This document shows positions 1-64,000 of a stretch of DNA of 64,000 nucleotides, piece after piece. The notes beneath the pieces were generated by a model. The model was not told the origin of the DNA and made no database searches. It saw only the letters and a program-made list of their open reading frames with translations. How positions within the stretch are numbered: position 1 is the stretch's first letter; each line of letters opens with the position of its first letter. Source of the stretch: Kitasatospora sp. A2-31 (GTDB lineage Bacteria; Actinomycetota; Actinomycetes; Streptomycetales; Streptomycetaceae); assembly GCF_022288725.1 (NCBI RefSeq), contig NZ_JAKNTA010000005.1:533658-597657 (forward strand). The letters are read 5' to 3'. Position numbers and translations under genes: made by a program.

Positions 1-411
1 ATCCACGTCGGCCCGGCCGGCGCCGGCCAGACCGTGAAGGCCGCCAACCAGCTGATCGTCGCCGTGAACATCCAGGTCCTGGCCGAGGCCGTGGTCTTCC
101 TGGAGAACGCCGGCGTCGACCTGGGTGCCGCGCTGGACGTGCTCGGCGGCGGCCTGGCCGGCTCGACCGTGCTCAACCGCAAGAAGGCGAACATGCTCAA
201 CCGCGAGTTCGCCCCCGGTTTCCGCATCGACCTGCACCACAAGGACATGGGCATCGTCACCGACGCCGCCCGCGCCGTGGGCGCCGCCCTGCCGGTCGGC
301 GCGGTCGTCGCCCAGCTGGTCGCCTCGGCCCGTGCCAACGGCGACGGCTCCCTCGACCACTCGGCGCTGCTGCGCGGCGTCGAGCGGCTGTCCGGCCGCG
401 AGGTCGAGTAG
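1..411 (+). CDS. glxR: 2-hydroxy-3-oxopropionate (tartronate semialdehyde) reductase, C-terminal part
   Basis: The reading frame is open from the first base, so the N-terminal NAD(P)-binding half lies outside the window; the visible 136 residues are the all-helical C-terminal domain of the 3-hydroxyisobutyrate dehydrogenase superfamily. The segment GPAGAGQTVKAANQ contains the conserved catalytic-lysine region (G-x-x-x-K-x-x-N-N/Q), followed by FRIDLHHKDMGI, typical of this family. The product would reduce tartronate semialdehyde to D-glycerate in the cytoplasm. The downstream glycerate kinase, allantoinase and allantoicase genes favour tartronate semialdehyde reductase over 3-hydroxyisobutyrate dehydrogenase; that choice is inference from context. 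Confidence 0.85.
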   Translation: MHVGPAGAGQTVKAANQLIVAVNIQVLAEAVVFLENAGVDLGAALDVLGGGLAGSTVLNRKKANMLNREFAPGFRIDLHHKDMGIVTDAARAVGAALPVGAVVAQLVASARANGDGSLDHSALLRGVERLSGREVE

Positions 412-440
412 CCGGACCGGGCCCCCGAGGCCCGCGGACT

Positions 441-488
441 CCTCCTGGTGGCGTGTACCTATCCGGTCGTGCCCGCGCCACCAGGAGG
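441..488 (+). terminator. Candidate intrinsic terminator after glxR
   Basis: Perfect 13-bp inverted repeat, CCTCCTGGTGGCG at 441-453 and its reverse complement at 476-488, with a 22-nt loop, 29 bp after the glxR stop. There is no T-tract, as is common for streptomycete terminators. Confidence 0.55.
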
Positions 489-730
489 CCAGGCCCGATC
501 GGCAGGTGGTTCGGGGCTCATCCGCCTCCTGCCGATCGACCAAGCCGGTGACACGCACTCCCTGACGGGGGCACTTCGGTCGTGCCGGTTGCGTGTCGCC
601 CGGCCCCCTCCCTCGCCGAGGGGAGCCTCTCGTACGTCGGAAGCGGGACGAGGGGAACGGCGGGGAGGGGGCCATCGCACCCCACCCGGGCCCGTGCCCG
701 GCGGGGTGGCCGCCCCGGATCGCGGGCAGG

Positions 731-756
731 CCGTCCGACGGGCACCCGTCGGACGG
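731..756. repeat. 12-bp perfect palindrome with 2-nt centre
   Basis: The arms CCGTCCGACGGG (731-742) and CCCGTCGGACGG (745-756) flank a CA dinucleotide. Further GACGGG/CCCGTC words downstream (to about 800) allow alternative pairings. It could be a second terminator, an operator or an RNA-stabilising hairpin; the sequence alone does not decide. Confidence 0.6.
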
Positions 757-891
757 GGGCGGGCCCCCGACGGACGCACCCCGACGGGGGCACCTGCCCG
801 GCCCGGCCGACCCTGCCGGGGCGCACGCCCGCCCCGGGGGCACATGCTTGACGAACCATTGCCAGACCAGTCCGGAAGTGAGGCCCACGCC

Positions 892-2049
892 ATGCCCGCC
901 ACCCCCGCCCAGGGCCATGTGGTCGTAGCTCCCGACAAGTTCAAGGGCACCCTGGAGGGTGCCGAGGTCGCCGCGCGGATCGCGGCCGGCATCCGCCGCG
1001 CCGCGCCGGGCACCGAGGTCCGCGAACTGCCCGTCGCCGACGGCGGCGAGGGCACCCTCGCCGCCGCGCTGGCCGCCGGCTTCCACCGGATCCCGGCCAA
1101 GGTGGCCGGACCCACCGGCCTGCCGGTGGACGCCGCACTCGCCGTGCGGGGCGACACCGCCGTGGTCGAGCTGGCGCAGTCCTCCGGGCTGGCCCGGCTC
1201 CCCGGCGGCCGGACCGCCCCGCTCGCGGCCGGCTCCTACGGGGTCGGCCAGCTGATCGGCCGGGCGGTGGGCCTGGGCGCCAAGCGGATCGTGCTCGGCC
1301 TCGGCGGCAGCGCCTGCACCGACGGCGGGGCCGGCATGGTCCAGGCCCTCGGCGCCCGCCTGCTGGACGCGGACGGCACCGAGCTGGCGCCGGGCGGCGC
1401 CGCGCTGCGCAGGCTCGACCGGCTCGACCTCGGCCCGCTGGCCACGGGGACACCGGCGGCGGCGCTCACCGGGATCGAGATCGTGGTGGCCTGCGACGTG
1501 GACAACCCGCTGCTCGGCCCGCGCGGCGCGACCGCCGTCTACGGCCCGCAGAAGGGCGCCGACGGCGAGGACCTGGTGATCCTGGAGGAGGGCCTGACCC
1601 GCTTCGCCGACGTGGTCGGCGAGGCCGTCGGACGGGACTTCCGCAACGCCCCCGGCGCCGGGGCCGCAGGCGGGGTGGGCTTCGCCGCCCTCGCCCTGCT
1701 CGGCGCCACCATGCGACCCGGCATCGAGCTGATGCTCGATCTGCTGGGTTTCGACGAGGCCGTGCGTGGGGCACGCCTCGTCGTGACCGGCGAGGGCTGC
1801 CTGGACGCGCAGACGCTCCACGGCAAGGCGCCCGCCGGCGTTGCCGCGGCGGCCACCCGGGCGGGGGTTCGGGTGGCCGCTGTGGCAGGGCGGTTGGAGC
1901 TCTCCGAGGGCGAGTGGCGGGCGGCCGGCTTCGTCGGCGCGTACGCCCTCACCGACCTGGCCGAACATCCCGGGGACAGCATGACCCGGGCGGCGGAGCT
2001 CGCCGAGGTCGCGGGGGAGCGGCTGGCGGCGGAGTTCCTCGCCGGCTGA
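892..2049 (+). CDS. glxK: Glycerate kinase (GarK/GlxK family)
   Basis: A 385-residue protein of the type I (GarK-like) glycerate kinase family, which phosphorylates D-glycerate with ATP and so feeds glyoxylate-derived carbon into glycolysis. Visible family signatures are VVVAPDKFKGTLEGAE near the N-terminus, LPVADGGEGT, LGLGGSACTDGGAGM in the middle and VTGEGCLDAQTLHGKAP near the C-terminus. Length fits the family. The start is placed at the ATG just before the conserved APDKFKGT segment; an in-frame ATG at 844 would add 16 unconserved residues. The possible ribosome site GGAAG (874-878) is rather far from the start. It follows glxR, which makes its substrate. Whether it phosphorylates the 2- or 3-position cannot be read from the sequence with certainty. 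Confidence 0.92.
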   Translation: MPATPAQGHVVVAPDKFKGTLEGAEVAARIAAGIRRAAPGTEVRELPVADGGEGTLAAALAAGFHRIPAKVAGPTGLPVDAALAVRGDTAVVELAQSSGLARLPGGRTAPLAAGSYGVGQLIGRAVGLGAKRIVLGLGGSACTDGGAGMVQALGARLLDADGTELAPGGAALRRLDRLDLGPLATGTPAAALTGIEIVVACDVDNPLLGPRGATAVYGPQKGADGEDLVILEEGLTRFADVVGEAVGRDFRNAPGAGAAGGVGFAALALLGATMRPGIELMLDLLGFDEAVRGARLVVTGEGCLDAQTLHGKAPAGVAAAATRAGVRVAAVAGRLELSEGEWRAAGFVGAYALTDLAEHPGDSMTRAAELAEVAGERLAAEFLAG

Positions 2050-2058
2050 CCGCAGTCC

Positions 2059-2095
2059 GCTCCGCGCTCGACCGCGGGCGCTCCGCGCTCGACCG
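2059..2095 (+). repeat. Two 16-bp direct repeats, 21 bp apart
   Basis: GCTCCGCGCTCGACCG occurs at 2059-2074 and again at 2080-2095, between the glycerate kinase stop and the allantoinase promoter. The 21-bp offset is two helical turns, so a regulator could meet both copies on the same face of the DNA; this is only a suggestion. Confidence 0.5.
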
Positions 2096-2194
2096 GAGGT
2101 CCGGCCCGAGACGGGCAGGAGGGCTCCACGGCCGGTCCGGCCGAACGCCCACCCCGGGTGGCCGGAAACCCGTCGGCCCTCGTGCGTTCCTCCA

Positions 2195-2224
2195 TTGACG
2201 TTTTGTTGAAGGCGGCCCTAGGCT
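2195..2224 (+). promoter_or_regulatory. Promoter of the allantoinase operon
   Basis: TTGACG (2195-2200), an 18-bp spacer and TAGGCT (2219-2224) form a near-ideal streptomycete HrdB-type promoter 55 bp before the allantoinase start. The spacer contains TTTTGTTGAA, unusually AT-rich for this genome, a possible regulator contact. A strong ribosome site GGAGGT follows at 2268-2273. Confidence 0.75.
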
Positions 2225-2278
2225 CCGGGCAATCCTTCGACGTACCCACCCTTCTTCTTCAGGCTTCGGAGGTCCCCC

Positions 2279-3667
2279 ATGCCCCTCAGCGAGACTGCGG
2301 TGATCCGCTCCCGCCGGGTGGTCCTGCCGGACGGCGAGCGCCCCGCGGACGTGCTGATCCGGGACGGGCGGATCGAGCAGATCGCCGAGCACGGCTCGCT
2401 GCTCGCCGGCGACCAGCATCTGACCGACCTCGGCGACACCGCGCTGCTGCCCGGTCTGGTCGACACCCACGTGCACGTCAACGAGCCCGGCCGGACCGAG
2501 TGGGAGGGCTTCGCCACCGCCACCCGGGCGGCCGCCGCCGGCGGCGTGACCACGATCGTCGACATGCCGCTCAACTCGATCCCGCCCACCACCACGGTGG
2601 CCGGACTGGAGGCCAAGCGGAAGACCGCCGAGGGCCAGGCCTGGGTCGACCTCGGCTTCTGGGGCGGCGCCGTCCCCGGCAACGTCCCGGACCTCGAACC
2701 GCTGCACCGCGCGGGCGTGTTCGGCTTCAAGAGCTTCCTCGCGCCGTCCGGCGTGGACGAGTTCCCGCACGTCGAGGCGGCCGACCTGGAGGCCGCGCTG
2801 GCCGAGCAGGCCCGGATCGGGGCGCTGGCGATCATCCACGCCGAGGATCCGACCGTCCTGGCCGCCGCCCCGCAGCAACCCGGCGTCCACTACCGGGACT
2901 TCCTGGCCTCGCGGCCCGCCGACGCCGAGACCGCGGCCGTCGCGCGGCTGCTCGACACCGCCCGCCGCACCGGTGCCCGGGTGCACATCCTGCACGTCTC
3001 CTCGGCCGCCGTGCTGCCGCTGCTGCGGCAGGCCCGGGAGGACGGCGTCCGGGTGACCGCCGAGACCTGTCCGCACTACCTGACCCTCGCGGCCGAGCAG
3101 GTGCCGGACGGCGACACCGCGTTCAAGTGCTGCCCGCCGATCCGGGACGAGTCCAACCGGGACGCGCTCTGGGCGGCCCTGGCGGCGGGCGAGTTCGTCG
3201 CCGTCGTCTCCGACCACTCGCCGTCCACCCCGGACCTCAAGCTGCTGCCGGAGTTCGGCGGCAGCGGGGACTTCGCCGAGGCCTGGGGCGGCATCGCCTC
3301 CCTGCAGCTGGGCCTGCCGGCGATCTGGACCGAGGCGCGCCGCCGCGGCCACACGCTCGGCGACGTGGTCCGCTGGATGGCGAGCGGCCCGGCCTCGCTG
3401 GTCGGCCTCACCGGCACGAAGGGCGCGATCGCCGTCGGCCACGACGCCGACCTGGTCGCCTTCGACCCGGACGCCGAGTTCGCCGTGAACGCCGGCGAGC
3501 TCCACCACCGAAACCCCGTCACCCCGTACGCCGGCCGGACGCTGACCGGCGCCGTGCGCACCACCTGGCTGCGCGGCCGGGTCGTCGACGTCGCGGCCGA
3601 GCCGTTCGGCCGCCAGATCACCCGCCCGTCCGCCGGCCCGGACACCCGCCCCGAGGAGACTCAGTGA
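2279..3667 (+). CDS. allB: Allantoinase
   Basis: A 462-residue cyclic amidohydrolase that opens the hydantoin ring of allantoin to allantoate. Metal-site residues of the amidohydrolase superfamily are visible: [10 protein letters not shown] with His64 and His66, the lysine expected to be carboxylated in GFKSF (Lys151), HILHVSS, and VSDHSP with the catalytic aspartate. [11 protein letters not shown] is characteristic of allantoinases rather than dihydropyrimidinases or dihydroorotases. The start has a good GGAGGT ribosome site 6 bp upstream and a clear promoter before it. The stop overlaps the allantoicase start by 4 bp (GTGA), so the two are translationally coupled. Confidence 0.95.
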
Positions 3668-4929
3668 CCACCGTCAACACCCCGAGCGCTCCCTTCACCG
3701 AGCTGGTCAACCTGGCCTCCCGGCTGCTCGGCGCCGGCGTCGTCGCCACCAACGAGGACACCTTCGCGGACGCGGAGAACCTGCTGGTCGCCAAGCCCGC
3801 CGAGTTCCGGCCGCACACCTTCGGCCACAAGGGCCAGATCATGGACGGCTGGGAGTCCAAGCGGCGCCGCGGCGTCGGCGCCGACCAGCCGCACCCCGCC
3901 GACGACGACCACGACTGGACGATCGTCCGGCTCGGCGTCGCCGGCGTGGTCCGCGGCCTGATCGTCGACACCGCGCACTTCACCGGCAACTACCCGGAGA
4001 GCGCCTCGGTCGAGGCCGCCGCGATACCCGGTCACCCCTCGCCGGAGGAGCTGGCCGCCGCGGAGTGGGTCGAGCTGCTGCCGCGCACCCCGCTCCAGGG
4101 CGACACCGCCCACGAGTTCGAGGTCCGCGACGAGACCCGCTACACCCACGTCCGGCTGAACATCTTCCCGGACGGCGGCGTGGCCCGGCTCCGCGTCCAC
4201 GGCGAGGTGCTGCCCGACCCGCGCGAGCTCGACGGCCTCACCTTCGACCTCGCGGCCCAGGAGTACGGCGGCGTGGCCGAGGCGGCGTCCGACCGCTACT
4301 TCTCCTCCCCGCACAACCTGAACGCTCCCGGCCGCGCCTCCGTCATGGGCGAGGGCTGGGAGACCCGGCGTCGGCGCGACAAGGCCAACGACTGGGTGCA
4401 GATCGCCCTGGCCGGGGGCGGCGAGGTCCTGGCCGCCGAGGTGGACACCACCCACTTCGTCGCCAACGCCCCCGGCTGGGCCGACCTCGTCGGCTACGAC
4501 GCCTCCCAGGGCGGCAACCCCTCCGAGGACCGCGACGGCTGGTTCGAGATCCTGCCCCGCACCCGCCTGCAGCCCGACACCCGACACCGGTTCCGGCTCG
4601 ACGTCGGCCGCCCGGTCACCCACGTGCGGATCAACGTGTACCCGGACGGCGGTCTCGCCCGGCTCCGCCTCACCGGCCGGCTGACCGAGGCCGGTCGCGC
4701 CGCCCTGGCGCTGCGCTGGTTCAACGCCGTCCCGGCCGCCGAGGCCGCCGCCGCGCTCACCGAGGCCGGCCTCACCGCCGACGAGGCCGCCGCGCTTACC
4801 GCCGCCCGCCCGCTGGCGGACCCGGCCGCGGCCACCGCCGCCGTCGCCGAGCTGCGGCCCGCCGACGGCCCGGACGGCGAGCACTCCTCCCGCCGCCGCT
4901 CGGCCGTCTGGCGCCTGCTCGGCATCTGA
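3664..4929 (+). CDS. alc: Allantoicase
   Basis: A 421-residue allantoicase that hydrolyses allantoate to ureidoglycolate and urea. The protein shows the two tandem family repeats: residues about 30-200 and 210-350 each contain a paired motif, [10 protein letters not shown]...[13 protein letters not shown] and [24 protein letters not shown], followed by [16 protein letters not shown] and by [34 protein letters not shown]. The extra C-terminal tail (about residue 350 on) is alanine-rich, helical-looking and ends [11 protein letters not shown]. Its GTG start overlaps the allantoinase stop. Allantoicase rather than allantoate amidohydrolase implies urea as a nitrogen product. Confidence 0.95.
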
Positions 4930-4996
4930 GCGGCAGCCGCTCGGACGCCAACCCCTCCTCCACGCACTGCTTGCACCGACACCCGAAGGACCCTCC

Positions 4997-6457
4997 ATGT
5001 CCAAGATCCTGACCACGGAGTCCGGCGCGCCGATCGCCGACAACCAGAACTCGGCCTCGGCCGGCGAGTACGGCCCGCTGCTCATCCAGGACCAGCAGCT
5101 GCTGGAGAAGCTGGCCCGGTTCAACCGCGAGCGCATCCCGGAGCGCGTCGTGCACGCCCGCGGCTCCGGCGCCTACGGCTACTTCGAGGTGACCGACGAA
5201 GTCTCGCAGTACACCAAGGCCGCCTTCCTCTCGGAGGTCGGCAAGCGCACCGAGCTGTTCCTGCGGTTCTCCACCGTGGCCGGCAACCTGGGCTCCAGCG
5301 ACGCCGTGCGCGACCCCCGCGGCTTCGCGGTGAAGTTCTACACCGAGGAGGGCAACTACGACCTCGTCGGCAACAACACCCCGGTCTTCTTCATCAAGGA
5401 CCCGCTGAAGTTCCCCGACTTCATCCACTCGCAGAAGCGCGACCCGTACACCGGCGTCCAGGAGGCGGACAACGTCTGGGACTTCTGGGCGCACTCGCCG
5501 GCCTCGACCCACCAGATCACCTGGCTCTTCGGCGACCGCGGCATCCCGGCGTCCTACCGCCACATGAACGGCTACGGCTCGCACACCTACCAGTGGGTCA
5601 ACGAGCAGGGCGACGCCTACTGGGTGAAGTACCACTTCAAGACCAACCAGGGCATCCGCTCGCTGGACGGCGAGCAGTCCGCCGAAGTGCTCGGTGCCGA
5701 CGCCGACTCGCACCAGCGCGACCTGCACCAGGCCATCGAGCGCGGGGTGTTCCCGTCCTGGACCCTCTACGTCCAGCTGATGCCGGTCGCCGAGGCCGCG
5801 GACTACCGCTTCAACCCGTTCGACCTCACCAAGGTGTGGCCGCACGCCGACTACCCGCTGGTCAAGGTCGGCCGCCTGGTGCTCAACCGCAACCCCGAGA
5901 ACGTCTTCGCCGACGTCGAGCAGTCCGCGTTCTCGCCGAACAACTTCGTGCCGGGCATCGGCCCGTCCCCGGACAAGATGCTCCAGGGGCGCCTGTTCGC
6001 CTACGCCGACGCCCAGCGCTACCGCCTCGGCGTGAACCACACCCAGCTGCCGGTGAACGCCCCGCGCGCCACCGAGGCGAACAACTACGGCCGCGACGGC
6101 CTCCACGCGATCAACAGGTCCGGCCGCGGCAGGAACTACGAGCCCAACTCGTACGACGGCCCCGCCCAGACCGACGAGGCGCTCGCCGCCCCGGTCCGGC
6201 TGAGCGGCCACACCGGCACCTACACCACGCCGGCCCACACCAAGGACGACGACTTCTTCCAGGCCGGCGAGCTCTACCGCCTGATGTCGGAGGGCGAGAA
6301 GAGCCGCCTGATCGACAACCTCGCGGGCTTCCTCGCGCAGGTCACCCGCGAGGACATCGTGGAGAAGAACCTCGCCCACTTCCACGCCGCCGACGAGGAG
6401 TACGGCGCCCGCCTGGCGGCGGCCGTCGCCAGGCTCCGCGCCGGGGACGAGGGCTGA
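4997..6457 (+). CDS. katA: Haem catalase, small-subunit (clade 3-type)
   Basis: A 486-residue monofunctional catalase. The distal haem histidine is His53 in [15 protein letters not shown], the distal asparagine lies in [14 protein letters not shown] (Asn126/127), and the proximal haem-ligand tyrosine is Tyr336 in [14 protein letters not shown]. The length and the absence of a C-terminal flavodoxin-like domain fit small-subunit catalases. It begins 67 bp after allantoicase with no promoter visible between them, so cotranscription is likely. A link to purine catabolism makes sense because urate oxidase, and xanthine dehydrogenase when it uses oxygen, produce hydrogen peroxide; that coupling is inference. 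The symbol is by family resemblance only. Confidence 0.93.
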
Positions 6458-6492
6458 CGAGGCGTCGCACGCGCGTCCGGACCACCCTCACC

Positions 6493-6560
6493 GGCCGCCG
6501 GGGTCCGCACCCCGGCGGCCGCGACCGGGCCTCTCCCCCTGGGCAGTGGGGAGGGGCCCG
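6493..6560 (+). terminator. Tandem terminator after catalase
   Basis: Two consecutive hairpins: a perfect 12-bp stem GGCCGCCGGGGT (6493-6504) with its complement (6509-6520) around a 4-nt loop, then a 13-bp stem with one G-U pair between 6526-6538 and 6548-6560. It marks the end of the allantoin-catalase transcript. Confidence 0.75.
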
Positions 6561-6714
6561 CTCCGCGTTCCCCGGCGGGCAGCGGTGCGCGGGCCTGGGG
6601 CGGGCCTGGGGCGTGGGTGTCCTCGCGCGGCGGCCGGGGCATATGCCGGTCAAGCCCGTTCACGAGACCTGCACCAATATCCGTGGACGGCAACTGCCCG
6701 GCCGTTCGGGTGGC

Positions 6715-6720
6715 TAGGCT
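6715..6720 (+). promoter_or_regulatory. Minus-10 box TAGGCT of the IclR gene
   Basis: TAGGCT sits 49 bp before the regulator start and matches the minus-10 of the allantoinase promoter. No good minus-35 hexamer lies 16-19 bp upstream, which suggests dependence on an activator or weak basal expression. Confidence 0.45.
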
Positions 6721-6769
6721 GGAGGAAGCCCGCAGGTCGCCGCGCGGGCGGACATCGGAAGGGGACGAC

Positions 6770-7549
6770 ATGTCGACACCAGCCCCGGGTCGTCACGCCG
6801 CGCCGGACCAGGGCACGCCCGGTCCGATCACCTCCTTGCAGCACGCCCTGAGACTGCTGGAGGCCGTCGACCGGCACGCCGGCGGAGCCACCCTGGTCGC
6901 CCTCGCCAGGGAGACGTCCCTGAGCCTGTCGACGGTTCGGCGGCTCGCCGAGATCCTGGAGATCGAGGGCTATCTCCAGTGCCAGGACGGCGGTTGGCTG
7001 CTCGGCGGTACGTTCGCGCTGCTCGGACAGCACAACCGGGAGCAGCTCGTCCGGGCCCGGCTGAACCGGCAACTCGCTGACCTGCGAGACGAGTTGGGCG
7101 CCGCGGTGTACTTCAGTCGTTACCACGACGGCGAGTTGTCGGTGGAGGCGGTCTCCGCAGCCGACCACGCGCCCGCGGTGCAGGAGTGGGTGGACTTCCG
7201 GGCCACCGCGCACGCCAGCGCGATCGGGAAGTGCCTGCTGAGCCAGCTCGACCACGACGGCCGCCGGGACCACTTCTCCCGCCACCCGGTGGCCCGGCTG
7301 ACCTCGCGCACCGTCACCGACACCGACCAGCTGATGCACCGGCTGGAGCGGCAGCCGGCCACCGTGCCCGTGCTGGACATCCAGGAGTACGCGCTCGGCA
7401 CCGTCTGCGCGGCCGTGCCGGTGACGGCGGGCAGCACGGTCGGCTGCCTGGCCACGTCGATGCCGGTGGACAACGTGCACCGGCTCAAGGCGGCAGCGGA
7501 GCTGTTGGCGGCCCGGGCAGCGCCGCTGATGCTCGCCATGGCGGTCTGA
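6770..7549 (+). CDS. IclR-family transcriptional regulator
   Basis: A 259-residue IclR-type regulator. An N-terminal winged helix-turn-helix spans about residues 20-75 (ITSLQHALRLLEAV...TLVALARETSLSLSTVRRLAEILEIEGYLQ), and the rest is the effector-binding domain, with FRATAHASAIGKCLL as its usual signature. The start chosen has GGAAGGGGA (6757-6765) in front; upstream codons in the same frame lack conservation. It stands alone behind the catalase gene with its own minus-10 box and terminator. Known AllR regulators of allantoin genes belong to this family, so control of the neighbouring glyoxylate/allantoin genes is plausible but not shown; it could equally be a different IclR protein. Confidence 0.88.
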   Translation: MSTPAPGRHAAPDQGTPGPITSLQHALRLLEAVDRHAGGATLVALARETSLSLSTVRRLAEILEIEGYLQCQDGGWLLGGTFALLGQHNREQLVRARLNRQLADLRDELGAAVYFSRYHDGELSVEAVSAADHAPAVQEWVDFRATAHASAIGKCLLSQLDHDGRRDHFSRHPVARLTSRTVTDTDQLMHRLERQPATVPVLDIQEYALGTVCAAVPVTAGSTVGCLATSMPVDNVHRLKAAAELLAARAAPLMLAMAV

Positions 7550-7575
7550 CCGGCCGCCGTCCGCCCGTCCACGTG

Positions 7576-7605
7576 GGCCCCGCCTCGATTCGGCGGGGCC
7601 TTCCG
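7576..7605 (+). terminator. Intrinsic terminator after the IclR gene
   Basis: Perfect 9-bp stem GGCCCCGCC (7576-7584) and GGCGGGGCC (7592-7600), 7-nt loop, then a T-rich run (TTCCG, followed by TGTTT). Confidence 0.75.
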
Positions 7606-7746
7606 TGTTTCCCGTGGTGCCGCGCGGCGCACATCACTTATTAGACTCGATGTCGATAAGAGGTGCCGAACCCCTTGTCGCCGTCGCTACCCGCGAGTAC
7701 GTTTCCCTGAGCCGAGCCGCCACCCGCAGGTCAGGAGGGCCCTCCC

Positions 7747-8661
7747 ATGCCCCGCTCCACGCCCGTTCCCGCCGTCGCCGCCCCGGCCTCCCGCGTCCAC
7801 GACGGCCTCGTCCTGGAGCCCCGGGACGTCCGCTTCGACTGGGCCGGCCTGCCGCTGCACTGGATCCCGGACGAGCCGGTGGCCACCCACGTCATCAACG
7901 TCCTCCACCTGCTGCTGCCGGAGGGCGAGCGCTGGTTCGTCAAGGTGTTCAAGGAGGCGCTGCCGCTGATCCGCGACGAGCAGCTGCGCGAGGAGGTGCT
8001 CGGTTTCATCGGCCAGGAGGCCATCCACGCCGAGGCGCACCAGGAGGTGCTGGACCACCTGCTCGGCCAGGGGCTCGACCCGCGCCCGTACGTCCGTCAG
8101 ATCGCCTGGCTGTTCCAGCGGGTCCTCGGCGACAAGCCGGGCCTCACGCCGGCCCGGCGGCGCGAGAACGTCATCGAGCGGGTCGCCTTCGTCGCGGCGA
8201 TCGAGCACTTCACCGCCTTCCTGGGCGACTGGGCGCTCAACTCACCGGGCCTGGACCGGGCCCAGGCCGACCCGACGATGCTGGACCTGCTGCGGTGGCA
8301 CGGCGCCGAGGAGGTCGAGCACCGCAGCGTCGCGTTCGACCTGATGGTCCACCTCGACCCCGGCTACCTGCGGCGGATCCGCGGGATGGCGGTCTCCGGG
8401 CCGCTGCTGGTCCGTCTCTGGGTGCGGGGTGCCCGGTTCCTGCTGGCGGCCGACCCCAGCCTCGACGGACGGCTGAAGCCGACCTGGCGGGAGGCCCGCC
8501 GGATCGCCCGGCGCGGGCTGCTGCCCGATCCGGTCAAGTCGGTGCGCTCCGGGCTGCGCTACCTGAGGCCCGGCTACCACCCCACCCAGGAGGGCTCGTC
8601 CAGCCAGGCCCTCGGCTACCTGGCCACCTCCCCGGCCGCCCGCGCGGCGGCCGCCCACTGA
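7747..8661 (+). CDS. Ferritin-like di-iron protein, predicted metal-dependent hydrolase (PF10118 type)
   Basis: A 304-residue protein of the family annotated as predicted metal-dependent hydrolase. A four-helix carboxylate di-iron site can be traced: VKVFKEALP, QEAIHAEAHQE (E-x-x-H), AAIEHFTAF and AEEVEHRSVAFD (E-x-x-H), in the order expected for ferritin-like oxygenases. The C-terminal third is arginine-rich and not recognised. AGGAGGG at 7733-7739 fixes the start. It heads a run of four same-strand genes, the next encoding a ferredoxin-type reductase that could supply electrons. The family name is a prediction only; an oxygenase or desaturase-like role driven by the reductase is my inference. 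Confidence 0.85.
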   Translation: MPRSTPVPAVAAPASRVHDGLVLEPRDVRFDWAGLPLHWIPDEPVATHVINVLHLLLPEGERWFVKVFKEALPLIRDEQLREEVLGFIGQEAIHAEAHQEVLDHLLGQGLDPRPYVRQIAWLFQRVLGDKPGLTPARRRENVIERVAFVAAIEHFTAFLGDWALNSPGLDRAQADPTMLDLLRWHGAEEVEHRSVAFDLMVHLDPGYLRRIRGMAVSGPLLVRLWVRGARFLLAADPSLDGRLKPTWREARRIARRGLLPDPVKSVRSGLRYLRPGYHPTQEGSSSQALGYLATSPAARAAAAH

Positions 8662-8741
8662 CGGCGTGCGGGGCGCCCGCCCCGCCCGACGTCGCCCGCC
8701 CCGCCCGACGCCGCCCCCACGGACACCCAAGGACCCGCCGG

Positions 8742-9830
8742 ATGGACCTGCACACCCCGCCCCCCGACCTCTACGGCCGTCCCCACGCCGACCGGTTCAT
8801 GCGGCGGCTCACCGCCTTCGGCGACCGCTACAGCCCCGCCCTCGGCAGCCCGCTGCTGCGCCGCAACCCCCGCCGCCCGGTCGGCCGCCCCACCCCGCCG
8901 CTGCAACTGGTGGTCGCCGACCGCCGCGAAGTCGCCGCGGACGTCGTCGAACTGCGGCTCACCGACCCCTCCGGCGGCCCGCTGCCGCGCTGGCAGCCCG
9001 GTGCGCACCTGCGTCTCACGCTCCCCTCCGGCCGCGAGCGCCACTACTCGCTCTGCGGCGACCCGGCCGAGCGCGCCGCCTACCGGATCGCCGTCCGCCG
9101 GCTGCCCGGGGGCGGCGGCGGTTCGGTCGAGGTCCACGACGCCCTGCACCGCGGCGTACGCCTCACCGCCCGCCGCCCGCGCAACGGCTTCGCCTTCTGC
9201 GCCGAGCCGGCCGTCCTGCTGCTGGCCGGCGGCATCGGGGTCACCCCGCTGCTGCCCATGGCGCGCGAGGCCCAGCGCCACGGGCTGGACTGGCGGCTCG
9301 TCCTGGTCGGCCGCAGCGCCGCCACCCTCCCGTACGCGGACGAGCTGGACGACCTCGACCCGCGCCGGGTGCACCGGCGCACCGACGACGAGCACGGCGG
9401 CGTGCCGACCGGCGCCGAGCTGCTGGGGTACGCCCCTCCCGGGGCCGCCGTCTACTGCTGCGGCCCGGCCCCGATGCTCGCCGCCGTCCAGGGCGCGCTG
9501 GACGGATCGCCCGCCGCCGCCCTGCACTTCGAGCGGTTCGGCGCGGCGCCGATCACCGACGGGGAGCCGTTCACCGTCCGCCTCGGCGCGGACGGCCCGG
9601 CGCTCGCCGTCCCGGCCGACCGGTCCGCCCTGGACGTGCTCCGCGAGGCCCGCCCGGACCTGCCCTACTCCTGCCACCAGGGGTTCTGCGGCACCTGCGA
9701 GGTCCGCCTGCTGGCCGGCACGCCCGACCACCGCGACCGCCGCCTCACCCCCGAGCAGCGCGCCGCCGGCGCCCTGCTGCCCTGCGTCTCCCGGGCCGCC
9801 GAGGGCGAGACGCTCGCCGTCGACCTGTAG
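8742..9830 (+). CDS. FAD/2Fe-2S oxidoreductase, phthalate dioxygenase reductase (PDR/VanB) type
   Basis: A 362-residue electron-transfer flavoprotein. The flavin domain contains RHYSLCG, the NAD(P)-binding domain LLLAGGIGVTPLLPM and YCCGPAPML, and the C-terminal plant-type ferredoxin domain carries the cluster ligands Cys311, Cys316 and Cys319 (C-x4-C-x2-C) and Cys348. This domain order (flavin, NAD, ferredoxin) is that of phthalate dioxygenase and vanillate demethylase reductases. The first 50 residues are an extra arginine/proline-rich N-terminal extension. It lies 80 bp downstream of the di-iron protein gene, so the two probably form an electron-transfer pair. Confidence 0.92.
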   Translation: MDLHTPPPDLYGRPHADRFMRRLTAFGDRYSPALGSPLLRRNPRRPVGRPTPPLQLVVADRREVAADVVELRLTDPSGGPLPRWQPGAHLRLTLPSGRERHYSLCGDPAERAAYRIAVRRLPGGGGGSVEVHDALHRGVRLTARRPRNGFAFCAEPAVLLLAGGIGVTPLLPMAREAQRHGLDWRLVLVGRSAATLPYADELDDLDPRRVHRRTDDEHGGVPTGAELLGYAPPGAAVYCCGPAPMLAAVQGALDGSPAAALHFERFGAAPITDGEPFTVRLGADGPALAVPADRSALDVLREARPDLPYSCHQGFCGTCEVRLLAGTPDHRDRRLTPEQRAAGALLPCVSRAAEGETLAVDL

Positions 9831-9935
9831 CGGCCGGCGCCCGGCCCGCCGTGGCGCCTCACCCGACGACACGTCAGGCAGTCCGCAGCAGACCCTCGCT
9901 CCCCAGCCCCGGACCCCCAGAACAGGAGCCCCGCC

Positions 9936-10826
9936 GTGGCGAAGAAGCCCCCGTCCTTCCCGTTCACCGAGCAGGACCTCGCCCGCTTCCGCGAGACCCA
10001 GCAACTCGCCTACCACTGCGCCGAGCAGGTCGCCGCCTGGATCGAACCCGGCGTCACCGAACGGCAGGCCACCGCCGAACTGCGCCGCCGCCTGGTCGGC
10101 GCGGGCGTGCAGGACTTCTTCCACGTCCCGTTCGCCTGGTTCGGCGACCGGACGGCGTTCCGGCACTTCCACACGCCGCTGCAGTTCTTCGCCGGCGGCC
10201 GCCGGCTGGAGGAGGGCATGCCCTACGTGCTGGACTGCGCGCCCGTGGTGGACGGTTACACCGCCGACATCGGCTACGGCGGCAAGGTCGGCGAGAACCG
10301 GGTCTGGGACCGGCTCGCCGCCGACCTCCGGGTCTACCGCGAGCTGATCCTGGCGGAGGTCCGCGCCCGCAAGCCGCTGGACGAGGTGTACGCGGCCGTC
10401 GACGCGCAGATCGCCGCGCACGGTTACGACAACCGGCACCAGGTCTACCCGGGCCGGGTGATCGGCCACCAGGTGACCCGGATGACCGCCCGCGGCCCCG
10501 CCGGGGTCAACCTCTTCGGCTTCGGGGTGCGTACGCTCCAGACCCTCGGCCGCGAGCTGATCAGCGAGCGCCTGCACGGCCGTTCCCCGCTCTGGGCGGA
10601 CGGCCGGGCGTCCCGGCACGCGCCGACCCCGGGCCTGTGGGCGGTCGAGCCCCACATCGGTTTCCGCGAGGTGGGCATCAAGTTCGAGGAGCTGCTGGTG
10701 GTCACCGAGGACGACGCGTACTGGCTCGACGACGACCTGCCGCACGTCCGGCGCTGGAGCGCGGCGGAGAGCACGACCGCGTCCGTCCCGGCCGGGGCCG
10801 GGACCGCCCGGGAGGCGACCCGATGA
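9936..10826 (+). CDS. M24-family (pita-bread) metallopeptidase-like protein
   Basis: A 296-residue single-domain protein of the methionine/Xaa-Pro aminopeptidase superfamily. All five expected metal ligands are present: Asp100 and Asp111 in VLDCAPVVDGYTADIGY, His178 in GRVIGHQVTR, Glu238 in VEPHIG and Glu251 in GIKFEELLVVTED. The N-terminal prolidase domain of true prolidases is missing. GTG start with AGGAG 7 bp upstream. Its stop overlaps the next gene by 4 bp (ATGA). A peptidase within an oxidative cluster is odd; members of this fold also act as creatinases or ester/amide hydrolases, so the substrate need not be a peptide. Confidence 0.85.
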   Translation: MAKKPPSFPFTEQDLARFRETQQLAYHCAEQVAAWIEPGVTERQATAELRRRLVGAGVQDFFHVPFAWFGDRTAFRHFHTPLQFFAGGRRLEEGMPYVLDCAPVVDGYTADIGYGGKVGENRVWDRLAADLRVYRELILAEVRARKPLDEVYAAVDAQIAAHGYDNRHQVYPGRVIGHQVTRMTARGPAGVNLFGFGVRTLQTLGRELISERLHGRSPLWADGRASRHAPTPGLWAVEPHIGFREVGIKFEELLVVTEDDAYWLDDDLPHVRRWSAAESTTASVPAGAGTAREATR

Positions 10827-12544
10827 CGACGACCCCCCGCCGCCGGGTCCACTCCGGCGGGCTGCCGCTCGCCGTCTTCGAGGAGGGCGACCCGTCCGGG
10901 CCCACCGTCCTGCTGGTGCACGGCTACCCCGACACCCACGCGGTCTGGGACGACGTCGCCGCCGACCTGGCCCGCGACCACCACGTGGTCCGCTACGACG
11001 TGCGCGGCGCCGGCGAGTCCGGCGTCCCGTCCGCCCGCGAGGGCTACCGGCTCGAGCAGCTGGCCGCCGACCTGTTCGCCGTCGCCGACGCGGTCAGCCC
11101 GGACCGGCCGGTGCACGTGGTCGCCCACGACTGGGGCTCGTTGCAGTCCTGGGAGGCCGTCACCGCGCCCGGCGCCGAGCAGCGGCTCGCCTCCTACACC
11201 ACGATGTCCGGACCCTGCCTGGACCACATGGGCCACTGGTTGCGCGACCGCCTGCGCCGGCCCACCCCGCGCCACCTCAGGCAGCTGCTCTCCCAGGGCG
11301 TCCACTCCTGGTACATCACCGCCTTCCACCTGCCCTACCTCGCCCCCGGCCTCTGGCGCCTCGGCCTGGCCCGCGCCTGGCCGAGGGTCCTGCGGGACCT
11401 GGAGGGGGTCACCCCGCGCCCCGGCCACCCGCAGCCCACCCTGCGGCGCGACGCCGTCCGCGGCATCGAGCTGTACCGGGCCAACATGCGGCCCGCCCTG
11501 CGCAACCCGCGCGAGCGGCCCACCGAGGTGCCGGTCCAGCTGATCACCCTGACCGAGGACCACTACGTGGGCGCGTTCCTCTCCGAGGGGCTGGAGCGCT
11601 GGGTGCCCAGACTCACCCGCCGCTCGCTGCACGCCACCCACTGGTCCGCCCTGCTGGAGAAGGGATCCACCGTGGCCGGAATGGTCCGCGAGTTCACCGC
11701 CGCCGTCGACGCCGGGCGGGCGGCCGAGGCGGCCGCCGCCGGCCGGCTGGTCGTGGTCACCGGCGGCGGCAGCGGCATCGGCCGGGCCACCGCCCTGGCC
11801 TTCGCCGAGGACGGCGCCCGGGTGGTGGTCTGCGACCTCGACCTCGCGGCCGCCGAGCGCACCGCCGAACTCGCCTCGCTGATCGGTCCGGCGGCTCACG
11901 CCTACCAGGTCGATGTGAGCGACGGCGACGCCGTCGACGCCTTCGCCAAGGAGGTCGCGGCCGAGCACGGGGTGCCCGACGTGGTGGTCAACAACGCGGG
12001 CATCGGCCACTCCGGGACGTTCCTGCAGACGACCGCGAAGGAGTGGCAGCGCGTCCTGGACGTGAACCTCTGGGGCGTCATCCACGGCTGCCGGGCCTTC
12101 GGCACGCTGATGGCCGACCGCGGCGCCGGCGGCCACATCGTCAACGTCTCCTCCGCCGCGGCCTACCTGCCGTCCAAGGCGCTCACCGCCTACGCCACCA
12201 GCAAGGCGGCGGTCTTCATGCTCTCCGACTGCCTGCGCGCCGAACTGGCCGGCCACGGCATCGGGGTCTCCACCATCTGCCCCGGCATCGTCAACACCAA
12301 CATCACCCGCACCTCCACCTTCTCCGCCACCACCGCGACGGAGCAGGCCGCCAAGCAGGCCCGCGCCGCCAGGCTCTACGCCCGCCGGGGCTTCCCGCCC
12401 GAGAAGGTGGCCGCCGCCATTCTCGACGCCGTCCGTACCGGCCGCCCCGTCGTCCCGGTCACCCCCGAGGCCAAGGCCGCCCGCTTCCTGAGCCGCCTCT
12501 CCCCGGGCCTGCTCCGCCTGGCGGCCCGCCTCGACGTGACCTGA
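10823..12544 (+). CDS. Alpha/beta-hydrolase - short-chain dehydrogenase fusion, EphD-like
   Basis: A 573-residue two-domain protein. Residues about 1-305 form an alpha/beta-hydrolase with HGYPDTH (oxyanion region), the nucleophile Asp103 in AHDWGS and a C-terminal His273 in HATHWS; an aspartate nucleophile is the mark of epoxide hydrolases and haloalkane dehalogenases. Residues about 308-573 are a classical SDR with TGGGSGIG (from Thr313), NNAG, the catalytic Ser443/444, Tyr457 and Lys461. The same fusion occurs in mycobacterial EphD. The start overlaps the M24 gene. An epoxide-opening reaction followed by alcohol oxidation or ketone reduction is a plausible composite activity, by inference. 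Terminal gene of the cluster. Confidence 0.9.
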   Translation: MTTTPRRRVHSGGLPLAVFEEGDPSGPTVLLVHGYPDTHAVWDDVAADLARDHHVVRYDVRGAGESGVPSAREGYRLEQLAADLFAVADAVSPDRPVHVVAHDWGSLQSWEAVTAPGAEQRLASYTTMSGPCLDHMGHWLRDRLRRPTPRHLRQLLSQGVHSWYITAFHLPYLAPGLWRLGLARAWPRVLRDLEGVTPRPGHPQPTLRRDAVRGIELYRANMRPALRNPRERPTEVPVQLITLTEDHYVGAFLSEGLERWVPRLTRRSLHATHWSALLEKGSTVAGMVREFTAAVDAGRAAEAAAAGRLVVVTGGGSGIGRATALAFAEDGARVVVCDLDLAAAERTAELASLIGPAAHAYQVDVSDGDAVDAFAKEVAAEHGVPDVVVNNAGIGHSGTFLQTTAKEWQRVLDVNLWGVIHGCRAFGTLMADRGAGGHIVNVSSAAAYLPSKALTAYATSKAAVFMLSDCLRAELAGHGIGVSTICPGIVNTNITRTSTFSATTATEQAAKQARAARLYARRGFPPEKVAAAILDAVRTGRPVVPVTPEAKAARFLSRLSPGLLRLAARLDVT

Positions 12545-12558
12545 GCCGACGGCCCGTG

Positions 12559-12600
12559 GGCCTGCGATATCGAATAGGCTGGAGTTTGATATCGCAGGCC
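12559..12600 (+). promoter_or_regulatory. 13-bp inverted-repeat operator over the vapBC promoter
   Basis: GGCCTGCGATATC (12559-12571) and its exact reverse complement (12588-12600) flank a 16-bp spacer that contains TAGGCT (12575-12580), a consensus minus-10 box. The antitoxin start follows 21 bp later. Type II antitoxins usually bind such palindromes to repress their own promoter. Confidence 0.8.
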
Positions 12601-12621
12601 GGCTGATCTGGGAGGCCGACC

Positions 12622-12819
12622 GTGGCCCGTACCGTGATAGACGTCAACGACGAGCTGCTGGCCGAGGCCGCCGAGATCTTCGGCACGACGACCAAGGTGG
12701 CGACGGTCAACGCCGCCCTTGAGGACGCGGTCAAGCGCCGCAAGGGCAGGGAGTTCCTCGCCTGGCTCGCCGAGGGCGGACTGCCCGACCTCACCGGACC
12801 GGTGGACCAGGGTGAGTGA
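12622..12819 (+). CDS. vapB: VapB-type antitoxin
   Basis: A 65-residue protein. The N-terminus (MARTVIDVNDELLAEAAEIFG) has the pattern of a VapB ribbon-helix-helix DNA-binding domain (beta strand, then two helices with TTKVATVNAALEDAVKRR), and the C-terminal tail (EFLAWLAEGGLPDL) would thread into the toxin. GTG start with GGGAGG upstream. It lies behind a perfect inverted repeat that covers its minus-10 box, and its end overlaps the toxin gene by 8 bp, the normal arrangement for tightly coupled toxin-antitoxin pairs. Confidence 0.88.
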   Translation: MARTVIDVNDELLAEAAEIFGTTTKVATVNAALEDAVKRRKGREFLAWLAEGGLPDLTGPVDQGE

Positions 12820-13228
12820 GCGCTTCCTGATCGACAAGTCGGCCTTCGCCCGCTACACGAAGCCGGCCGTTCGGGCCGTGATCGACCGACTGTTCAACGA
12901 AGGGTTGCTCGCGCTCTGCGGCGCTGTCGAGCTGGAGATCACGCACAGCGCCCGGTCCAAGACCGATGCCGACCGGATCCGCGAGGGGTTGCGCGGCTTC
13001 GACTGGTTGTCGACGCCCGACGAGGTGTGGGACCGCGCCGTCGAGGTCCAGGCGCTCCTCACCTCCGCCGGCCACTGGCGGGCGCTGTCCGTGCCCGACC
13101 TCGGCATCGCAGCCGTGGCCGAACGCCACGGCTGCACCGTCCTGCACTACGACGGCGACTACGACATGATCGCCGCCGTCACCGGTCAGTCCACCCGCTG
13201 GGTCGTCCCGCCCGGCACGGCTGACTGA
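12812..13228 (+). CDS. vapC: VapC-type PIN-domain ribonuclease toxin
   Basis: A 138-residue PIN-domain protein, expected to cut RNA in a Mg-dependent manner when free of VapB. The acidic active-site residues are visible: Asp8 in FLIDKSAFAR, Glu40 in GAVELEITHS, Asp96 in LSVPDLGIAAVAERHG and Asp114/Asp116 in VLHYDGDYDMIA. The GTG start lies inside the antitoxin gene, 8 bp before its stop; the preceding in-frame codons encode antitoxin-shadow sequence. All catalytic positions are intact, so the toxin is probably functional. Confidence 0.88.
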   Translation: MSERFLIDKSAFARYTKPAVRAVIDRLFNEGLLALCGAVELEITHSARSKTDADRIREGLRGFDWLSTPDEVWDRAVEVQALLTSAGHWRALSVPDLGIAAVAERHGCTVLHYDGDYDMIAAVTGQSTRWVVPPGTAD

Positions 13229-13483
13229 GTTCCGGGGGCGACGGCGGTCGGGCTGACGCCGGGGTGGCTGCGCTCGGAGACGGTGGTGGAGCACTTCGGC
13301 GTCACCGAGGGGACCTGGCGCGGGGCCGTCGAGCCGGATCGCCGCAGTTCGGCGGCGGACCGAGGGGTGCCTGGATCCGGCGAACCACCGCTGACGCCGC
13401 ACGCCCCGGGCGCGGCAGCGGCCGTTCGGCGCCCGGGGGTGGTACCCAGGAGGTCGTCACCCCGAGCGACCGAAGGAGTGCCC

Positions 13484-13687
13484 ATGGCCACCGGGACGGT
13501 CCAGTCCTACAACGTGCACCACGGCTACGGCCTGATCACGCCCGACGAGGACGGGCCCGCGCTGTACGTGTACTTCGACTCGATCGTGGGGGAGGGCGAG
13601 CGCGCGCTGACCGAGGGCCAGCGGGTCGAGTACGACGCTACGGAGCAGGAGGGCCGGGCGGTGGCCGAACGCGTCCGGCCCCTCTGA
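13484..13687 (+). CDS. Divergent cold-shock-domain protein
   Basis: A 67-residue protein that follows the CspA fold pattern, GTVQSYNVHHGYGLI...ALYVYFDSI...LTEGQRVEY, but several nucleic-acid-contacting aromatics are altered. The usual W-F-N of the first strand is S-Y-N, RNP1 K-G-F-G-F-I is H-G-Y-G-L-I, and RNP2 V-F-V-H-F is L-Y-V-Y-F. Tyrosines replace phenylalanine or histidine throughout, which may keep stacking while changing specificity. GAAGGAG at 13472-13478 supports the ATG start. The 255 bp before it contain no recognisable gene. Role: probably a single-stranded RNA/DNA-binding protein; target unknown. Confidence 0.75.
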   Translation: MATGTVQSYNVHHGYGLITPDEDGPALYVYFDSIVGEGERALTEGQRVEYDATEQEGRAVAERVRPL

Positions 13688-13824
13688 GCGGGGCGGGCCA
13701 CCCGGCCGGGGACGGCTCGCACCGGACCGGGTGAGCGGTGCGGTGGAGGCCGGTTTCGGAGTGAGGGCTCGCCGTCCCGGACTGACGCGGACCCGGCGGC
13801 TCTCGCCGGCCCGGCCGATTGCCC

Positions 13825-14118
13825 TCAGCGGCCCATCCGGTCCAGCCCGGCGCGCAGCTCGTCCGGATTCATGCAGAGGTGCATGTCGACGTCGGCGTTG
13901 AACTCCAGCCAGAACGGCTCGCAGATGGACGGGATCGAGGCCGCGTCCGTGACGTCGACGACGACGATCTGGCACCGCCGGCCGTTGCGGGCGAAGGCGT
14001 AGGCCGCCTCCGGCCGGAGGTCGGACATGATCCGCTCGAACCGCTCGCGGATCGTGCCGTCGGTGATCAGCGCGTTGGTCGTCTCGGTGTCGAGCTCGAT
14101 CTCCAGCAGGGCACGCAT
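13825..14118 (-). CDS. Uncharacterised 97-residue protein
   Basis: A 97-residue soluble protein without signal peptide. It begins MRALLEIELDTETTNALI and contains RRCQIVVVDVTDAASI and a terminal FWLEFNADVDMHLCMNPDEL, a beta-alpha-beta order that recalls dimeric alpha/beta-barrel (ferredoxin-like) proteins. I do not recognise the family. The start is placed at the ATG with GGAAGGAG in front; a longer frame to 14220 would add 34 unlikely residues. It is divergent from another 97-residue protein at 14359, with 240 bp between them. Confidence 0.65.
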   Translation of the reverse strand: MRALLEIELDTETTNALITDGTIRERFERIMSDLRPEAAYAFARNGRRCQIVVVDVTDAASIPSICEPFWLEFNADVDMHLCMNPDELRAGLDRMGR

Positions 14119-14358
14119 GACCGCTGCTCCTTCCCCGGGGCTCACGGTGAGTCCGCCGGACTCCAGCGTCAGGCCGCCGGCAGGGGCCCGCAATGCGACC
14201 CGGTGTTCGCCCGAGGCCACCGGCGAGTCGACCGGGGCAGGCTGCGCCCGTCGTCACCCGGGCGGGGTCGCCGGCTGGCGACCGGGTCCGGGCCGGGGCT
14301 GCACTGGACTCGGCCCTCCCCGGCGACCCGCCGGCCCAGTGAGCAGGAGCAGCAGCCC

Positions 14359-14652
14359 ATGGCCGTCATCGTGGTGTTCGAGTTTCCCGAGGTCACCCAG
14401 GCGCAGTACCAGGAGAGCGTCGACCGGCTGACCGGCGGGGCGGGGCTGAACTCGCCGTCGGACTGGCCGGTGCGCGGGCTGGTCCTGCACACGGCGGGCC
14501 CGACGCCGGGCGGCGGGTGGCACGTCACCGACGTGTGGGAGTCCAGGGAGACCTTCGACCACTTCGCGGCGGTGCTGATGCCGATCTTCCAGGAGGTCGG
14601 CATTCCCACCACCCCGCCGATGATCTGCGAGGCCTACGACGTCGTGACCTGA
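14359..14652 (+). CDS. Uncharacterised 97-residue protein, dimeric alpha/beta-barrel type
   Basis: A 97-residue protein: MAVIVVFEFPEVTQAQYQES, then DWPVRGLVLHTAG, GGGWHVTDVWESRETFDHFAAVLMPIFQEVG and a last strand ICEAYDVV. The W-x-V-x-D-V-W-E-S-x-E-x-F-x-x-F pattern is common in small antibiotic-monooxygenase-like (ABM superfamily) proteins. No cofactor or catalytic residue can be named. AGGAG (14345-14349) supports the start. The function is unknown; the fold assignment is by pattern. Confidence 0.75.
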   Translation: MAVIVVFEFPEVTQAQYQESVDRLTGGAGLNSPSDWPVRGLVLHTAGPTPGGGWHVTDVWESRETFDHFAAVLMPIFQEVGIPTTPPMICEAYDVVT

Positions 14653-14665
14653 CCGGCGGTCACCC

Positions 14666-14685
14666 GCGCGGCGGCGCCGCCGCGC
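14666..14685. terminator. Palindrome between convergent genes, possible bidirectional terminator
   Basis: A perfect 20-bp palindrome, GCGCGGCGGC followed by its reverse complement, lies 13 bp after the stop of the plus-strand gene and 30 bp past the end of the minus-strand XdhC gene. Confidence 0.45.
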
Positions 14686-14715
14686 CTCGCCGACCCGGCC
14701 CGCGCCCCCCGGCGC

Positions 14716-15912
14716 TCAGGCCGCGTGCGGCCGGGGATCCCGGGCGGCCGGGCCTTCAGCGGCCTCGGCCGCGCGCTCCGCGTCGTGGTGGATGGGTCCG
14801 TCGCCGGCGCTCAGCGGCAGGCAGCTGCCGCCCCGCCGGTGGGCGACGATCTCCGCGGCGACCGAGACGGCCGTCTCCTCGGGGGTGCGGGCGCCGAGGT
14901 CCAGACCGATCGGCGAGCGCAGCCGGCCGATCTCGGCCCCGGTGAGGCCGGCCTCGCGCAGCCGGTCCAGCCGGTCGCGGTGGGTGCGGCGCGAGCCCAT
15001 CGCCCCGACGTAGCCGACCGGCAGCCGCAGCGCGCGCTCCAGCAGCGGGATGTCGAACTTGGCGTCGTGGGTGAGCACGCAGAGCACGGTCCGGCCGTCG
15101 ATCCGCTCCAGCTGCGCGTCCAGGTAGCGGTGCGGCCAGTCGACGACGACCTCGTCGGCGTCCGGGAACCGCTTGCGGGTGGCGAACACCGGGCGGGCGT
15201 CGCAGACGGTGACGTGGTAGCCGAGGAACTTGCCGATCCGCACCACGGCGGCGGCGAAGTCGATGGCGCCGAAGACCAGCATCCGCGGCGCGGGCACGTA
15301 GGACTCGACGAAGACGGTGACGGTGCCATGCTCGTGCTCGTCGCACGGACGGCCGTCCAGGCCGAGGACGACCTGGCCGGTGCGGCCGGCGTCCAGCATG
15401 GCGCGGGCCTCGGCGACGACGGCGCGTTCGAGGCTGGCCACGGTCGTCGGTGCGGGGGAGAGGGCGCCGTGGTGGGTGTCGGCGGTGACGGCGACGGTGG
15501 CGCCCAGCAGGCCGCCGGGGCCGGCGATGACCCGGGCGAGGGCCACCGGGGTGCCGGAGGCGATGTAGGCGATGCCGGCGTCGAGCGCGGGGTCGGTGCC
15601 CGGGACGACCGGCTGGACGAAGACGTCCAGGATGCCGCCGCAGGTCAGGCCGACGGCGAAGGCGTCCTCGTCGCTGTAGCCGAACCGCTCCAGGACCGGC
15701 TCGCCGGACTCGATCGCGGCTTGGCAGAGCTCGTACACGGCCCCCTCGACGCAGCCCCCGGAGACGCTTCCCACGGCCTCGCCCGCCGCGTCGACGGCGA
15801 GTGCGGCCCCCGGATCGCGCGGCGCGCTGCCGGAGACCCCGACCACCGTGGCCACGGCGAAGGAACGCCCGGACGCGTGCCAGGCCTGCAGCTGCTCGGC
15901 GATGTCCTGCAT
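14716..15912 (-). CDS. xdhC: XdhC/CoxI-family molybdenum cofactor maturation protein
   Basis: A 398-residue XdhC-type protein, which binds molybdenum cofactor, supports its sulfuration and inserts it into xanthine dehydrogenase. The N-terminal XdhC domain has VVGVSGSAPRDPGAALAV and GSVSGGCVEGAV; the C-terminal Rossmann domain runs from about residue 215 (RMLVFGAIDFAAAV...VTVCDARPVFATRKRFPDADEVV) and ends in GYVGAMGSRRTH...GLDLGARTPEETAVSVAAEIVA. The ATG at 15912 is preferred because AAGGAG lies 9 bp upstream; a TTG at 15936 would add eight residues. It follows the purine permease and serves the dehydrogenase encoded upstream on the same strand. Confidence 0.92.
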   Translation of the reverse strand: MQDIAEQLQAWHASGRSFAVATVVGVSGSAPRDPGAALAVDAAGEAVGSVSGGCVEGAVYELCQAAIESGEPVLERFGYSDEDAFAVGLTCGGILDVFVQPVVPGTDPALDAGIAYIASGTPVALARVIAGPGGLLGATVAVTADTHHGALSPAPTTVASLERAVVAEARAMLDAGRTGQVVLGLDGRPCDEHEHGTVTVFVESYVPAPRMLVFGAIDFAAAVVRIGKFLGYHVTVCDARPVFATRKRFPDADEVVVDWPHRYLDAQLERIDGRTVLCVLTHDAKFDIPLLERALRLPVGYVGAMGSRRTHRDRLDRLREAGLTGAEIGRLRSPIGLDLGARTPEETAVSVAAEIVAHRRGGSCLPLSAGDGPIHHDAERAAEAAEGPAARDPRPHAA

Positions 15913-15953
15913 GTCGGGGAGCTCCTTCAACCTCAACGGACGGAACGGGTGGT

Positions 15954-15987
15954 GCCGCCGTACGGGAAACGATCCCCGTACGGCGGC
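15954..15987 (-). terminator. Hairpin between permease and xdhC
   Basis: Perfect 13-bp stem GCCGCCGTACGGG (15954-15966) and its complement (15975-15987), 8-nt loop, 8 bp beyond the permease stop. It may end the permease transcript or attenuate read-through into xdhC. Confidence 0.7.
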
Positions 15988-15994
15988 GGTGCTG

Positions 15995-17476
15995 CTAGTG
16001 CACGCCCAGCCAGGACTTGATCGGGGTGAGCGCGAAGTAGACCACGAAGACGGCGGTCAGGATCCACATCAGCGGGCCGGGCTCGCGCCACTTGCCCTGG
16101 CCGGCCTTGATGACCGTGTAGGAGATGACGCCCGCGGCGACACCGGCGGTGATGCTGTAGGTGAACGGCATCAGGACGCAGGTGAGGAAGGCCGGGATGG
16201 CGACCTCGCGGTCGGACCAGTCGATGTGCCGGGCCTGGCTCATCATCATCGCGCCGATCACGACGAGGGCGGCGGAGGCGACCTCGACCGGGACGATGCC
16301 GGCGAGCGGGGAGAAGAAGAGCATCAGGGCGAACAGGCCGCCGGTGACGGCGGAGGCGAGGCCGGTCCGGGCGCCGTCGCCGACGCCGGTGGCCGACTCG
16401 ACGAACACGGTCTGCCCGGAGGCGCCGGCCAGGCCGCCGACCGCGCCGCCGGCGCCGTCGATGAGGAGCGCCTTGGAGAGGCCGGGCATCCGGCCCTGCT
16501 TGTCGGCCAGGCCCGCCTCGGTGCCGACGCCGATGATGGTGGCCATCGCGTCGAAGAAGCCGGCCAGCACGAGGGTGAAGACCGCGACGGAGGCGCTGAT
16601 CGCGCCCATCCCCTGGCCGCCGAAGGCGCCGAACAGGTCGACGTCGCCGAAGAGGCTGAAGTCGGGGGCGGAGACCGGGCTGCCCGGCCAGACCGGCACG
16701 GAGTTCTTCCAGGCCTGGGCCGGCACGTCGGCGAGCTTGTTGACGACCACCGCCAGGACGGTGCCGCCGGCGATGCCGATCAGGATCGCGCCGCGGACGT
16801 TGCGGGCCATCAGCACGAAGATCGTCAGCAGGGTGAGGCAGAAGATCAGGACCGGCCAGCCGGCCAGCTCGCCGGTGGGCCCGAGTGACAGCGGGGTGGG
16901 GCCGCCGGTGTGCACGAAGCCGGCCTTGTAGAGGCCGATGATCGTCACGAAGAGGCCGATGCCGATGGTGATCGCGTGCTTGAGCGGCAGCGGGATGCCG
17001 TTCATGATCTTCTCGCGGAGGCCGGAGACCACCAGGAGCACGATCAGCAGGCCGTAGATGACGCACAGGCCCATGGCCTGGGGCCAGGTGGTGTGCGGGA
17101 CGACCAGGGCGGAGACGGCCCCGGAGACCGAGAGGCCGGCGGCCAGGGCGAGCGGGACGTTGCCGACCACCCCCATCAGGATGGTGGTGACGGCGGCCGC
17201 GAGCGCCGTGGCGGTGGTCAGCGCGGCGTGGTCCAGCTTCACGCCGGTGACGTCGGCACCGCTCAGGATGAGCGGGTTGAGCAGGATGATGTACGCCATC
17301 GCCATGAAGGTGGTGACGCCACCGCGGAGCTCGTTGGCGAGCGTCGATCCCCGCGCGGAGATCTTGAAGTACGCGTCCAGCGCGTTCTTCGAAGGAGTCG
17401 CAGGGGCCGACGTGGGGGCGTCGTCCTCGGCGGGTCTGTCTTCAGTGGTGCCGGGCTCCGTGGGGATCCTGGTCAT
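15995..17476 (-). CDS. NCS2-family purine permease (AzgA/PbuG type)
   Basis: A 493-residue polytopic membrane protein of the nucleobase-cation symporter 2 superfamily, AzgA/PbuG branch: LANELRGGVTTFMAMAYIILLNPLIL near the N-terminus, FFDAMATIIGVGTEAGLADKQGRMP in the middle, and the family segment GASGQTVFVESATGVGDGARTGLASAVTGG. At least twelve hydrophobic segments are visible after a 45-residue charged, proline-rich N-terminus. It would import hypoxanthine, guanine, adenine or related bases by proton symport. GGGAG 5 bp upstream supports the ATG start. Its position between the xanthine dehydrogenase operon and xdhC indicates a role in purine catabolism; the exact base is not predictable. Confidence 0.92.
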   Translation of the reverse strand: MTRIPTEPGTTEDRPAEDDAPTSAPATPSKNALDAYFKISARGSTLANELRGGVTTFMAMAYIILLNPLILSGADVTGVKLDHAALTTATALAAAVTTILMGVVGNVPLALAAGLSVSGAVSALVVPHTTWPQAMGLCVIYGLLIVLLVVSGLREKIMNGIPLPLKHAITIGIGLFVTIIGLYKAGFVHTGGPTPLSLGPTGELAGWPVLIFCLTLLTIFVLMARNVRGAILIGIAGGTVLAVVVNKLADVPAQAWKNSVPVWPGSPVSAPDFSLFGDVDLFGAFGGQGMGAISASVAVFTLVLAGFFDAMATIIGVGTEAGLADKQGRMPGLSKALLIDGAGGAVGGLAGASGQTVFVESATGVGDGARTGLASAVTGGLFALMLFFSPLAGIVPVEVASAALVVIGAMMMSQARHIDWSDREVAIPAFLTCVLMPFTYSITAGVAAGVISYTVIKAGQGKWREPGPLMWILTAVFVVYFALTPIKSWLGVH

Positions 17477-17796
17477 GTCCACTCCCAAGTGTCAAAGGGG
17501 GTTGGGGTGGGCGAGCCGACCTGACAGCCAGTCAACGAAGTTGGCACAGGGGGACGATTCGACTCACTGGGTGCACTCTGTGGCAGTGCCGGCAGTGCGA
17601 GGGTGGTGGGCACCGCTGCAGAGCCCCGGCGTGGGAGAGGCAGCGGAGTGATGCGTTCGCCTTGCTTCGGATGGTGCATGGGTGGTGCTTCTTCACTGCG
17701 TTCGGTGGTGCTGCCCCGGGGCGGCGGGGCTGTGGTCGCTGTTCTCCTCGCTCGCGCTCGGAGAACACGGTCGCCGCCCCGGGGAGGAGGTTCCGG
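17477..17796. other. Intergenic region: xdh terminator and permease leader
   Basis: These 320 bp separate the xanthine dehydrogenase large-subunit stop from the permease start. The distal part is the compound hairpin at 17714-17784. Close to the permease lies a TGAC-N5-GTCA dyad at 17522-17534, which overlaps TTGACT on the minus strand, a possible minus-35 or operator. No good minus-10 follows at normal spacing, and no open frame looks genuine. I could not match it to any purine riboswitch. Confidence 0.5.
17714..17784 (-). terminator. 71-nt compound hairpin ending the xdh operon
   Basis: An outer perfect 13-bp stem (CCCCGGGGCGGCG at 17714-17726 with 17772-17784) encloses an inner 8-bp stem (TGTTCTCC at 17740-17747 with 17760-17767). 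It begins 13 bp after the large-subunit stop on the minus strand. Confidence 0.75.
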
Positions 17797-20169
17797 CTAC
17801 AGGGCTTCCGGGGCCTCGGTGGTCAGGTGCTCGGGCCGGACCGGGATCCGGTTGAGCGCCAGACCGGTGGCGTTGCGGATGGCGGCCACGATCGACGGCG
17901 TCGCGGAGACCGTGGGAGCCTCGCCGACGCCGCGCAGACCGTACGGCGCGTTGGGGTCGGGCAGTTCGAGGATGTCGACCGGGATCGGCGGGGTGTCCAG
18001 GACGGTGGGGATCAGGTAGTCGGTGAAGGACGCGTTGCGCACCTTCCCGTCCTTGACGATGATCTCCTCCATCACGGCCAGGCCGAGCGCCTGGGTGCAG
18101 CCGCCCTGGATCTGGCCCACCACGGAGAGCGGGTTGAGCGCCTTGCCCACGTCCTGGGCGGCGGTCAGCTCCACCACCTTGACGAGGCCGAGCTCGACGT
18201 CCACGTCGACCACCGCGCGGTTGGCGCAGAAGGTGTACTGCACGTGGCCGAAGCCCTGCCCGGTCTCCTTGTCGAAGGGGACGGTCGGGCGGTGGTGGTG
18301 CTCCCGGGTGAGGTCGATCGCCTCGTCGCCGAGCAGGTCGACCATGGAGACCAGCACACCGGCCGACTCCGAGACCACCTTGCCGCCGACCAGCGACAGG
18401 TCGTTGCGGGTCCAGCCGTAGCGCCTGCGGCCCTTCTCGATCAGCGCCTGCTTGACCGCCTCGGCGGCCAGCTTCACCGCGCCGCCGGTCATGTAGGTCT
18501 GCCGCGAGGCGGAGGTCGAACCGGCCGAGCCGACCTCGGTGTTGGCCGGGTGGATGGTGACCTGCTCGACGCCCAGCTCGGTGCGGGCGATCTGGGCGTG
18601 GACGGTGACACCGCCCTGGCCGACCTCCGCCATCGCGGTGTGCACCATGGCGACCGGCTCGCCGCCGATCACCTCCAGGCGCACCCGTGCGGTCGAGTAG
18701 TCGTCGAAGCCCTCGGAGAAGCCGACGTTCTTGATACCGACCGAGTAGCCGACGCCGCGCACGATGCCCTCGCCGTGCGAGGTGTTGGACAGCGCGCCGG
18801 GGATCTGCCGGACGTCCAGCTGGTCGAGGTCCAGCGGCGGCGGGAGCGGCATGTCCTTGACCCGCTGGAGCAGCTCGGCGACCGGGGCCGGCGAGTCGAT
18901 CTGCTGGCCGGTGGGCATGTGGTCGCCCTCGGCCATCGCGTTCAGCTGGCGGAGCTCGACCGGGTCCATGCCCAGCTCGGCGGCCAGCCGGTCCATCTGC
19001 GTCTCGTAGCCGAACGCCGCCTGGACGGCGCCGAAGCCGCGCATCGCGCCGCAGGACGGGTTGTTGCTGTACAGCGCGATGGCGTGCATCCTGACGTTCG
19101 GGATCACGTACGGGCCGTGGCCGAGCGAGGCGGCGTTGCCGACCACGGCGGGCGAGGCGGAGGCGTACGCGCCGCCGTCCAGCACGATCCGGGCGTCGGC
19201 GAAGACGAGCTTGCCGTCGCGGGTGGCGCCGTGCTCGTAGGTCATCCGCGCCGGGTGGCGGTGCACGTGGCCGAAGAACGACTCGTCGCGGGAGTAGACG
19301 ATCTTGACCGGCTTGCCGGTGTGCTGGGCCAGCAGGCAGGCGTGGATCTGCATCGAGAGGTCCTCGCGGCCGCCGAAGGCGCCGCCGACGCCGGCCAGCG
19401 TGAGCCGGACCTTCTCCTCCGGCAGGGCCAGCACGGGGGCCATCTGCTGGCGGTCCACGTGCAGCCACTGGGTGGCGATGTAGAGGTCGATGCCGCCGTC
19501 CTCGGCGGGCACGGCCAGCCCGGACTCCGGGCCGAGGAAGGCCTGGTCCTGCATGCCGACCTCGTAGGTGCCCTTGACGATAACGTCGGCCATCGCGCGG
19601 ACCTCGTCCGTCACGCCGAGGCCGGAGACGAGCTTCTGCTCGTGGCAGATGTTGCCGTACCCGTGGGACTTGTACTCGTGCGGCTCGTGCACGTAGCCGT
19701 GGGTCTCCGGGTCGAGGCACTGCTCCTCGGTGGTGATCGGGGTGAGCACCTCGTACTCGACCTTGATCTTCTTCACCGCGCGGCGGGCCGTCTCCGGGTG
19801 GTCGGCGGCGACCAGCGCGATCGCCTCGCCGTGGTAGCGGACCTTGTCGATCGCCAGGGCCGGCTGGTCCTGGATCTCCAGGCCGTAGTACTTGGAGCCC
19901 GGGATGTCCTCGTGGGTGAGCACGGCGTAGACGCCCGGCACCTTGAGGGCCTCGGAGATGTCCACGCCCAGGATGTTGGCCCGGGGGTGCGGCGAGCGCA
20001 GCGCCATACCCCAGAGCATGTCCTCGTGCCACAGGTCGGACGAGTACGCGAACTCGCCCTTGACCTTCAGGTTGCCGTCCGGGCGCAGCGGCGAGCCGCC
20101 GATGCCGTCCTTGCTCGCCTGGTTGATGTTCTGGAGGTTCTTCTGACCCTGGATGGTACGAGTGCTCAT
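17797..20169 (-). CDS. xdhB: Xanthine dehydrogenase, molybdopterin-binding subunit
   Basis: A 790-residue large subunit of the xanthine oxidase family, which binds the molybdopterin cofactor and oxidises hypoxanthine and xanthine to urate. Visible signatures are GGAFGGREDLSMQIHACLLA, the cofactor loop GAMRGFGAVQAAFGYE, EVGQGGVTVHAQIA and the catalytic glutamate in GVGEAPT (Glu750). It is encoded as a separate chain, as in bacterial three-subunit enzymes. The ATG overlaps the iron-sulfur subunit stop by 4 bp (ATGA). The neighbouring XdhC chaperone and purine permease favour xanthine as the substrate over CO or aldehydes; the cofactor loop also lacks the selenocysteine/cysteine signature (S-x-C-x-x-R) of CO dehydrogenases. 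Naming of subunits varies between species. Confidence 0.93.
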   Translation of the reverse strand: MSTRTIQGQKNLQNINQASKDGIGGSPLRPDGNLKVKGEFAYSSDLWHEDMLWGMALRSPHPRANILGVDISEALKVPGVYAVLTHEDIPGSKYYGLEIQDQPALAIDKVRYHGEAIALVAADHPETARRAVKKIKVEYEVLTPITTEEQCLDPETHGYVHEPHEYKSHGYGNICHEQKLVSGLGVTDEVRAMADVIVKGTYEVGMQDQAFLGPESGLAVPAEDGGIDLYIATQWLHVDRQQMAPVLALPEEKVRLTLAGVGGAFGGREDLSMQIHACLLAQHTGKPVKIVYSRDESFFGHVHRHPARMTYEHGATRDGKLVFADARIVLDGGAYASASPAVVGNAASLGHGPYVIPNVRMHAIALYSNNPSCGAMRGFGAVQAAFGYETQMDRLAAELGMDPVELRQLNAMAEGDHMPTGQQIDSPAPVAELLQRVKDMPLPPPLDLDQLDVRQIPGALSNTSHGEGIVRGVGYSVGIKNVGFSEGFDDYSTARVRLEVIGGEPVAMVHTAMAEVGQGGVTVHAQIARTELGVEQVTIHPANTEVGSAGSTSASRQTYMTGGAVKLAAEAVKQALIEKGRRRYGWTRNDLSLVGGKVVSESAGVLVSMVDLLGDEAIDLTREHHHRPTVPFDKETGQGFGHVQYTFCANRAVVDVDVELGLVKVVELTAAQDVGKALNPLSVVGQIQGGCTQALGLAVMEEIIVKDGKVRNASFTDYLIPTVLDTPPIPVDILELPDPNAPYGLRGVGEAPTVSATPSIVAAIRNATGLALNRIPVRPEHLTTEAPEAL

Positions 20170-20654
20170 TCCGCGGCCGCCTTCCCGGCGCACTTGCGGG
20201 CGGAGGCCAGCCGCACCGCGTCCATGATCTTCTCGTAGCCCGTGCAACGGCAGAGGTTGCCCGACAGCGCCTCGCGGATGTCGTTGTCACTCGGCTGGGC
20301 GTCCTGCTCCAGCAGGGCGTCGGTCTGCACCAGCAGCCCCGGGGTGCAGAAGCCGCACTGGACGGCGCCGGCGTCGACGAACGCCTGCTGGACCAGGCCC
20401 AGCTCGCCGTTCTCCTCGGCCAGACCCTCGACGGTGCGGACCTCGCGGTCCTGCACCTGGCCGGCCGCGACCAGGCAGGAGCAGACCGGCACGCCGTCCA
20501 GGTAGACGGTGCAGGAGCCGCACTCGCCCTGCTCGCAGGCGTTCTTCGAACCAGGCAGGCCGACCCGCTCCCGCAGGACGTACAGCAGGCTCTCGCCCTC
20601 CCAGACGTCGTCGGCCTCGACCGGCTTGCCGTTGGCGGTGAAAGTGACCCTCAT
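20166..20654 (-). CDS. Xanthine dehydrogenase, 2Fe-2S subunit
   Basis: A 162-residue small subunit that carries two [2Fe-2S] clusters and passes electrons from molybdenum to FAD. The plant-type cluster ligands are Cys40, Cys45, Cys48 (ACEQGECGSC) and Cys60; the second cluster uses Cys100, Cys103 (QCGFCTPG), Cys135 and Cys137 (LCRCTGY). All eight are present. Start and stop both overlap the neighbouring subunit genes by 4 bp, so the three chains are translated in a coupled series, which helps equal stoichiometry. Confidence 0.95.
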   Translation of the reverse strand: MRVTFTANGKPVEADDVWEGESLLYVLRERVGLPGSKNACEQGECGSCTVYLDGVPVCSCLVAAGQVQDREVRTVEGLAEENGELGLVQQAFVDAGAVQCGFCTPGLLVQTDALLEQDAQPSDNDIREALSGNLCRCTGYEKIMDAVRLASARKCAGKAAAE

Positions 20655-21538
20655 GCCGCGCTCCTGATCTGCTTGCTGTAGTCGTTCCAACACCAGGTGA
20701 GGGTGCGGCGGGCCATCACGGCCAGCGAGTGGCGCCGGTAGTCGGCGGTACCGCGGACGTCGTCGATGGGGGAGGCGGCGTCCTTCACCAGCTCGCCGAA
20801 CCGCTGGATCACCTCGGTGCCCAGCAGCTCGCCGGACTCCCAGAGCCCGCGCTCGGCGAGCACGCCCTGCAGGTACTCCTCGGCCGCGACGGCGCGGCGC
20901 GGCGTGGGGGCAGCCGAACCGATACCGGTGCCGACGGTGCCGTTCCTCGGGTGGAGGGCGAAACCGAAGGCGCAGACGGCGATCACCATCGCGTTGCGGG
21001 TGCCGATCTTCGAGAACTGCTGCGGGCCGTCCGCCACCGGGATGTGCACGGCCCGGATCAGCTCGTCGGGCTCCAGGCTGTTGCGCTTCACCCCGACGTA
21101 GAACTCGTCGATCGGGATCATCCGGGTCCCGCGCACCGAGCCGGCCTCGACGAAGACGTCGCGCCCGGCCGCCAGCAGCGCGGGGTGCGCGTCGCCGGCC
21201 GGGGAGGCCCCGCCGAGGTTGCCGCCGACACCGCCGCGGTTGCGGATCTGCGGGGAGCCGACGGTGTGGGCCGCCAGCGCGAGGCCCGGCAGCGGGCCGG
21301 ACAGCTCGTCGATGATCCGGGTGTACGGGACGGAGGCACCGAGCCGGACGACGCTGCCGTCGTTCGACCATTCGGTGAGCTCGGTGATGCGGTTGAGGTC
21401 GAGAATCGCGGATGGCCGGTGCACGTCGAAGTTCATCTCGACCATGACGTCCGTACCGCCCGAGATGGGCAGCGCGGTCGGGTACTCAGCCTTCGCCGCG
21501 AGTGCCTCGTCCCAGGTAGCGGGCCGAAGGAACTCCAT
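20651..21538 (-). CDS. Xanthine dehydrogenase, FAD-binding subunit
   Basis: A 295-residue medium subunit of the molybdopterin dehydrogenase FAD-binding family. The flavin-binding segments ALPISGGTDVMVEMNF (residues about 20-40) and HTVGSPQIRNRGGVGGNLGGASPAGDAHPALLA (about 90-125) are clear, and the C-terminal CO-dehydrogenase flavoprotein-like domain follows. It accepts electrons from the 2Fe-2S subunit and passes them to NAD+ or another acceptor. GAGGAG lies 8 bp upstream of the ATG. It is the first gene of the minus-strand operon, divergent from pucR. Confidence 0.94.
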   Translation of the reverse strand: MEFLRPATWDEALAAKAEYPTALPISGGTDVMVEMNFDVHRPSAILDLNRITELTEWSNDGSVVRLGASVPYTRIIDELSGPLPGLALAAHTVGSPQIRNRGGVGGNLGGASPAGDAHPALLAAGRDVFVEAGSVRGTRMIPIDEFYVGVKRNSLEPDELIRAVHIPVADGPQQFSKIGTRNAMVIAVCAFGFALHPRNGTVGTGIGSAAPTPRRAVAAEEYLQGVLAERGLWESGELLGTEVIQRFGELVKDAASPIDDVRGTADYRRHSLAVMARRTLTWCWNDYSKQIRSAA

Positions 21539-21956
21539 GCGGGTGTCTCCTCAAGTCGTTGCTGCCGGACGGTGGGCACAGTGCCCGCTTCCGGTGTTCG
21601 GACTGTGCTACTGCTTTGTCGCCTTCGCTTTGCGTCCTGGTAACCCGGGTGTGTCCGGCGGCGTGTGGCCAGTGAACCGCTGTGACCCGGCCCACTGGGA
21701 GTCACCGATGGCATGAAGCCCCGGCTGTGGTGCCGCCCGGCATCCTGTACGTTCCTCTAAGGAGGACAATCGCGCAGCCCAGCTGTTCGCGGGGCGCTAC
21801 CTACGACCGTAATCCGGCCGTGATTCCCGAGCTACGGGCCCGTGATCCGGGCACCGTCGGTACGTAACACCGAGCACTGGTGTTCGGGCACACTGTCTGC
21901 CCGGACCGAGCGCTCGGGCCCCCCACCCTCACCCCCCAGCCCGTTAGGAGTCCCGG
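21539..21956. other. Divergent control region between xdh operon and pucR
   Basis: A 418-bp gap between two divergently transcribed purine genes, so it must hold two promoters and probably the regulator sites. Dyads seen: GGGCAC-A-GTGCCC at 21574-21586 near the xdh start, and CGAGCACTGGTGTTCG at 21871-21886 (7-bp arms, one mismatch) before pucR. An orphan ribosome-site-like AAGGAGGA at 21759-21766 has no start codon at usable distance. No consensus minus-10/minus-35 pair is convincing on either strand. Confidence 0.5.
21871..21886. promoter_or_regulatory. Imperfect palindrome, candidate PucR operator
   Basis: CGAGCAC, 2 bp, GTGTTCG: a 16-bp dyad with one mismatch, 70 bp before the pucR start in the xdh-pucR intergenic region. 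Placement is the main argument. Confidence 0.35.
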
Positions 21957-23549
21957 ATGCGTGTCCGTGACCTGCTCGCCCCCGGAGCCCCGCGACTGCG
22001 CCTGCTCGCGGCGGAGGAAGAGCTGGACCGGCAGGTCAGCGGCGTCATGACCACGGACCTGCACGACCCCGGCCGCTACCTGCACGGCGGTGAGCTGGTG
22101 CTCACCGGCATGCTCTGGCGCACCGGCCCGGCCGACTCGGAGCGGTTCGTCAGGACGATCGCGGCCGGCGGCGCCGTCGCCCTCGCGGCCGGCGAGGCCG
22201 AGGTCGGCCCCGTGCCCGAGGACCTCGTCGACGCCTGCCGCCGGCACCGGATGCCCCTCCTGGCGGTACCTGACGACATCGCTTTCGGCACCGTCACCGA
22301 GTTCATCGGCCGGCAGGTCTCGGCCGACCGCGCCGCCGACCTGGCCGCCCTGGTCGACCGCCACCGCCTGCTGGTCTCCGCGGCCGGCGGCGGCGGGCTG
22401 GACGCCGTCCTCGACCTGCTCGGCGGCGACCTCGACCTGGACTGCTGGGTGCTCACCCCCACCGGCGCGGTGATCGCCGGCCCCGCCGACCGGCTCTCCG
22501 CCGAGGACCGCGACCAGCTGGTCCGCGCCCACCTCGGCGCCCAGCGCCAGCGCCGCCGGCCCCCGCACCGGGCCAGGCTGCTCACCGGCTCGTACTCGCT
22601 GCTGCCGGCCTCGGCCACCCCCGACGCCGAGGCGCCGCTCGCCGACTGGGTGCTCGCGGTGGCCGGCGACGTCACCGAGTGGACCACCAAGCGCCAGCAG
22701 CTCGCCGAGAACCTGGCCCGGCTGGTCGCCGCCGAGCGCCAGCGCCGCGACGAGGGCCGCCGGCTGCGCCGCCGGCTCGCCGACGAGGTGCTCACCCTGC
22801 TGCAGCGTGACGCTGACCCGGCCGAGATCAGCCGCACCCTCTACGCCTCCTCGGCGATGGCGGCCCGGTACGAGATCCCCGAGCCGAAGCCCCACGCGGC
22901 GGACGGCAACTGGCTGGTGCTCAGCGCCGAGGGGACCGGCCTGCCCGAGGGGGCGGTGCGCGCCCTCCTGGAGGAGGCCCTGGGCGGTGCCACCGACCGG
23001 GCCCTGGTCGCCGGCGCCGGCAGCGGCGCGGTCGTGGTGATGCCCGCGATGGACGCCGCCGTCCCCGCCGACACCCTGCGTGAGCTGCTCGCCCCGCTGG
23101 AGGCCGGCCTCGGCTCCGAGGGCCGGATCACCCTCGGCGTCTCCGCCCCCGCCCCCGAGGCCGGCGGCCTGCGCGGCGCCCTGGAGGAGGCCCGGCACGC
23201 CCGCCGGATCGCGGGTGCCCGGGTCGGCCGGGTCTGCGTCGCCGGCCCCGAGGAGCTGGCCTCGCACGTGCTGCTGCTGGCCGCCGTCCCGGACGAGGTC
23301 CGCCGCGCCTTCCGCAGCCGCCTGCTGGACAAGGTGATCGCCTACGACATCGAGCACCAGGCCGACCTGGTCCGGACGCTGGAGGCGTTCCTGCGCTCGG
23401 ACGGCTCCTGGACGCGCTGCGCCGCCCAGCTGCACGTGCACGTCAACACCCTCCGCTACCGGATCGGCCGGATCGAGGAGCTGACCGGGCGGGACCTCTC
23501 CCGCCTGGAGGACCGGGTGGACTTCTACCTGGCCCTCGAACTGGCCTGA
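21957..23549 (+). CDS. pucR: PucR-family purine catabolism regulator
   Basis: A 530-residue regulator of the PucR/CdaR family. The N-terminal PucR domain starts MRVRDLLAPGAPRLRLLAAEEELDR..VSGVMTTDLHDPGRYLHGGELVLTG; a GGDEF-like domain occupies the middle (about 310-440); and a C-terminal helix-turn-helix (HTH_30) lies at about 470-525, with SDGSWTRCAAQLHVHVNTLRYRIGRIEELTGRDLS. AGGAG 6 bp upstream of the ATG fixes the start. It is divergent from the xanthine dehydrogenase operon, the classical place for its regulator. Whether it activates or represses, and the inducer, cannot be seen. Confidence 0.92.
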   Translation: MRVRDLLAPGAPRLRLLAAEEELDRQVSGVMTTDLHDPGRYLHGGELVLTGMLWRTGPADSERFVRTIAAGGAVALAAGEAEVGPVPEDLVDACRRHRMPLLAVPDDIAFGTVTEFIGRQVSADRAADLAALVDRHRLLVSAAGGGGLDAVLDLLGGDLDLDCWVLTPTGAVIAGPADRLSAEDRDQLVRAHLGAQRQRRRPPHRARLLTGSYSLLPASATPDAEAPLADWVLAVAGDVTEWTTKRQQLAENLARLVAAERQRRDEGRRLRRRLADEVLTLLQRDADPAEISRTLYASSAMAARYEIPEPKPHAADGNWLVLSAEGTGLPEGAVRALLEEALGGATDRALVAGAGSGAVVVMPAMDAAVPADTLRELLAPLEAGLGSEGRITLGVSAPAPEAGGLRGALEEARHARRIAGARVGRVCVAGPEELASHVLLLAAVPDEVRRAFRSRLLDKVIAYDIEHQADLVRTLEAFLRSDGSWTRCAAQLHVHVNTLRYRIGRIEELTGRDLSRLEDRVDFYLALELA

Positions 23550-23556
23550 CGTGACG

Positions 23557-23588
23557 GCGCCCCGCCGGCCGGTCGGCCGACGGGGCGC
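23557..23588. terminator. Bidirectional terminator between convergent genes
   Basis: An outer 8-bp stem GCGCCCCG (23557-23564) with 23581-23588 and an inner 5-bp stem CGGCC with GGCCG form a 32-nt hairpin between pucR and the lectin-protein gene. Confidence 0.7.
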
Positions 23589-23608
23589 ACTGCCTGCCCG
23601 GAGCCCCG

Positions 23609-26600
23609 CTACGGGTTGACGGGCAGGACGGGGGTGTTCACGGTCGGGATGCTCCAGCGCTGCGCCGGCGTGCCGTTGCAGGTGAACAGCTGGAAGACGG
23701 TGCCCGGGTTGCTGTTCGCCCAGGGGACGTCCAGGCACAGGCCCGACTGCGGGTTGTAGAGGCTGCCGTCGGCCCGGGCGCGCCACTGCTGGCCGCCTTC
23801 GCCGAGGCAGGTCCACAGGATGATCGCGGTGCCGGACGCGGTGCCGTTGCCGCTCGCGGCCACGCACTGGCCGTTGATGGTGAGCGTGCCGTTGGCGTTC
23901 AGGCTGAACCGCTGGGCGTCGGTGCCGTTGCAGTCCCACAGCTGCGGGTGCATGCCGTTGCCGGTGTTGTTGTCCGGTGCGTCCATGCAGCGGCCGACGT
24001 GGGTCGCGAAGCGGACCGGGCTGTTGCTGGTGGTCGCGGTGACCGCGGTGTTGTAGACGGCGAGGTTGCTGACCCGGCCGGTGAGGTAGTTGCTGCTCGC
24101 GTCGTTGTTGCGGTAGCGGCCGACGACCAGGCTGCCGGTCGCGGTGGGGCTGGTCGACGCGGCGTGCTGGGCGGTGCCGGCCAGGCTGCCGTTCACGTAC
24201 AGGTTCATCTGGCCGGTGTCGGCGTTGTAGCTGGCGGTCAGCTGGGTCCAGGTGTTCAGCTGGTACGCGGCGGCCGGGCCCATGGCGGAGGTCCAGTCGT
24301 AGGGCCAGGCGTTCGACGCGTCGTTCTGGGCGATGGCGAACTTCCAGGTGCCGTGATCGCCGTAGATCATGAACGAGCTGCCGTGCGCGGTCTCCTGGCT
24401 GACGATCATGCCGGCGTCGTCCTTGGCCAGGTAGGCCCAGGTGCTGACGGTGAAGCTCTTGCGGGTGTCGACGGTGTACTTGGCGGTGAGGTCGGACTTG
24501 CGGGTGCCGTCGAAGGCGGCGACCTTGGTCGCGTGGCCGTCGACGGTGTCGTCGGTCCAGGCGACGCCGTTGGCGGTGCCGTTGTACCCGGCCGGGTTGG
24601 CGGTGGCGTCGCCGGTCAGCCGCCACTGGGCGTACGGCGCCTGGGTGGTGCCGCGGATGTGCTCGCCGGTGAAACCGTTGACCTTGCCGGAGGCGGTGGT
24701 GGCGGCCCAGACGTGCAGGTTGCCCGAGGCGTCGGCGGCCCAGAAGTCGGGCACCTGGTCGTCGGTGACGTCGCCGTCGGAACCGACCGTCGGGTAGCTC
24801 CCGGCGGTGATGCCGTAACCGATCCTGGTGGCCGGGTTGGCCGTGAGGGCGGTCACCGTGGTGGAGCCGTCGGGCCGTCCGGCGGTGGTCGGCGCGTACT
24901 GGAAGATGTCGCCGTTGGTCCGGTTGCGGACCCACAGGGCCGGGGTGGTGGCCGTGGTGGCGCCGATCGCCAGCGTGTTGCCGGGGACCATCAGGTCCTT
25001 GTCGTCCCAGCCGCCGGCCGAGACCAGGGACGGCGGCGCCAGGGTGTGGTTGGTCTTGACCGGGTAGAACCAGAGGCTGTCCGAGTCGATGGCGAACACG
25101 CCGGTGGCGTCGGTCACCCGGCGGCTCGGCGTGCGGGTGTCCTTGGCCGAGCCGATCGGGGTGATCTGGCGGGCCAGGGCCCAGCTGCCGCCGTCGTGGT
25201 GGCCGTTGCAGGAGGTGGCGTACGCGGTGTCGCAGTCCGGCCGGTCGACGGTGGTCGCGGTGCCGCGGGTGAAGCGGCCGGGGTCGGAGAGCGTGTCGGA
25301 GTAGTAGTACAGCGCGTCGTCGCCGTCGCCGGCGCCGGGCTTGCTCGGGTCCTTGTGGACGAACAGGTCGTCCAGGTTGGTGGTCGGGTCGAGCGAGCCG
25401 CGGTGCGAGACCCGGTAGTCCTTCCACGTCCGCGGGTTGGTCGGCGAGTCGTAGCCGGGTGCCTGGGCGGCCGGGGCCGCGGTGCCCGTGGGCGGCACAC
25501 TGGCGTTGCCCGCGTCGGTGGCCCGGCCGTGCGTCACCAGGTTGCCGGCGGTGTCGGCCAGCAGGATGTCCGGGCGGGCGTCGCCGGTGGTGTCACCGAA
25601 GGCGACCGGGCCGGGCGCCCACGGGACGTAGAAGGCGTACGAGTAGGTCTGGGAGGAGTTCCCGGCCTCGTCGACGGCGCGGGCGTACAGGACGTTGGTG
25701 CCCCAGTGGGTGGGCTTGGTGGTGATGTCCGTGACCGCCAGGGAGCCGCCGGGAGCGCACGTGCGCTCCGCGCCGGCCAGCTGGGGGTCGTAGCTCCACT
25801 CGACGCAGGCCAGGCCGGAGGAGATCAGGCCGGCGCCCGGGCTGGGGTCGGAGGCGGTCACCGGGATGTGGCCGGTGTCGCCGAGCTTCAGCTGCGTGGT
25901 CCGGCCGTTGCCGGCCGGCGGGAACTGGGTGGCCGGGTCGGTGAAGGCGCCGAAGCCGAACACCGGCGGCGTCAGGTCGACCGCGAAGTGGCAGACGGTG
26001 CCGGCCGGGCCGCGCAGCAGGCCGTCGTCGCCCTGGGCGTACCAGCCGTAGTGGTGGCCGTTCTGGAGCAGCCCGACCGGCAGGTCGTACGCCGCCTCGT
26101 TGCCGGTGCCCACGAAGCCGGACCACCCGTTGTTCACGGTGTTGCCGCCGGTGGTGTTGTCCCAGATGCTGACGTACTCGGTCAGCTGGCCCTGGTTGGG
26201 GCTGCTGACGGTGGAGCGCAGCGTGGCGGTGGTGTTGGTGACGTAGCCGTACGAGGAGACCGGGACGTCGGCGCAGGCGTCGGTGTCCGAGGCGGTGACC
26301 CGGTGCGGGGCGGGGGTGACCCGCTCGTTGGTGGGCACCCGCGGCGGGAAGTCGTACTCGCTGCTCAGCGTCGCGTCGTAGGAGTACCGCTTGAAGCCCA
26401 TCCGCTGACCGCTGCCCTCCTGGCCGAGGACGGCGAAGGCGAGCGGCACGCCGGTGTTGCGGATGCCGTCGCGCAGGGCGTTGGTGATGTTGAAGTCGAT
26501 CGGGATGTCGTTGTAGCACTCCGACAGGGTGCCGTTGCCCGGCACGTTCTTCCCCTCGATCCACTCCCGGACCTGGTGGTTGCCCCACGACACGGAGGAG

Positions 26601-28000
26601 TCGAACTCCCGCGCCCGGTAGAGGTTGACCGGGTAGGTCGTGGTGCACGAGTGGTCCGAGGAGATGTACTGCTTGATCTGCAGGTTGGCGTAGTTGATGG
26701 TGGCGCCGGCGTAGCCGTTCAGGTCGAACTCGTACAGCGCCCGCTCGATGCCGTACGGGGACTCCCAGCCCTGGTAGCCCGAGCCCGGCCGGTCGCGGTC
26801 GTTGGAACCCGTGCGGTCGAAGTTGCCGGTGGTGCTGTGGGCCTGCATCACCCAGGCGTGGTGCTGCTTGCCACGGGCGTCCCGGCCCCAGGACGGGTCG
26901 ACGTAGACCGGGTACGAGGTGCTGGGGCCGTCCAGCAGGTCGGGGCTCGGGGTGAGGGTGATCGCGCCCTCGGCCTTGCCGCCCTTGTCGTGGACCTCGG
27001 CCCCCGTGACCGGGATGTCCGCGACGGTGGCGAGCGAGCCGGGGCCGGCGGTGGTGCTCGGGGCGTCCGGGGCGGTGCGGGTCGCGGCGCTGGCCTCGGT
27101 GGGCTGCCCGGCGGGCGCCTCGGCGGCCTTCGGGGCGCCCAGGGCGCGGGGCGCCGAGCCGGCGAAGGCCTCGGCGGCGGACTTGGCGGCGGCCCGGGCG
27201 GCCGGCGTGCGGGCCTCCTTGGCCGACCACATCTGGGGGGTGGGGGCGGTGAAGACCGCCTCGCCGCCGGCGGAGGCGGTCAGCGCGCCCTCGGCGGTCT
27301 TGCCGAGCTCCAGCCCCTTGGTGGCGGTGGGGAAGACGAGGGTGCGCACGGCGGGGTTGGCGGCCGCGGCGGGGGTGCGCAGCACGACGACGGTCGTGTA
27401 ACCGCCCCACTTGCTCGCGTTGACCTGCAGGTCGGTGTCCGGTGCGACGTCGCGGAAGAGTGCGCCGTTGCCGGTGAGCACCGGCGCGGGGAGCGGGCCG
27501 GGGAACGGCGAGGAGACGGCGAGCTGCCGGCCGTCCTGGGTGGTCATGGTGGCCAGCGGGCCGGTACCGCCGCCGGAGATGACCAGGTCGCCGCTGGCGA
27601 CCGTGGGGGCGACGGTGCCGTCGGGGCGCTTGACGAGGGTGTCGTCCAGGGCGGCCCAGGAGCCGTCGGTCCGCTTGGCGCGCTGGGCCTGCTGGTGCTG
27701 CTCGGAGCGCAGCTTGCCGCCGGCGGTGGCGACCACCGTGGTGTACTCGTCGGTGAGTTCGGGGACGGGGACGTCCCTGCCCTCGCGCTTGGCGCGGGCG
27801 ATGGCTTCCTGGACCTTGTCCGGAGCCGGCCGCGTGGGTGGCTTGGCGGCAGTGGCGCTCGGGGCCGGGGAGGGGCCGCCGGCGGCGTGGGCGGCGAGCG
27901 GACTGACGGTCAGCAGTCCGGTCACGACGGCGAAGGAGACCAGAGCGGCGGCGGGCCGTCCGGTCGACCGGACGGGTCTGGGTCTGGGTGTGGTGGGCAT
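23609..28000 (-). CDS. Large secreted multidomain protein: DNRLRE-like, LamG and ricin-B lectin domains
   Basis: A 1463-residue exported protein. A Sec signal peptide with hydrophobic core AALVSFAVVTGLLTV ends at about AHA-AG. After a low-complexity region come a DNRLRE/CBM-like domain (about 355-560; YPVYVDPSWGRDARGKQHHAW...YEFDL...TINYANLQIKQY), beta-rich repeats, FG-GAP/VCBS-like elements (FGDTTGDARPDILLAD; GDVTDDQVPDFWAAD), a LamG jellyroll (about 1125-1320; FTVSTWAYLAKDD...LYVNGSLAGTA) and a C-terminal ricin-type beta-trefoil (about 1330-1463; GRCMDAPDNN, GQCVAASGN, GLCLDVPW). The ATG has GGGGGAG upstream. No catalytic domain is recognised; a glycan-binding surface or matrix protein is likely. 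It is divergent from, and shares a lectin type with, the RHS protein. Confidence 0.85.
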   Translation of the reverse strand: MPTTPRPRPVRSTGRPAAALVSFAVVTGLLTVSPLAAHAAGGPSPAPSATAAKPPTRPAPDKVQEAIARAKREGRDVPVPELTDEYTTVVATAGGKLRSEQHQQAQRAKRTDGSWAALDDTLVKRPDGTVAPTVASGDLVISGGGTGPLATMTTQDGRQLAVSSPFPGPLPAPVLTGNGALFRDVAPDTDLQVNASKWGGYTTVVVLRTPAAAANPAVRTLVFPTATKGLELGKTAEGALTASAGGEAVFTAPTPQMWSAKEARTPAARAAAKSAAEAFAGSAPRALGAPKAAEAPAGQPTEASAATRTAPDAPSTTAGPGSLATVADIPVTGAEVHDKGGKAEGAITLTPSPDLLDGPSTSYPVYVDPSWGRDARGKQHHAWVMQAHSTTGNFDRTGSNDRDRPGSGYQGWESPYGIERALYEFDLNGYAGATINYANLQIKQYISSDHSCTTTYPVNLYRAREFDSSVSWGNHQVREWIEGKNVPGNGTLSECYNDIPIDFNITNALRDGIRNTGVPLAFAVLGQEGSGQRMGFKRYSYDATLSSEYDFPPRVPTNERVTPAPHRVTASDTDACADVPVSSYGYVTNTTATLRSTVSSPNQGQLTEYVSIWDNTTGGNTVNNGWSGFVGTGNEAAYDLPVGLLQNGHHYGWYAQGDDGLLRGPAGTVCHFAVDLTPPVFGFGAFTDPATQFPPAGNGRTTQLKLGDTGHIPVTASDPSPGAGLISSGLACVEWSYDPQLAGAERTCAPGGSLAVTDITTKPTHWGTNVLYARAVDEAGNSSQTYSYAFYVPWAPGPVAFGDTTGDARPDILLADTAGNLVTHGRATDAGNASVPPTGTAAPAAQAPGYDSPTNPRTWKDYRVSHRGSLDPTTNLDDLFVHKDPSKPGAGDGDDALYYYSDTLSDPGRFTRGTATTVDRPDCDTAYATSCNGHHDGGSWALARQITPIGSAKDTRTPSRRVTDATGVFAIDSDSLWFYPVKTNHTLAPPSLVSAGGWDDKDLMVPGNTLAIGATTATTPALWVRNRTNGDIFQYAPTTAGRPDGSTTVTALTANPATRIGYGITAGSYPTVGSDGDVTDDQVPDFWAADASGNLHVWAATTASGKVNGFTGEHIRGTTQAPYAQWRLTGDATANPAGYNGTANGVAWTDDTVDGHATKVAAFDGTRKSDLTAKYTVDTRKSFTVSTWAYLAKDDAGMIVSQETAHGSSFMIYGDHGTWKFAIAQNDASNAWPYDWTSAMGPAAAYQLNTWTQLTASYNADTGQMNLYVNGSLAGTAQHAASTSPTATGSLVVGRYRNNDASSNYLTGRVSNLAVYNTAVTATTSNSPVRFATHVGRCMDAPDNNTGNGMHPQLWDCNGTDAQRFSLNANGTLTINGQCVAASGNGTASGTAIILWTCLGEGGQQWRARADGSLYNPQSGLCLDVPWANSNPGTVFQLFTCNGTPAQRWSIPTVNTPVLPVNP

Positions 28001-28181
28001 GGAGCTCCCCCGTGGTTCGGCGCGCACCGTTCAGGGCGGATACGCAGAGGTCAGGCGCACTGTCGCAGTTCTGACGGACTGCCGACAACGTGCGCGGATC
28101 GGGCTTGTCCGGGTTTGGATGCGAAACGGATCGGATGACCGGGCAGTGAGATGGGTCACTCGCCCCGGCCTCCGTCCGGGG

Positions 28182-28212
28182 TTGGCAGTGCCGGTCACCG
28201 GACTGCTAGGTT
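28182..28212 (+). promoter_or_regulatory. Promoter of the RHS gene
   Basis: TTGGCA (28182-28187), a 19-bp spacer and TAGGTT (28207-28212) lie 58 bp before the GTG start. The leader that follows (28220-28258) is markedly AT-rich. In the opposite direction TTGTCG-18-GACAGT (minus strand, 28088-28059) is a weaker candidate for the divergent lectin gene. Confidence 0.5.
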
Positions 28213-28270
28213 CCGCCTGCTTATTTCTGATGAGCATTCAAATACCTTTTGCACTCAACGGGGTGGGAAC

Positions 28271-31200
28271 GTGTCAAAAACGGACAGACCGCAGCGCGGG
28301 AGAATTCCGTGGCGGTGGATAGCCGCGCCGGTCGCCTTCGCGGTGGCCGGCTCGCTGATCGGCCCGGCGGCGCAGGCCGCCCCCAAGCCGGACTTCTCCA
28401 AGGTCTGGCAGCCGCCCGGCACGCCGCTGCCCGGCAGTCCCTCGGTCACCGTGACGGACGCCGCCAAGGCCGCCGCCGTCGCGCCGCACTACCCCGTGCC
28501 CGAGCGGGCCGGCAAGGCGGCCGCCCCGGCCCCGGCCCAGCGCGAGTCGGCCACCGCCGACCTCGCCGGTGCCCGCCCGGAGGCGCCCGCGAAGGCCGGC
28601 CGGCTGCCGGTCTGGGTGGCGCCCGGGCCCGGCGCGGCCGCGACCGCCGGGACCCCCGCGGCGGTCACCGTCGTCCAGGGTGACGCGCCGAGCGCCCGCG
28701 CGGCCGGCGTGAACGGCCTGCTCTTCAGTCTCACCGCACAGCCGGCGACGGCGGCCCCCGCCGCCGCCCCCGCACCGCAGGACGGTGCCGCTCCGGCGCC
28801 GGTCCAGGTCGGCATGGACGTGGCCGCGCTGGACGCCGCCACCGGCGGCGAGTTCGCCTCCCGGGGCCGCCTGGTCACGCTGCCCGCGTGTGCCGCGACC
28901 ACCCCGGACGTGCCCGCCTGCCAGGTCCGGACCCCGGTGGCGAGCCACTACGACGCCGCCGCCAAGCGCCTGGTCGCCGACCTCGCGCTGCCCGCCGCGC
29001 CCACGGCTCCGGCACCGGCTCCGGAGAAGTCCGCCGGCGGCGCCGTCAAGGCCGCCTTCGCCTCCGGTGCGCTCGAGGCCCCGGCCGCGGCCCCCGCCGC
29101 CGCACCGCTGCTCCTGGCCGCGGAGACCGCGCCGGCCGGCGGGGGCGGCGACTACGCCGCCTCCACGCTCAACCCCTCCTCGGCCTGGGCCGCCGGCAGC
29201 GCGTCCGGCGCGCTGAACTACAGCTACCCCATCCAGGTGCCGCCCTCGCTCGGCGGCGCGGCGCCCACCGTCGCGCTCGCGTACAACTCCTCGTCGGTGG
29301 ACGGCAAGACCTCCGCCACCAACGCGCAGGCGTCCTGGGTCGGTGACGGCTGGGAGCTGAACCCCGGCTTCATCGAGCGCACCTTCAAGCCGTGCGACAA
29401 GGACGGGATCAAGGGCTCGGGCGACGAGTGCTGGGCGGGCTTCAACGCCACCCTCTCGCTCGGCTCGCACTCCGGCCAGCTGGTCCGCGACCGCAACGCC
29501 GGTTCGGCCGGTGCCACCACCGACGCCGCCACCGGCGTCTGGCACCCCAAGGACGACGACGGCACCAAGGTCGAGTTCGGCTCCGGCGCCGGCAACGACG
29601 CCCGGGACGGCGCCTACGCCAAGGTGACCGACAGCTCCGGCACGGTCTACTACTTCGGGCTCAACCACCTGCCCGGCGGCGACAAGAGCGACCCCGCGTC
29701 CAACTCCGTCTCCACCGTGCCGGTCTACTCGCCCAACAGCGGCGACCCCTGCTACGACTCGGCCCAGGGCAAGGCGTCCTGGTGCCAGATGTGGCAGCGG
29801 CTCTCGCTGGACTACGTCGTGGACCCGAAGGGCAACCTGACCACCTTCACCTGGTCCCCGGAGACCAACTGGTACGCCCGTGGCGGCGGCCAGAACAACG
29901 GCAACGGCACCCGCACCGCGTACACCCGGGCCAACCTCCCGGCCTCCGTCGCGTTCGGCCAGCGCCTGGACGAGCAGGTGGCCGCCAAGGGCGCCCTGCA
30001 GCCGGCCGCCAGGATCACCTTCACCACCGCCGAGCGCTGCCTCGACACCGCGAACTGCGACCCCGCCCAGCGCACCGTCGCGAACAAGAACAACTGGCCC
30101 GACGTGCCGGTGGACCAGGAGTGCAAGCAGGACGGCACCTGCACCCACTACGGGCCCAGCTACTTCACCACCAAGCGCCTGTCGGGCATCACCACCCAGG
30201 TGCGCGTCAACAACGTCTGGAAGGACGTCGACGCCTACGAGCTGAAGCACTCCTTCCCGGACCCCAAGGACGCCACCAGCCAGAAGGCGCTGTGGCTGGA
30301 CTCGGTGAAGCGCACCGGCAGGACCGCGACGCCCGAGCTCAGCTCCCCGCTGGTCAGCTTCACCCCGGTGATGCTGCCCAACCGGGTGGACGGCACCGAC
30401 CTGGTGCCGGCGCCCCCGCTGATGAACCGCCCGCGCATCCAGCAGATCCACAACGAGCTCGGCGGCGTCCTCAACGTCGACTACAACCTGCCGGCCTGCT
30501 CCCGGATCAACAAGGTGATGCCGGTCGCCGAGGACGACAACACCCTCGGCTGCTACCCCGTCCGCTGGCTGCCGCCGGGCTCGGTCGCCGACGCGACCCC
30601 GGTGCTGGACTGGTTCAACCACTACACGGTGGCCTCGCTGACGGAGAACGACACCGCCACCGATGCCCCCCAGAAGATCACCAAGTACGCCTACGAGCGG
30701 GCCGGCTGGCACCGCGACGACAGCGAGTTCACCGAGTCCAACGCGCGTACCTGGGGCGACTTCCGCGGCTTCGCGGCGGTCACCGTCACGGCGGGCAGCG
30801 GCAACGACGGTCCCCGGACGCAGACCCGCACCACCTACCGGCAGGGCATGGACGGCGACGTCCGGATCGGCGGCGGCACGCGCAGCGTGCACCTGACCGA
30901 CGCGCTCGGCCGGGACGTCGTCGACGTCGACTGGCTGGCCGGCCAGGTCCTGCAGACCGAGGTGTTCGACCAGGAGAACGGCAAGGTCACCTCGCGGACC
31001 GTGAACGGCGCCTCCGGCGAGGTCGCCACGGCGACCCACCCGCGCGGCAACGGCCTGCCGGACCTCGTCGCGCGCTACACCGCGACCACCCGGACGGTCA
31101 CCACCCAGGGGCTCAAGGCCGACCAGACCTGGCGCACCACCACCAAGACCACGGTCAGCGACCCGGCCCACCCGAACCGCACGAGCACGGTGCTCGACCA

Positions 31201-34200
31201 GGCCGACGGCCTGCCCGACCTGTGCACCCGCACCTCCTACGCCACCGGGCCCGACCCGCAGCGCACCGACCTGCCCGCCGAGACGCTGACCGTCTCCGGC
31301 GCCGGCGCGTGCACCGCCACCGCCGGCCCCGGCAACACCGCCTCCCGCAGCCGCGTGCTGTACGACAACCTGCCGTTCGGCCAGGCCGGGGCGACCGCCA
31401 ACCCGAGCGGCGCCCAGGAGCTGGAGCGCTACGAAGCGGACGGCAGCGCCACCTTCACCGACACGACCAGCACCACCTTCGACAAGTACGGCCGGGTCGA
31501 GTCGGTCACGGCGCTGACCGTCAAGGACGCCCAGCACCCGGGCGGCGCGACCACCCGTACCAGCTACGCGGCAGCCGCGGCCGGTGAGCTGCCGTCCACG
31601 CTGACCTCCTCGGCGCCCGCGCCCGGCCTCAGCGGGGTCACCTGGGACACCGTCACCACGATCGACCCGCGGCGCGGCAACACGCTCACGGTCAAGGACC
31701 CGAACAACAAGACCAGCACGCAGGTCTGGGACGCCCTCGGGCGGCTCACCGGTGTCTGGCTCGCCGGCCGTACGCCGGGGGCCAACCCGAACCCGAACCT
31801 GAGCTACGCGTACAACCTGTCGAACACGGCCGGCTCGCCGTCCTCGGTGACGACGTTCGTGCTCAAGAAGGACCTGGCCAACCCGGTCCAGACCCGCAAG
31901 ATCGACATTCTGGACGGCTTCGGCCGCACCCGGCAGACCCAGGCCTCGCCGGCCAACCCGGCCTACACCGGCCGGCTGATCACGGAGACCCTGTACGACT
32001 CGCAGGGCCGGGTGAAGACCGCCGACGCGGCCTGGTACAACAACGCCTCCGGCCCGACCGGGACCCTGGTCCAGGCGGCCGACTCGACCGTCCCGGCCCA
32101 GACCCGCACCACGTACGACGGCCAGGGCCGGGTCACCGTGGTGGCCTCCTGGTCGCTCGGCGTCGAGCAGAACCGCTCCACCACGGTCTACGCGGGCGTG
32201 GACCGCGTCGACCTCATCCCGCCCGCCGGCACCTGGCCGACCAGCGCCGTCTCCGACGCCCGCGGCCGCACCGTCGAGCGGTGGCAGTACAACACGCCCA
32301 CCGCCACCGGCAACCGTGCCGACGCGGTGGTCTCCAGCTACGGCTACACCGTCGAGGGCAAGCCCGAGTCGCGCACCGACGCGGCCGGCAACCGCTGGTC
32401 GTACGGCTACGACCTGCGGGACCGCCAGATCTCGGCGACCGACCCGGACACCGGCACGGTCACCCAGACCTACGACCAGGCCTCCCGGGTGGCGACCACC
32501 ACCGACAACCGCGGCCGCACGCTCGCCTTCACCTACGACCTGACCGGCCGCAAGACCGGCGTGTACGAGGGCAGCGTGGCCCCGGCCAACCAGCTCGCGG
32601 GCTGGTCCTACGACACCGTCGTCAGGGGCAAGCCGGCCTCGTCCACCCGCTACGTCGGCGGCGCCGCCGGGCAGGCGTACACCACGGCCGTGACCGGGTA
32701 CGACGACGCCTACCGGGCCACCGGGGCCACCATCACGATCCCCGGTAGCGAGGTCGGCCAGACCGGCACCTTCAGCTACTCCGTGTCGACCGCGTTCGAC
32801 AAGATCACGGGGAACGTGAAGTCCCGCCTGCAGCCCGCCGTCGGCGGGCTTCCGGTCGACGACTTCGCGTACTCGTACAACGACTACGGTCAGCTGTACA
32901 AGTACGCCGGTGCCACCACCTACGACACCCAGACCGAGTACGACGCCTTCGGGCGGGCCACCCGGTCCACCGTCAACCCCTGGGCCACCCAGGTCGTCGT
33001 CACCAACGACTACGACCAGGCCACCGGCCGGCTGCGCAACCAGTTCCTGGACAAGCAGACCTCCACCTCCGGTGCGGTCCAGCAGACCGGCTACACCTAC
33101 GACGACTCCGGTCGCGTCACGTCGATCAGCACCACCCCCGACAACAACCCGGCCGCCCGCGACCTGCAGTGCTTCGGCTACGACAGCCTCGGCCGGCTGA
33201 CCACCGCCTGGAGCGACACCGGGGGCGTCACCGTCCCGGACCCGGCCGAGCACCAGACCCCGGACCAGGGCCGGTGCACCAACACCACCCCGACCAGCGG
33301 CGCCGTCGCACCCGCGCTGACCACCGTCGGCGGCGGCAACCCCTACTGGCAGGAGTACGGCTACGACGTCACGGGCAACCGCACCCGGTTCGTCCAGCAC
33401 GACACCGGCGGCGACGCCACCAAGGACGCCGTCACCACCCAGACGTTCCCGAACCCGGGGACCGTCAACACCGGCAACGGCAGCGGCGGTCCGCACGCGC
33501 TGACCGGCACCGGGACCAAGGTCGGCGCGAGCACGACGGTCTCCGGCAGCGACAAGTACGACGCCGCCGGCAACACCACCTCGATCTACACCTCCAGGAC
33601 CGGCACGGCCGACCTCGCCTGGAACACCGAGGGCAAGCTCGACACCTTCGCCCAGGCCGGCCCGATCACCGGCATCGGCGGCAAGTGCCTGGACATGCAG
33701 GGCGGCAGCTCGGCCAACGGCACCCCGGCGCAGATCTACACCTGCGGCTCCGGCGGCGGCCAGCGCTTCGCGGTCAACGGCGGCGTGCTCAAGGCGTTCA
33801 ACAAGTGCGTGACCGCGATGGGCACCGCGGCCGGCTCGCTCGTCCAGCTCCAGCCCTGCGACGGCGGCGCCGCGCAGAAGTGGACGGCCCGCGCCGACGG
33901 CACCGTCCTCAACCAGGCGGCCGCCCGCTGCCTGGCCGTCCCGGGCGACGTCACCACCAACGGCACCGACCTGGTGCTGGGCGACTGCGCCACGACCGTT
34001 CCGGCCGGCCAGAAGTGGACCGTCCCGAGCCAGGTCACCAGCTACGTCTACGACGCGGACGGCAACCAGCTGATCCGCCGCAACCCGGGGAAGACCACCG
34101 TCAACCTGGGCGGCGACGAGCTCACCTACGACACCGTCGCCAAGACCCTCACCGGCACCCGCTACTACCCGGTGCCCGGCGGGCTCACCATGGTCCGGGT

Positions 34201-35386
34201 CGGCGCCGGCGGCCTCACCATCCAGCTGGCCGACCACCACGACAGCGGCCTGCTGACCGTCGACGCCACCAGCCTCGCCGTCACCCGCCGGCCGATGGAC
34301 CCCTTCGGCAACCCCCGCGGCACCCAGCCCGCGGCGGGCGTCTGGGCGGGTGACAAGGGCTTCGTCGGCGGCTCCAAGGACGACGTCACCGGTCTGACCA
34401 ACCTGGGGGCACGGCAGTACCAGCCCTCCACCGGGCGGTTCGTCAGCCCGGACCCGCTGCTCGTCCCGGACGACCCGCAGCAGTGGAACAGCTACGGCTA
34501 CTCCCACAGCGACCCGGTCAACCGCAGCGACCCGTCCGGCCTCTACGACCCGGACCTGCGCGAATGGCAGATGCAGCAGGAGCGGGCCGAGCGCGAGGCG
34601 CAGGCCACCGCCACCGGCGAGGAGGAGCCGGACCTCGGTTCCGACCCGGAACCGGAGGAGGAGAAGTGGTGGAAGGTCTGGACGCCGCGCCACGACACGG
34701 CCGTCCTGATGGCCACCGCCTACCTCAAGGCCCGGCACCCCTACAACGACTTCGACAACGACGTCTTCGTCCGCGAGGGTTCGGCCAAGGGCAACAAGAA
34801 GCCCGGCTACGCGGACATCGTGGAGTGGGGCAAGGACGAGGTCCTGGTCTGGGAGGTCAAGCACGAGGGCGGCGGCGCCGAGGACGCCGGACCGGCGCAG
34901 CTCGCCCGGTACATCCGCCAGCTGCAGGTCATGCTGATCGAGAACGGCGACCACCGCACCGTGAAGGCCGGTGGTGCGCTGGGCACCGAGCTGGGCCCCG
35001 TCCCCAACTTCGCCAACCCCGCCGAGTTCATCACGGCCAAGGACGGCAAGTCGGACGGCATCATCACCTACAGGTGGTCGAAGGAGGACACGCGCGGCGG
35101 CGAGCCCGATCCGGTGCCGCACCCCGTCCCGGTCCCGCAGGCCAGTCCGATCCCGCTGAGCGAGCGGGGGCGCAGGCCCGGCTGGACCACCACGCGTCCG
35201 ATCAAGGGGGCGCCGGCCGCCGACGCCGCGCCGGCGCGGGCGATGCCCTACGCCACCACCCCGGGCGACGGCGAGGGCGGAATGGGAATCACCTGGGTGG
35301 CTCCGACCCAGCAGCAACAGACCAATATCCTGGTCAGCGTCGTGCTCGGTGGATTGTTGGTCATCGGCGCCGTCGCCATCGCCTAA
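28271..35386 (+). CDS. Secreted RHS/YD-repeat polymorphic toxin with PD-(D/E)XK-like tip
   Basis: A 2371-residue protein. The GTG start is chosen because it gives a Sec signal peptide (core IAAPVAFAVAGSLIG, cleavage after AQA); upstream codons do not fit one. Order: alanine/proline-rich region (to about 290); SpvB-like entry (VALAYNSSSVDGKTS, about 330-365); YD repeats (many G-R-x-x-x-x-x-YD/YDxxGR units, about 1000-1780); an inserted ricin-B lectin (about 1796-1923; GGKCLDMQGG, QKWTARADGTV, ARCLAVPGD); RHS core ending GARQYQPSTGRFVSPDPL...DPSGLYDPD at about 2041-2091. The tip (2092-2290) shows PD-(D/E)XK nuclease residues Asp2182, Glu2195-x-Lys2197 and Gln2210-x-x-x-Tyr2214. A proline-rich stretch and a C-terminal hydrophobic segment (TNILVSVVLGGLLVIGAVAIA) follow, which is unusual for a toxin tip. 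Confidence 0.85.
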   Translation: MSKTDRPQRGRIPWRWIAAPVAFAVAGSLIGPAAQAAPKPDFSKVWQPPGTPLPGSPSVTVTDAAKAAAVAPHYPVPERAGKAAAPAPAQRESATADLAGARPEAPAKAGRLPVWVAPGPGAAATAGTPAAVTVVQGDAPSARAAGVNGLLFSLTAQPATAAPAAAPAPQDGAAPAPVQVGMDVAALDAATGGEFASRGRLVTLPACAATTPDVPACQVRTPVASHYDAAAKRLVADLALPAAPTAPAPAPEKSAGGAVKAAFASGALEAPAAAPAAAPLLLAAETAPAGGGGDYAASTLNPSSAWAAGSASGALNYSYPIQVPPSLGGAAPTVALAYNSSSVDGKTSATNAQASWVGDGWELNPGFIERTFKPCDKDGIKGSGDECWAGFNATLSLGSHSGQLVRDRNAGSAGATTDAATGVWHPKDDDGTKVEFGSGAGNDARDGAYAKVTDSSGTVYYFGLNHLPGGDKSDPASNSVSTVPVYSPNSGDPCYDSAQGKASWCQMWQRLSLDYVVDPKGNLTTFTWSPETNWYARGGGQNNGNGTRTAYTRANLPASVAFGQRLDEQVAAKGALQPAARITFTTAERCLDTANCDPAQRTVANKNNWPDVPVDQECKQDGTCTHYGPSYFTTKRLSGITTQVRVNNVWKDVDAYELKHSFPDPKDATSQKALWLDSVKRTGRTATPELSSPLVSFTPVMLPNRVDGTDLVPAPPLMNRPRIQQIHNELGGVLNVDYNLPACSRINKVMPVAEDDNTLGCYPVRWLPPGSVADATPVLDWFNHYTVASLTENDTATDAPQKITKYAYERAGWHRDDSEFTESNARTWGDFRGFAAVTVTAGSGNDGPRTQTRTTYRQGMDGDVRIGGGTRSVHLTDALGRDVVDVDWLAGQVLQTEVFDQENGKVTSRTVNGASGEVATATHPRGNGLPDLVARYTATTRTVTTQGLKADQTWRTTTKTTVSDPAHPNRTSTVLDQADGLPDLCTRTSYATGPDPQRTDLPAETLTVSGAGACTATAGPGNTASRSRVLYDNLPFGQAGATANPSGAQELERYEADGSATFTDTTSTTFDKYGRVESVTALTVKDAQHPGGATTRTSYAAAAAGELPSTLTSSAPAPGLSGVTWDTVTTIDPRRGNTLTVKDPNNKTSTQVWDALGRLTGVWLAGRTPGANPNPNLSYAYNLSNTAGSPSSVTTFVLKKDLANPVQTRKIDILDGFGRTRQTQASPANPAYTGRLITETLYDSQGRVKTADAAWYNNASGPTGTLVQAADSTVPAQTRTTYDGQGRVTVVASWSLGVEQNRSTTVYAGVDRVDLIPPAGTWPTSAVSDARGRTVERWQYNTPTATGNRADAVVSSYGYTVEGKPESRTDAAGNRWSYGYDLRDRQISATDPDTGTVTQTYDQASRVATTTDNRGRTLAFTYDLTGRKTGVYEGSVAPANQLAGWSYDTVVRGKPASSTRYVGGAAGQAYTTAVTGYDDAYRATGATITIPGSEVGQTGTFSYSVSTAFDKITGNVKSRLQPAVGGLPVDDFAYSYNDYGQLYKYAGATTYDTQTEYDAFGRATRSTVNPWATQVVVTNDYDQATGRLRNQFLDKQTSTSGAVQQTGYTYDDSGRVTSISTTPDNNPAARDLQCFGYDSLGRLTTAWSDTGGVTVPDPAEHQTPDQGRCTNTTPTSGAVAPALTTVGGGNPYWQEYGYDVTGNRTRFVQHDTGGDATKDAVTTQTFPNPGTVNTGNGSGGPHALTGTGTKVGASTTVSGSDKYDAAGNTTSIYTSRTGTADLAWNTEGKLDTFAQAGPITGIGGKCLDMQGGSSANGTPAQIYTCGSGGGQRFAVNGGVLKAFNKCVTAMGTAAGSLVQLQPCDGGAAQKWTARADGTVLNQAAARCLAVPGDVTTNGTDLVLGDCATTVPAGQKWTVPSQVTSYVYDADGNQLIRRNPGKTTVNLGGDELTYDTVAKTLTGTRYYPVPGGLTMVRVGAGGLTIQLADHHDSGLLTVDATSLAVTRRPMDPFGNPRGTQPAAGVWAGDKGFVGGSKDDVTGLTNLGARQYQPSTGRFVSPDPLLVPDDPQQWNSYGYSHSDPVNRSDPSGLYDPDLREWQMQQERAEREAQATATGEEEPDLGSDPEPEEEKWWKVWTPRHDTAVLMATAYLKARHPYNDFDNDVFVREGSAKGNKKPGYADIVEWGKDEVLVWEVKHEGGGAEDAGPAQLARYIRQLQVMLIENGDHRTVKAGGALGTELGPVPNFANPAEFITAKDGKSDGIITYRWSKEDTRGGEPDPVPHPVPVPQASPIPLSERGRRPGWTTTRPIKGAPAADAAPARAMPYATTPGDGEGGMGITWVAPTQQQQTNILVSVVLGGLLVIGAVAIA

Positions 35387-35431
35387 CTGACGGCCGTTCC
35401 AGGCCGGTCGAGAAGCAGCAAGGGACTTGTG

Positions 35432-36331
35432 ATGCACACCATCCGATGCGAGATCGACACGGAGTACCGCGACGCCGAGGCGTTCGCCGGTCTCGCATGG
35501 CGCTGGTTGGTCGAGGGTGCGGAACGCCTGGAGGGGGAGTCCCTCCAGGCGGTCCTCGACTCCACCGGCCTCGTCGAGGAGTCCCTCACCAAGGCCGTCC
35601 CGTGCGGCCCGCCGGGCGCGCTCTGGGGCTTCCTCTCGGCGGACAGCGTGAACCGCAGGAACGGCCGGATCACCCACCGCAGCAAGGTGCTGACCCGGAA
35701 GAACCTGCCCCTGCTGCGCAAGTGGCTGGCCACCGACGTCCAGCTGGCGGAGGTCGCCCTCTACCGGCTGGACGCCGAGGGCATGCCGGGCGAGGCGCTG
35801 GTGCGCCTCAGCGTCGCCCGGGACGAGGACAGCGAGGACTGGATCCGGCTCGGTGCGCAGGCCCCCGAGGGGCGCTTCGCGCCGGCCGACCAGGCCCGCT
35901 GGACGGACCTGCTGCGCGATTTCGCGCAGGAGGTCGACCCCTCCTACGCGCAGATCGGCTACGCCCGGACCCTGGGCCGGACCGAGCACGAGGAGCGGGT
36001 CGGTCCGCCGCTGCCCGGCATGACGCTGCCGCAGTCGCGGCGGCTGCTGCGCGGGTACGAGTGGCTGATGGTCGTCCCCCGGGAGATCGCGCAGCAGCTC
36101 GGCGGTGCGGAGGCCATCCGCGCCGCCGGGTTCCACCGGGTGGAGGAGCTGCCCGGCGGCGCCGTCCTGCTCCAGGCGGTGCCGGAATTCGACGGCTTCA
36201 CCGGTCAGGCGGTCGAACGGCTCTGGCAGGTGGTCAGGCCCGCGCTGCGCCCGGGGATGCCCAGGCGCTTCAGCGCGGACACCGAGGCCGGGGATCCGCC
36301 GAGCCGGATCTGGTACGCCGACACCGTCTGA
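35432..36331 (+). CDS. Candidate immunity protein, DUF3396/TsiV-like
   Basis: A 299-residue soluble protein without signal peptide, 45 bp behind the RHS toxin gene. Its C-terminal half (SYAQIGYAR...RRLLRGYEWLMVVPREIAQQLGGAEAIRAAGFHRVEELPGGAVLLQA) follows the pattern of the DUF3396 type VI immunity family: a conserved Gly-Tyr-x-Trp-Leu strand, then a long helix with LGG, then ELPGG and LLQA. The start is the ATG behind AAGGGA; a GTG directly before it is also possible. Position and family both suggest it neutralises the toxin tip in the cytoplasm. The assignment is by pattern memory and has not been checked by a search. Confidence 0.65.
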   Translation: MHTIRCEIDTEYRDAEAFAGLAWRWLVEGAERLEGESLQAVLDSTGLVEESLTKAVPCGPPGALWGFLSADSVNRRNGRITHRSKVLTRKNLPLLRKWLATDVQLAEVALYRLDAEGMPGEALVRLSVARDEDSEDWIRLGAQAPEGRFAPADQARWTDLLRDFAQEVDPSYAQIGYARTLGRTEHEERVGPPLPGMTLPQSRRLLRGYEWLMVVPREIAQQLGGAEAIRAAGFHRVEELPGGAVLLQAVPEFDGFTGQAVERLWQVVRPALRPGMPRRFSADTEAGDPPSRIWYADTV

Positions 36332-36343
36332 GGACCGGAACGC

Positions 36344-36378
36344 CGGAAGGGCCCGCCGCACACCGGCGGGCCCTTCCG
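36344..36378. terminator. Bidirectional terminator
   Basis: Perfect 15-bp stem CGGAAGGGCCCGCCG (36344-36358) with 36364-36378, 5-nt loop, between the convergent immunity and esterase genes. Confidence 0.85.
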
Positions 36379-36390
36379 TATCCGTTCGTC

Positions 36391-37542
36391 CTACTGGACC
36401 GGGATGACGCCGGTCAGCCACTCGAAGACGCCGGGCACCAGGGCCTTCCACTGGTCGGTGGTGTGCGGGCCGGTGGCCTCCTGGACCTGGACGGTGGTCG
36501 GGGCCTTGGCCACGGCGGCGATCGCCTGGCCGTCCTCGAAGCCGTCGCCCTTGTTCCCGGAGACGTACAGCGCGACCTTCGGCGGCTGCTGGGCGCTCTT
36601 CAGGATGTTGACCGGGTTGTTGGCCTCGCGCAGCTTGGCGTCCTTGCCGACCAGCGAGTCCTTCTCGACCGCCGGGTCGTTGTAGCCGGACAGGGCCACG
36701 CCGGCGCGGTAGCGGTTCGGGTGGGCGAGCGAGAGCTTGGCCGCGCAGTGGGCGCCGGCCGAATAGCCGGCGATGCCCCAGCGCTCGGGCGACGGGTCGG
36801 CGCGGAAGTTGTCCATGACCATCTGCGGCACGTCCCGCGTCAGCCAGGCGTCAGCGTTGATCTTGCCGGGGATGTCGGTGCACCCGGCGTCCTGGTGGCC
36901 GCTGAGCAACAGGGTGCGGGGCGAGACCAGGATGAACGGCGCCACCTTGCCCTGCTGCATCAGCGGCTTCAGCTGCTCGGAGACCTTCAGGGTGCCGTAC
37001 CAGGTGGACGAGGAACCCGGGTAGCCCGGGATCAGCTCGACGACCGGGAACTTCTTGTCCTTGAACGCGGGGTCGTTGTACTGCGGCGGGAGCCAGACCA
37101 GCACCTCGCCGTCGACGCCGGAGACCGGGCCCTTGAGGTCGGTCTTCTGCACGTCGCCCGGGACGGCCGGATCGTTGACGCCGCGGAACTGCTGGGTGAG
37201 CTTGGGCTTCGCGGCGTCCCCGCCCGCGGCCGGCTGCCCGCTGGCCGTGCCGCCCGCGGCCGGGACCGGCTGCTCGGCCGGCGGGATCGAGGGCACCGCG
37301 CGGACGTGGTTCCCGGTGCCCAGCAGGTCCTCCCAGCTGCCGTAGATCAGGTTGGCGTTGTTGACCATGACGAACACCATGACCACGGCCGTGATCTGGC
37401 AGAACACGATCATGACGAGCCGGGACAGGATCCGCACCGGCTGGGGCCCGCGTACCCGACCCCAGCACAGCATCGCCACCGCGATGGAGATCGGCACGAG
37501 GATCACCGTGCAGATGAGGAAGGGCGTGCCTGTCAGTTGCAT
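36391..37542 (-). CDS. Membrane-anchored alpha/beta-hydrolase of the esterase D / antigen 85 family
   Basis: A 383-residue protein. Two hydrophobic segments at the N-terminus (PFLICTVILVPISIAVAMLC, residues about 7-28; LVMIVFCQITAVVMVFVMV, about 42-60) anchor it, followed by a proline/alanine linker to about 120 and an esterase domain (PF00756 type). The nucleophile elbow is GYSAGA, LIPGYPGSSSTWYG lies before it, and the likely catalytic His is in GPHTTDQW. Mycolyltransferase-like esterases of this family act on envelope lipids in mycolic-acid bacteria, but streptomycetes lack mycolates, so the substrate is open. The ribosome site before the ATG is weak. It is divergent from the sugar transporter operon. 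Confidence 0.85.
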   Translation of the reverse strand: MQLTGTPFLICTVILVPISIAVAMLCWGRVRGPQPVRILSRLVMIVFCQITAVVMVFVMVNNANLIYGSWEDLLGTGNHVRAVPSIPPAEQPVPAAGGTASGQPAAGGDAAKPKLTQQFRGVNDPAVPGDVQKTDLKGPVSGVDGEVLVWLPPQYNDPAFKDKKFPVVELIPGYPGSSSTWYGTLKVSEQLKPLMQQGKVAPFILVSPRTLLLSGHQDAGCTDIPGKINADAWLTRDVPQMVMDNFRADPSPERWGIAGYSAGAHCAAKLSLAHPNRYRAGVALSGYNDPAVEKDSLVGKDAKLREANNPVNILKSAQQPPKVALYVSGNKGDGFEDGQAIAAVAKAPTTVQVQEATGPHTTDQWKALVPGVFEWLTGVIPVQ

Positions 37543-37852
37543 CAAAGTCTCGTATCCGGGTTCGCAAGCCGCTCGGGCCCCACTCGCCCGAACGCACTCC
37601 AATGGCATTGGACGGCCTCAAACGGGGATCGGTTGCCGTCCGAATCTGTGCGGAACCTGAGAGGAACATCACGTTTCCGTGATGATCCCTTTCCGGGTCC
37701 GCCCTAGTCTGCCACCCTGACAGCCCGCACCCGGACCATCCGCCCGGCGGACGCCAGGATTGCCCCCGACAGGGCACGATACCGCCCGTCCGGACCCCGG
37801 TGGCGGGCGAGGCGGTGCAATCGCGCGCTCGCGGGCCAGCGAGACTATGGGG
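37543..37852. other. Divergent control region between esterase and sugar ABC operon
   Basis: A 310-bp gap. It contains an 18-bp perfect dyad, CATCACG-TTTC-CGTGATG at 37667-37684, a TAGTCT minus-10-like box at 37705-37710 without a clear minus-35, and ACTATGGGGATG directly at the start of the binding-protein gene, which leaves little room for a ribosome site. No gene is apparent in it. Confidence 0.5.
37667..37684. promoter_or_regulatory. 18-bp dyad, candidate operator
   Basis: CATCACG (37667-37673), TTTC, CGTGATG (37678-37684): perfect 7-bp arms between the divergent esterase and ABC transporter genes. It resembles a LacI/ROK/GntR-size operator; no regulator gene is adjacent except the ROK kinase at the operon end. 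Confidence 0.45.
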
Positions 37853-38872
37853 ATGAGCACAACCCGCTTTCGCCCTTCCCGCCGGTTCTGGCCCGCCTGC
37901 GCCGCGCTGGCCGTGGTGGTCGCCGTGGCCGGCTGCAGCAGCACCGGAGGCAGACGCGCCGAGCAGGCCCGCGCCAAGGCCGCGGCCGCCGCCGGCAGCG
38001 CCGTCACCACCCCGCGCTGGAAGGTCGCGATGGTGACCCACGCGGGCGCCGGCGACGCCTTCTGGGACACCGTGCGCAAGGGCGCCGAGCAGGCCGCCGC
38101 CAAGGACAACATCACCTTCCTATACTCCAACGACGCGCAGACCCAGAACCAGGTCCAGCTCGTCCAGGCCGCCATCGACCAGAAGGTCGACGGCCTGCTG
38201 GTCACCCTCGCCAAGGGCGACGCGCTCGCCGACGTGCTCGGCAAGGCCAAGGCCGCCGGCATCCCGGTGATCACCATCAACTCGGGCCAGGAGTACTCCG
38301 CGAGATTCGGCGCACTCACCCACATCGGCCAGGACGAGTCCACCGCCGGCCAGGCCGCCGGCGCCGAGCTGGCCGCCCGCGGCCGCGGGAACGTCCTCTG
38401 CGTCATCCACGAGCAGGGCAACGTCGGCCAGGAGCAGCGCTGCGGCGGCGCCCGCAGCAAGGCCGGCAGCGCCTTCCAGGTCCTCTACGTCGACGGCGTC
38501 AACATGCCCGACGCCCGCGCCGCCGTCGCCGCGAAGCTCCAGGCCGACCCGGCCATCGACACCGTGCTCACCCTCTCCGGCCCGATGGCCGCCACCGGTC
38601 TGCAGGCCATCCAGGACGCCCGCCGCCCGGTCGAGCTGGACACCTTCGACCTGGGCCAGGCCGTGGTGGCCGGGCTGAAGTCCGGCTCCGTCGGCTTCGC
38701 CGTCGACCAGCAGCCCTACCTCCAGGGGTACGAGGGCGTCGACCTGCTCTGGCTCCACCGCTCCAACCTGGACATGCTCGGCGGCGGCAAGCCGGTGCTG
38801 ACCGGCCCCCAGATCCTCACCGGGAACGACGCCGACGCCCTCGCCGAGTACGTCGCGAGGGGGACGCGTTGA
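37853..38872 (+). CDS. Sugar ABC transporter substrate-binding lipoprotein
   Basis: A 339-residue periplasmic-binding protein of the ribose/galactose (PF13407) type. The N-terminus FWPACAALAVVVAVAGC is a lipoprotein signal with the acylated Cys in AVAGC. The binding domain starts at WKVAMVTHAGAGDAFWDTVRKGAEQAA, with the usual QVQLVQAAIDQKVDGLLVTLA, GIPVITINSG, and IGQDESTAGQAAGAEL. An ATG at 37847 would add two residues; neither start has a good ribosome site. It is the first gene of a four-gene operon (binding protein, permease, ATPase, ROK kinase) in the same order as the rhizobial frcBCAK genes. The sugar cannot be named. Confidence 0.9.
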   Translation: MSTTRFRPSRRFWPACAALAVVVAVAGCSSTGGRRAEQARAKAAAAAGSAVTTPRWKVAMVTHAGAGDAFWDTVRKGAEQAAAKDNITFLYSNDAQTQNQVQLVQAAIDQKVDGLLVTLAKGDALADVLGKAKAAGIPVITINSGQEYSARFGALTHIGQDESTAGQAAGAELAARGRGNVLCVIHEQGNVGQEQRCGGARSKAGSAFQVLYVDGVNMPDARAAVAAKLQADPAIDTVLTLSGPMAATGLQAIQDARRPVELDTFDLGQAVVAGLKSGSVGFAVDQQPYLQGYEGVDLLWLHRSNLDMLGGGKPVLTGPQILTGNDADALAEYVARGTR

Positions 38873-39897
38873 GCACCGACGTCCTCGTCCAGGAGCGCCC
38901 GGCGACGGTGCGGCGGCTGCTCGCCCGGCCGGAGCTGGGCGCGCTGATCGCCGCCGTGGCGGTCTTCCTGGTCTTCGCCGCGGTCGCCGAACCGTTCCTC
39001 CGGGTCTCCTCGCTGGGCACCGTGCTGTACGCGGCGTCCACCATCGGCATCATGGCGGTGCCGGTCTCGCTGCTGATGATCGGCGGCGAGTTCGACCTCT
39101 CGGCCGGCGTGCTCGTGACCACCGCTGCGCTCACCTCGTCCATGGTCAGCTACCAGCTGACCGCGGTGACCTGGGTCGGCGTACTGGTCTCGCTGGCCGT
39201 CACGCTGGCGATCGGCTTCTTCAACGGCTGGATGCTCGGCCGCACCAGGCTGCCGAGCTTCATCGTCACCCTGGGCACCTTCCTGATGCTCACCGGCGCC
39301 AACCTCGGCGTCACCAAGCTGGTCTCCGGTACGGTCTCGACCAAGCCGATCTCCGACATGGAGGGCTTCGCTTCCTGCCGGTGGCTGTTCGCCTCCGAGC
39401 TGACCGTCGGGGGGCTGACGATCCGCGCCACCGTCTGGTGGTGGCTCGGCCTGGTGGCGGTCGGCAGCTGGGTGCTGCTGCGGACCCGCTTCGGCAACTG
39501 GGTCTTCGCGGTCGGCGGTGACGCGGCCGCGGCCCGCGCGGTCGGCGTGCCGGTCGCCCGGACCAAGACCGTGCTCTACCTCGGGGTCGGCTTCTGCGCC
39601 TGGGTGCTCGGCCAGCACCTGTTGTTCTCCTTCGGCACCGTGCAGTCCGGCGAGGGCGTCGGCAACGAGCTGATCTACATCGTGGCCGCGGTGATCGGCG
39701 GCTGCCTGATCACCGGCGGCTACGGCTCGGTGGTCGGCGCCGCGCTCGGAGCGCTGATCTTCGGCATGGTCGGCAAGGGCATCGTCTACGCGCAGTGGAA
39801 CCCCGACTGGTTCAAGTTCTTCCTGGGTGCGATGCTGCTGCTCGCCGCCCTGCTGAACTCCTGGGTCAAGCGCCGCGCCGAGAGGGGACCGCGATGA
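38869..39897 (+). CDS. Sugar ABC transporter permease (RbsC/FrcC type)
   Basis: A 342-residue polytopic membrane protein with about eight to ten hydrophobic segments, of the branched-chain/ribose permease family. [20 protein letters not shown] and [33 protein letters not shown] are the typical family signatures, the latter the loop that couples to the ATPase. The start is a TTG that overlaps the TGA of the binding-protein gene (TTGA), a coupled arrangement. It ends in an ATGA overlap with the ATPase gene. Confidence 0.92.
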
Positions 39898-40709
39898 CCG
39901 AGCTGCTCGCGCTCGACCGGGTGGGCAAGACCTACGGCACGGTCCGCGCTCTGGAGGGCGTCTCGCTGAGCCTGCGGGCCGGCGAGATCAGCTGCGTGCT
40001 CGGCGACAACGGCGCCGGCAAGTCCACCCTGATCAAGATCATCGCCGGGCTGCACCGGCACGACGAGGGCACCTTCACCGTCGGGGGTGAGGAGGTCCGC
40101 TTCGACTCTCCGCGCCAGGCGCTCGACCGCGGCATCGCCACCGTCTACCAGGACCTCGCGGTCGTCCCGCTGATGCCGGTCTGGCGCAACTTCTTCCTCG
40201 GCTCCGAGCAGGGCCACCGCCGCTGGGGCGGGCTGCGGCTGGACGCCGACGGCATGCGCGCCACCACCCGGGAGGCGCTCGCCCGGATGGGCATCGACCT
40301 GCCCGACGTCGACCGCCCGATCGGCACCCTCTCCGGCGGACAGCGCCAGTGCGTGGCGATCGCCCGTGCCGTGCACTTCGGCGCCAAGGTGCTCGTCCTG
40401 GACGAGCCGACCGCCGCGCTCGGCGTGAAGCAGTCGGGCGTGGTGCTCAAGTACGTCACCGCCGCCCGTGACGCCGGCCTCGGGGTGGTGCTGATCACCC
40501 ACAACCCGCACCACGCGTACCTGGTCGGTGACCACTTCACCCTGCTCAAGCGGGGCCGGACGGCCGGCAGCCACCCCCGGGCGGAGATCGGCCTGGAGCA
40601 GCTCACCACCGAGATGGCCGGGGGGTCCGACCTCGCCGAGCTCTCGCACGAGCTGGGCCGACCCACCGACCCCGCCCCCGAACCCCGTGAGGAGCGTCCG
40701 CAGCCGTGA
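39894..40709 (+). CDS. Sugar ABC transporter ATP-binding protein, single domain (FrcA type)
   Basis: A 271-residue ABC ATPase with Walker [11 protein letters not shown]-loop VYQD, signature LSGGQRQ, Walker B VLVLDEPT and the switch histidine in LITHN. Ribose-type transporters usually have a fused double ATPase of about 500 residues; this one has a single domain, as in FrcA, and must work as a homodimer. The C-terminal 30 residues are proline/glutamate-rich. It overlaps both neighbours by 4 bp. Confidence 0.93.
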
Positions 40710-41812
40710 CCAGCCCCAACGCCGGCACCCGGCCGCCGGTCCTGCCCAATCTGCTCGGCCTCGGCCCGCGGGCCGAGCGCCGCCGGCGGGCCCTGCCCGT
40801 CGGCGTCCTGCGGCTGCCCACCATCGGCGTCGACATCGGCGGCACCAAGGTGGTCGCCGGCGTGGTGGACGGCGAGGGCAAGGTGCTGGAGAAGGTGCGC
40901 ACCGACACCCCCGACAAGAGCAAGAGCCCCAAGGTGGTCGAGGACGTCATCGTCGAGCTGGTCCTCGACCTCGCCGACCGGCACGACGTCCACGCGGTGG
41001 GCGTCGGCGCGGCCGGCTGGGTCGACGCGGACCGCTCCACGGTGCTGTTCGCCCCGCACCTGAACTGGCGCGGCGAGCCGCTGCGCGAGGCGCTCAGCGA
41101 GCGGCTGCGGTTCCCGGTGATCGTCGAGAACGACGCCAACGCGGCCGCCTGGGCCGAGTGGCGGTTCGGCGCCGGGCGCGGCGAGGACCACATGGTGATG
41201 CTCACCCTGGGGACCGGGATCGGCGGCGCCGTGGTCCGCGACGGCTACGTCGACCGGGGCAAGTACGGGCTGGCGGGGGAGTTCGGGCACATGCAGGTGG
41301 TGCCCGGCGGCCACCGCTGCCCGTGCGGCAACCGGGGCTGCTGGGAGCAGTACTCCTCCGGCAACGCCCTGGTGCGGGACGCCCGGGAGCTGGTCGCCGA
41401 GGAGTCGCCGGTGGTCCAGCCGCTGCTGGCCCGGGCCGGCGGCACCGCCGAGGGCATCACCGGCCCGCTGGTCACCGAGGCCGCCCGGGCCGGCGACCCG
41501 ACCGCCACCGAGCTGCTGTACGAGGTGGGCACCTGGCTCGGCGTCGGCATCGCCAACCTGGCGGCCGCGCTCGACCCGGGCCGCTTCGTCATCGGCGGCG
41601 GCGTCTCCGAGGCCGGCGACCTCCTGCTCGCCCCGGCCCGCGACACCTTCCGCCGCACCCTGACCGGCCGCGGCTTCCGCCCCGAGTCCACCATCGTGCA
41701 CGCCGCCCTGGGCAACGAGGCCGGCCTGGTCGGGGCCGCCGACCTGGCCCGCCAGGTGGCCCGCCGCTTCCGCACCATCAAGCGCCGCCGGGTGGAGCGC
41801 AGCGTGCCGTAG
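40706..41812 (+). CDS. ROK-family sugar kinase
   Basis: A 368-residue ROK protein without an N-terminal helix-turn-helix, so a kinase and not a repressor. The phosphate-binding DIGGTK starts at about residue 44, the sugar site is in [28 protein letters not shown] follows, and the zinc motif [10 protein letters not shown] has Cys205, Cys207 and Cys212. The GTG start overlaps the ATPase stop. Coupling to the transporter suggests it phosphorylates the imported sugar (glucokinase- or fructokinase-like). An arginine-rich 35-residue N-terminal extension precedes the kinase fold. Confidence 0.92.
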
Positions 41813-41826
41813 CGCCCCTCCGGTCC

Positions 41827-41860
41827 GTAGGGGCGCCCGCCCGGCGGCGGGCGCCCCTAC
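41827..41860 (+). terminator. Terminator of the sugar transporter operon
   Basis: Perfect 15-bp stem GTAGGGGCGCCCGCC (41827-41841) with 41846-41860 and a 4-nt loop, 14 bp after the ROK kinase stop. The first arm can also pair with GCGCCCCT right at the stop codon, an alternative fold. Confidence 0.85.
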
Positions 41861-41987
41861 GCTACCCCGGCGTACGCCGGGACCCGGGCGGAGCGCCGAC
41901 TGTGCGGTGGTACCGGTGCGGCCCTGTTGTCCGGGCCATGCCTCCTGTGAAACAACGGAGTTGACGTCGACTCGGGAGGCCCTTCGG

Positions 41988-43778
41988 ATGAGAGCTCTGG
42001 CCCGCATCACCCCGCCGATCCTGCTCGCCACCGCCCTGGTCTGCTCCGCCGCGGGGCCGGCCGGAGCGGCCGAACCACCGCCCAAGGTGCCCGAGGCGGT
42101 GGGCTGGGGCGGTGCGGTGGCCAGTGTCGACGCCGATGCCACGGCGGCCGGGATCGAGGTGCTGCGCAAGGGCGGCAACGCGGTGGACGCGGCCGTGGCC
42201 GTCGCCGCCGCCCTCGGGGTCACCGAGCCGTACTCGGCCGGGATCGGCGGCGGCGGGTACTTCGTCTACTACGACCACGCCACCGGCCGGGTCTCCACCA
42301 TCGACGGCCGGGAGACGGCCTCGCGGACGGCCGACACCTCGCTGTTCCTGGAGGACGGCAAGCCGCTGCCCTTCGCCGACGCCGTCACCAGCGGCCTCTC
42401 CGTCGGCGTGCCCGGGGCCCCGGCCACCTGGGAGACGGCCGTCAGGCTCTGGGGCAAGCGCTCCTTCGCCGACGCGTTGAAGCCCGCCGAGCGGATCGCC
42501 GAGCAGGGCTTCACCGTCGACCGGACGTTCCAGGACCAGACCGCGCTCAACCAGGCCCGGTTCAAGGACTTCCCCGACACGGCGAAGCTCTTCCTCCCCG
42601 GTGGCGCGCTGCCCGCCGTCGGCTCCACCTTCCGCAACCCGGACCTCGCCGCCACCTACCGGCAGCTCGGCCGCGAGGGCACCGACGCGCTCTACCGGGG
42701 CGACCTCGCCGCCGACATCGTGAAGACCGTCCAGCACCCCCCGGTGGACCCGACCTCCGGCCGCAACGCCCGCCCCGGCAAGGTGGACGCCGCCGACCTG
42801 GCCGCCTACCGGGTCCGCCGGCAGCAGCCCACCCACGTCGCCTACCGCGACTACGACCTCTACTCGATCGCCCCCTCCAGCTCCGGCGGCACCACCGTCG
42901 GCGAGGCGCTCGGCATCCTGGAGGACGGCGAGGTCGGGCAGTACGACGGCACCCAGTACTACCACCACTTCCTGGACGCCAGCCGGATCGCCTTCGCCGA
43001 CCGCAACCGCTGGGTCGGCGACCCGGCGTTCAACGACGTCCCCGTGCGGGAGCTGCTCTCCGAGCGGTACGCCGCGTCCCGGGCCTGCCTGATCAGCCCC
43101 GACCGCGCCCTCACCAGTCCGCTCGCCCCCGGCGACCCGCGCCACCCCGCCCGCTGCGCCGACACCGGCGCGGCACCCGCTGCGGAGCCGTACGAGGGCC
43201 TGAGCACCAGCCACCTCACCGTCGCGGACCGCTGGGGCAACGTCGTCTCCTACACGCTCACCCTGGAGCAGACCGGCGGCAGCGGCATCACCGTCCCCGG
43301 CCGGGGGTTCCTGCTCAACAACGAGCTCACCGACTTCAACTTCACCCCGCTCAACCCCGGGGTGCCCGACCCCAACCTGCCCGGCCCCGGCAAGCGCCCG
43401 CGCTCCTCGCTCTCGCCGACCATCGTGCTGCGCGACGGCGAGCCGCTGCTCGCGACCGGTTCGCCCGGCGGCGCGACCATCATCACCACCACGCTCCAGG
43501 TGCTGCTCGGGCGCCTGGACCGCGGCCTCAGCCTGGAGCAGGCGATCGCCGCGCCGCGCGCCAGCCAGCGCAACACGGCCGCCACCCAGGCCGAGCCGGG
43601 CTTCCTCGCGCTGCCCGAGCGCGCCCGGCTGGAGGCGCTCGGCCACGTGTTCGCGAGCACACCCGAGATCGGGGCGGCCACCGGCGTCGAACGCCTGCCG
43701 GACGGCCGCTGGGTGGCCGCCGCCGAGCCGGTGCGCCGTGGTGGCGGCTCGGCCGCGGTGGTGCGGCCCGCTCCCTGA
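41988..43778 (+). CDS. ggt: Gamma-glutamyltransferase, secreted
   Basis: A 596-residue precursor of gamma-glutamyltranspeptidase, which cleaves gamma-glutamyl bonds such as in glutathione-like compounds outside the membrane. The signal peptide MRALARITPPILLATALVC...GAA is clear. Family motifs are DADATAAGIEVLRKGGNAVDAAVA, GIGGGGYFVYYD, SSSGGTTVGEALGILE and the autoprocessing site LSTSHLTV, where Thr407 would become the N-terminal nucleophile of the small subunit. GKRPRSSLSPTIVLRDG and GSPGG close the active site. GGGAGG upstream fixes the ATG. It stands alone between terminator and exonuclease gene. Confidence 0.94.
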   Translation: MRALARITPPILLATALVCSAAGPAGAAEPPPKVPEAVGWGGAVASVDADATAAGIEVLRKGGNAVDAAVAVAAALGVTEPYSAGIGGGGYFVYYDHATGRVSTIDGRETASRTADTSLFLEDGKPLPFADAVTSGLSVGVPGAPATWETAVRLWGKRSFADALKPAERIAEQGFTVDRTFQDQTALNQARFKDFPDTAKLFLPGGALPAVGSTFRNPDLAATYRQLGREGTDALYRGDLAADIVKTVQHPPVDPTSGRNARPGKVDAADLAAYRVRRQQPTHVAYRDYDLYSIAPSSSGGTTVGEALGILEDGEVGQYDGTQYYHHFLDASRIAFADRNRWVGDPAFNDVPVRELLSERYAASRACLISPDRALTSPLAPGDPRHPARCADTGAAPAAEPYEGLSTSHLTVADRWGNVVSYTLTLEQTGGSGITVPGRGFLLNNELTDFNFTPLNPGVPDPNLPGPGKRPRSSLSPTIVLRDGEPLLATGSPGGATIITTTLQVLLGRLDRGLSLEQAIAAPRASQRNTAATQAEPGFLALPERARLEALGHVFASTPEIGAATGVERLPDGRWVAAAEPVRRGGGSAAVVRPAP

Positions 43779-43876
43779 TGCCGGCCGGCTCTGTCGGTGC
43801 CGTTCGGTAGATTCGGGGTGGGCGTCCGCTCGGGTGCCCACCCCCGTCCGAACCGCCACCGGGAAGGCCGCAAGCC

Positions 43877-44680
43877 GTGACCGTCCGCATCGCCACCTGG
43901 AACATCAACTCCGTCACCGCGCGGCTGCCCAAGCTCCTGGAATGGCTGGAGAACGCCAAGCCGGACGTGCTCTGCCTCCAGGAGCTCAAGTGCGCCACCG
44001 ACGCCTTCCCCTACCAGGAGGTGCGCGAGCTGGGCTACGAGACGGCCGCCCACGGCACCGGCCGCTGGAACGGCGTGGCGATCGTCTCCCGGCTCGGTCT
44101 CGACGACGTCGTGCGCGACCTCCCCGGGCAGCCCGGCTACCTGGCCGACGGCGCACTGCTGCCCGACGTCGAGCCGCGGGCCATCGCCGCCACCTGCGGC
44201 CCGGTCCGGGTCTGGTCGGTCTACGTGCCGAACGGCCGCGAGGTCGACCACGCCCACTACCGCTACAAGCTGGAGTGGCTGGAGGCGCTGCGGGTGGCGG
44301 CGGCCGAGGACGCGGCCGGCCCGCGCCCGTTCGCCGTCCTGGGCGACTTCAACATCGCCCCCACCGACGAGGACGTCTTCGACGTCGCCGCCTTCGAGGG
44401 CCTCACCCACGTCACCCCCGCCGAGCGCGAGGCGCTGGCCGCCCTCGCCGGGACCGGCCTCCAGGACGTCGTGCCCCGCCCGCTCAAGTACGACCGCCCC
44501 TACACCTACTGGGACTACCGCCAGCTGGCCTTCCCGAAGAACCGGGGCATGCGGATCGACCTCACCTACGGGAACAAGCCCTTCGCCGACGCGGTGACCG
44601 ACAGCTACGTCGACCGCGAGGCCCGCAAGGGCAAGGGGACCTCCGACCACGCCCCGGTCGTGGTCGACCTCGACCTCTGA
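43877..44680 (+). CDS. xth: Exodeoxyribonuclease III
   Basis: A 267-residue Mg-dependent AP endonuclease/3'-5' exonuclease of the ExoA/Xth family, used in base-excision repair. Motifs in order: IATWNINSVTARLPKLLEWL, the metal-binding glutamate in LCLQELK, GDFNIAPTDEDVFD, and GTSDHAPVVVDLDL with the catalytic His. All are intact and the length is normal. GTG start; GGGAAGG lies upstream. It lies 98 bp after the gamma-glutamyltransferase gene. Confidence 0.95.
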   Translation: MTVRIATWNINSVTARLPKLLEWLENAKPDVLCLQELKCATDAFPYQEVRELGYETAAHGTGRWNGVAIVSRLGLDDVVRDLPGQPGYLADGALLPDVEPRAIAATCGPVRVWSVYVPNGREVDHAHYRYKLEWLEALRVAAAEDAAGPRPFAVLGDFNIAPTDEDVFDVAAFEGLTHVTPAEREALAALAGTGLQDVVPRPLKYDRPYTYWDYRQLAFPKNRGMRIDLTYGNKPFADAVTDSYVDREARKGKGTSDHAPVVVDLDL

Positions 44681-44859
44681 GACGGCCCGGATCACTGCGT
44701 GTGAGCAGGATCCGGGGGAGGGCCCGGTCCCCCGAACGGTCCAGAGCGGTGGCCGGGCGGGGGGCGGGTGCCTAGCGTCGGTGGATGACTGGGTGTAGTT
44801 GTTCGATCACGTGGACTTCGGAGTCCCCGGCTGCGCCCGAGAATCCCGGAGGTTCCGGC

Positions 44860-45459
44860 ATGCGCCCCACGCGTACGGCCGCCGCCGCCCTGATCGGCGC
44901 GGCGGTGCTGACCGGCCTGACGGCTCCCACCGCGCTGGCCAAGGACGGCGCCGCCACGGTCAGCCCGTCCCAGGCCGCACCGGGTCAGACCGTGACCGTC
45001 ACGGTCTCCTGCGAGAAGTCCGACAAGCCCAACGCCAAGACCATCACCGCCCACTCCCAGGCGTTCGAGGGCGGGCCGGCCACCCTCACGCTCGGCTCGG
45101 ACGGCAAGCACACCGGCTCCGCCCGGCTGGCGGGCAAGAACAGCGGCGACAACAAGGTCGACGGCACCTGCCCGGACGGCGCCGTCTTCTCGACCAGCGT
45201 GACGGTCACCACCGCGACCGCGTCCTCGCCCGCGGAGAGCATCGGCTCGTGGAGCCAGGCGGCGGGGGAGTGGGCCGGCTCGCTCGGGCAGTCCGGCGCC
45301 GGCAGCCAGCAGGTGGCCCCGCACGGTGCCGTGAAGACCGGGCTCGGCGGCTCGGTCGCGGCCGACCCGGCGGAGCTGGCCGGCGGCGCGGCCCTGGTCG
45401 CGGCCGGCATCGGCGGCTTCTGGCTGCTCCGGCGGCGGACCGGCGCCGGCTCGGTCTGA
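44860..45459 (+). CDS. Small secreted protein with C-terminal membrane anchor
   Basis: A 199-residue protein. Signal peptide MRPTRTAAAALIGAAVLTGLTAPTALA, then one immunoglobulin-like beta domain (VSPSQAAPGQTVTVTVSCEKSDK...GTCPDGAVFSTSVTVTTA) with a likely disulfide between Cys52 and the later Cys, a serine/glycine-rich stalk, and a C-terminal hydrophobic segment GGAALVAAGIGGFWLL followed by RRRTGAGSV. This is the layout of a membrane- or wall-retained surface protein without an LPxTG motif. GGAGG 7 bp upstream supports the start. Function unknown. Confidence 0.82.
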   Translation: MRPTRTAAAALIGAAVLTGLTAPTALAKDGAATVSPSQAAPGQTVTVTVSCEKSDKPNAKTITAHSQAFEGGPATLTLGSDGKHTGSARLAGKNSGDNKVDGTCPDGAVFSTSVTVTTATASSPAESIGSWSQAAGEWAGSLGQSGAGSQQVAPHGAVKTGLGGSVAADPAELAGGAALVAAGIGGFWLLRRRTGAGSV

Positions 45460-45475
45460 AGGGCGTCCCGCACGG

Positions 45476-45508
45476 CGGTGCCGCCGGACCAGCGGTCCGG
45501 CGGCACCG
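45476..45508. terminator. Bidirectional terminator
   Basis: Perfect 15-bp stem CGGTGCCGCCGGACC (45476-45490) with 45494-45508 and a 3-nt loop, between convergent genes. Confidence 0.85.
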
Positions 45509-45590
45509 GTGCGTCCGGGGCCGACCGCCGCAGCGGTCGGTGTCGGGTCGGCGTCCGGTCCGGTTCCGGCCGGCGTCGTACGCCGGCGGG

Positions 45591-46343
45591 TCAGGCGGAG
45601 ACGGGCCGGGTGGTGGCGGGCCGGAGAGCCGGCCGGGCGGCGGCGGGCGCGGCGGTGGACGCCTCCTCGCTCCGAATGGTGCCGCTCGCCAGCAGGTACT
45701 GGGCCAGGACGTACGTCGCCATGATCCAGAACTGGTGGCCGGGCAACTCCTGCCACTTCGCGAGCTTGGTCGCGATCAGCGTGTCCGAGAGCAGGAAGAG
45801 CGCCCCGCCCAGGCCGGTCCGCCAACCGAGGCCCGCCGAGGTGACGGCGGTCGAGGCGAGCAGCAGGCTGTACCCCGCCACCGGGATCTGCAGGTCGCCG
45901 AGGTCCGGCCAGAGCCGCCCGATCATCGTCGCCCACGCCGTCGCATACGCGGCGGCCACCAGCAGGGCCCGCCGCCGGTCGGTCAGCGCCCCGCGCCGGA
46001 CGAACATGGTGACGTAGCAGACGTGCGCCGCCGCGAACGAGCCCATGCCGGCGAGGAAGGCGGTGTCGTCGCCGAGCTGCAGGAGCACGTCGCCGCCGGT
46101 GCTGAACAGCAGCGCCGGCGCCAGCAGCTTCGGGGCCTTCCGGCCGGCCTCGGTGGCGGCCGTGACGCTCTGTGCGGCCAGCAGGGGCATCAGGGCCGGC
46201 TTGGTGGCGTGGCGCAGCACCGGGGTCTCGGTGAGGATCGCGCCCAGGTGGGCCGCGGAGGTGGCGGCGAAGCCGGCGAGCAGCCCGGTGGCGGAGCGCA
46301 GGCGCCCGCCGAGAACGGCGCGGGTGGTCGTACGGATGCTCAT
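45591..46343 (-). CDS. YhhN/TMEM86-family integral membrane protein (putative lysoplasmalogenase)
   Basis: A 250-residue membrane protein with about eight hydrophobic segments. KPALMPLLAAQSV, LLFSTGGDVLLQLGDD and the later LFLLSDTLIATKLA match the YhhN signature, in which acidic residues within membrane segments are conserved. Some family members hydrolyse the vinyl-ether bond of lysoplasmalogens; whether this one does cannot be told. The start has GGAGG 10 bp upstream; the frame is open far upstream but only by GC bias. It is divergent from the DUF2398 gene. Confidence 0.85.
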   Translation of the reverse strand: MSIRTTTRAVLGGRLRSATGLLAGFAATSAAHLGAILTETPVLRHATKPALMPLLAAQSVTAATEAGRKAPKLLAPALLFSTGGDVLLQLGDDTAFLAGMGSFAAAHVCYVTMFVRRGALTDRRRALLVAAAYATAWATMIGRLWPDLGDLQIPVAGYSLLLASTAVTSAGLGWRTGLGGALFLLSDTLIATKLAKWQELPGHQFWIMATYVLAQYLLASGTIRSEEASTAAPAAARPALRPATTRPVSA

Positions 46344-46646
46344 GCGGCGGTGTCCTCCGGGTGGGTGGGGCGGTGCGCGGGCGCGGCGGGGCCGGGGCGG
46401 CGGGCCCGTTCGTCCCCCCCCTGGGCGACCGGGCCCGCCGGTGGAAGACATTGTTACCGGTGCGTAGGCCCGGTGCCGACCGGGCGGTGACGCGGCGGCG
46501 GATCCGCACGGTGGCGGGAGGCACGCGGGAGCGGCGGGGGGAGGCAGCGGGCTGCCGCCGACCGGCGGGGCCGGGCCGGTCAATTCGCCGGGAGGAGCGG
46601 TTGCCGCCCCCGGGGGCGTCGCCCACCGTCTAGTCTGGTCCACGAC

Positions 46647-48491
46647 ATGGAGCAGCAGGAGTACGCGGCCGGCGCCACGCAGGTGGCCGGCGGCACGTCG
46701 GACGGGCGCACGGGCGGGGCGGGGCGGAGCACCACCGACGCCGTCGCCGCCGTACGCGGAGCCGGGCCTGACGCTCCGCAGGGGTCCGCACCGGCCGACC
46801 CGGCCGACGGGCTCTCGCCCGACCCCGGGCTGCTCCGGCTCGCCCGGTGGTTCGCCGAGGCCGATCCCGGTACCGCCGACGACCTCTGCGCCGCGTCCTT
46901 CGGCCTCTACCCCGCCCGGCACTTCGGCGCCCCCGCCGAGGCGGCCCCCGTACCGGCCGTTCCCGCGCAGGCTGCCGCCGGGAACGCCGCGGGGACTGCG
47001 GCGGTGACTGCCCCCGGGGGTGCGCCGGACGTCAGCTGGTGGCACGGCCCCACCGCGCACGCGGCCGCCGCGCTGCGCGCCCGCGGGACCCGCCCGGCCC
47101 GCGGCCCGCGCCGTGCCCGGCGTGACGCCGACACCCTGCCCGTGGTCCGCTCGGGCGCCAAGCCCGGCAGCCCCGGGCGGCACCGCAAGCCCGAGCGGTC
47201 CCGCGGCGCCGCCGCCGTGGCGCCCCCGGCCGGTGGGTCCGGTGGTTCCGGTGGGTCCGGAGCGCAGGACCGTTCCGCCGCCGCTGCCGAGCAGCGGATC
47301 GCCGCCCGCCTGCTGCTCGCCCACCCGCTGGTCACCGCCTCCGGCCCGCACGCCGACGGCTTCCCGCTGATCCGCCGTCACCGCGACTGGCTCGCCGAGC
47401 GTTTCGACACCCTGCTCGGATACCGCCTCGTGGTCGGCCCCTGGCACGCCCGCCTCTGCAAGGCCGGCCTCGGTCCCGGCGCCACCCGCCGGCTCGAACA
47501 CCCGGCCACCGGTGCCCCGTTCACCCCCGGCGGCTACGCCCAGCTCGCCCTCGCCCTGGCCCTGCTGGTCGACGCCCCGGAGCAACTGCCGCTCGGCCGG
47601 CTGCGGGCGGCGATGCGCGCCGCGTCCGGACCGGTCCCCGCCGCCCCGGGCGACCTCGGCATGGCCCTCGCCACGCTCGCCGACTGGCAGGTGCTCACCG
47701 GCGTGCCCGCCGAGCCGGCCGACGAGGACGCCGTCCTGACGGTCGACCGGGAGCTCGCCCGAGCCGTCCCCGCCGGGCCGCCCGCGCTCGCCGCCGACGC
47801 CGCCGACCTGATCCGTCGCGCCGCGGAGGCCGAACCCGGCACCGCCGTCCGCCGCCGGCTCGCCGAGACCCCGGCCGTCCTCGTCGCCGACCTGCCCGAG
47901 GACCAGCGTGCCTGGCTCCGCGAGCACCGCCACAGCGGCCCGGCGGCCCTCGCGGAGTTCCTGGGACTGGAGGCCGAGTCGCGGGCCGAGGGCGTCGCCC
48001 TGCTCGACCCCGCCGAGGAACTCACCGACCTCGTGCTGCCCGGCCCCGGCACCCTGGCGCAGGCCGCGCTGCTGCTGGTCGAGCGCCTGGTCGAGGAGGT
48101 CCGCCCGTTGCCCGGCGAACCCGCCGAGGACGCGGAGACCCCCGGCGGCGAGCCGGCGGTGCCGGTCGTCCCGGTTCCCGACGCGCTGATAGACGGCGTG
48201 CTCGGCGACATCGCCGACGAGTACGGCCTGCCTGCCGGCTGGCGGCGGGACTACCTCGCCGACCGCACGGCCCTGCGCCGCGACGCACTCGACCTGTTGC
48301 ACCGGATGGGCCTGATCACCCCCACCCCCCGCGGCACCCGCCCGCCGGGCTGGCTGCTCCGCGCCCCCGCCGCCCGCTACGCCCCCGCGGCCGACCTCCT
48401 GCCGACGCCGGGCACCGGCCGCCACTCCCGCCGCGACCCGGCGGTCACCGTCCCGTCCCCCACCGCCGAACACGCCGAGCAGCGGGCCTGA
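46647..48491 (+). CDS. DUF2398/TIGR02678-family protein (Wadjet JetB-like), orphan
   Basis: A 614-residue protein. Residues 1-215 are low-complexity (Ala, Pro, Gly, Arg) with no assigned fold. From about 216 the sequence follows the TIGR02678 pattern: ARLLLAHPLVTASGPHADGFPLIRRHRDWLAERFDTLLGYRLVV...ARLCKAG...RLEHPATGAPFTPGGYAQLALALALLVDAPEQLPLGRL, then RAEGVALLDPAEELTDLVLPGPGTLAQAALLLVE and a C-terminal winged-helix-like part ending in PGWLLRAPAARYAP. In Wadjet defence systems this family is the JetB subunit beside JetA, JetC and JetD; none of those lies in this window. A TAGTCT minus-10 box (46631-46636) stands 10 bp before the ATG, so the mRNA may be nearly leaderless. Family call from memory of the pattern. 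Confidence 0.75.
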   Translation: MEQQEYAAGATQVAGGTSDGRTGGAGRSTTDAVAAVRGAGPDAPQGSAPADPADGLSPDPGLLRLARWFAEADPGTADDLCAASFGLYPARHFGAPAEAAPVPAVPAQAAAGNAAGTAAVTAPGGAPDVSWWHGPTAHAAAALRARGTRPARGPRRARRDADTLPVVRSGAKPGSPGRHRKPERSRGAAAVAPPAGGSGGSGGSGAQDRSAAAAEQRIAARLLLAHPLVTASGPHADGFPLIRRHRDWLAERFDTLLGYRLVVGPWHARLCKAGLGPGATRRLEHPATGAPFTPGGYAQLALALALLVDAPEQLPLGRLRAAMRAASGPVPAAPGDLGMALATLADWQVLTGVPAEPADEDAVLTVDRELARAVPAGPPALAADAADLIRRAAEAEPGTAVRRRLAETPAVLVADLPEDQRAWLREHRHSGPAALAEFLGLEAESRAEGVALLDPAEELTDLVLPGPGTLAQAALLLVERLVEEVRPLPGEPAEDAETPGGEPAVPVVPVPDALIDGVLGDIADEYGLPAGWRRDYLADRTALRRDALDLLHRMGLITPTPRGTRPPGWLLRAPAARYAPAADLLPTPGTGRHSRRDPAVTVPSPTAEHAEQRA

Positions 48492-48695
48492 GGAACTCGG
48501 AGCCCGGCGGCCCCGATGCGTCCGGCGGCGAGGCGTCCGATGCCCTCGACGCCGGCCGTGGGGACCACGGGCGGGCCATCACCCTGCGCGTCGCCGGAGT
48601 GCGACGGCCACCAGGGCGGCGTCGATCGCGTACTCCCGGCCGTGCCGCCCCGCCCCCTGGAGCAGGACGGGCGCGTTCGTGCGGCCCGGCTCACC

Positions 48696-48875
48696 TCACT
48701 TGCCCGCCGCGGTGGTCGCCACGGTGTCGTGCCGGACCGTCTCGACGGTGGCGCCGACACCGAGGGTGCCGAGGGCGACGGAGGCGAGCACGGCGGCGCA
48801 GGCGAGGAAGCGGCGGTGCCGCTGGGGGAGCGGGAAGCGCGGATCCTGGGAGGTCGCCGGAGGGTGGGCGTTCAT
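48696..48875 (-). CDS. Small 59-residue membrane or exported protein
   Basis: A short frame on the minus strand: ATG at 48875, stop at 48696. The product begins MNAHPPATSQDPRFPLPQRH, then has one hydrophobic segment FLACAAVLASVALGTLGVGAT and a short polar tail VETVRHDTVATTAAGK. The polar, arginine-flanked start and single hydrophobic stretch fit a signal-anchored or exported small protein. Codon use is strongly GC3-biased, as in real genes here. No clear ribosome site (GGA..CGT) is visible. I do not recognise the family. Confidence 0.55.
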   Translation of the reverse strand: MNAHPPATSQDPRFPLPQRHRRFLACAAVLASVALGTLGVGATVETVRHDTVATTAAGK

Positions 48876-49159
48876 GTCACGGAGCGTTCCAGGGCGGCGT
48901 TAACGATCGCTACGCGCGGGTGAAGTCCGGATGGGGGGCGGGCGTCGGCTTGTGGGATGTGCCCCGCCACCGGGCGCCGCCGTCGTTGCCGGGCGCCGCC
49001 GTCCTCGACCCGCCGGCCGGTGACGGGGTCGGACGACGGACCCGTGTCGTCCGACGTCCACCGGGCGACCGGCGCCGGGGGAGGGCGCGCCGACGAGGCC
49101 TCGGCCTCCCGCGAGCCGGGGTCGGGCGCCGCGCCTCCCCCGGCCCGCCCCGGACCGGC

Positions 49160-49867
49160 TCACGCGGTCGGCCGGACCTCGGACCGCACCTCGGACCGGA
49201 GGTCCGGCCGCACCTCCGTCAGGCCTTCGTAGGGGGCCGGGAACGGCGTCTCGTACGGGGTCAGCACCAGCCGCACCACGTCCTCCAGCCGGCGCCGGGC
49301 GTCGCCGAGCGTGGTGCGCCCGGTCACCCAGGCCGTCAGCTCGCCCTGCCAGGCGTGGCCGACGATGTGCCGCACCAGGTCGCTCGCGGCGGCCGGCACC
49401 TCGGCCATCACCGCGTGCAGGGCGGCGCTGTCGGCCCGGGCCATGCCCTGCAGGGCCTCGCTGGCGAACGGGTCGGTGGAGGCGGCGACGGCCACCCGGA
49501 GTCTGGCGAGCTCGGGCTGGCGCTGGTAGGCGCGCATCCCGCCGCGGACGAAGCGCACCACCCGGTCGGTGGCGCCCAGTCCGGCCCGCGGCCCGCGCAG
49601 CTCCGCCACCAGATCGGCCAGGAGCAGCCGGTGCCACTCGGCGATCGCCGCCGCCAGCAGGTGGTCCTTGGAGGAGAAGTAGCGGTACGCCGTCCCGAGG
49701 GCGACTCCCGAGCGCTCGCAGACCTGCTTCATCTGCAGCCGCTCGACGCCGATCTCGTTCACCAGGGCGAGTGCGGCCGCGATCAGGGATTCGCGGCGTT
49801 CCAGCTGACGCGGAGACATCGCCTCCACCGGTCGTGGTGACAGGTCAACCTTGGTCACCCGCACCAT
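49160..49867 (-). CDS. TetR-family transcriptional regulator, KstR-like DNA-binding domain
   Basis: A 235-residue TetR repressor. The helix-turn-helix is RRESLIAAALALVNEIGVERLQMKQVCERSGVALGTAYRYFSSKDHLL (about residues 24-72), close in style to KstR-type regulators of sterol and fatty-acid catabolism. The ligand domain follows. The last residues DLRSEVRSEVRPTA are a small tandem duplication at DNA level near 49175-49205. Start uncertain: no ribosome site precedes the ATG at 49867, GTG codons at 49864 and 49858 are possible (leaderless, as TATCAT lies at 49870-49865), and an ATG at 49819 also exists. It lies downstream of an acyl-CoA thioesterase on the same strand, so a lipid-related role is plausible. 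Confidence 0.85.
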   Translation of the reverse strand: MVRVTKVDLSPRPVEAMSPRQLERRESLIAAALALVNEIGVERLQMKQVCERSGVALGTAYRYFSSKDHLLAAAIAEWHRLLLADLVAELRGPRAGLGATDRVVRFVRGGMRAYQRQPELARLRVAVAASTDPFASEALQGMARADSAALHAVMAEVPAAASDLVRHIVGHAWQGELTAWVTGRTTLGDARRRLEDVVRLVLTPYETPFPAPYEGLTEVRPDLRSEVRSEVRPTA

Positions 49868-49976
49868 GATACGGCTCGGGGCCGCTCAGGAGTATGACGC
49901 CGGCCGGCCGCCCCGCGTTCGCCCGCCGTCCCGCTGCCGGTCGGGGGCGGCTCCGCGACCGTCCCCCGGGCGCCGC

Positions 49977-50000
49977 CCGGCCGCTCCCGGGGGCGGCCGG
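49977..50000 (-). terminator. Hairpin after the thioesterase gene
   Basis: Perfect 8-bp stem CCGGCCGC (49977-49984) with 49993-50000, 8-nt loop, 30 bp past the thioesterase stop on the minus strand. Confidence 0.5.
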
Positions 50001-50029
50001 CCCTGGCGCCCCGGCCGCCCGGCGGCAGG

Positions 50030-50950
50030 TCAGCGCGGCCGGGCACCGCGGTCGCGGATCAGTGCCTCCTGGACGGCGGAGGCGACCAGCCGCCCCTCCC
50101 GGTCGTAGAACTCGCCGAGCGACAGCCCCCGTCCGTCCGAGGAGGAGGGGCTGCGCTGGGCGAACAGCAGCCACTCGTCGGCCCGGAACGGGCGGTGGAA
50201 CCACATCGCGTGGTCCAGCGAGGCCATCATCAGCCGCGGCGGCTCCCGCCGCTGGAAGAAGTTCGGCTGGACGTGCAGCCCGGCGGTCGAGGCCAGCGTG
50301 AGGTCGGACAGGTAGGTGAGCGCGCAGACGTGCAGTAGCGGGTCGTCGTCGTCCAGCGGCGAGCCGGTGCGCAGCCAGACGTACTGCTCCGGCATGCCCG
50401 GGACGGCCGGCGGCAGCCCGGGGGCGTCCGCCGGGACGAACCGCAGCTCCAGCGAGCCGAAGCCGCCCGATCGGGCCAGCTCGGCGCGGGCCGCCGCGTC
50501 CCAGAGCGAGAACGCGTCCGGCAGCTCCCCGGGGCCGGGGACCGGCGGCGCCTCCCGCTGGCGGTCGGCGGCCGGCTCCGGCCGCTTGAACGAGGCGGAG
50601 AGGGTGAAGATCGCCGCGTCCCCCTGCACCGCCGTCACCCGCCGGGTGGCGTACGACATTCCCTGGCGGACCCGGTCGACCTCGTAGCGGATCGGGCGGG
50701 TCGGATCGCCGGGGAGCAGGAAGTAGCCGTGCAGCGAGTGCACCGGGCGGTCCGGGTCGACGGTGCGCCCGGCGGCCGTCAGCGCCTGGGCGGCGACCTG
50801 GCCGCCGAAGGCGCGCATCGGGGCCCCGGCGTGGCACCGGCCGCGGAACGTGTTCTCGTCCAGCCGCTCGATCCGCAGCAGCTCGGCGAACGGGCCGATG
50901 GCGTCGGTGGCCCGTCTCTTCTCTTCAGTCACCTCGGTCACGAGGCCCAT
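50030..50950 (-). CDS. tesB: Acyl-CoA thioesterase II (TesB family)
   Basis: A 306-residue double-hotdog thioesterase that hydrolyses acyl-CoA to free fatty acid and CoA. N-terminal hotdog: ENTFRGRCHAGAPMRAFGGQVAAQALTAAGRTV...HSLHGYFLLPGDPTRPIRYEVDRVRQGMSYATRRVTAVQG. C-terminal hotdog: LASLDHAMWFHRPFRADEWLLFAQRSPSSSDGRGLSLGEFYDREGRLVASAVQEALIR, with the Asp-Thr/Ser-Gln type active site (Asp in LDHAMWFH, Ser in SDGRGLS, Gln in VQE). The ATG at 50950 gives the normal family length; upstream in-frame codons are not family-like. The TetR gene follows it on the same strand. Confidence 0.93.
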   Translation of the reverse strand: MGLVTEVTEEKRRATDAIGPFAELLRIERLDENTFRGRCHAGAPMRAFGGQVAAQALTAAGRTVDPDRPVHSLHGYFLLPGDPTRPIRYEVDRVRQGMSYATRRVTAVQGDAAIFTLSASFKRPEPAADRQREAPPVPGPGELPDAFSLWDAAARAELARSGGFGSLELRFVPADAPGLPPAVPGMPEQYVWLRTGSPLDDDDPLLHVCALTYLSDLTLASTAGLHVQPNFFQRREPPRLMMASLDHAMWFHRPFRADEWLLFAQRSPSSSDGRGLSLGEFYDREGRLVASAVQEALIRDRGARPR

Positions 50951-51080
50951 AGTGGCAGAAGCCAACGGTCGGACGGTGTGACCTGGGTAACCATTCCGGG
51001 CGAACTTCGGCCATAGAACCTGTTCCAGTCTCCCGGCCGTGGCCGACGGGTTGTCAGTGCTCCCTCCTAGCGTGCTCCGC

Positions 51081-52523
51081 ATGTCGCAAGCCGCACACGC
51101 GTACGCCTATCTGCGCCCGTCCGCCGTCCTCTCCGACGCCGCCGGTCCGCGCCTCGCCCTGGAGACCTCGGGCGGTGCCACCCCGCTCGGGGCGGCCGCC
51201 AACCCGCGCTTCTTCGCGGGCTTCCTGGCCGACCCGGCCCCGGCCGCCGCCGCGCTGCTCGCGGTCGCCGACGTCGCCGCCGCCCGCTACTACCAGCCGC
51301 AGCTGCGCGCCTCGCTGGACCCGGTGGTCACCGCCAACGGCGACCGGCTGCGGTTCGAGTCGTTCTCCGGCTGCTGCGGCGTCTACGCCCGCCTCGACGT
51401 CCTCCAGGCCGGGCTGGACGGTGACGAGATCGGCCACGGCACGACCAACGTCGACGTCAACAACCCGCTGCGGGAGGCGCTCACCCGGATCGGCCCGGCC
51501 GAGCCGCTGCACCTCGCGGTCGGGCCGGACGCGCTGGAGGTCACCACCTTCGACGGCCCGGTCGTCGAGAAGAAGGTGCCGCTGCCCGAGCGCTGGCTGC
51601 GGGGCTTCGCCGAGACCCAGGTGACGGCCGCCGGGTTCGACCTGCGCGCCGAGCTGCCCGCCGCCGAGGCGGTCCGCTTCCTGCGCTCGCTGCCGCGCGG
51701 CGGCGGCCGGTCCGGCGCCCGCACCGCCCTGTGGGTCGTCCCGGCCGGCCGGACCTTGCGCCCGACCACCCGGCCGGTGCCCGGCGCGGTCTGCCTGCCC
51801 GGGCCGGACCGGCTCGCGGCGCTCCAGCGGGTGCTGCGGCACGCCCTGGCGCTGCGGGTCTACGGCCCGGCGGTACCGGGCGACGGCCCGGCCGCCTCGG
51901 CCTGGGAGGTGGTGCTGCCCGGCATGCGGCTGACACTCACGCTGTCGCCGGACGCCTCGCGGGGCTTCTCCGGCGAGGGCGGCGTGCTGGGCGCCCTGGC
52001 CACCGGGGCGGCCGAGCAGGACGCCGACCTGGTCGCCGTCCTGCTGGCCTGGGAGCCGCGGATCGAGGTGGCCGAACTGGCCGAGCAGTCCGGGCTCACC
52101 CCGGCCCGGGTCCGGGCCGCGCTGACGAGGCTCGGCACCGCCGGGCAGATCGGCTACGACACCGCCGAAGCGGCCTACTTCCACCGGCAGCTGCCGTACG
52201 AGGCGGGCCGGGCGGAGGCCCGGAACCCGCGACTTCGGGCGGCGCACGCGCTGGTGACGGCGGGCGCGGTGCGGCTGGACGGCGACGGCTCGCTCGCGAC
52301 CGTCACCGTGGACGACCACGTCCAGCGGGTGCGGACGGACGAGTCCGGCCGGGCCGGCTGCACCTGCCTCTGGTGGGCGAAGTACCGGGGCGGACGCGGG
52401 CCGTGCAAGCACGTCCTGGCGGTCGGGATGGTCCGGGAGCGCAACGCCTCCGGTGGTGCGGCGCCCGCCGCGGACGCGGCGAGCGGTTCGCCCGCCCCGT
52501 ACGGGAAGGAGCCGGTCGCGTGA
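51081..52523 (+). CDS. SWIM zinc-finger protein
   Basis: A 480-residue soluble protein with a C-terminal SWIM zinc finger: VDDHVQRVRTDESGRAGCTCLWWAKYRGGRGPCKH shows the C-x-C-xn-C-x-H ligands at about residues 431-447. The larger N-terminal part is a mixed alpha/beta region of unknown fold, with FSGCCGVYARLDVLQAGLDGDEIGHGTTNVDVNNPLREAL as its most distinctive stretch; AELAEQSGLTPARVRAALTRLGTAGQIGYD near residue 335-365 looks like a winged helix. TAGCGT lies 7 bp before the ATG, so the message may be leaderless. Its stop overlaps the DUF6493 gene by 4 bp, implying one functional unit. Confidence 0.88.
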   Translation: MSQAAHAYAYLRPSAVLSDAAGPRLALETSGGATPLGAAANPRFFAGFLADPAPAAAALLAVADVAAARYYQPQLRASLDPVVTANGDRLRFESFSGCCGVYARLDVLQAGLDGDEIGHGTTNVDVNNPLREALTRIGPAEPLHLAVGPDALEVTTFDGPVVEKKVPLPERWLRGFAETQVTAAGFDLRAELPAAEAVRFLRSLPRGGGRSGARTALWVVPAGRTLRPTTRPVPGAVCLPGPDRLAALQRVLRHALALRVYGPAVPGDGPAASAWEVVLPGMRLTLTLSPDASRGFSGEGGVLGALATGAAEQDADLVAVLLAWEPRIEVAELAEQSGLTPARVRAALTRLGTAGQIGYDTAEAAYFHRQLPYEAGRAEARNPRLRAAHALVTAGAVRLDGDGSLATVTVDDHVQRVRTDESGRAGCTCLWWAKYRGGRGPCKHVLAVGMVRERNASGGAAPAADAASGSPAPYGKEPVA

Positions 52524-55213
52524 GCGGCGTCGAGGAGCTGTTGACGGCGGTTCGGGAGGGGCGGACGCCCCAGGTGCCGGCCCTGGTGGCGGCGCTCGGG
52601 CCAGTCGAGCGCCGGGCCTGCCTGCCGGCCCTGAAGGAGCTGCGCAAGGAAGTCCGCGGCCAGTGGTCCAAGGAGGCGAGTGCGCGGAGCGGGGCGCTGC
52701 TGGTGGCCGGGGCCGGCTGTCACGCCGGCCCGGCCGGCGCCGCCGGCTGGATCAACGGGCGGGACTTCGCCGAGCGCTCCTGGGCCCGGCACCCCGCGCT
52801 CGCCGAGGTCGTCCGGGCGCAGCCGGTCGAGTGGCAGGTCGAGGTGGCCACCCGGCTGGCGGCCCGGCGCGGCTCGCGCTGGAGCTGGGACCTCTACCCG
52901 CTGATCGCCGAGGTGGTCCGCCGGACCGGCTGCCCGGTGCCCGCGACCGACGCCTTCACGGCGGAGTGGCTCGACCAGCTCGGCGCCGCGGGCCGGCTCA
53001 GCGACTCCCGGACGCTGCAGGAACTGATGACCGCCGACGCCTTCACGCCGGTCCTGCTGCCCCGGGTGTTCGAGCTGGAGGACGTCGGCCGGCAGCTGGA
53101 GGCGCGCCACGGCGAGCGGCCGGGGGACGGCTTCCCGGCGGCCGTCGCGATGCTGGCGACCAGCGGCACGGTGGACCGGGCCGAGCTGCTCGATCGCTGC
53201 CTGGCCCGGCTGGTGCGCGGCGGCAAGCCCGCCGACCAGCGCGGCTTCCTCGGCATCCTGACGGCGCTGGCTCCGGACGATGCGGAGTACCGGGCACACG
53301 CCCGCAGTCTGGTCGCCATGCTGGACGGGCTCCCGGTGGTGGCCGGCCACGCCCAGCAGGTGCTGGCCCGCCTGGACGAGCGCGGCCTGGTCGAGCCGGA
53401 GCTGCTGGCGGAGGCGTCGGCCGTGGTGCTGTTCCGCACCGAGAAGAGCCTCGTCCGGGCCCAGCTTGGCTGGCTGGACAGGGCCGCGAAGCGCGCGCCG
53501 GAGCGGGCGGGCCCGGTGGTGCTGGCCGCCGCCGAGGCCTTCGCCCACCCGGACACCGCCCTCCAGGAGCGGGCGCTGAACATCGTCGCCCGGCACCTGG
53601 CGAAGGCCGGCGAGGCCGTCCTGCCCGAGCTGCGGGTCGCCGCCGAGGGGCTCAACCCGGCCCACCACGCCCGGGCCGGGGAAGTGCTCGGCGCCCCGGT
53701 CGGCGACGACGGCGACCCGGACGCCGCGTGGAGCGAACCGCTCCCGCCCGCGCCGGTGCCGCGCCCGCTGGGCGCGCCGATCGCCACGCCGGCCGAGGTC
53801 GCCGAGGAGCTGTCGGCGCTGCTCGCGGCCGGGGGCGGGGACGTCGTCGACTTCGAGCGCACGCTGGACGGCCTGGTCAGGCACGCCCACCGGGACCACG
53901 CGGCGCTCGCCGAGGCGCTGGAGCCGGTGCTGCGGGTGCACACCTGGAACGGCGCCGCGCGCTGGCTGGACTGCTCCCCGGCCGATGTGCTGTACGTCGC
54001 CGCCGCGATCGCCGGGCACGTCGACCCGCACCGGCGGGGCACGGTCTTCCGTGACAAGGGCCGGGACCCCCTGCGCGGCGACCACAACACGCCGTACGGG
54101 AACGTGCTCGCCGCGCGGCTCGCGGAGGCCGCCCAGCGCGTCACCACCGACCGGCCGCCGCTGCTGCTCGCCACGCCCACCGACGCTACGGGCGCGGTGG
54201 CGGCGGCCGAGCTGGTGGAGCGGATCGCCGCGTACGAGGCGGCCGGCGCCCGGCCCGGGACGGTGGACCTGCAGGCGGCCCTGCTGCGGCTCGCCCCGAC
54301 CGCCGAGCCGGCGGTGCTCGCCGACGCCGGCCGGCTGGCCTCACCGGCCGGGCGGTGGGTGGCGCAGTGGCTGTGCGACGGCGGACTCCGGCCGCTGCCC
54401 TCGGAACGCGTGGTCTTCGCCCCGGTCCCCGGTTCGAGCGGCAGCCGGCTGCACGGCCCGCACTACTGGGAGCGCTCGTGGGAGGACGTCGACCGGGTGC
54501 TCGTCGCCCAGCCCGGGGTCGGGGCGGGGCCGCAGGGCCCGGCCGGCGAGCGCCTGGGCGGGGAGTTCCGCGCCCTGCTGGACGCCACAGAGCCGAGCAT
54601 CGCCCGGGCCCGGAAGGTGAACGCCTGGCTCTGGCCGACGGTGCACTGGGTGGCCATGCTCCCGCACCACCGCGAGGAGCAGACGGCCCGGTGGCTGGAC
54701 TGGTTCGCCGGCGCGGCCGACCGCGAGCAGCGCGGGGTCGCGGGGCTGCTGCCGATCCTCGCCGAGGCCGGCGGCCCGGCCGGGCTCGCGGTGCACCTGG
54801 CGGTGGCGTACGGCCTGGGCGCGCGCTTCCCCGAGGACCGCACGGCCGCGGTGGACGCCCTGCTGGTGCTCGCCGCCCGCGGGGACCTCGACGCCGGTCT
54901 GCTCGGCCGGGAGCTCGGCCATCTGGTCGCCCGCGACACGGTGAAGCCGAACCGGCTCGGGCAGGCGCTGGCCGCCGCGGCCGAAACCGGCGCGTACGCG
55001 ACCGTCTGGTCCGTCCTGGCCCCCGTCCTGCCGGCCCTGCTCGCGGGCGAGCCCGCCCGGGGAGCCGGCGAGGTGCTGGCCGTCGCGGCGGACGCCGCAC
55101 GCCGCTGCCGGGCCCGCGGGCCGGTGGCGGAGGTGGACGCGGTGGCGGCCCGGCCGGGGTCGAGCCGGCTGGTGAAGGAGGCGCGCTCGCTGCGCGACGT
55201 CCTGGCCGGCTGA
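52520..55213 (+). CDS. DUF6493-type large helical (HEAT-like) protein
   Basis: An 897-residue protein composed almost entirely of amphipathic helices in HEAT-like order, for example MLDGLPVVAGHAQQVLARLDERGLVEPELLAEASAVVLFRTEKSLVRAQLGWLDRAAKRAPERAG. No catalytic motif is seen. Distinct blocks are DRPPLLLATPTDATGAVAAAELVERIAAYE and LHGPHYWERSWEDVDRVLV in the C-terminal half. GTG start with GGAAGGAG 8 bp upstream, overlapping the SWIM gene stop. In other actinobacteria this pair is often near MoxR-ATPase and VWA genes; none is present here. A scaffold role is inferred. Confidence 0.78.
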   Translation: MSGVEELLTAVREGRTPQVPALVAALGPVERRACLPALKELRKEVRGQWSKEASARSGALLVAGAGCHAGPAGAAGWINGRDFAERSWARHPALAEVVRAQPVEWQVEVATRLAARRGSRWSWDLYPLIAEVVRRTGCPVPATDAFTAEWLDQLGAAGRLSDSRTLQELMTADAFTPVLLPRVFELEDVGRQLEARHGERPGDGFPAAVAMLATSGTVDRAELLDRCLARLVRGGKPADQRGFLGILTALAPDDAEYRAHARSLVAMLDGLPVVAGHAQQVLARLDERGLVEPELLAEASAVVLFRTEKSLVRAQLGWLDRAAKRAPERAGPVVLAAAEAFAHPDTALQERALNIVARHLAKAGEAVLPELRVAAEGLNPAHHARAGEVLGAPVGDDGDPDAAWSEPLPPAPVPRPLGAPIATPAEVAEELSALLAAGGGDVVDFERTLDGLVRHAHRDHAALAEALEPVLRVHTWNGAARWLDCSPADVLYVAAAIAGHVDPHRRGTVFRDKGRDPLRGDHNTPYGNVLAARLAEAAQRVTTDRPPLLLATPTDATGAVAAAELVERIAAYEAAGARPGTVDLQAALLRLAPTAEPAVLADAGRLASPAGRWVAQWLCDGGLRPLPSERVVFAPVPGSSGSRLHGPHYWERSWEDVDRVLVAQPGVGAGPQGPAGERLGGEFRALLDATEPSIARARKVNAWLWPTVHWVAMLPHHREEQTARWLDWFAGAADREQRGVAGLLPILAEAGGPAGLAVHLAVAYGLGARFPEDRTAAVDALLVLAARGDLDAGLLGRELGHLVARDTVKPNRLGQALAAAAETGAYATVWSVLAPVLPALLAGEPARGAGEVLAVAADAARRCRARGPVAEVDAVAARPGSSRLVKEARSLRDVLAG

Positions 55214-55250
55214 GCAGGGCCGGCGCGAGGGGGCGCGGGCAGGGCCGGCG

Positions 55251-55282
55251 CGGGCACGGGGCCGACGGCGACCCCGTGCCCG
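55251..55282. terminator. Bidirectional terminator
   Basis: Perfect 11-bp stem CGGGCACGGGG (55251-55261) with 55272-55282, 10-nt loop, between convergent genes. A direct repeat GCAGGGCCGGCGCG (55214-55227, 55240-55253) lies beside it. Confidence 0.75.
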
Positions 55283-55382
55283 GTCCGTGACCGGCCACGG
55301 GCCCGGCCACGGGCCCCTGCCGCGGCGGTGGGCGCGGGCACGGGTGGGGAGCGGCCGGGCGGGCCGGAGCCCGCGCCGGAGG

Positions 55383-56669
55383 TCACACCGCGACGCCGTC
55401 GTCCTCCGTCGTCGCCACCGGCCGGGCCGGCGGACGCTCGGGGCCGGCCGGGGCGGCCGGCACGACCAGCCCGGTGTCGTCCTTCGGCGGAGCGGCGACC
55501 GCCCGCCACCAGAGCCGCAGCGCAGGCGGGTCTGCGGGCTCGAAGGGCTTGCCGGGGCGGGGCACCGCCAGCCGCGCGCCCAGCGCCTGGGCCGCGGCGA
55601 CGACCCGCTCGGCGGGCTCCTCCCACGGGTGCGGCGCCAGGTTGAAGGTGCACCAGTGGATCGGCAGCAGGAGCTCCCCGCCGAGGTCCAGGTGCGCCCG
55701 GACGCCCTCCTCGGGCGTCATGTGCACCTCGGGCCAGTAGTCGCAGTAGGCGCCGACCTGCATCATCGTCGCGTCGAACGGACCGAGCCGGCGGCCGATC
55801 TCGGCGAAGCCCGGGAAGTAGCCGGTGTCGCCGCTGTGGAAGAGCCGGTGCCCGCGGCCCGCCACCACCCAGGAGGCCCAGAGGAACAGCGCGCTGGTGC
55901 GCGGGCCGCGGCTGCAGTAGTGCCGGGCCGGGGTGGCGGTGAGGGTCAGTCCGGCCACCTCGGCCGACTCCCACCAGTCCAGCTCGACGATCCGCCCGGC
56001 GGGGACGCCCCAGTGCTCGAGGTGCGCGCCGACGCCGAGCGGGACGGCGAAGACCGCGCCGGTGCCCGTGAGCGCGCGGATGGTCGCCATGTCGAGGTGG
56101 TCGTAGTGGTCGTGCGAGACGACCACCACGTCCACCGGGCCGAGTTCGCCGAGCGGCAGCGGCACCGGGTGGAGCCGCTTGGGTCCGGTCCAGGCGAACG
56201 GCGAGCAGCGCTCGCCCCAGACCGGGTCGAACAGCACCCGGCGGCCGTCGAGCTCGGCCAGCACGGTGGCGTGGCCGAGCCAGGTCAGCCGCAGGCCGGA
56301 GGCGGCCGGCGCGGCCAGGTCGACCGGGAGCAGCCGGTGCAGCGGCACGGCGGCCGCCGGCGTTCGGCGGGTCTTGTCGGCGGCCAGCTGGGCTCGGGTG
56401 ATCTCCAGCGGCGTGCGCTCGTAGACCAGCCGGCGGGTGGGGAGGGGGTTGCGGAAGGCCCCGTCGGCGAACTGCGGTGAGCGGTGGATCCGGGCGAGCC
56501 GTTCGCCACGGGGCTCGGCGCCGAAGGCGTCGGTGCGGATCCGGTGCCAGGCCGCCCGGGGGAGTCCGGCCAGGCCCGGTCCGGTCCGGTCCGGGGAGGG
56601 CGCGGACGCCGGGGCGGGCGGCGAGGTCAGACCGGCGACGCGGGAGTACCACGGAGCGGAGCGGGGCAC
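55383..56669 (-). CDS. Metallo-beta-lactamase-fold hydrolase (NAPE-PLD / UlaG-like)
   Basis: A 428-residue MBL-fold protein. The zinc-binding HxHxDH is in VSHDHYDHLD, followed by ATPARHYCSRG, SGDTGYFPGFAEIG (bridging Asp) and PIHWCTF (last His). LTWLGHATVLAELDGRRVLFDPVW starts the fold at about residue 130. The pattern RHYCSRGP...LWASWVV is that of the N-acyl-phosphatidylethanolamine phospholipase D-like / outer-membrane RomA-type group. The GTG at 56669 is chosen over 56675 because GGAGG lies 5 bp before it and overlaps the other. The N-terminal 100 residues hold a basic, proline-rich stretch. Substrate: a lipid phosphodiester is suggested by family only. Confidence 0.87.
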   Translation of the reverse strand: MPRSAPWYSRVAGLTSPPAPASAPSPDRTGPGLAGLPRAAWHRIRTDAFGAEPRGERLARIHRSPQFADGAFRNPLPTRRLVYERTPLEITRAQLAADKTRRTPAAAVPLHRLLPVDLAAPAASGLRLTWLGHATVLAELDGRRVLFDPVWGERCSPFAWTGPKRLHPVPLPLGELGPVDVVVVSHDHYDHLDMATIRALTGTGAVFAVPLGVGAHLEHWGVPAGRIVELDWWESAEVAGLTLTATPARHYCSRGPRTSALFLWASWVVAGRGHRLFHSGDTGYFPGFAEIGRRLGPFDATMMQVGAYCDYWPEVHMTPEEGVRAHLDLGGELLLPIHWCTFNLAPHPWEEPAERVVAAAQALGARLAVPRPGKPFEPADPPALRLWWRAVAAPPKDDTGLVVPAAPAGPERPPARPVATTEDDGVAV

Positions 56670-56743
56670 GGGCACCTCCAGGGACGGTTACGGCTACCGG
56701 ACACGCCGGGGCGCGTACCCAGGACGGCGAGGCCGCTGCGGTA

Positions 56744-56760
56744 CGACAACCATCTTGTCG
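56744..56760. promoter_or_regulatory. Small dyad CGACAA-N5-TTGTCG
   Basis: Perfect 6-bp arms 75 bp upstream of the MBL-fold gene (minus strand). Size and spacing suit a TetR or MarR dimer. Evidence is limited to the symmetry and position. Confidence 0.3.
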
Positions 56761-56845
56761 GAGGTTACTCGTCGTGGGCCGTCCGGACCTGGTGGGCGGC
56801 CCGCTGCGGGCCGTTCGGCGTACCGGCGGGCCGCTCCGGGCGGGG

Positions 56846-56881
56846 GGACGCCGGCCGGGGGGATTCGGACGCCGGCCGGGG
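56846..56881. repeat. Two 15-bp direct repeats, 21 bp apart
   Basis: GGACGCCGGCCGGGG at 56846-56860 and 56867-56881, in the gap between the MaoC-like and MBL-fold genes. Confidence 0.5.
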
Positions 56882-56928
56882 CGGGCCCGAACGGCGACCG
56901 GCCCGCTCCGGAGGGGTGGCCGGAGGCC

Positions 56929-57381
56929 TCAGGCGTAGAAGCGGGTGATCGCCTCGGCGACGCAGTGCGGCTTGGCGCTCTCCGCGCTGGTGATGGTGAA
57001 GCGGACCACCACCTGGACGCCGCCGGACACCTCGGTGGCCGACACCAGCTCCGCGGTGGCCCGGATCGCCGTGCCGACCGGCAGCGGCGCGGGGAAGCGC
57101 ACCTTGTCGGAGCCGTAGTTGAGCGCCATCCGCACGCCCTCGACGCCGTAGCACTCCTTGGCCAGCACCGGGATCATCGACAGCGTCAGGTAACCGTGCG
57201 CGATGGTCGAGCCGAACTGGCTCTCCTTCGCCCGCTCGGGGTCGACGTGGATCCACTGGTGGTCCCCGGTGGCCTCGGCGAACAGGTCGATCCGGGACTG
57301 GTCGACGGTGTGCCACTTGCTGGTGCCCAGCTCGGTGCCGACGGCGGCGGTGAGGTCGGCGAGGGACGCGAAGATCGTCAC
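56929..57381 (-). CDS. MaoC-family (R)-specific enoyl-CoA hydratase
   Basis: A 150-residue single-hotdog protein. The hydratase motif is ATGDHQWIHVD with the catalytic Asp-His pair, followed by ESQFGSTIAHGYLTLSMIPVL and GSDKVRFPAPLPVGTAIRATAEL, all typical of (R)-enoyl-CoA hydratases that feed polyketide, PHA or beta-oxidation-related pathways. GTG start with AGGAG 6 bp upstream. Length is normal for the family. It stands alone on the minus strand. Confidence 0.92.
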   Translation of the reverse strand: MTIFASLADLTAAVGTELGTSKWHTVDQSRIDLFAEATGDHQWIHVDPERAKESQFGSTIAHGYLTLSMIPVLAKECYGVEGVRMALNYGSDKVRFPAPLPVGTAIRATAELVSATEVSGGVQVVVRFTITSAESAKPHCVAEAITRFYA

Positions 57382-57501
57382 GAAGCGCTCCTGGTGGCAG
57401 GTGGGGTGCGGACTCGGCAGAGTATGCCTACTCTCCGGTCACCTGTCAGGAGCCGGGCGGCACGCGGGGGGAACGGGCCCGGCCGTCCCCGGGGCGCGGG
57501 C

Positions 57502-57545
57502 GGGCGGTCAGGAGCGCGTCACCGGGCGGTCAGGAGCGCGTCACC
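57502..57545. repeat. Perfect 22-bp tandem duplication over a gene end
   Basis: A 22-bp unit beginning GGGCGGTCAGGAGCGCG is present twice head to tail (57502-57523, 57524-57545). The second copy includes the stop and last codons of the flavin-protein gene; the first is a duplicate of that end beyond the stop. It looks like a recent slippage event. Confidence 0.85.
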
Positions 57546-57961
57546 GTGCGGCCGGCGGGCAGCAGGCGGCGGCCGGTGACCAGCTCCGGCACCAGGGCGA
57601 CGAACAGCGGGTCCGGGTCCCCGACCCACGGCCGCAGGCCGGAGCGCAGCGCCCGGCGGATCTGCTCCGGGTCGCGCAGCAGGTCCGCCCGCCCGTGCAC
57701 CAGCACGCTCCAGCCGGTGCGGGTGACCGGGTCCAGCCGGTCCGCCTGGAAGGCGACGACCGTGCCGTCCAACCCGCGCGCGGTGGCGCTGTCCCGGCGC
57801 ACGGCCAGCAACAGGCGCCCGTCCGGTGCGAGGTCGAAGGAGAGCGGCAGGACCGCGGGCAGCGCGTGCTCGGTGTACACCACGCGCCCGACGGGCACGG
57901 TGCTGAGCAGCCGCAGGCACTCGGCCTCGCTCAGGGTCTCCACACGGTCGTCACGGTCCAT
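57530..57961 (-). CDS. Pyridoxamine 5'-phosphate oxidase-fold protein
   Basis: A 143-residue split-barrel flavin-binding-type protein: LSEAECLRLLSTVPVGRVVYTEHALPAVLPLSFDLAPDGRLLLAVRRDSATARGLDGTVVAFQADRLD...GWSVLVHGRADLL is the usual sequence of small actinobacterial pyridoxamine oxidase-like (F420- or FMN-binding) proteins. The ATG at 57961 starts just before the conserved first helix; an in-frame ATG at 58006 would add 15 residues. No substrate can be assigned; relatives reduce F420 substrates or act as stress proteins. Confidence 0.87.
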   Translation of the reverse strand: MDRDDRVETLSEAECLRLLSTVPVGRVVYTEHALPAVLPLSFDLAPDGRLLLAVRRDSATARGLDGTVVAFQADRLDPVTRTGWSVLVHGRADLLRDPEQIRRALRSGLRPWVGDPDPLFVALVPELVTGRRLLPAGRTVTRS

Positions 57962-58239
57962 GGGTCCGATCGTCCTCCGCCCCGACGGCGGGTCGATAGG
58001 GCCCATGGTCCCGGAGCATCCGGGTCGGGAGCCCCTCGTCCGGCCGGGGAGGCGGCCCCCGGGGCGGTAGCTTGTCCGGCGGTGGCCGGTGCTGCTCCGC
58101 GGCGGTGGAACGTGCCGGGGGCACGGCCGGCCGGCCGGGCCGCGGTTCGCGCGGACGAGCCCCGGCCGGCGGTCGCGGCGAGGCGGCGAGACGGAGCGGT
58201 GGGCGGTCCCGGAGACGGCGGGCCGGCGAGGAGGGGGCG

Positions 58240-59103
58240 ATGCGGGTGGTCAGCGGGGTCGATCTGGTGGTGATCGGGGCGGACGGCGGGCCCGACCGCG
58301 GCTTCGGCGGTTCGGCCCGGGCGGCCGAGGGTGCCCGGCTGCTCGCCGAGGTGCTGCCCGGCATGTGCTTCGACGCCGGCTCGGCGGGCTGCCGGGTCAC
58401 CGCGGTGGACCCGGCCGCGGACGCCAACACCATGCTCACCGCGGTGCGCGAGGCGGCCTCCCGGCCGGGCCGCTGGTTGGTGGTCTGCCTGGTCGGCCAG
58501 CTGGTCGCCGACCCGCGCGGCCGGCGGCTGGCCCTGGTCACCGGCGGCTCCACCGCCGACAACGCCTACCGTCGCGGCCTGGCCTGGGACTGGGTGGTCA
58601 GCGCGATGGTCCACGGCGACCAGGAGGAGGCGCTGTTGCTGGTCGACGCCGTCGCCGACCGGGACACCTGGGCGGCGCTCGAGCGCGGCGGCGGCGAGGA
58701 CGGCGCGGGCGAGCTGCTCAGCTACCCGCGCGTCCCGCTCTGGGGCCGGGTCGGCCGCTTCACCACCGGTAGACGGGGCCGGGACGCCGTCCTGCCCGGT
58801 GCCGAGGGATCGTTCAGCCACGCGCTCACCACCGTCCTGCGGCACGGCCTCCCGGGCGCCCCCGCGGCGGTCTCCCCGCTCGACCTCCAGCCGGCCGTGG
58901 CGGCCCAGCTCGACGGTGGGCCGGACGCCGCACCGGGTGCCGGTGCGCCGGGCGCACGCCTGCTCGTACCGCCGCAGGGCGGGCGCCTGCTGATGCGCAA
59001 TCGGGCCGCCGTTCGGGGCGCATTGGCCGGATTGTCGCTTTCCGAAGAACTGTTGGCCGTCCTGTGGCGCGAAAGTGCCCCGACGGATCCGCCTTCCACG
59101 TAA
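58240..59103 (+). CDS. Uncharacterised protein at the head of the Tad locus
   Basis: A 287-residue protein with no signal peptide or membrane segment. It starts MRVVSGVDLVVIGADGGPDRGFGG, and an alternating strand-helix order continues (PGRWLVVCLVGQLVADPRGRRLALVTGGSTADNAYRRGLAWDWVVSAM). The order vaguely recalls caspase-like domains, but no His-Cys dyad is visible. The C-terminus (QGGRLLMRNRAAVRGALAGLSLSEELLAVLWRE) is helical. GAGG stands before the ATG. It precedes a lipoprotein and the Tad secretion genes on the same strand, so a shared role is possible. Family not recognised. Confidence 0.7.
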   Translation: MRVVSGVDLVVIGADGGPDRGFGGSARAAEGARLLAEVLPGMCFDAGSAGCRVTAVDPAADANTMLTAVREAASRPGRWLVVCLVGQLVADPRGRRLALVTGGSTADNAYRRGLAWDWVVSAMVHGDQEEALLLVDAVADRDTWAALERGGGEDGAGELLSYPRVPLWGRVGRFTTGRRGRDAVLPGAEGSFSHALTTVLRHGLPGAPAAVSPLDLQPAVAAQLDGGPDAAPGAGAPGARLLVPPQGGRLLMRNRAAVRGALAGLSLSEELLAVLWRESAPTDPPST

Positions 59104-59240
59104 GGTCAGGGGGCTCGGGGTGTTGCCGTGCAGGGGCGGGATGGCGAAGAATCGATGCTCTCGCGGCACACCAGCGGGACGGCGGAAATCTTCTGGCGAC
59201 CACGGACCACCTACGGGGTCGGTCGCGACGAGGTGGGGCG

Positions 59241-59864
59241 ATGTGGCGGCACTTGAATCTGGTGCGCACTGGGACGGTAGGGGGCGCCGGGCTGGTTTCG
59301 GTGTTGCTCCTGAGTGCCTGTGCGGGCGGTGGTGACGCCGGTTCGGTCGATCGCCTCGGGACGACTGCGCCCACTGTTGCGGGAGTTGCACCGCTAACTC
59401 CTTCGGGTGGTTCCGCAAACGACCGGATCGCGCCGACCGACGGACCCGAAGGGGCGGCCGGCCGACTGGTGCTGAGGACGTATCAGGACTGGTGGCAGAC
59501 GCAGGTCGAGGTCTTCGGCCGAACGGATTCGGACGGTTCCCGACTGGAGGCCTTCTCCTCCGGGAAGGCGTTGAGCGGATCGCTCGTCAATCTGCGCCAG
59601 CTGCACGACGCCAAACTGGTAATGACGGGAAGCCCGGGCAATTCCCCCGTGCTGAAGAGCGTGGACCTCAAAGCCGATCCGCAGACGGCCGTGATCGAGG
59701 ACTGCCTGGACGTCTCGGGGTGGCATCAGGCGGATGCGGCGACGCGCGCGGTAAAGGATCCGCCGAAGCGGCTCACCCGCTACATCGCGACCGTTTCCGT
59801 ACGGAAGTACCAGGCGCGTTGGCTGGTAACCGAGTTCAAGCAGGAGGTGGACCGAACATGCTGA
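59241..59864 (+). CDS. Lipoprotein, Tad-locus associated
   Basis: A 207-residue lipoprotein: signal peptide with hydrophobic core GAGLVSVLLLSAC, lipobox LSAC, mature start CAGGGD. After a Thr/Pro/Ser-rich linker the globular part (from about residue 75; AAGRLVLRTYQDWWQTQVEVFGR...RYIATVSVRKYQARWLVTEFKQEVDRTC) has the outline of an NTF2-like (cone-shaped) domain. GAGGTGGGG precedes the ATG. Codon use is less GC-rich at third positions than in neighbours. It overlaps the following secreted-protein gene by 7 bp, which indicates coupled translation. Confidence 0.8.
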   Translation: MWRHLNLVRTGTVGGAGLVSVLLLSACAGGGDAGSVDRLGTTAPTVAGVAPLTPSGGSANDRIAPTDGPEGAAGRLVLRTYQDWWQTQVEVFGRTDSDGSRLEAFSSGKALSGSLVNLRQLHDAKLVMTGSPGNSPVLKSVDLKADPQTAVIEDCLDVSGWHQADAATRAVKDPPKRLTRYIATVSVRKYQARWLVTEFKQEVDRTC

Positions 59865-60802
59865 AACCGGTACGGCGAATCCCGGTCCCGGCGCTGTTGT
59901 TCGCCGGATTGCTGCTTTCCCCCGGGGGCACGGCGTCGGCGGACGAACCTCCCGCCGGGGGCGGGGGCGACGTCACGCAGTGTGCGGTGAACGTGATCTG
60001 CACCGGCGTCCACACCCCCGGCAGCACGCCCGGCCCCGGTGGCGGCGGCACGGGCGGCGGGGGCGGTGGCGGCGGCGACCAGGTGTGCCAGTGGAACGGC
60101 GTGCCGATGGCCTGCCACGACCCCGTCAAAGGCTGGTTCAGCAGCACCAACGGCTGCTACTACCGCACCACCAGCCCGCAGCCCGCCGCGGACGACCCGG
60201 TCTGGGCCGGGCACAAGCCGTCCGAGGGGGCGGTCTACGACGTCACCTGCGCCTACAGCGACGGCACCTTCGGCGCACCGCAGCCGACGTTCTTCGCCCA
60301 GGCGCCCGTCGCGCCGCCGATGAACCCGGGCACGAAGGCCCAGGAGATCTGGGACTCCCTCACCTTCCCCTACCCCGAGCCGGGTGTCGCGCCCGAGGGC
60401 ACGTCCGTGGTCGGCGTCCCGGTCTGGTTCTGGCTGAAGAACGCGACCACGCTGAATCCGGTCACGGTGACGGAGGGCGCGATCAGCGTGACCGTCACCC
60501 CGAAGCTGGAGTCGGTGGAGTGGGACCTCGGCGACGGGGGTCCGGCGGTCGTCTGCGAGGGGCCGAACGCCGGCGGGACGCCGTACGAGGCCAGGTACGG
60601 CGCGGCGAAGTCGCCGACCTGCGGCCACGTGTTCACCGCCGGCTCGGGCGGCAAGCGGGGCGGCACCTTCACCGGGACGGTCACCACGCGGTGGCGCGGC
60701 TACGTGACCGTGACCGGGAGCAACCAGAAGGTCGACCCCAAGCAGATGTCGCTCTCCACCGACCTGAAGCTCAGAGTGGGCGAGGTGCAGGTCCTCAACT
60801 GA
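59858..60802 (+). CDS. Secreted cysteine-containing protein, Tad-locus associated
   Basis: A 314-residue protein with a signal peptide (MLKPVRRIPVPALLFAGLLLSPGGTASA), a glycine-rich linker (GGGGTGGGGGGGG at about residues 60-72), then a beta-rich domain with paired cysteines (VCQWNGVPMACHD, GCYYRTTS, VYDVTCAYSD, VVCEGPNAGG, SPTCGHVF). The C-terminal half resembles an Ig-like/PKD-like beta sandwich (VEWDLGDGGPAVVCEG and GTVTTRWRGYVTVTG). Such genes commonly sit directly before SAF-domain and CpaF genes in streptomycetes. Likely a surface component of the apparatus. No enzyme motif seen. Confidence 0.8.
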   Translation: MLKPVRRIPVPALLFAGLLLSPGGTASADEPPAGGGGDVTQCAVNVICTGVHTPGSTPGPGGGGTGGGGGGGGDQVCQWNGVPMACHDPVKGWFSSTNGCYYRTTSPQPAADDPVWAGHKPSEGAVYDVTCAYSDGTFGAPQPTFFAQAPVAPPMNPGTKAQEIWDSLTFPYPEPGVAPEGTSVVGVPVWFWLKNATTLNPVTVTEGAISVTVTPKLESVEWDLGDGGPAVVCEGPNAGGTPYEARYGAAKSPTCGHVFTAGSGGKRGGTFTGTVTTRWRGYVTVTGSNQKVDPKQMSLSTDLKLRVGEVQVLN

Positions 60803-60902
60803 CCGGCGGGCGGCGGGGGGAACCGCGCCCGAGCCCGGTACAGCACGTCCGCAACGTCCGTAGGCAGCGAGATCCGCACGACGCAGGAGAGGTCGGAACC
60901 CG

Positions 60903-61727
60903 GTGGAGAACCGTACATTCGCGACGCCGGGGGCCGGCACGTCCGGGACTGCGGCGGCGGTGCTGCCCGAGCAGGGCCGCGCGACGCCGCACGCCCCGAG
61001 CCGGACGCTGCGCGCCCGGCGGAGGCGGCCGGCCGTACTGGCGATGGCGGTCGCGCTGATCGCCGCGGGCGGGCTCGGCGGCGCGGTGCTCTACAACAGC
61101 ACCGGGCAGCGGGTCGCCGTGCTGGCCCTGGCTCATGACGTGCCGTACGGGCAGGTGCTGACCGACGCGGACCTGGTGGTGGCACGGATCGCGAGCGACC
61201 CGGCGCTGAAGCCGCTGGACGCGGCGGACCGGAGCAAGGCGGTCGGGATGCGGGCCGCCACCGACCTCAAGCGCGGCGAGATGCTGACCAAGGCGCACCT
61301 GGCGCAGTCGCTGAGCGTCCAGCCGGGCCAGCTGATCGTGGGCGTCTCGGCCAAGCGCACCCAGCTGCCGGCGACCAGGCTGCAGCCCGGAGTGGCGATC
61401 GTCGTGGTCTACACCCCGGACACCGGGAGGCCGGAGTCGCTCTCGGCGGTGGTGATCACGGTCGGCCGGGTGGACACCGACGGCAGCCAGGTGGTCGACG
61501 TGGCGGTGCCGTCGGCCGACGCCGCCAAGCTGGCCGCCTGGGTGGCCAGTCAGCGGATCCAGGTGGTGCTGGCGCCGCGCGGCGCGGCGACCGGAGCTCC
61601 CTCGGGAGCGCCAGCGGGCTCCCCGTCCGCCGCCGCGTCCGGCGCGGCACCGGGCGCGGCGTCCGGGGCGCCAGCAGCGCCGGGCGGTTCCACGGCGGCC
61701 GCGCCGTCCGGGGCGGGTGGGGGCTGA
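60903..61727 (+). CDS. SAF-domain protein, CpaB/RcpC-like Tad pilus component
   Basis: A 274-residue protein. A basic cytoplasmic start (LRARRRRPAV) precedes one membrane segment (AVLAMAVALIAAGGLGGAVLY, about residues 45-66). The SAF domain follows (VAVLALAHDVPYGQVLTDADLVVARI...GMRAATDLKRGEMLTKAHL), as in CpaB/FlgA-type proteins that assemble pilus or secretion pores. The C-terminal 50 residues are a low-complexity Ala/Gly/Ser/Pro tail. GTG start with AGGAGAGG upstream. One base separates its stop from the following ATG region. Confidence 0.88.
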   Translation: MENRTFATPGAGTSGTAAAVLPEQGRATPHAPSRTLRARRRRPAVLAMAVALIAAGGLGGAVLYNSTGQRVAVLALAHDVPYGQVLTDADLVVARIASDPALKPLDAADRSKAVGMRAATDLKRGEMLTKAHLAQSLSVQPGQLIVGVSAKRTQLPATRLQPGVAIVVVYTPDTGRPESLSAVVITVGRVDTDGSQVVDVAVPSADAAKLAAWVASQRIQVVLAPRGAATGAPSGAPAGSPSAAASGAAPGAASGAPAAPGGSTAAAPSGAGGG

Positions 61728-61728
61728 G

Positions 61729-63207
61729 ATGGCGGTGATCGCGGTGGCCGGCGGGCCCGGCGCGCCGGGCGCCACCACGGCGGCGCTGGCGCTGCTGCTG
61801 GCCTGGCCGCTCCAGCCCGGGCGCCGGATCCTGCTGGTCGAGTGCGACCCGGACGGCGGTGCGGTGCTGGCCGGCGCCCTGGAGGGGCGGGTCGAGGCGG
61901 TCTACGGGCTGCGCAACCTCGCCGTCGCCGACCGGCGCGGCCTGCTCGCCCAGACGCTCTGGGAGCAGCTGATCGACCTCTCCCCGGACGGGAACGCCGA
62001 GCGGCTGCTGCTGCCCGGCCTGACCGACCCGGCCCAGGCGCCCGGGCTCGCCTACACGTGGGAGCCGCTGATGGAGGTTCTGCACGGGCTGGAGCCGCAG
62101 GGCTACGACGTGATCCTCGACCTCGGGCGCTCCGGCGCCACGGGGGCCAGCGCCGTCCTCGCCCGCCGGGCGGACGCGGTGGCGGTGACCGTGCGCACCA
62201 CCCTGCGCGGCCTGAGCGCGGCCCGGCCGCGGCTGTCCGCACTCGCCGAGGACCTGGCCGCCGCGGGCACCGGAGCCGACGCGCTCGGCCTGCTGCTGGT
62301 CGCCGAAGGGCCCTACTCGGGGGCGGAGGTGTCGCGCGAGTTCGGGCTGCCGGTGATCGGCCTGCTGCCGCACGCGGTGCGCACCGCACGGATCCTCTCC
62401 GACGGCGGGGACACCACCGACCGGCGGTTCATCCGCTCCGAGCTGATGCGGACCGCCCGGTCGGCGGCCGACGAGGTGCAGCTGCTGGTGCGCCGCCGCC
62501 GGCAGCGGCTGGCGCCGACGGCGGCGCCCGCGCAGCTGCCCGCCGCACCCGCACCCGGTCCGGGGGCCCAGCCGCTCGCCTACGCGCCGCCGCAGCCGGC
62601 CCCTGCCTCACCGCAGCCCGCCCCGCGCTACGGGCAGGTGCCGCAGCCGGCCGCGCCGGTGATCACCACCGGTCCGGTGGCGCCGCTCGCCGGGCTGGCG
62701 CCGCAGCCGGCCGCGCCGGCGCCGTTCCCGGCGCCCGGGCGGCCGCAGGAACCGCAGCAGCCCTACGGGCAGGGGGCGCCGTACGGGCAGGAAGTGCCGC
62801 CGACGTACGCGGCGCAGCCCACGCACCCGGCGCAGCCCACGCACCCGGCGCAGCCCACGCACCCGGTGCAGCCGGCCCCCGCGGCGCCCTGGCCCCAGCC
62901 GGCGCCGGAGGCCGGCCCGGATGCGGCCCAGCAGCACGCGCAGCCGTACGCGCCCCTGTACGGGCAGCCGTACGCGCCCCCGTACGGGCAGCAGTTCGAC
63001 CCGCAGCCCGCGCAACAGCCCGCGCAGCAGCCCGGCCCGCAGCCCGAGGTCCCGCAGGACGGCCCTGCCCGGGGGAGCGACCCGCTGTCGGGCGGCCGCC
63101 CCTACGGCCGGGTGCAGCCCGAGCAGTACCGCCAGGACCAGCCGCCGTCCGCCCACGGGCCGCGGCAGTCGCCCACCGCACCCGGGGAGGTGCTCCGTGC
63201 GCGGTAG
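61729..63207 (+). CDS. CpaE/ParA-like ATPase with proline-rich tail, Tad locus
   Basis: A 492-residue protein. Residues 1-265 form a deviant MinD/ParA domain: VAGGPGAPGATTAALALLLAW replaces the canonical KGGxGKTT P-loop, with neither the signature nor the Walker lysine, and LVECDPDGGA follows with the usual acidic residue. DVILDLGRSGATG fits switch II. ATP hydrolysis is therefore doubtful. Residues about 265-492 are Pro/Gln/Ala-rich and include internal repeats (QPTHPA three times, YAPxYGQP twice). In Tad systems CpaE localises the apparatus. Its stop lies inside the start of the CpaF gene. Confidence 0.87.
   Translation: MAVIAVAGGPGAPGATTAALALLLAWPLQPGRRILLVECDPDGGAVLAGALEGRVEAVYGLRNLAVADRRGLLAQTLWEQLIDLSPDGNAERLLLPGLTDPAQAPGLAYTWEPLMEVLHGLEPQGYDVILDLGRSGATGASAVLARRADAVAVTVRTTLRGLSAARPRLSALAEDLAAAGTGADALGLLLVAEGPYSGAEVSREFGLPVIGLLPHAVRTARILSDGGDTTDRRFIRSELMRTARSAADEVQLLVRRRRQRLAPTAAPAQLPAAPAPGPGAQPLAYAPPQPAPASPQPAPRYGQVPQPAAPVITTGPVAPLAGLAPQPAAPAPFPAPGRPQEPQQPYGQGAPYGQEVPPTYAAQPTHPAQPTHPAQPTHPVQPAPAAPWPQPAPEAGPDAAQQHAQPYAPLYGQPYAPPYGQQFDPQPAQQPAQQPGPQPEVPQDGPARGSDPLSGGRPYGRVQPEQYRQDQPPSAHGPRQSPTAPGEVLRAR
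62815..62868 (+). repeat. Three 18-bp tandem repeats inside the CpaE-like gene
   Basis: CAGCCCACGCACCCGGCG at 62815-62832 and 62833-62850, and with one change at 62851-62868. They encode QPTHPA repeats. A second, 24-bp tandem repeat (62944-62967, 62968-62991) encodes PYAPxYGQ. Both keep frame. Confidence 0.8.
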
Positions 63208-64000
63208 CCCCCTGCACCAGCACCCGGCGGCCGATCCGGCCGCACTGCCCTGGACGGCGCCGCACCCGCAGCCGGCGCCGCAGCCGAGCGCCCGACCGGG
63301 CCCGGGCGCACTGGACCTCACCGCGCCGGACGGCACCGCAGCGGGATTCCCCGGGACCGGCCCGGTCGCGCCGGGACCGGTCGCCGGCGTGCCCGGCGGT
63401 GCCGCGGGCCCCACCGCCGTCCCCTCCCAGCTGCCCTCGCTCGACCTGCGCGGCGCCGCCACCCGGCCGGCCGTCGACCCGCAGGTCGCCCGCGAGCTCA
63501 AGCGCCAGGTCGCGGCCGAACTGCACCAGCAGATCACCCGGTTGACCGCCGCCTCCGGCACCGAGCCGGACCGCGCCACCCGCCGCCAGCGAGGCCGCGC
63601 GCTGATCGAGGAGGCCGTCGCCCGCTGGTCCGACGCCTACGCGCAGACCCACGGCATCCCGCCCACCCGCGAGCAGGACCGCGCGCTGGCCGAGGCGGTC
63701 TTCGACCTGCTCTTCCGCGCCGGGCGGCTCCAGCCCTACCTGGACGACCCGGAGATCGAGAACATCCTGATCAACGGCTGCGACGACGTCTGGGTCTCCC
63801 GGGTGCACCAGCCGCTGCGCCAGGTGCCGCCGGTGGCCGACAGCGACGCCGAGCTGATCGAGCTGCTCCAGGACCTCGCCCGCCAGCACGGGGGCGGCGA
63901 GCGGAGCCTCTCGACCGCCAGTCCGACGCTCGCGCTGCGCCTGGAGGGCGGCATGCGCCTCCAGGCGCTCACCGAGGTGACCCCGCGCCCGTACGTGGCG
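63197..64000 (+). CDS. CpaF/TadA-type secretion ATPase, N-terminal part
   Basis: The first 268 residues of a CpaF-like secretion ATPase; the window ends before the Walker motifs. A 95-residue Pro/Ala/Gly-rich start is followed by VARELKRQVAAELHQQITRL and the CpaF signature region ALAEAVFDLLFRAGRLQPYLDDPEIENILINGCDDVWVS, then LIELLQDLARQHGGGERSLSTASPTLALRLEGGMRLQAL. GTG start with GGGGAGG 6 bp upstream; it overlaps the CpaE-like gene by 11 bp. It would power pilin or protein export through the Tad membrane complex encoded further downstream. Confidence 0.92.
   Translation, partial: MRGSPLHQHPAADPAALPWTAPHPQPAPQPSARPGPGALDLTAPDGTAAGFPGTGPVAPGPVAGVPGGAAGPTAVPSQLPSLDLRGAATRPAVDPQVARELKRQVAAELHQQITRLTAASGTEPDRATRRQRGRALIEEAVARWSDAYAQTHGIPPTREQDRALAEAVFDLLFRAGRLQPYLDDPEIENILINGCDDVWVSRVHQPLRQVPPVADSDAELIELLQDLARQHGGGERSLSTASPTLALRLEGGMRLQALTEVTPRPYVA

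What the first reader, a model, noticed from the sequence alone, without database searches (positions are those of the whole stretch)
34543..36331. RHS protein with PD-(D/E)XK tip and an adjacent DUF3396-like immunity candidate
After the RHS core end (DPSGLYDPD) the variable tip shows Asp2182 (YADIVEW), Glu2195-Val-Lys2197 (VWEVKH) and Gln2210/Tyr2214 (AQLARYIRQL), the order expected of a restriction-endonuclease-like fold. The next gene, 45 bp on, resembles the DUF3396/TsiV type VI immunity family in its C-terminal half. The RHS protein has a Sec signal, so this would be a nuclease toxin exported without a type VI machine. I know of no description of this exact tip with this immunity family in streptomycetes; that is an inference.
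Basis: partly seen in the sequence, partly recalled or inferred. Interest (0 to 1): 0.78.

Follow-up and report, generated by a model that had tools for sequence, protein, structure and literature searches.

The report
Secreted RHS nuclease toxin and antidote
A streptomycete-family bacterium carries a very large, apparently secreted protein that ends in a predicted DNA-cutting toxin followed by an unusual greasy tail, next to a gene whose predicted shape matches known antidotes to such toxins; the same set recurs in related soil bacteria.

Summary
The RHS tip (34682-35098) is predicted with high confidence as a PD-(D/E)XK nuclease (pLDDT 94.6). The gene 45 bp on (35432-36331) folds like T6SS immunity proteins (PA0821 Z 16.1, TsiT about 11); by sequence 16 of 27 relatives hit Pfam TsiV, the window protein below cut-off. 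Pairing recurs: 7 of 11 loci found with the tip alone, 13 of 13 in a species scan made with TsiV-side tips (3 were query loci), and one hold-out in another family. No T6SS sheath gene was found in the genome. 45-136 residues follow it in 27 of 27 untruncated relatives, Pro-dense in 24 of 27, strongly hydrophobic near the end in 23 of 27 against 0 of 39 control RHS proteins. Best reading: a probably Sec-exported RHS nuclease toxin with TsiV-fold immunity, built as a nuclease-linker-hydrophobic-tail cassette. The toxin/immunity principle is known from T6SS; chassis and tail are the new part. Nothing was tested at the bench.

The parts
28271..35386 (+). RHS/YD-repeat polymorphic toxin gene; GTG start at 28271 preferred, ORF open from ATG 28151
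   Evidence: RHS_repeat E 7e-11; Rhs_assc_core E 4e-16; start context
28271..28378 (+). putative Sec signal peptide (Lys/Arg n-region, hydrophobic core, AQA-A cleavage-like site)
   Evidence: sequence reading only; no signal predictor available
33659..34018 (+). ricin-type beta-trefoil lectin domain inside the RHS protein
   Evidence: Pfam PF00652 E 3.9e-19, residues 1837-1956
34298..34543 (+). RHS-associated core, ending at DPSGL, the usual junction to the variable tip
   Evidence: NCBIfam TIGR03696, residues 2050-2131
34682..35098 (+). PD-(D/E)XK nuclease tip (ORF residues 2178-2316)
   Evidence: AlphaFold2 pLDDT 94.6; fold matches; conserved D, ExK, Y
35099..35320 (+). Pro-rich linker after the nuclease
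   Evidence: 24 of 27 relatives have at least 5 Pro in some 20-residue stretch after the tip
35321..35383 (+). C-terminal hydrophobic tail, 21 residues ending AVAIA; 18-residue Kyte-Doolittle maximum 2.85
   Evidence: dN/dS of the post-tip region 0.12-0.38 in 11 pairs of relatives (window not among them); 0 of 39 control RHS C-termini as hydrophobic
35432..36331 (+). TsiV-like immunity gene (299 aa)
   Evidence: AlphaFold2 pLDDT 91.6; 7drg (PA0821) Z 16.1, 9oz0 and 7dym (TsiT) Z 11.0 and 10.9; Pfam TsiV E 0.012 here, 16 of 27 aligned members at E up to 0.1

Best explanation
This is a polymorphic RHS toxin with its immunity gene. The RHS protein is exported by Sec and folds as a YD-repeat shell enclosing its C-terminal cargo. 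The cargo is a PD-(D/E)XK nuclease, then a Pro-rich linker, then a hydrophobic tail. After release it enters a neighbouring cell, the tail perhaps helping at the membrane, and the nuclease cuts DNA with its Asp, Glu-x-Lys and Tyr site. The cytoplasmic TsiV-fold protein made from the next gene binds the nuclease and blocks it in the producer and its kin. Shown computationally: both predicted folds, the recurring pairing, the tail and its conservation. Inferred from known families: Sec export, shell enclosure, DNA as substrate, inhibition by binding. Inferred only: what the tail does.
For: Tip model at high confidence with PD-(D/E)XK order; best structural matches are mostly nucleases of that superfamily (McrC, NucS, AF1548, Cas4 SSO0001, Nt.BspD6I, Can2, Hjc, R2 endonuclease). 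The tip profile also picks up a type I restriction R subunit at its HSDR_N nuclease domain and a NucS. Immunity model: PA0821 Z 16.1 over 241 residues, BPSL2088 11.7, 9oz0 11.0, TsiT 10.9, 6d7y_B 6.8, next row 5.3. Pairing: 7 of 11 loci found with the tip alone; 13 of 13 in a scan with five TsiV-side tips, 10 of them new; one hold-out found with the immunity profile in another family. The immunity protein shows no signal sequence, so it would act in the cytosol (reading). No VipA sheath in the genome.
Against: No toxicity or binding data. 4 of the 11 loci found with the tip alone have no TsiV-like neighbour and carry DxK rather than ExK (L077-L080); 5 more distant tips also lack it (L127-L131). 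26 of 35 immunity homologues have no tip in the stretch fetched. The mirror-tree correlation is 0.92 over 19 pairs but 0.29 (p 0.06) over 9 non-redundant ones, and tip and immunity each also correlate with the RHS core (0.86, 0.81). All tip fold matches are below Z 8, where the tool warns of mere common arrangement, and Foldseek's lower rows include non-nucleases such as cis-CaaD. Foldseek alone gave weak, scattered hits for the immunity model. The sequence-only PDB search with the tip profile ranked gelsolin first (E 0.0005), judged spurious because its best domain i-Evalue was 1.2.
Confidence: 0.8

Rival explanations
1. Same toxin and immunity, but the hydrophobic tail is an anchor that holds the RHS protein in the producer's own membrane, facing out, so that killing needs cell contact; it plays no part in entry.
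For: A Sec-type N-terminus plus a strong C-terminal hydrophobic segment in the window protein is the layout of a surface protein anchored at its C-terminus.
Against: No positive stop-transfer residues follow the segment (ends AVAIA). In some relatives the tail is Gly/Pro-rich and less hydrophobic (L048, L065, L076, L077) or looks like two hydrophobic stretches (L127-L131). In control RHS proteins strong hydrophobic stretches lie mostly near the core, not at the end.
Confidence: 0.25
2. Same toxin and immunity, but the tail is only a plug or folding aid for the RHS shell, with no membrane role.
For: RHS shells have plug elements (passages of PMC12704120 describe Lid/RAC plugs); tails vary in hydrophobicity (0.54 to 2.85).
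Against: The tail travels with this nuclease on different chassis (SpvB/TcdB-midN in L078, DUF6531 in L061, Golvesin_C in L048, NIDO in L222), and 0 of 39 other RHS C-termini are as hydrophobic.
Confidence: 0.25
3. The tip is a degenerate or structural domain, or the next gene is not its immunity.
For: 26 of 35 homologues of the neighbour stand without a tip in the stretch fetched; some tips carry other neighbours (L077 DUF1877; L127-L131 a different protein of about 220-250 aa) or none recognised (L078-L080).
Against: The Asp and Lys are invariant and the tip's dN/dS is below 0.32 in 10 of 11 pairs; the neighbour's fold is that of known immunity proteins against PD-(D/E)XK nucleases; 4 lone copies retain the toxin's tail upstream.
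Confidence: 0.08

Closest known systems
TseV/TsiV (VRR-Nuc effector with DUF3396 immunity, T6SS; eLife 2022, PMC9635880, abstract and passages seen)
   Same: PD-(D/E)XK nuclease next to a TsiV-fold immunity protein; PA0821 is the top structural match both of TsiV3 in that paper and of the window's protein here.
   Different: T6SS effectors with PAAR-like domains in Gram-negatives there; RHS protein with a Sec-like signal in actinobacteria here. The tip matches no VRR-Nuc model in Pfam, and a linker and tail follow it. Immunity sequence similarity is below the Pfam cut-off.
TseT/TsiT (PD-(D/E)xK effector of P. aeruginosa; PDB 7dym; that 9oz0, PA3907-PA3908, is the same pair is recalled)
   Same: Immunity fold (Z 10.9 and 11.0) and enzyme superfamily.
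   Different: TsiT was proposed to act on effector oligomerisation (passage in PMC9635880); T6SS delivery; a tail behind TseT was not looked for.
WapA/RHS toxins of Gram-positive bacteria (S. suis WapA, PMC12704120, abstract and passages seen; B. subtilis WapA as described there)
   Same: Sec signal, YD-repeat shell, variable C-terminal toxin with an immunity gene, no T6SS.
   Different: Different toxin domains; there the toxin is described as the C-terminal fragment; here a hydrophobic tail follows it.
Tox-REase-1 to -10 of polymorphic toxins (Zhang et al. 2012, PMC3482391, passages seen)
   Same: Restriction-endonuclease-fold tips, several on RHS proteins; the motif order given there for Tox-REase-6 (E, D, ExK, Q, Y) resembles D, ExK, Q, Y here.
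   Different: No Tox-REase model was among the six Pfam families that matched any of the 13 tips at E up to 1; DUF3396 does not occur in the part of that paper that is held.

Membership tests
PD-(D/E)XK nuclease superfamily | core a-b-b-b-a-b fold | tested here: met
   predicted model; matches below Z 8
PD-(D/E)XK nuclease superfamily | Asp and (D/E)-x-K on neighbouring strands | tested here: met
   D45 (strand 42-49), E58 and K60 (strand 53-61) of the tip; D and K invariant in 13 of 13, E in 9 and D in 4 of 13 before x-K
PD-(D/E)XK nuclease superfamily | metal-dependent nuclease activity | not testable with these tools
   needs protein
VRR-Nuc / TseV | match to the Pfam VRR-NUC model | tested here: not met
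   no hit at E up to 1 in any of the 13 tips
VRR-Nuc / TseV | structural match to FAN1 or another VRR-Nuc | tested here: inconclusive
   none recognised among the 50 rows shown
Tox-REase-1 to -10 | match to the Pfam Tox-REase models | tested here: not met
TsiV (DUF3396, PF11876) | Pfam gathering score 25 bits | tested here: not met
   15.5 bits in the window protein; 16 of 27 members match at E up to 0.1, best 2.3e-4
TsiV (DUF3396, PF11876) | TsiV/TsiT fold | tested here: met
   7drg Z 16.1, rmsd 4.7, 241 aligned
TsiV (DUF3396, PF11876) | gene next to a PD-(D/E)XK toxin | tested here: met
   true of the window; 9 of 35 places in family genomes; 13 of 13 tip loci of the species scan
TsiV (DUF3396, PF11876) | binds and neutralises the toxin | not testable with these tools
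   needs co-expression
RHS polymorphic toxin | YD repeats, RHS-associated core, variable C-terminal tip, adjacent immunity gene | tested here: met
RHS polymorphic toxin | toxin is the C-terminal-most module | tested here: not met
   95 residues follow the nuclease model (2317-2411)
T6SS effector | T6SS in the genome | tested here: not met
   VipA PF05591: 0 matches, control E. coli rings; other T6SS genes not searched
Sec-exported WapA-type protein | N-terminal signal peptide | tested here: inconclusive
   read from sequence; no predictor

The most novel reading that the evidence does not exclude
The linker and hydrophobic tail behind the nuclease are a portable membrane-entry module. This would be a polymorphic toxin class in which the enzyme is not the last domain but is followed by its own translocation device, moving as one cassette (nuclease, linker, tail, immunity gene) between different RHS chassis and across actinobacterial families, and exchanging its immunity family on the way (TsiV-like, DUF1877, a weakly DUF4304-like protein).
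Probability: 0.3. Interest if true: 0.75.

Novelty: new variant of a known kind. Interest (0 to 1): 0.55.

Why it matters
How Sec-exported RHS/WapA toxins of Gram-positives enter the target cell is an open question (the S. suis WapA paper calls the mode of translocation enigmatic; passage). A conserved, mostly hydrophobic module tied to one nuclease family gives a direct deletion test. It also carries the TseV/TsiV principle from Gram-negative T6SS to actinobacteria and shows one toxin family beside at least three kinds of candidate immunity gene.

Tried and rejected
VRR-Nuc membership of the tip: no Pfam hit, and no VRR-Nuc or FAN1 entry recognised in the 50 rows. Gelsolin as top sequence hit in the PDB: rejected, short stretch, best domain i-Evalue 1.2. 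Sequence search of the PDB with the immunity profile: one hit at E 1.3, a ubiquitin ligase, useless. Viral contigs with the immunity protein: no relative. Mirror-tree as proof of co-evolution: strong only because of close relatives, so not used as proof. An ssrA-like reading of the tails that end in LAA (for example LYELAA): recalled, untested, only noted. Literature: searches were judged from listings and starts of abstracts, with passages or abstracts of four papers opened (PMC9635880, PMC13392607, PMC3482391, PMC12704120). I saw none that pairs DUF3396 with actinobacteria (0 papers) or describes a tail behind an RHS toxin. This covers the held open-access library only; one search listed 15 of 146 papers; supplementary files were not searched.

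Rows dropped before counts, and biases. Of 31 loci with a tip match, L115 and L116 were dropped as duplicates of L065 and L076, and L069 and L114 (one locus) because the ORF ends early (one in-frame TGA); that leaves 27. L177 was left out of the controls because it is cut by the contig end. Controls were the first 40 entries of 2000-3000 aa in the order's list, skipping the window's own genome and two loci already known to carry the tip (G032:C23, G020:C12). The tail comparison and the dN/dS pairs use related sequences (six of 11 pairs come from two close groups), so the p-value is only a guide. The 13 strong hits are the 13 rows of the profile itself and match by construction; only the weaker rows were new. 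The species scan used five tips that all have TsiV-like neighbours, three of them among its hits, so it favours that side of the family.
Full report
What is there. The window lies in a 9.3-Mb genome (estimated contamination 5.4%) of a Streptomycetaceae-like actinobacterium; the family is inferred from named relatives. The RHS gene ends at 35386. The encoded protein starts with a signal-peptide-like segment, carries YD repeats, a ricin-B lectin domain (residues 1837-1956) and the RHS-associated core ending at DPSGL, then the tip. The next gene starts 45 bp later.

The tip. Pfam and NCBIfam name nothing above cut-off in it. Thirteen relatives align with invariant H, G, D, W, K, Y and G (alignment A1). 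Six Pfam families match weakly: NERD, PDDEXK_9, HSDR_N_2 and NucS_C, which from general knowledge are all PD-(D/E)XK, and two that are noise, Vert_IL3-reg_TF and Hormone_3. AlphaFold2 gives pLDDT 94.6 and the order helix, three strands, helix, strand. The structural matches I recognise are mostly PD-(D/E)XK enzymes: McrC Z 7.2, NucS 6.8, AF1548 6.8, Cas4 SSO0001 6.5, Nt.BspD6I 6.0, Can2 6.0, R2 endonuclease 5.4, Hjc 5.2. All are below Z 8, and Foldseek's best E was 0.0011, with non-nucleases such as cis-CaaD lower down. Run over genomes, the profile's weakest rows include a type I restriction R subunit, matched at its HSDR_N domain (one of four similar proteins was checked in Pfam), and in another family a NucS.

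The neighbour. The window protein hits Pfam TsiV at E 0.012, under the cut-off. Of 27 aligned homologues 16 hit TsiV at E up to 0.1, and only two other families appear, once each. The model (pLDDT 91.6) aligns with PA0821 at Z 16.1 over 241 residues, then BPSL2088 (titled a hypothetical protein) 11.7, the PA3907-PA3908 complex 11.0, TsiT 10.9 and the partner of a CdiA tip 6.8; the next row is 5.3. Foldseek by itself did not show this. PA0821 is also the top DALI match of TsiV3 in the TseV paper (PMC9635880, passages).

The pairing. In 394 family genomes the immunity protein has 35 homologous places in 32 genomes. The tip protein alone finds 11 places in 11 genomes; 7 of these 11, window included, have a TsiV-like gene beside them and 4 have not. 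Two more pairs (L048, L061) came to light through the immunity gene, which makes 9 of 13; the profile built from these 13 finds them again by construction. In G054 the immunity gene is convergent rather than downstream. My estimate by chance is about 0.0006 such neighbours. A scan of one genome per species, with five tips that all have TsiV-like neighbours, found 13 loci, all 13 with a TsiV-like gene beside them; three of these are the query contigs of G089, G054 and G151. Kribbella antibiotica (L118) has four such genes in a row. Tips without a TsiV-like neighbour: L077-L080, which carry DxK. L077 has a DUF1877 gene (E 3.5e-7). L078 sits on an SpvB/TcdB-midN chassis, and I recognised no immunity gene next to L078-L080 in the ORF lists. 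Five more distant tips (L127-L131) have another neighbour of about 220-250 aa; one of three tested gave a weak DUF4304 hit (E 0.049).

Hold-out. In 364 genomes of the class the immunity profile found nine genomes, four of them outside the family. One of these four (G816, L222; E 1.6e-6) has directly upstream an RHS protein with GRADLVYGNEIWEVK, then LAQLGRYL, then a Pro-Val linker and a hydrophobic tail. The tip profile alone scores it at only E 0.45. The other three have no tip match in the stretch fetched. The phylum search with the tip profile matched 2 of 396 genomes: the window's own and the NucS, so the tip is rare outside the family at that sensitivity.

Lone immunity genes. 26 of the 35 places have no tip in the stretch fetched, about 8 kb upstream where the contig allows (L050 lies at a contig end). 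In four of them (L066, L068, L072, L074) the toxin's tail, or part of it, still stands upstream; in L072 it is fused to a truncated FAD-oxidase ORF. These look like remains of the cassette. The closest homologues of the window's immunity protein (L043, L044, L045; 55-72% identity) are among the lone ones.

The tail. After the nuclease the window protein has a Pro-rich linker and a 21-residue hydrophobic end. Between 45 and 136 residues follow the tip in 27 of 27 untruncated, non-duplicate tip proteins; 24 of 27 have at least 5 Pro in some 20-residue stretch there, L051, L056 and L118 have 4. The 18-residue hydropathy maximum of the last 45 residues exceeds 1.26 in 23 of 27 (the exceptions are L048, L065, L077 and L119) and in 0 of 39 other RHS proteins from the same family; some of the 23 pass only narrowly (1.27-1.31 in L051, L076, L078, L080, L120, L121). 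None of the other seven RHS genes of the window's own genome has such an end (three of these are near-identical). In the controls strong hydrophobic stretches lie mostly near the core, before the end. The post-tip regions evolve with dN/dS 0.12-0.38 in 11 of 11 pairs of relatives, one of them with saturated dS; they are not accidental read-through. They recur on different chassis.

How it probably works. Export by Sec and a protective YD shell follow from the WapA/RHS literature (PMC12704120, passages). Cytosolic action follows from the apparently signal-less immunity protein. DNA as substrate follows from the fold and is inferred. Inhibition by binding near the active site follows from TsiV3 (PMC9635880) and is inferred. 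What the tail does is open: membrane entry, anchoring in the producer, or a shell plug.

Known or new. PD-(D/E)XK toxin plus TsiV-fold immunity is a known kind (TseV/TsiV, TseT/TsiT). What I did not find in the library searched (listings, abstracts and passages) is this pairing on Sec-type RHS proteins of actinobacteria, and a conserved hydrophobic module placed behind the toxin.

Noticed in passing
window 23609-28027 (-): A divergently transcribed 1472-aa ORF ends in LamG and ricin-B lectin domains, and the RHS protein next to it also carries a ricin-B lectin: two lectin proteins back to back.
   Followed up: no
L072:4481-6184 (+): The toxin's hydrophobic tail is fused in frame behind a truncated FAD-linked oxidase, directly before a lone immunity gene; possibly a recombination scar or an assembly error.
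   Followed up: partly
L118:7267-10982 (+): Kribbella antibiotica has four tandem TsiV-like genes behind one tip; three of the four also hit Pfam TsiV weakly.
   Followed up: partly
L127-L131: Diverged WEVK tips with a similar linker and tail but a different neighbour of about 220-250 aa (weak DUF4304 in one of three tested); several tails, in this group and the TsiV group, end in a motif like LYELAA or MFELAA.
   Followed up: partly
L078-L080: DxK tips on very long RHS proteins; L078 has SpvB and TcdB-midN domains (the other two not scanned); no immunity gene recognised beside any of the three.
   Followed up: partly
L084, L085, L086: Three nearly identical RHS C-termini lie on separate contigs of the window's genome; copies or assembly duplication.
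   Followed up: no
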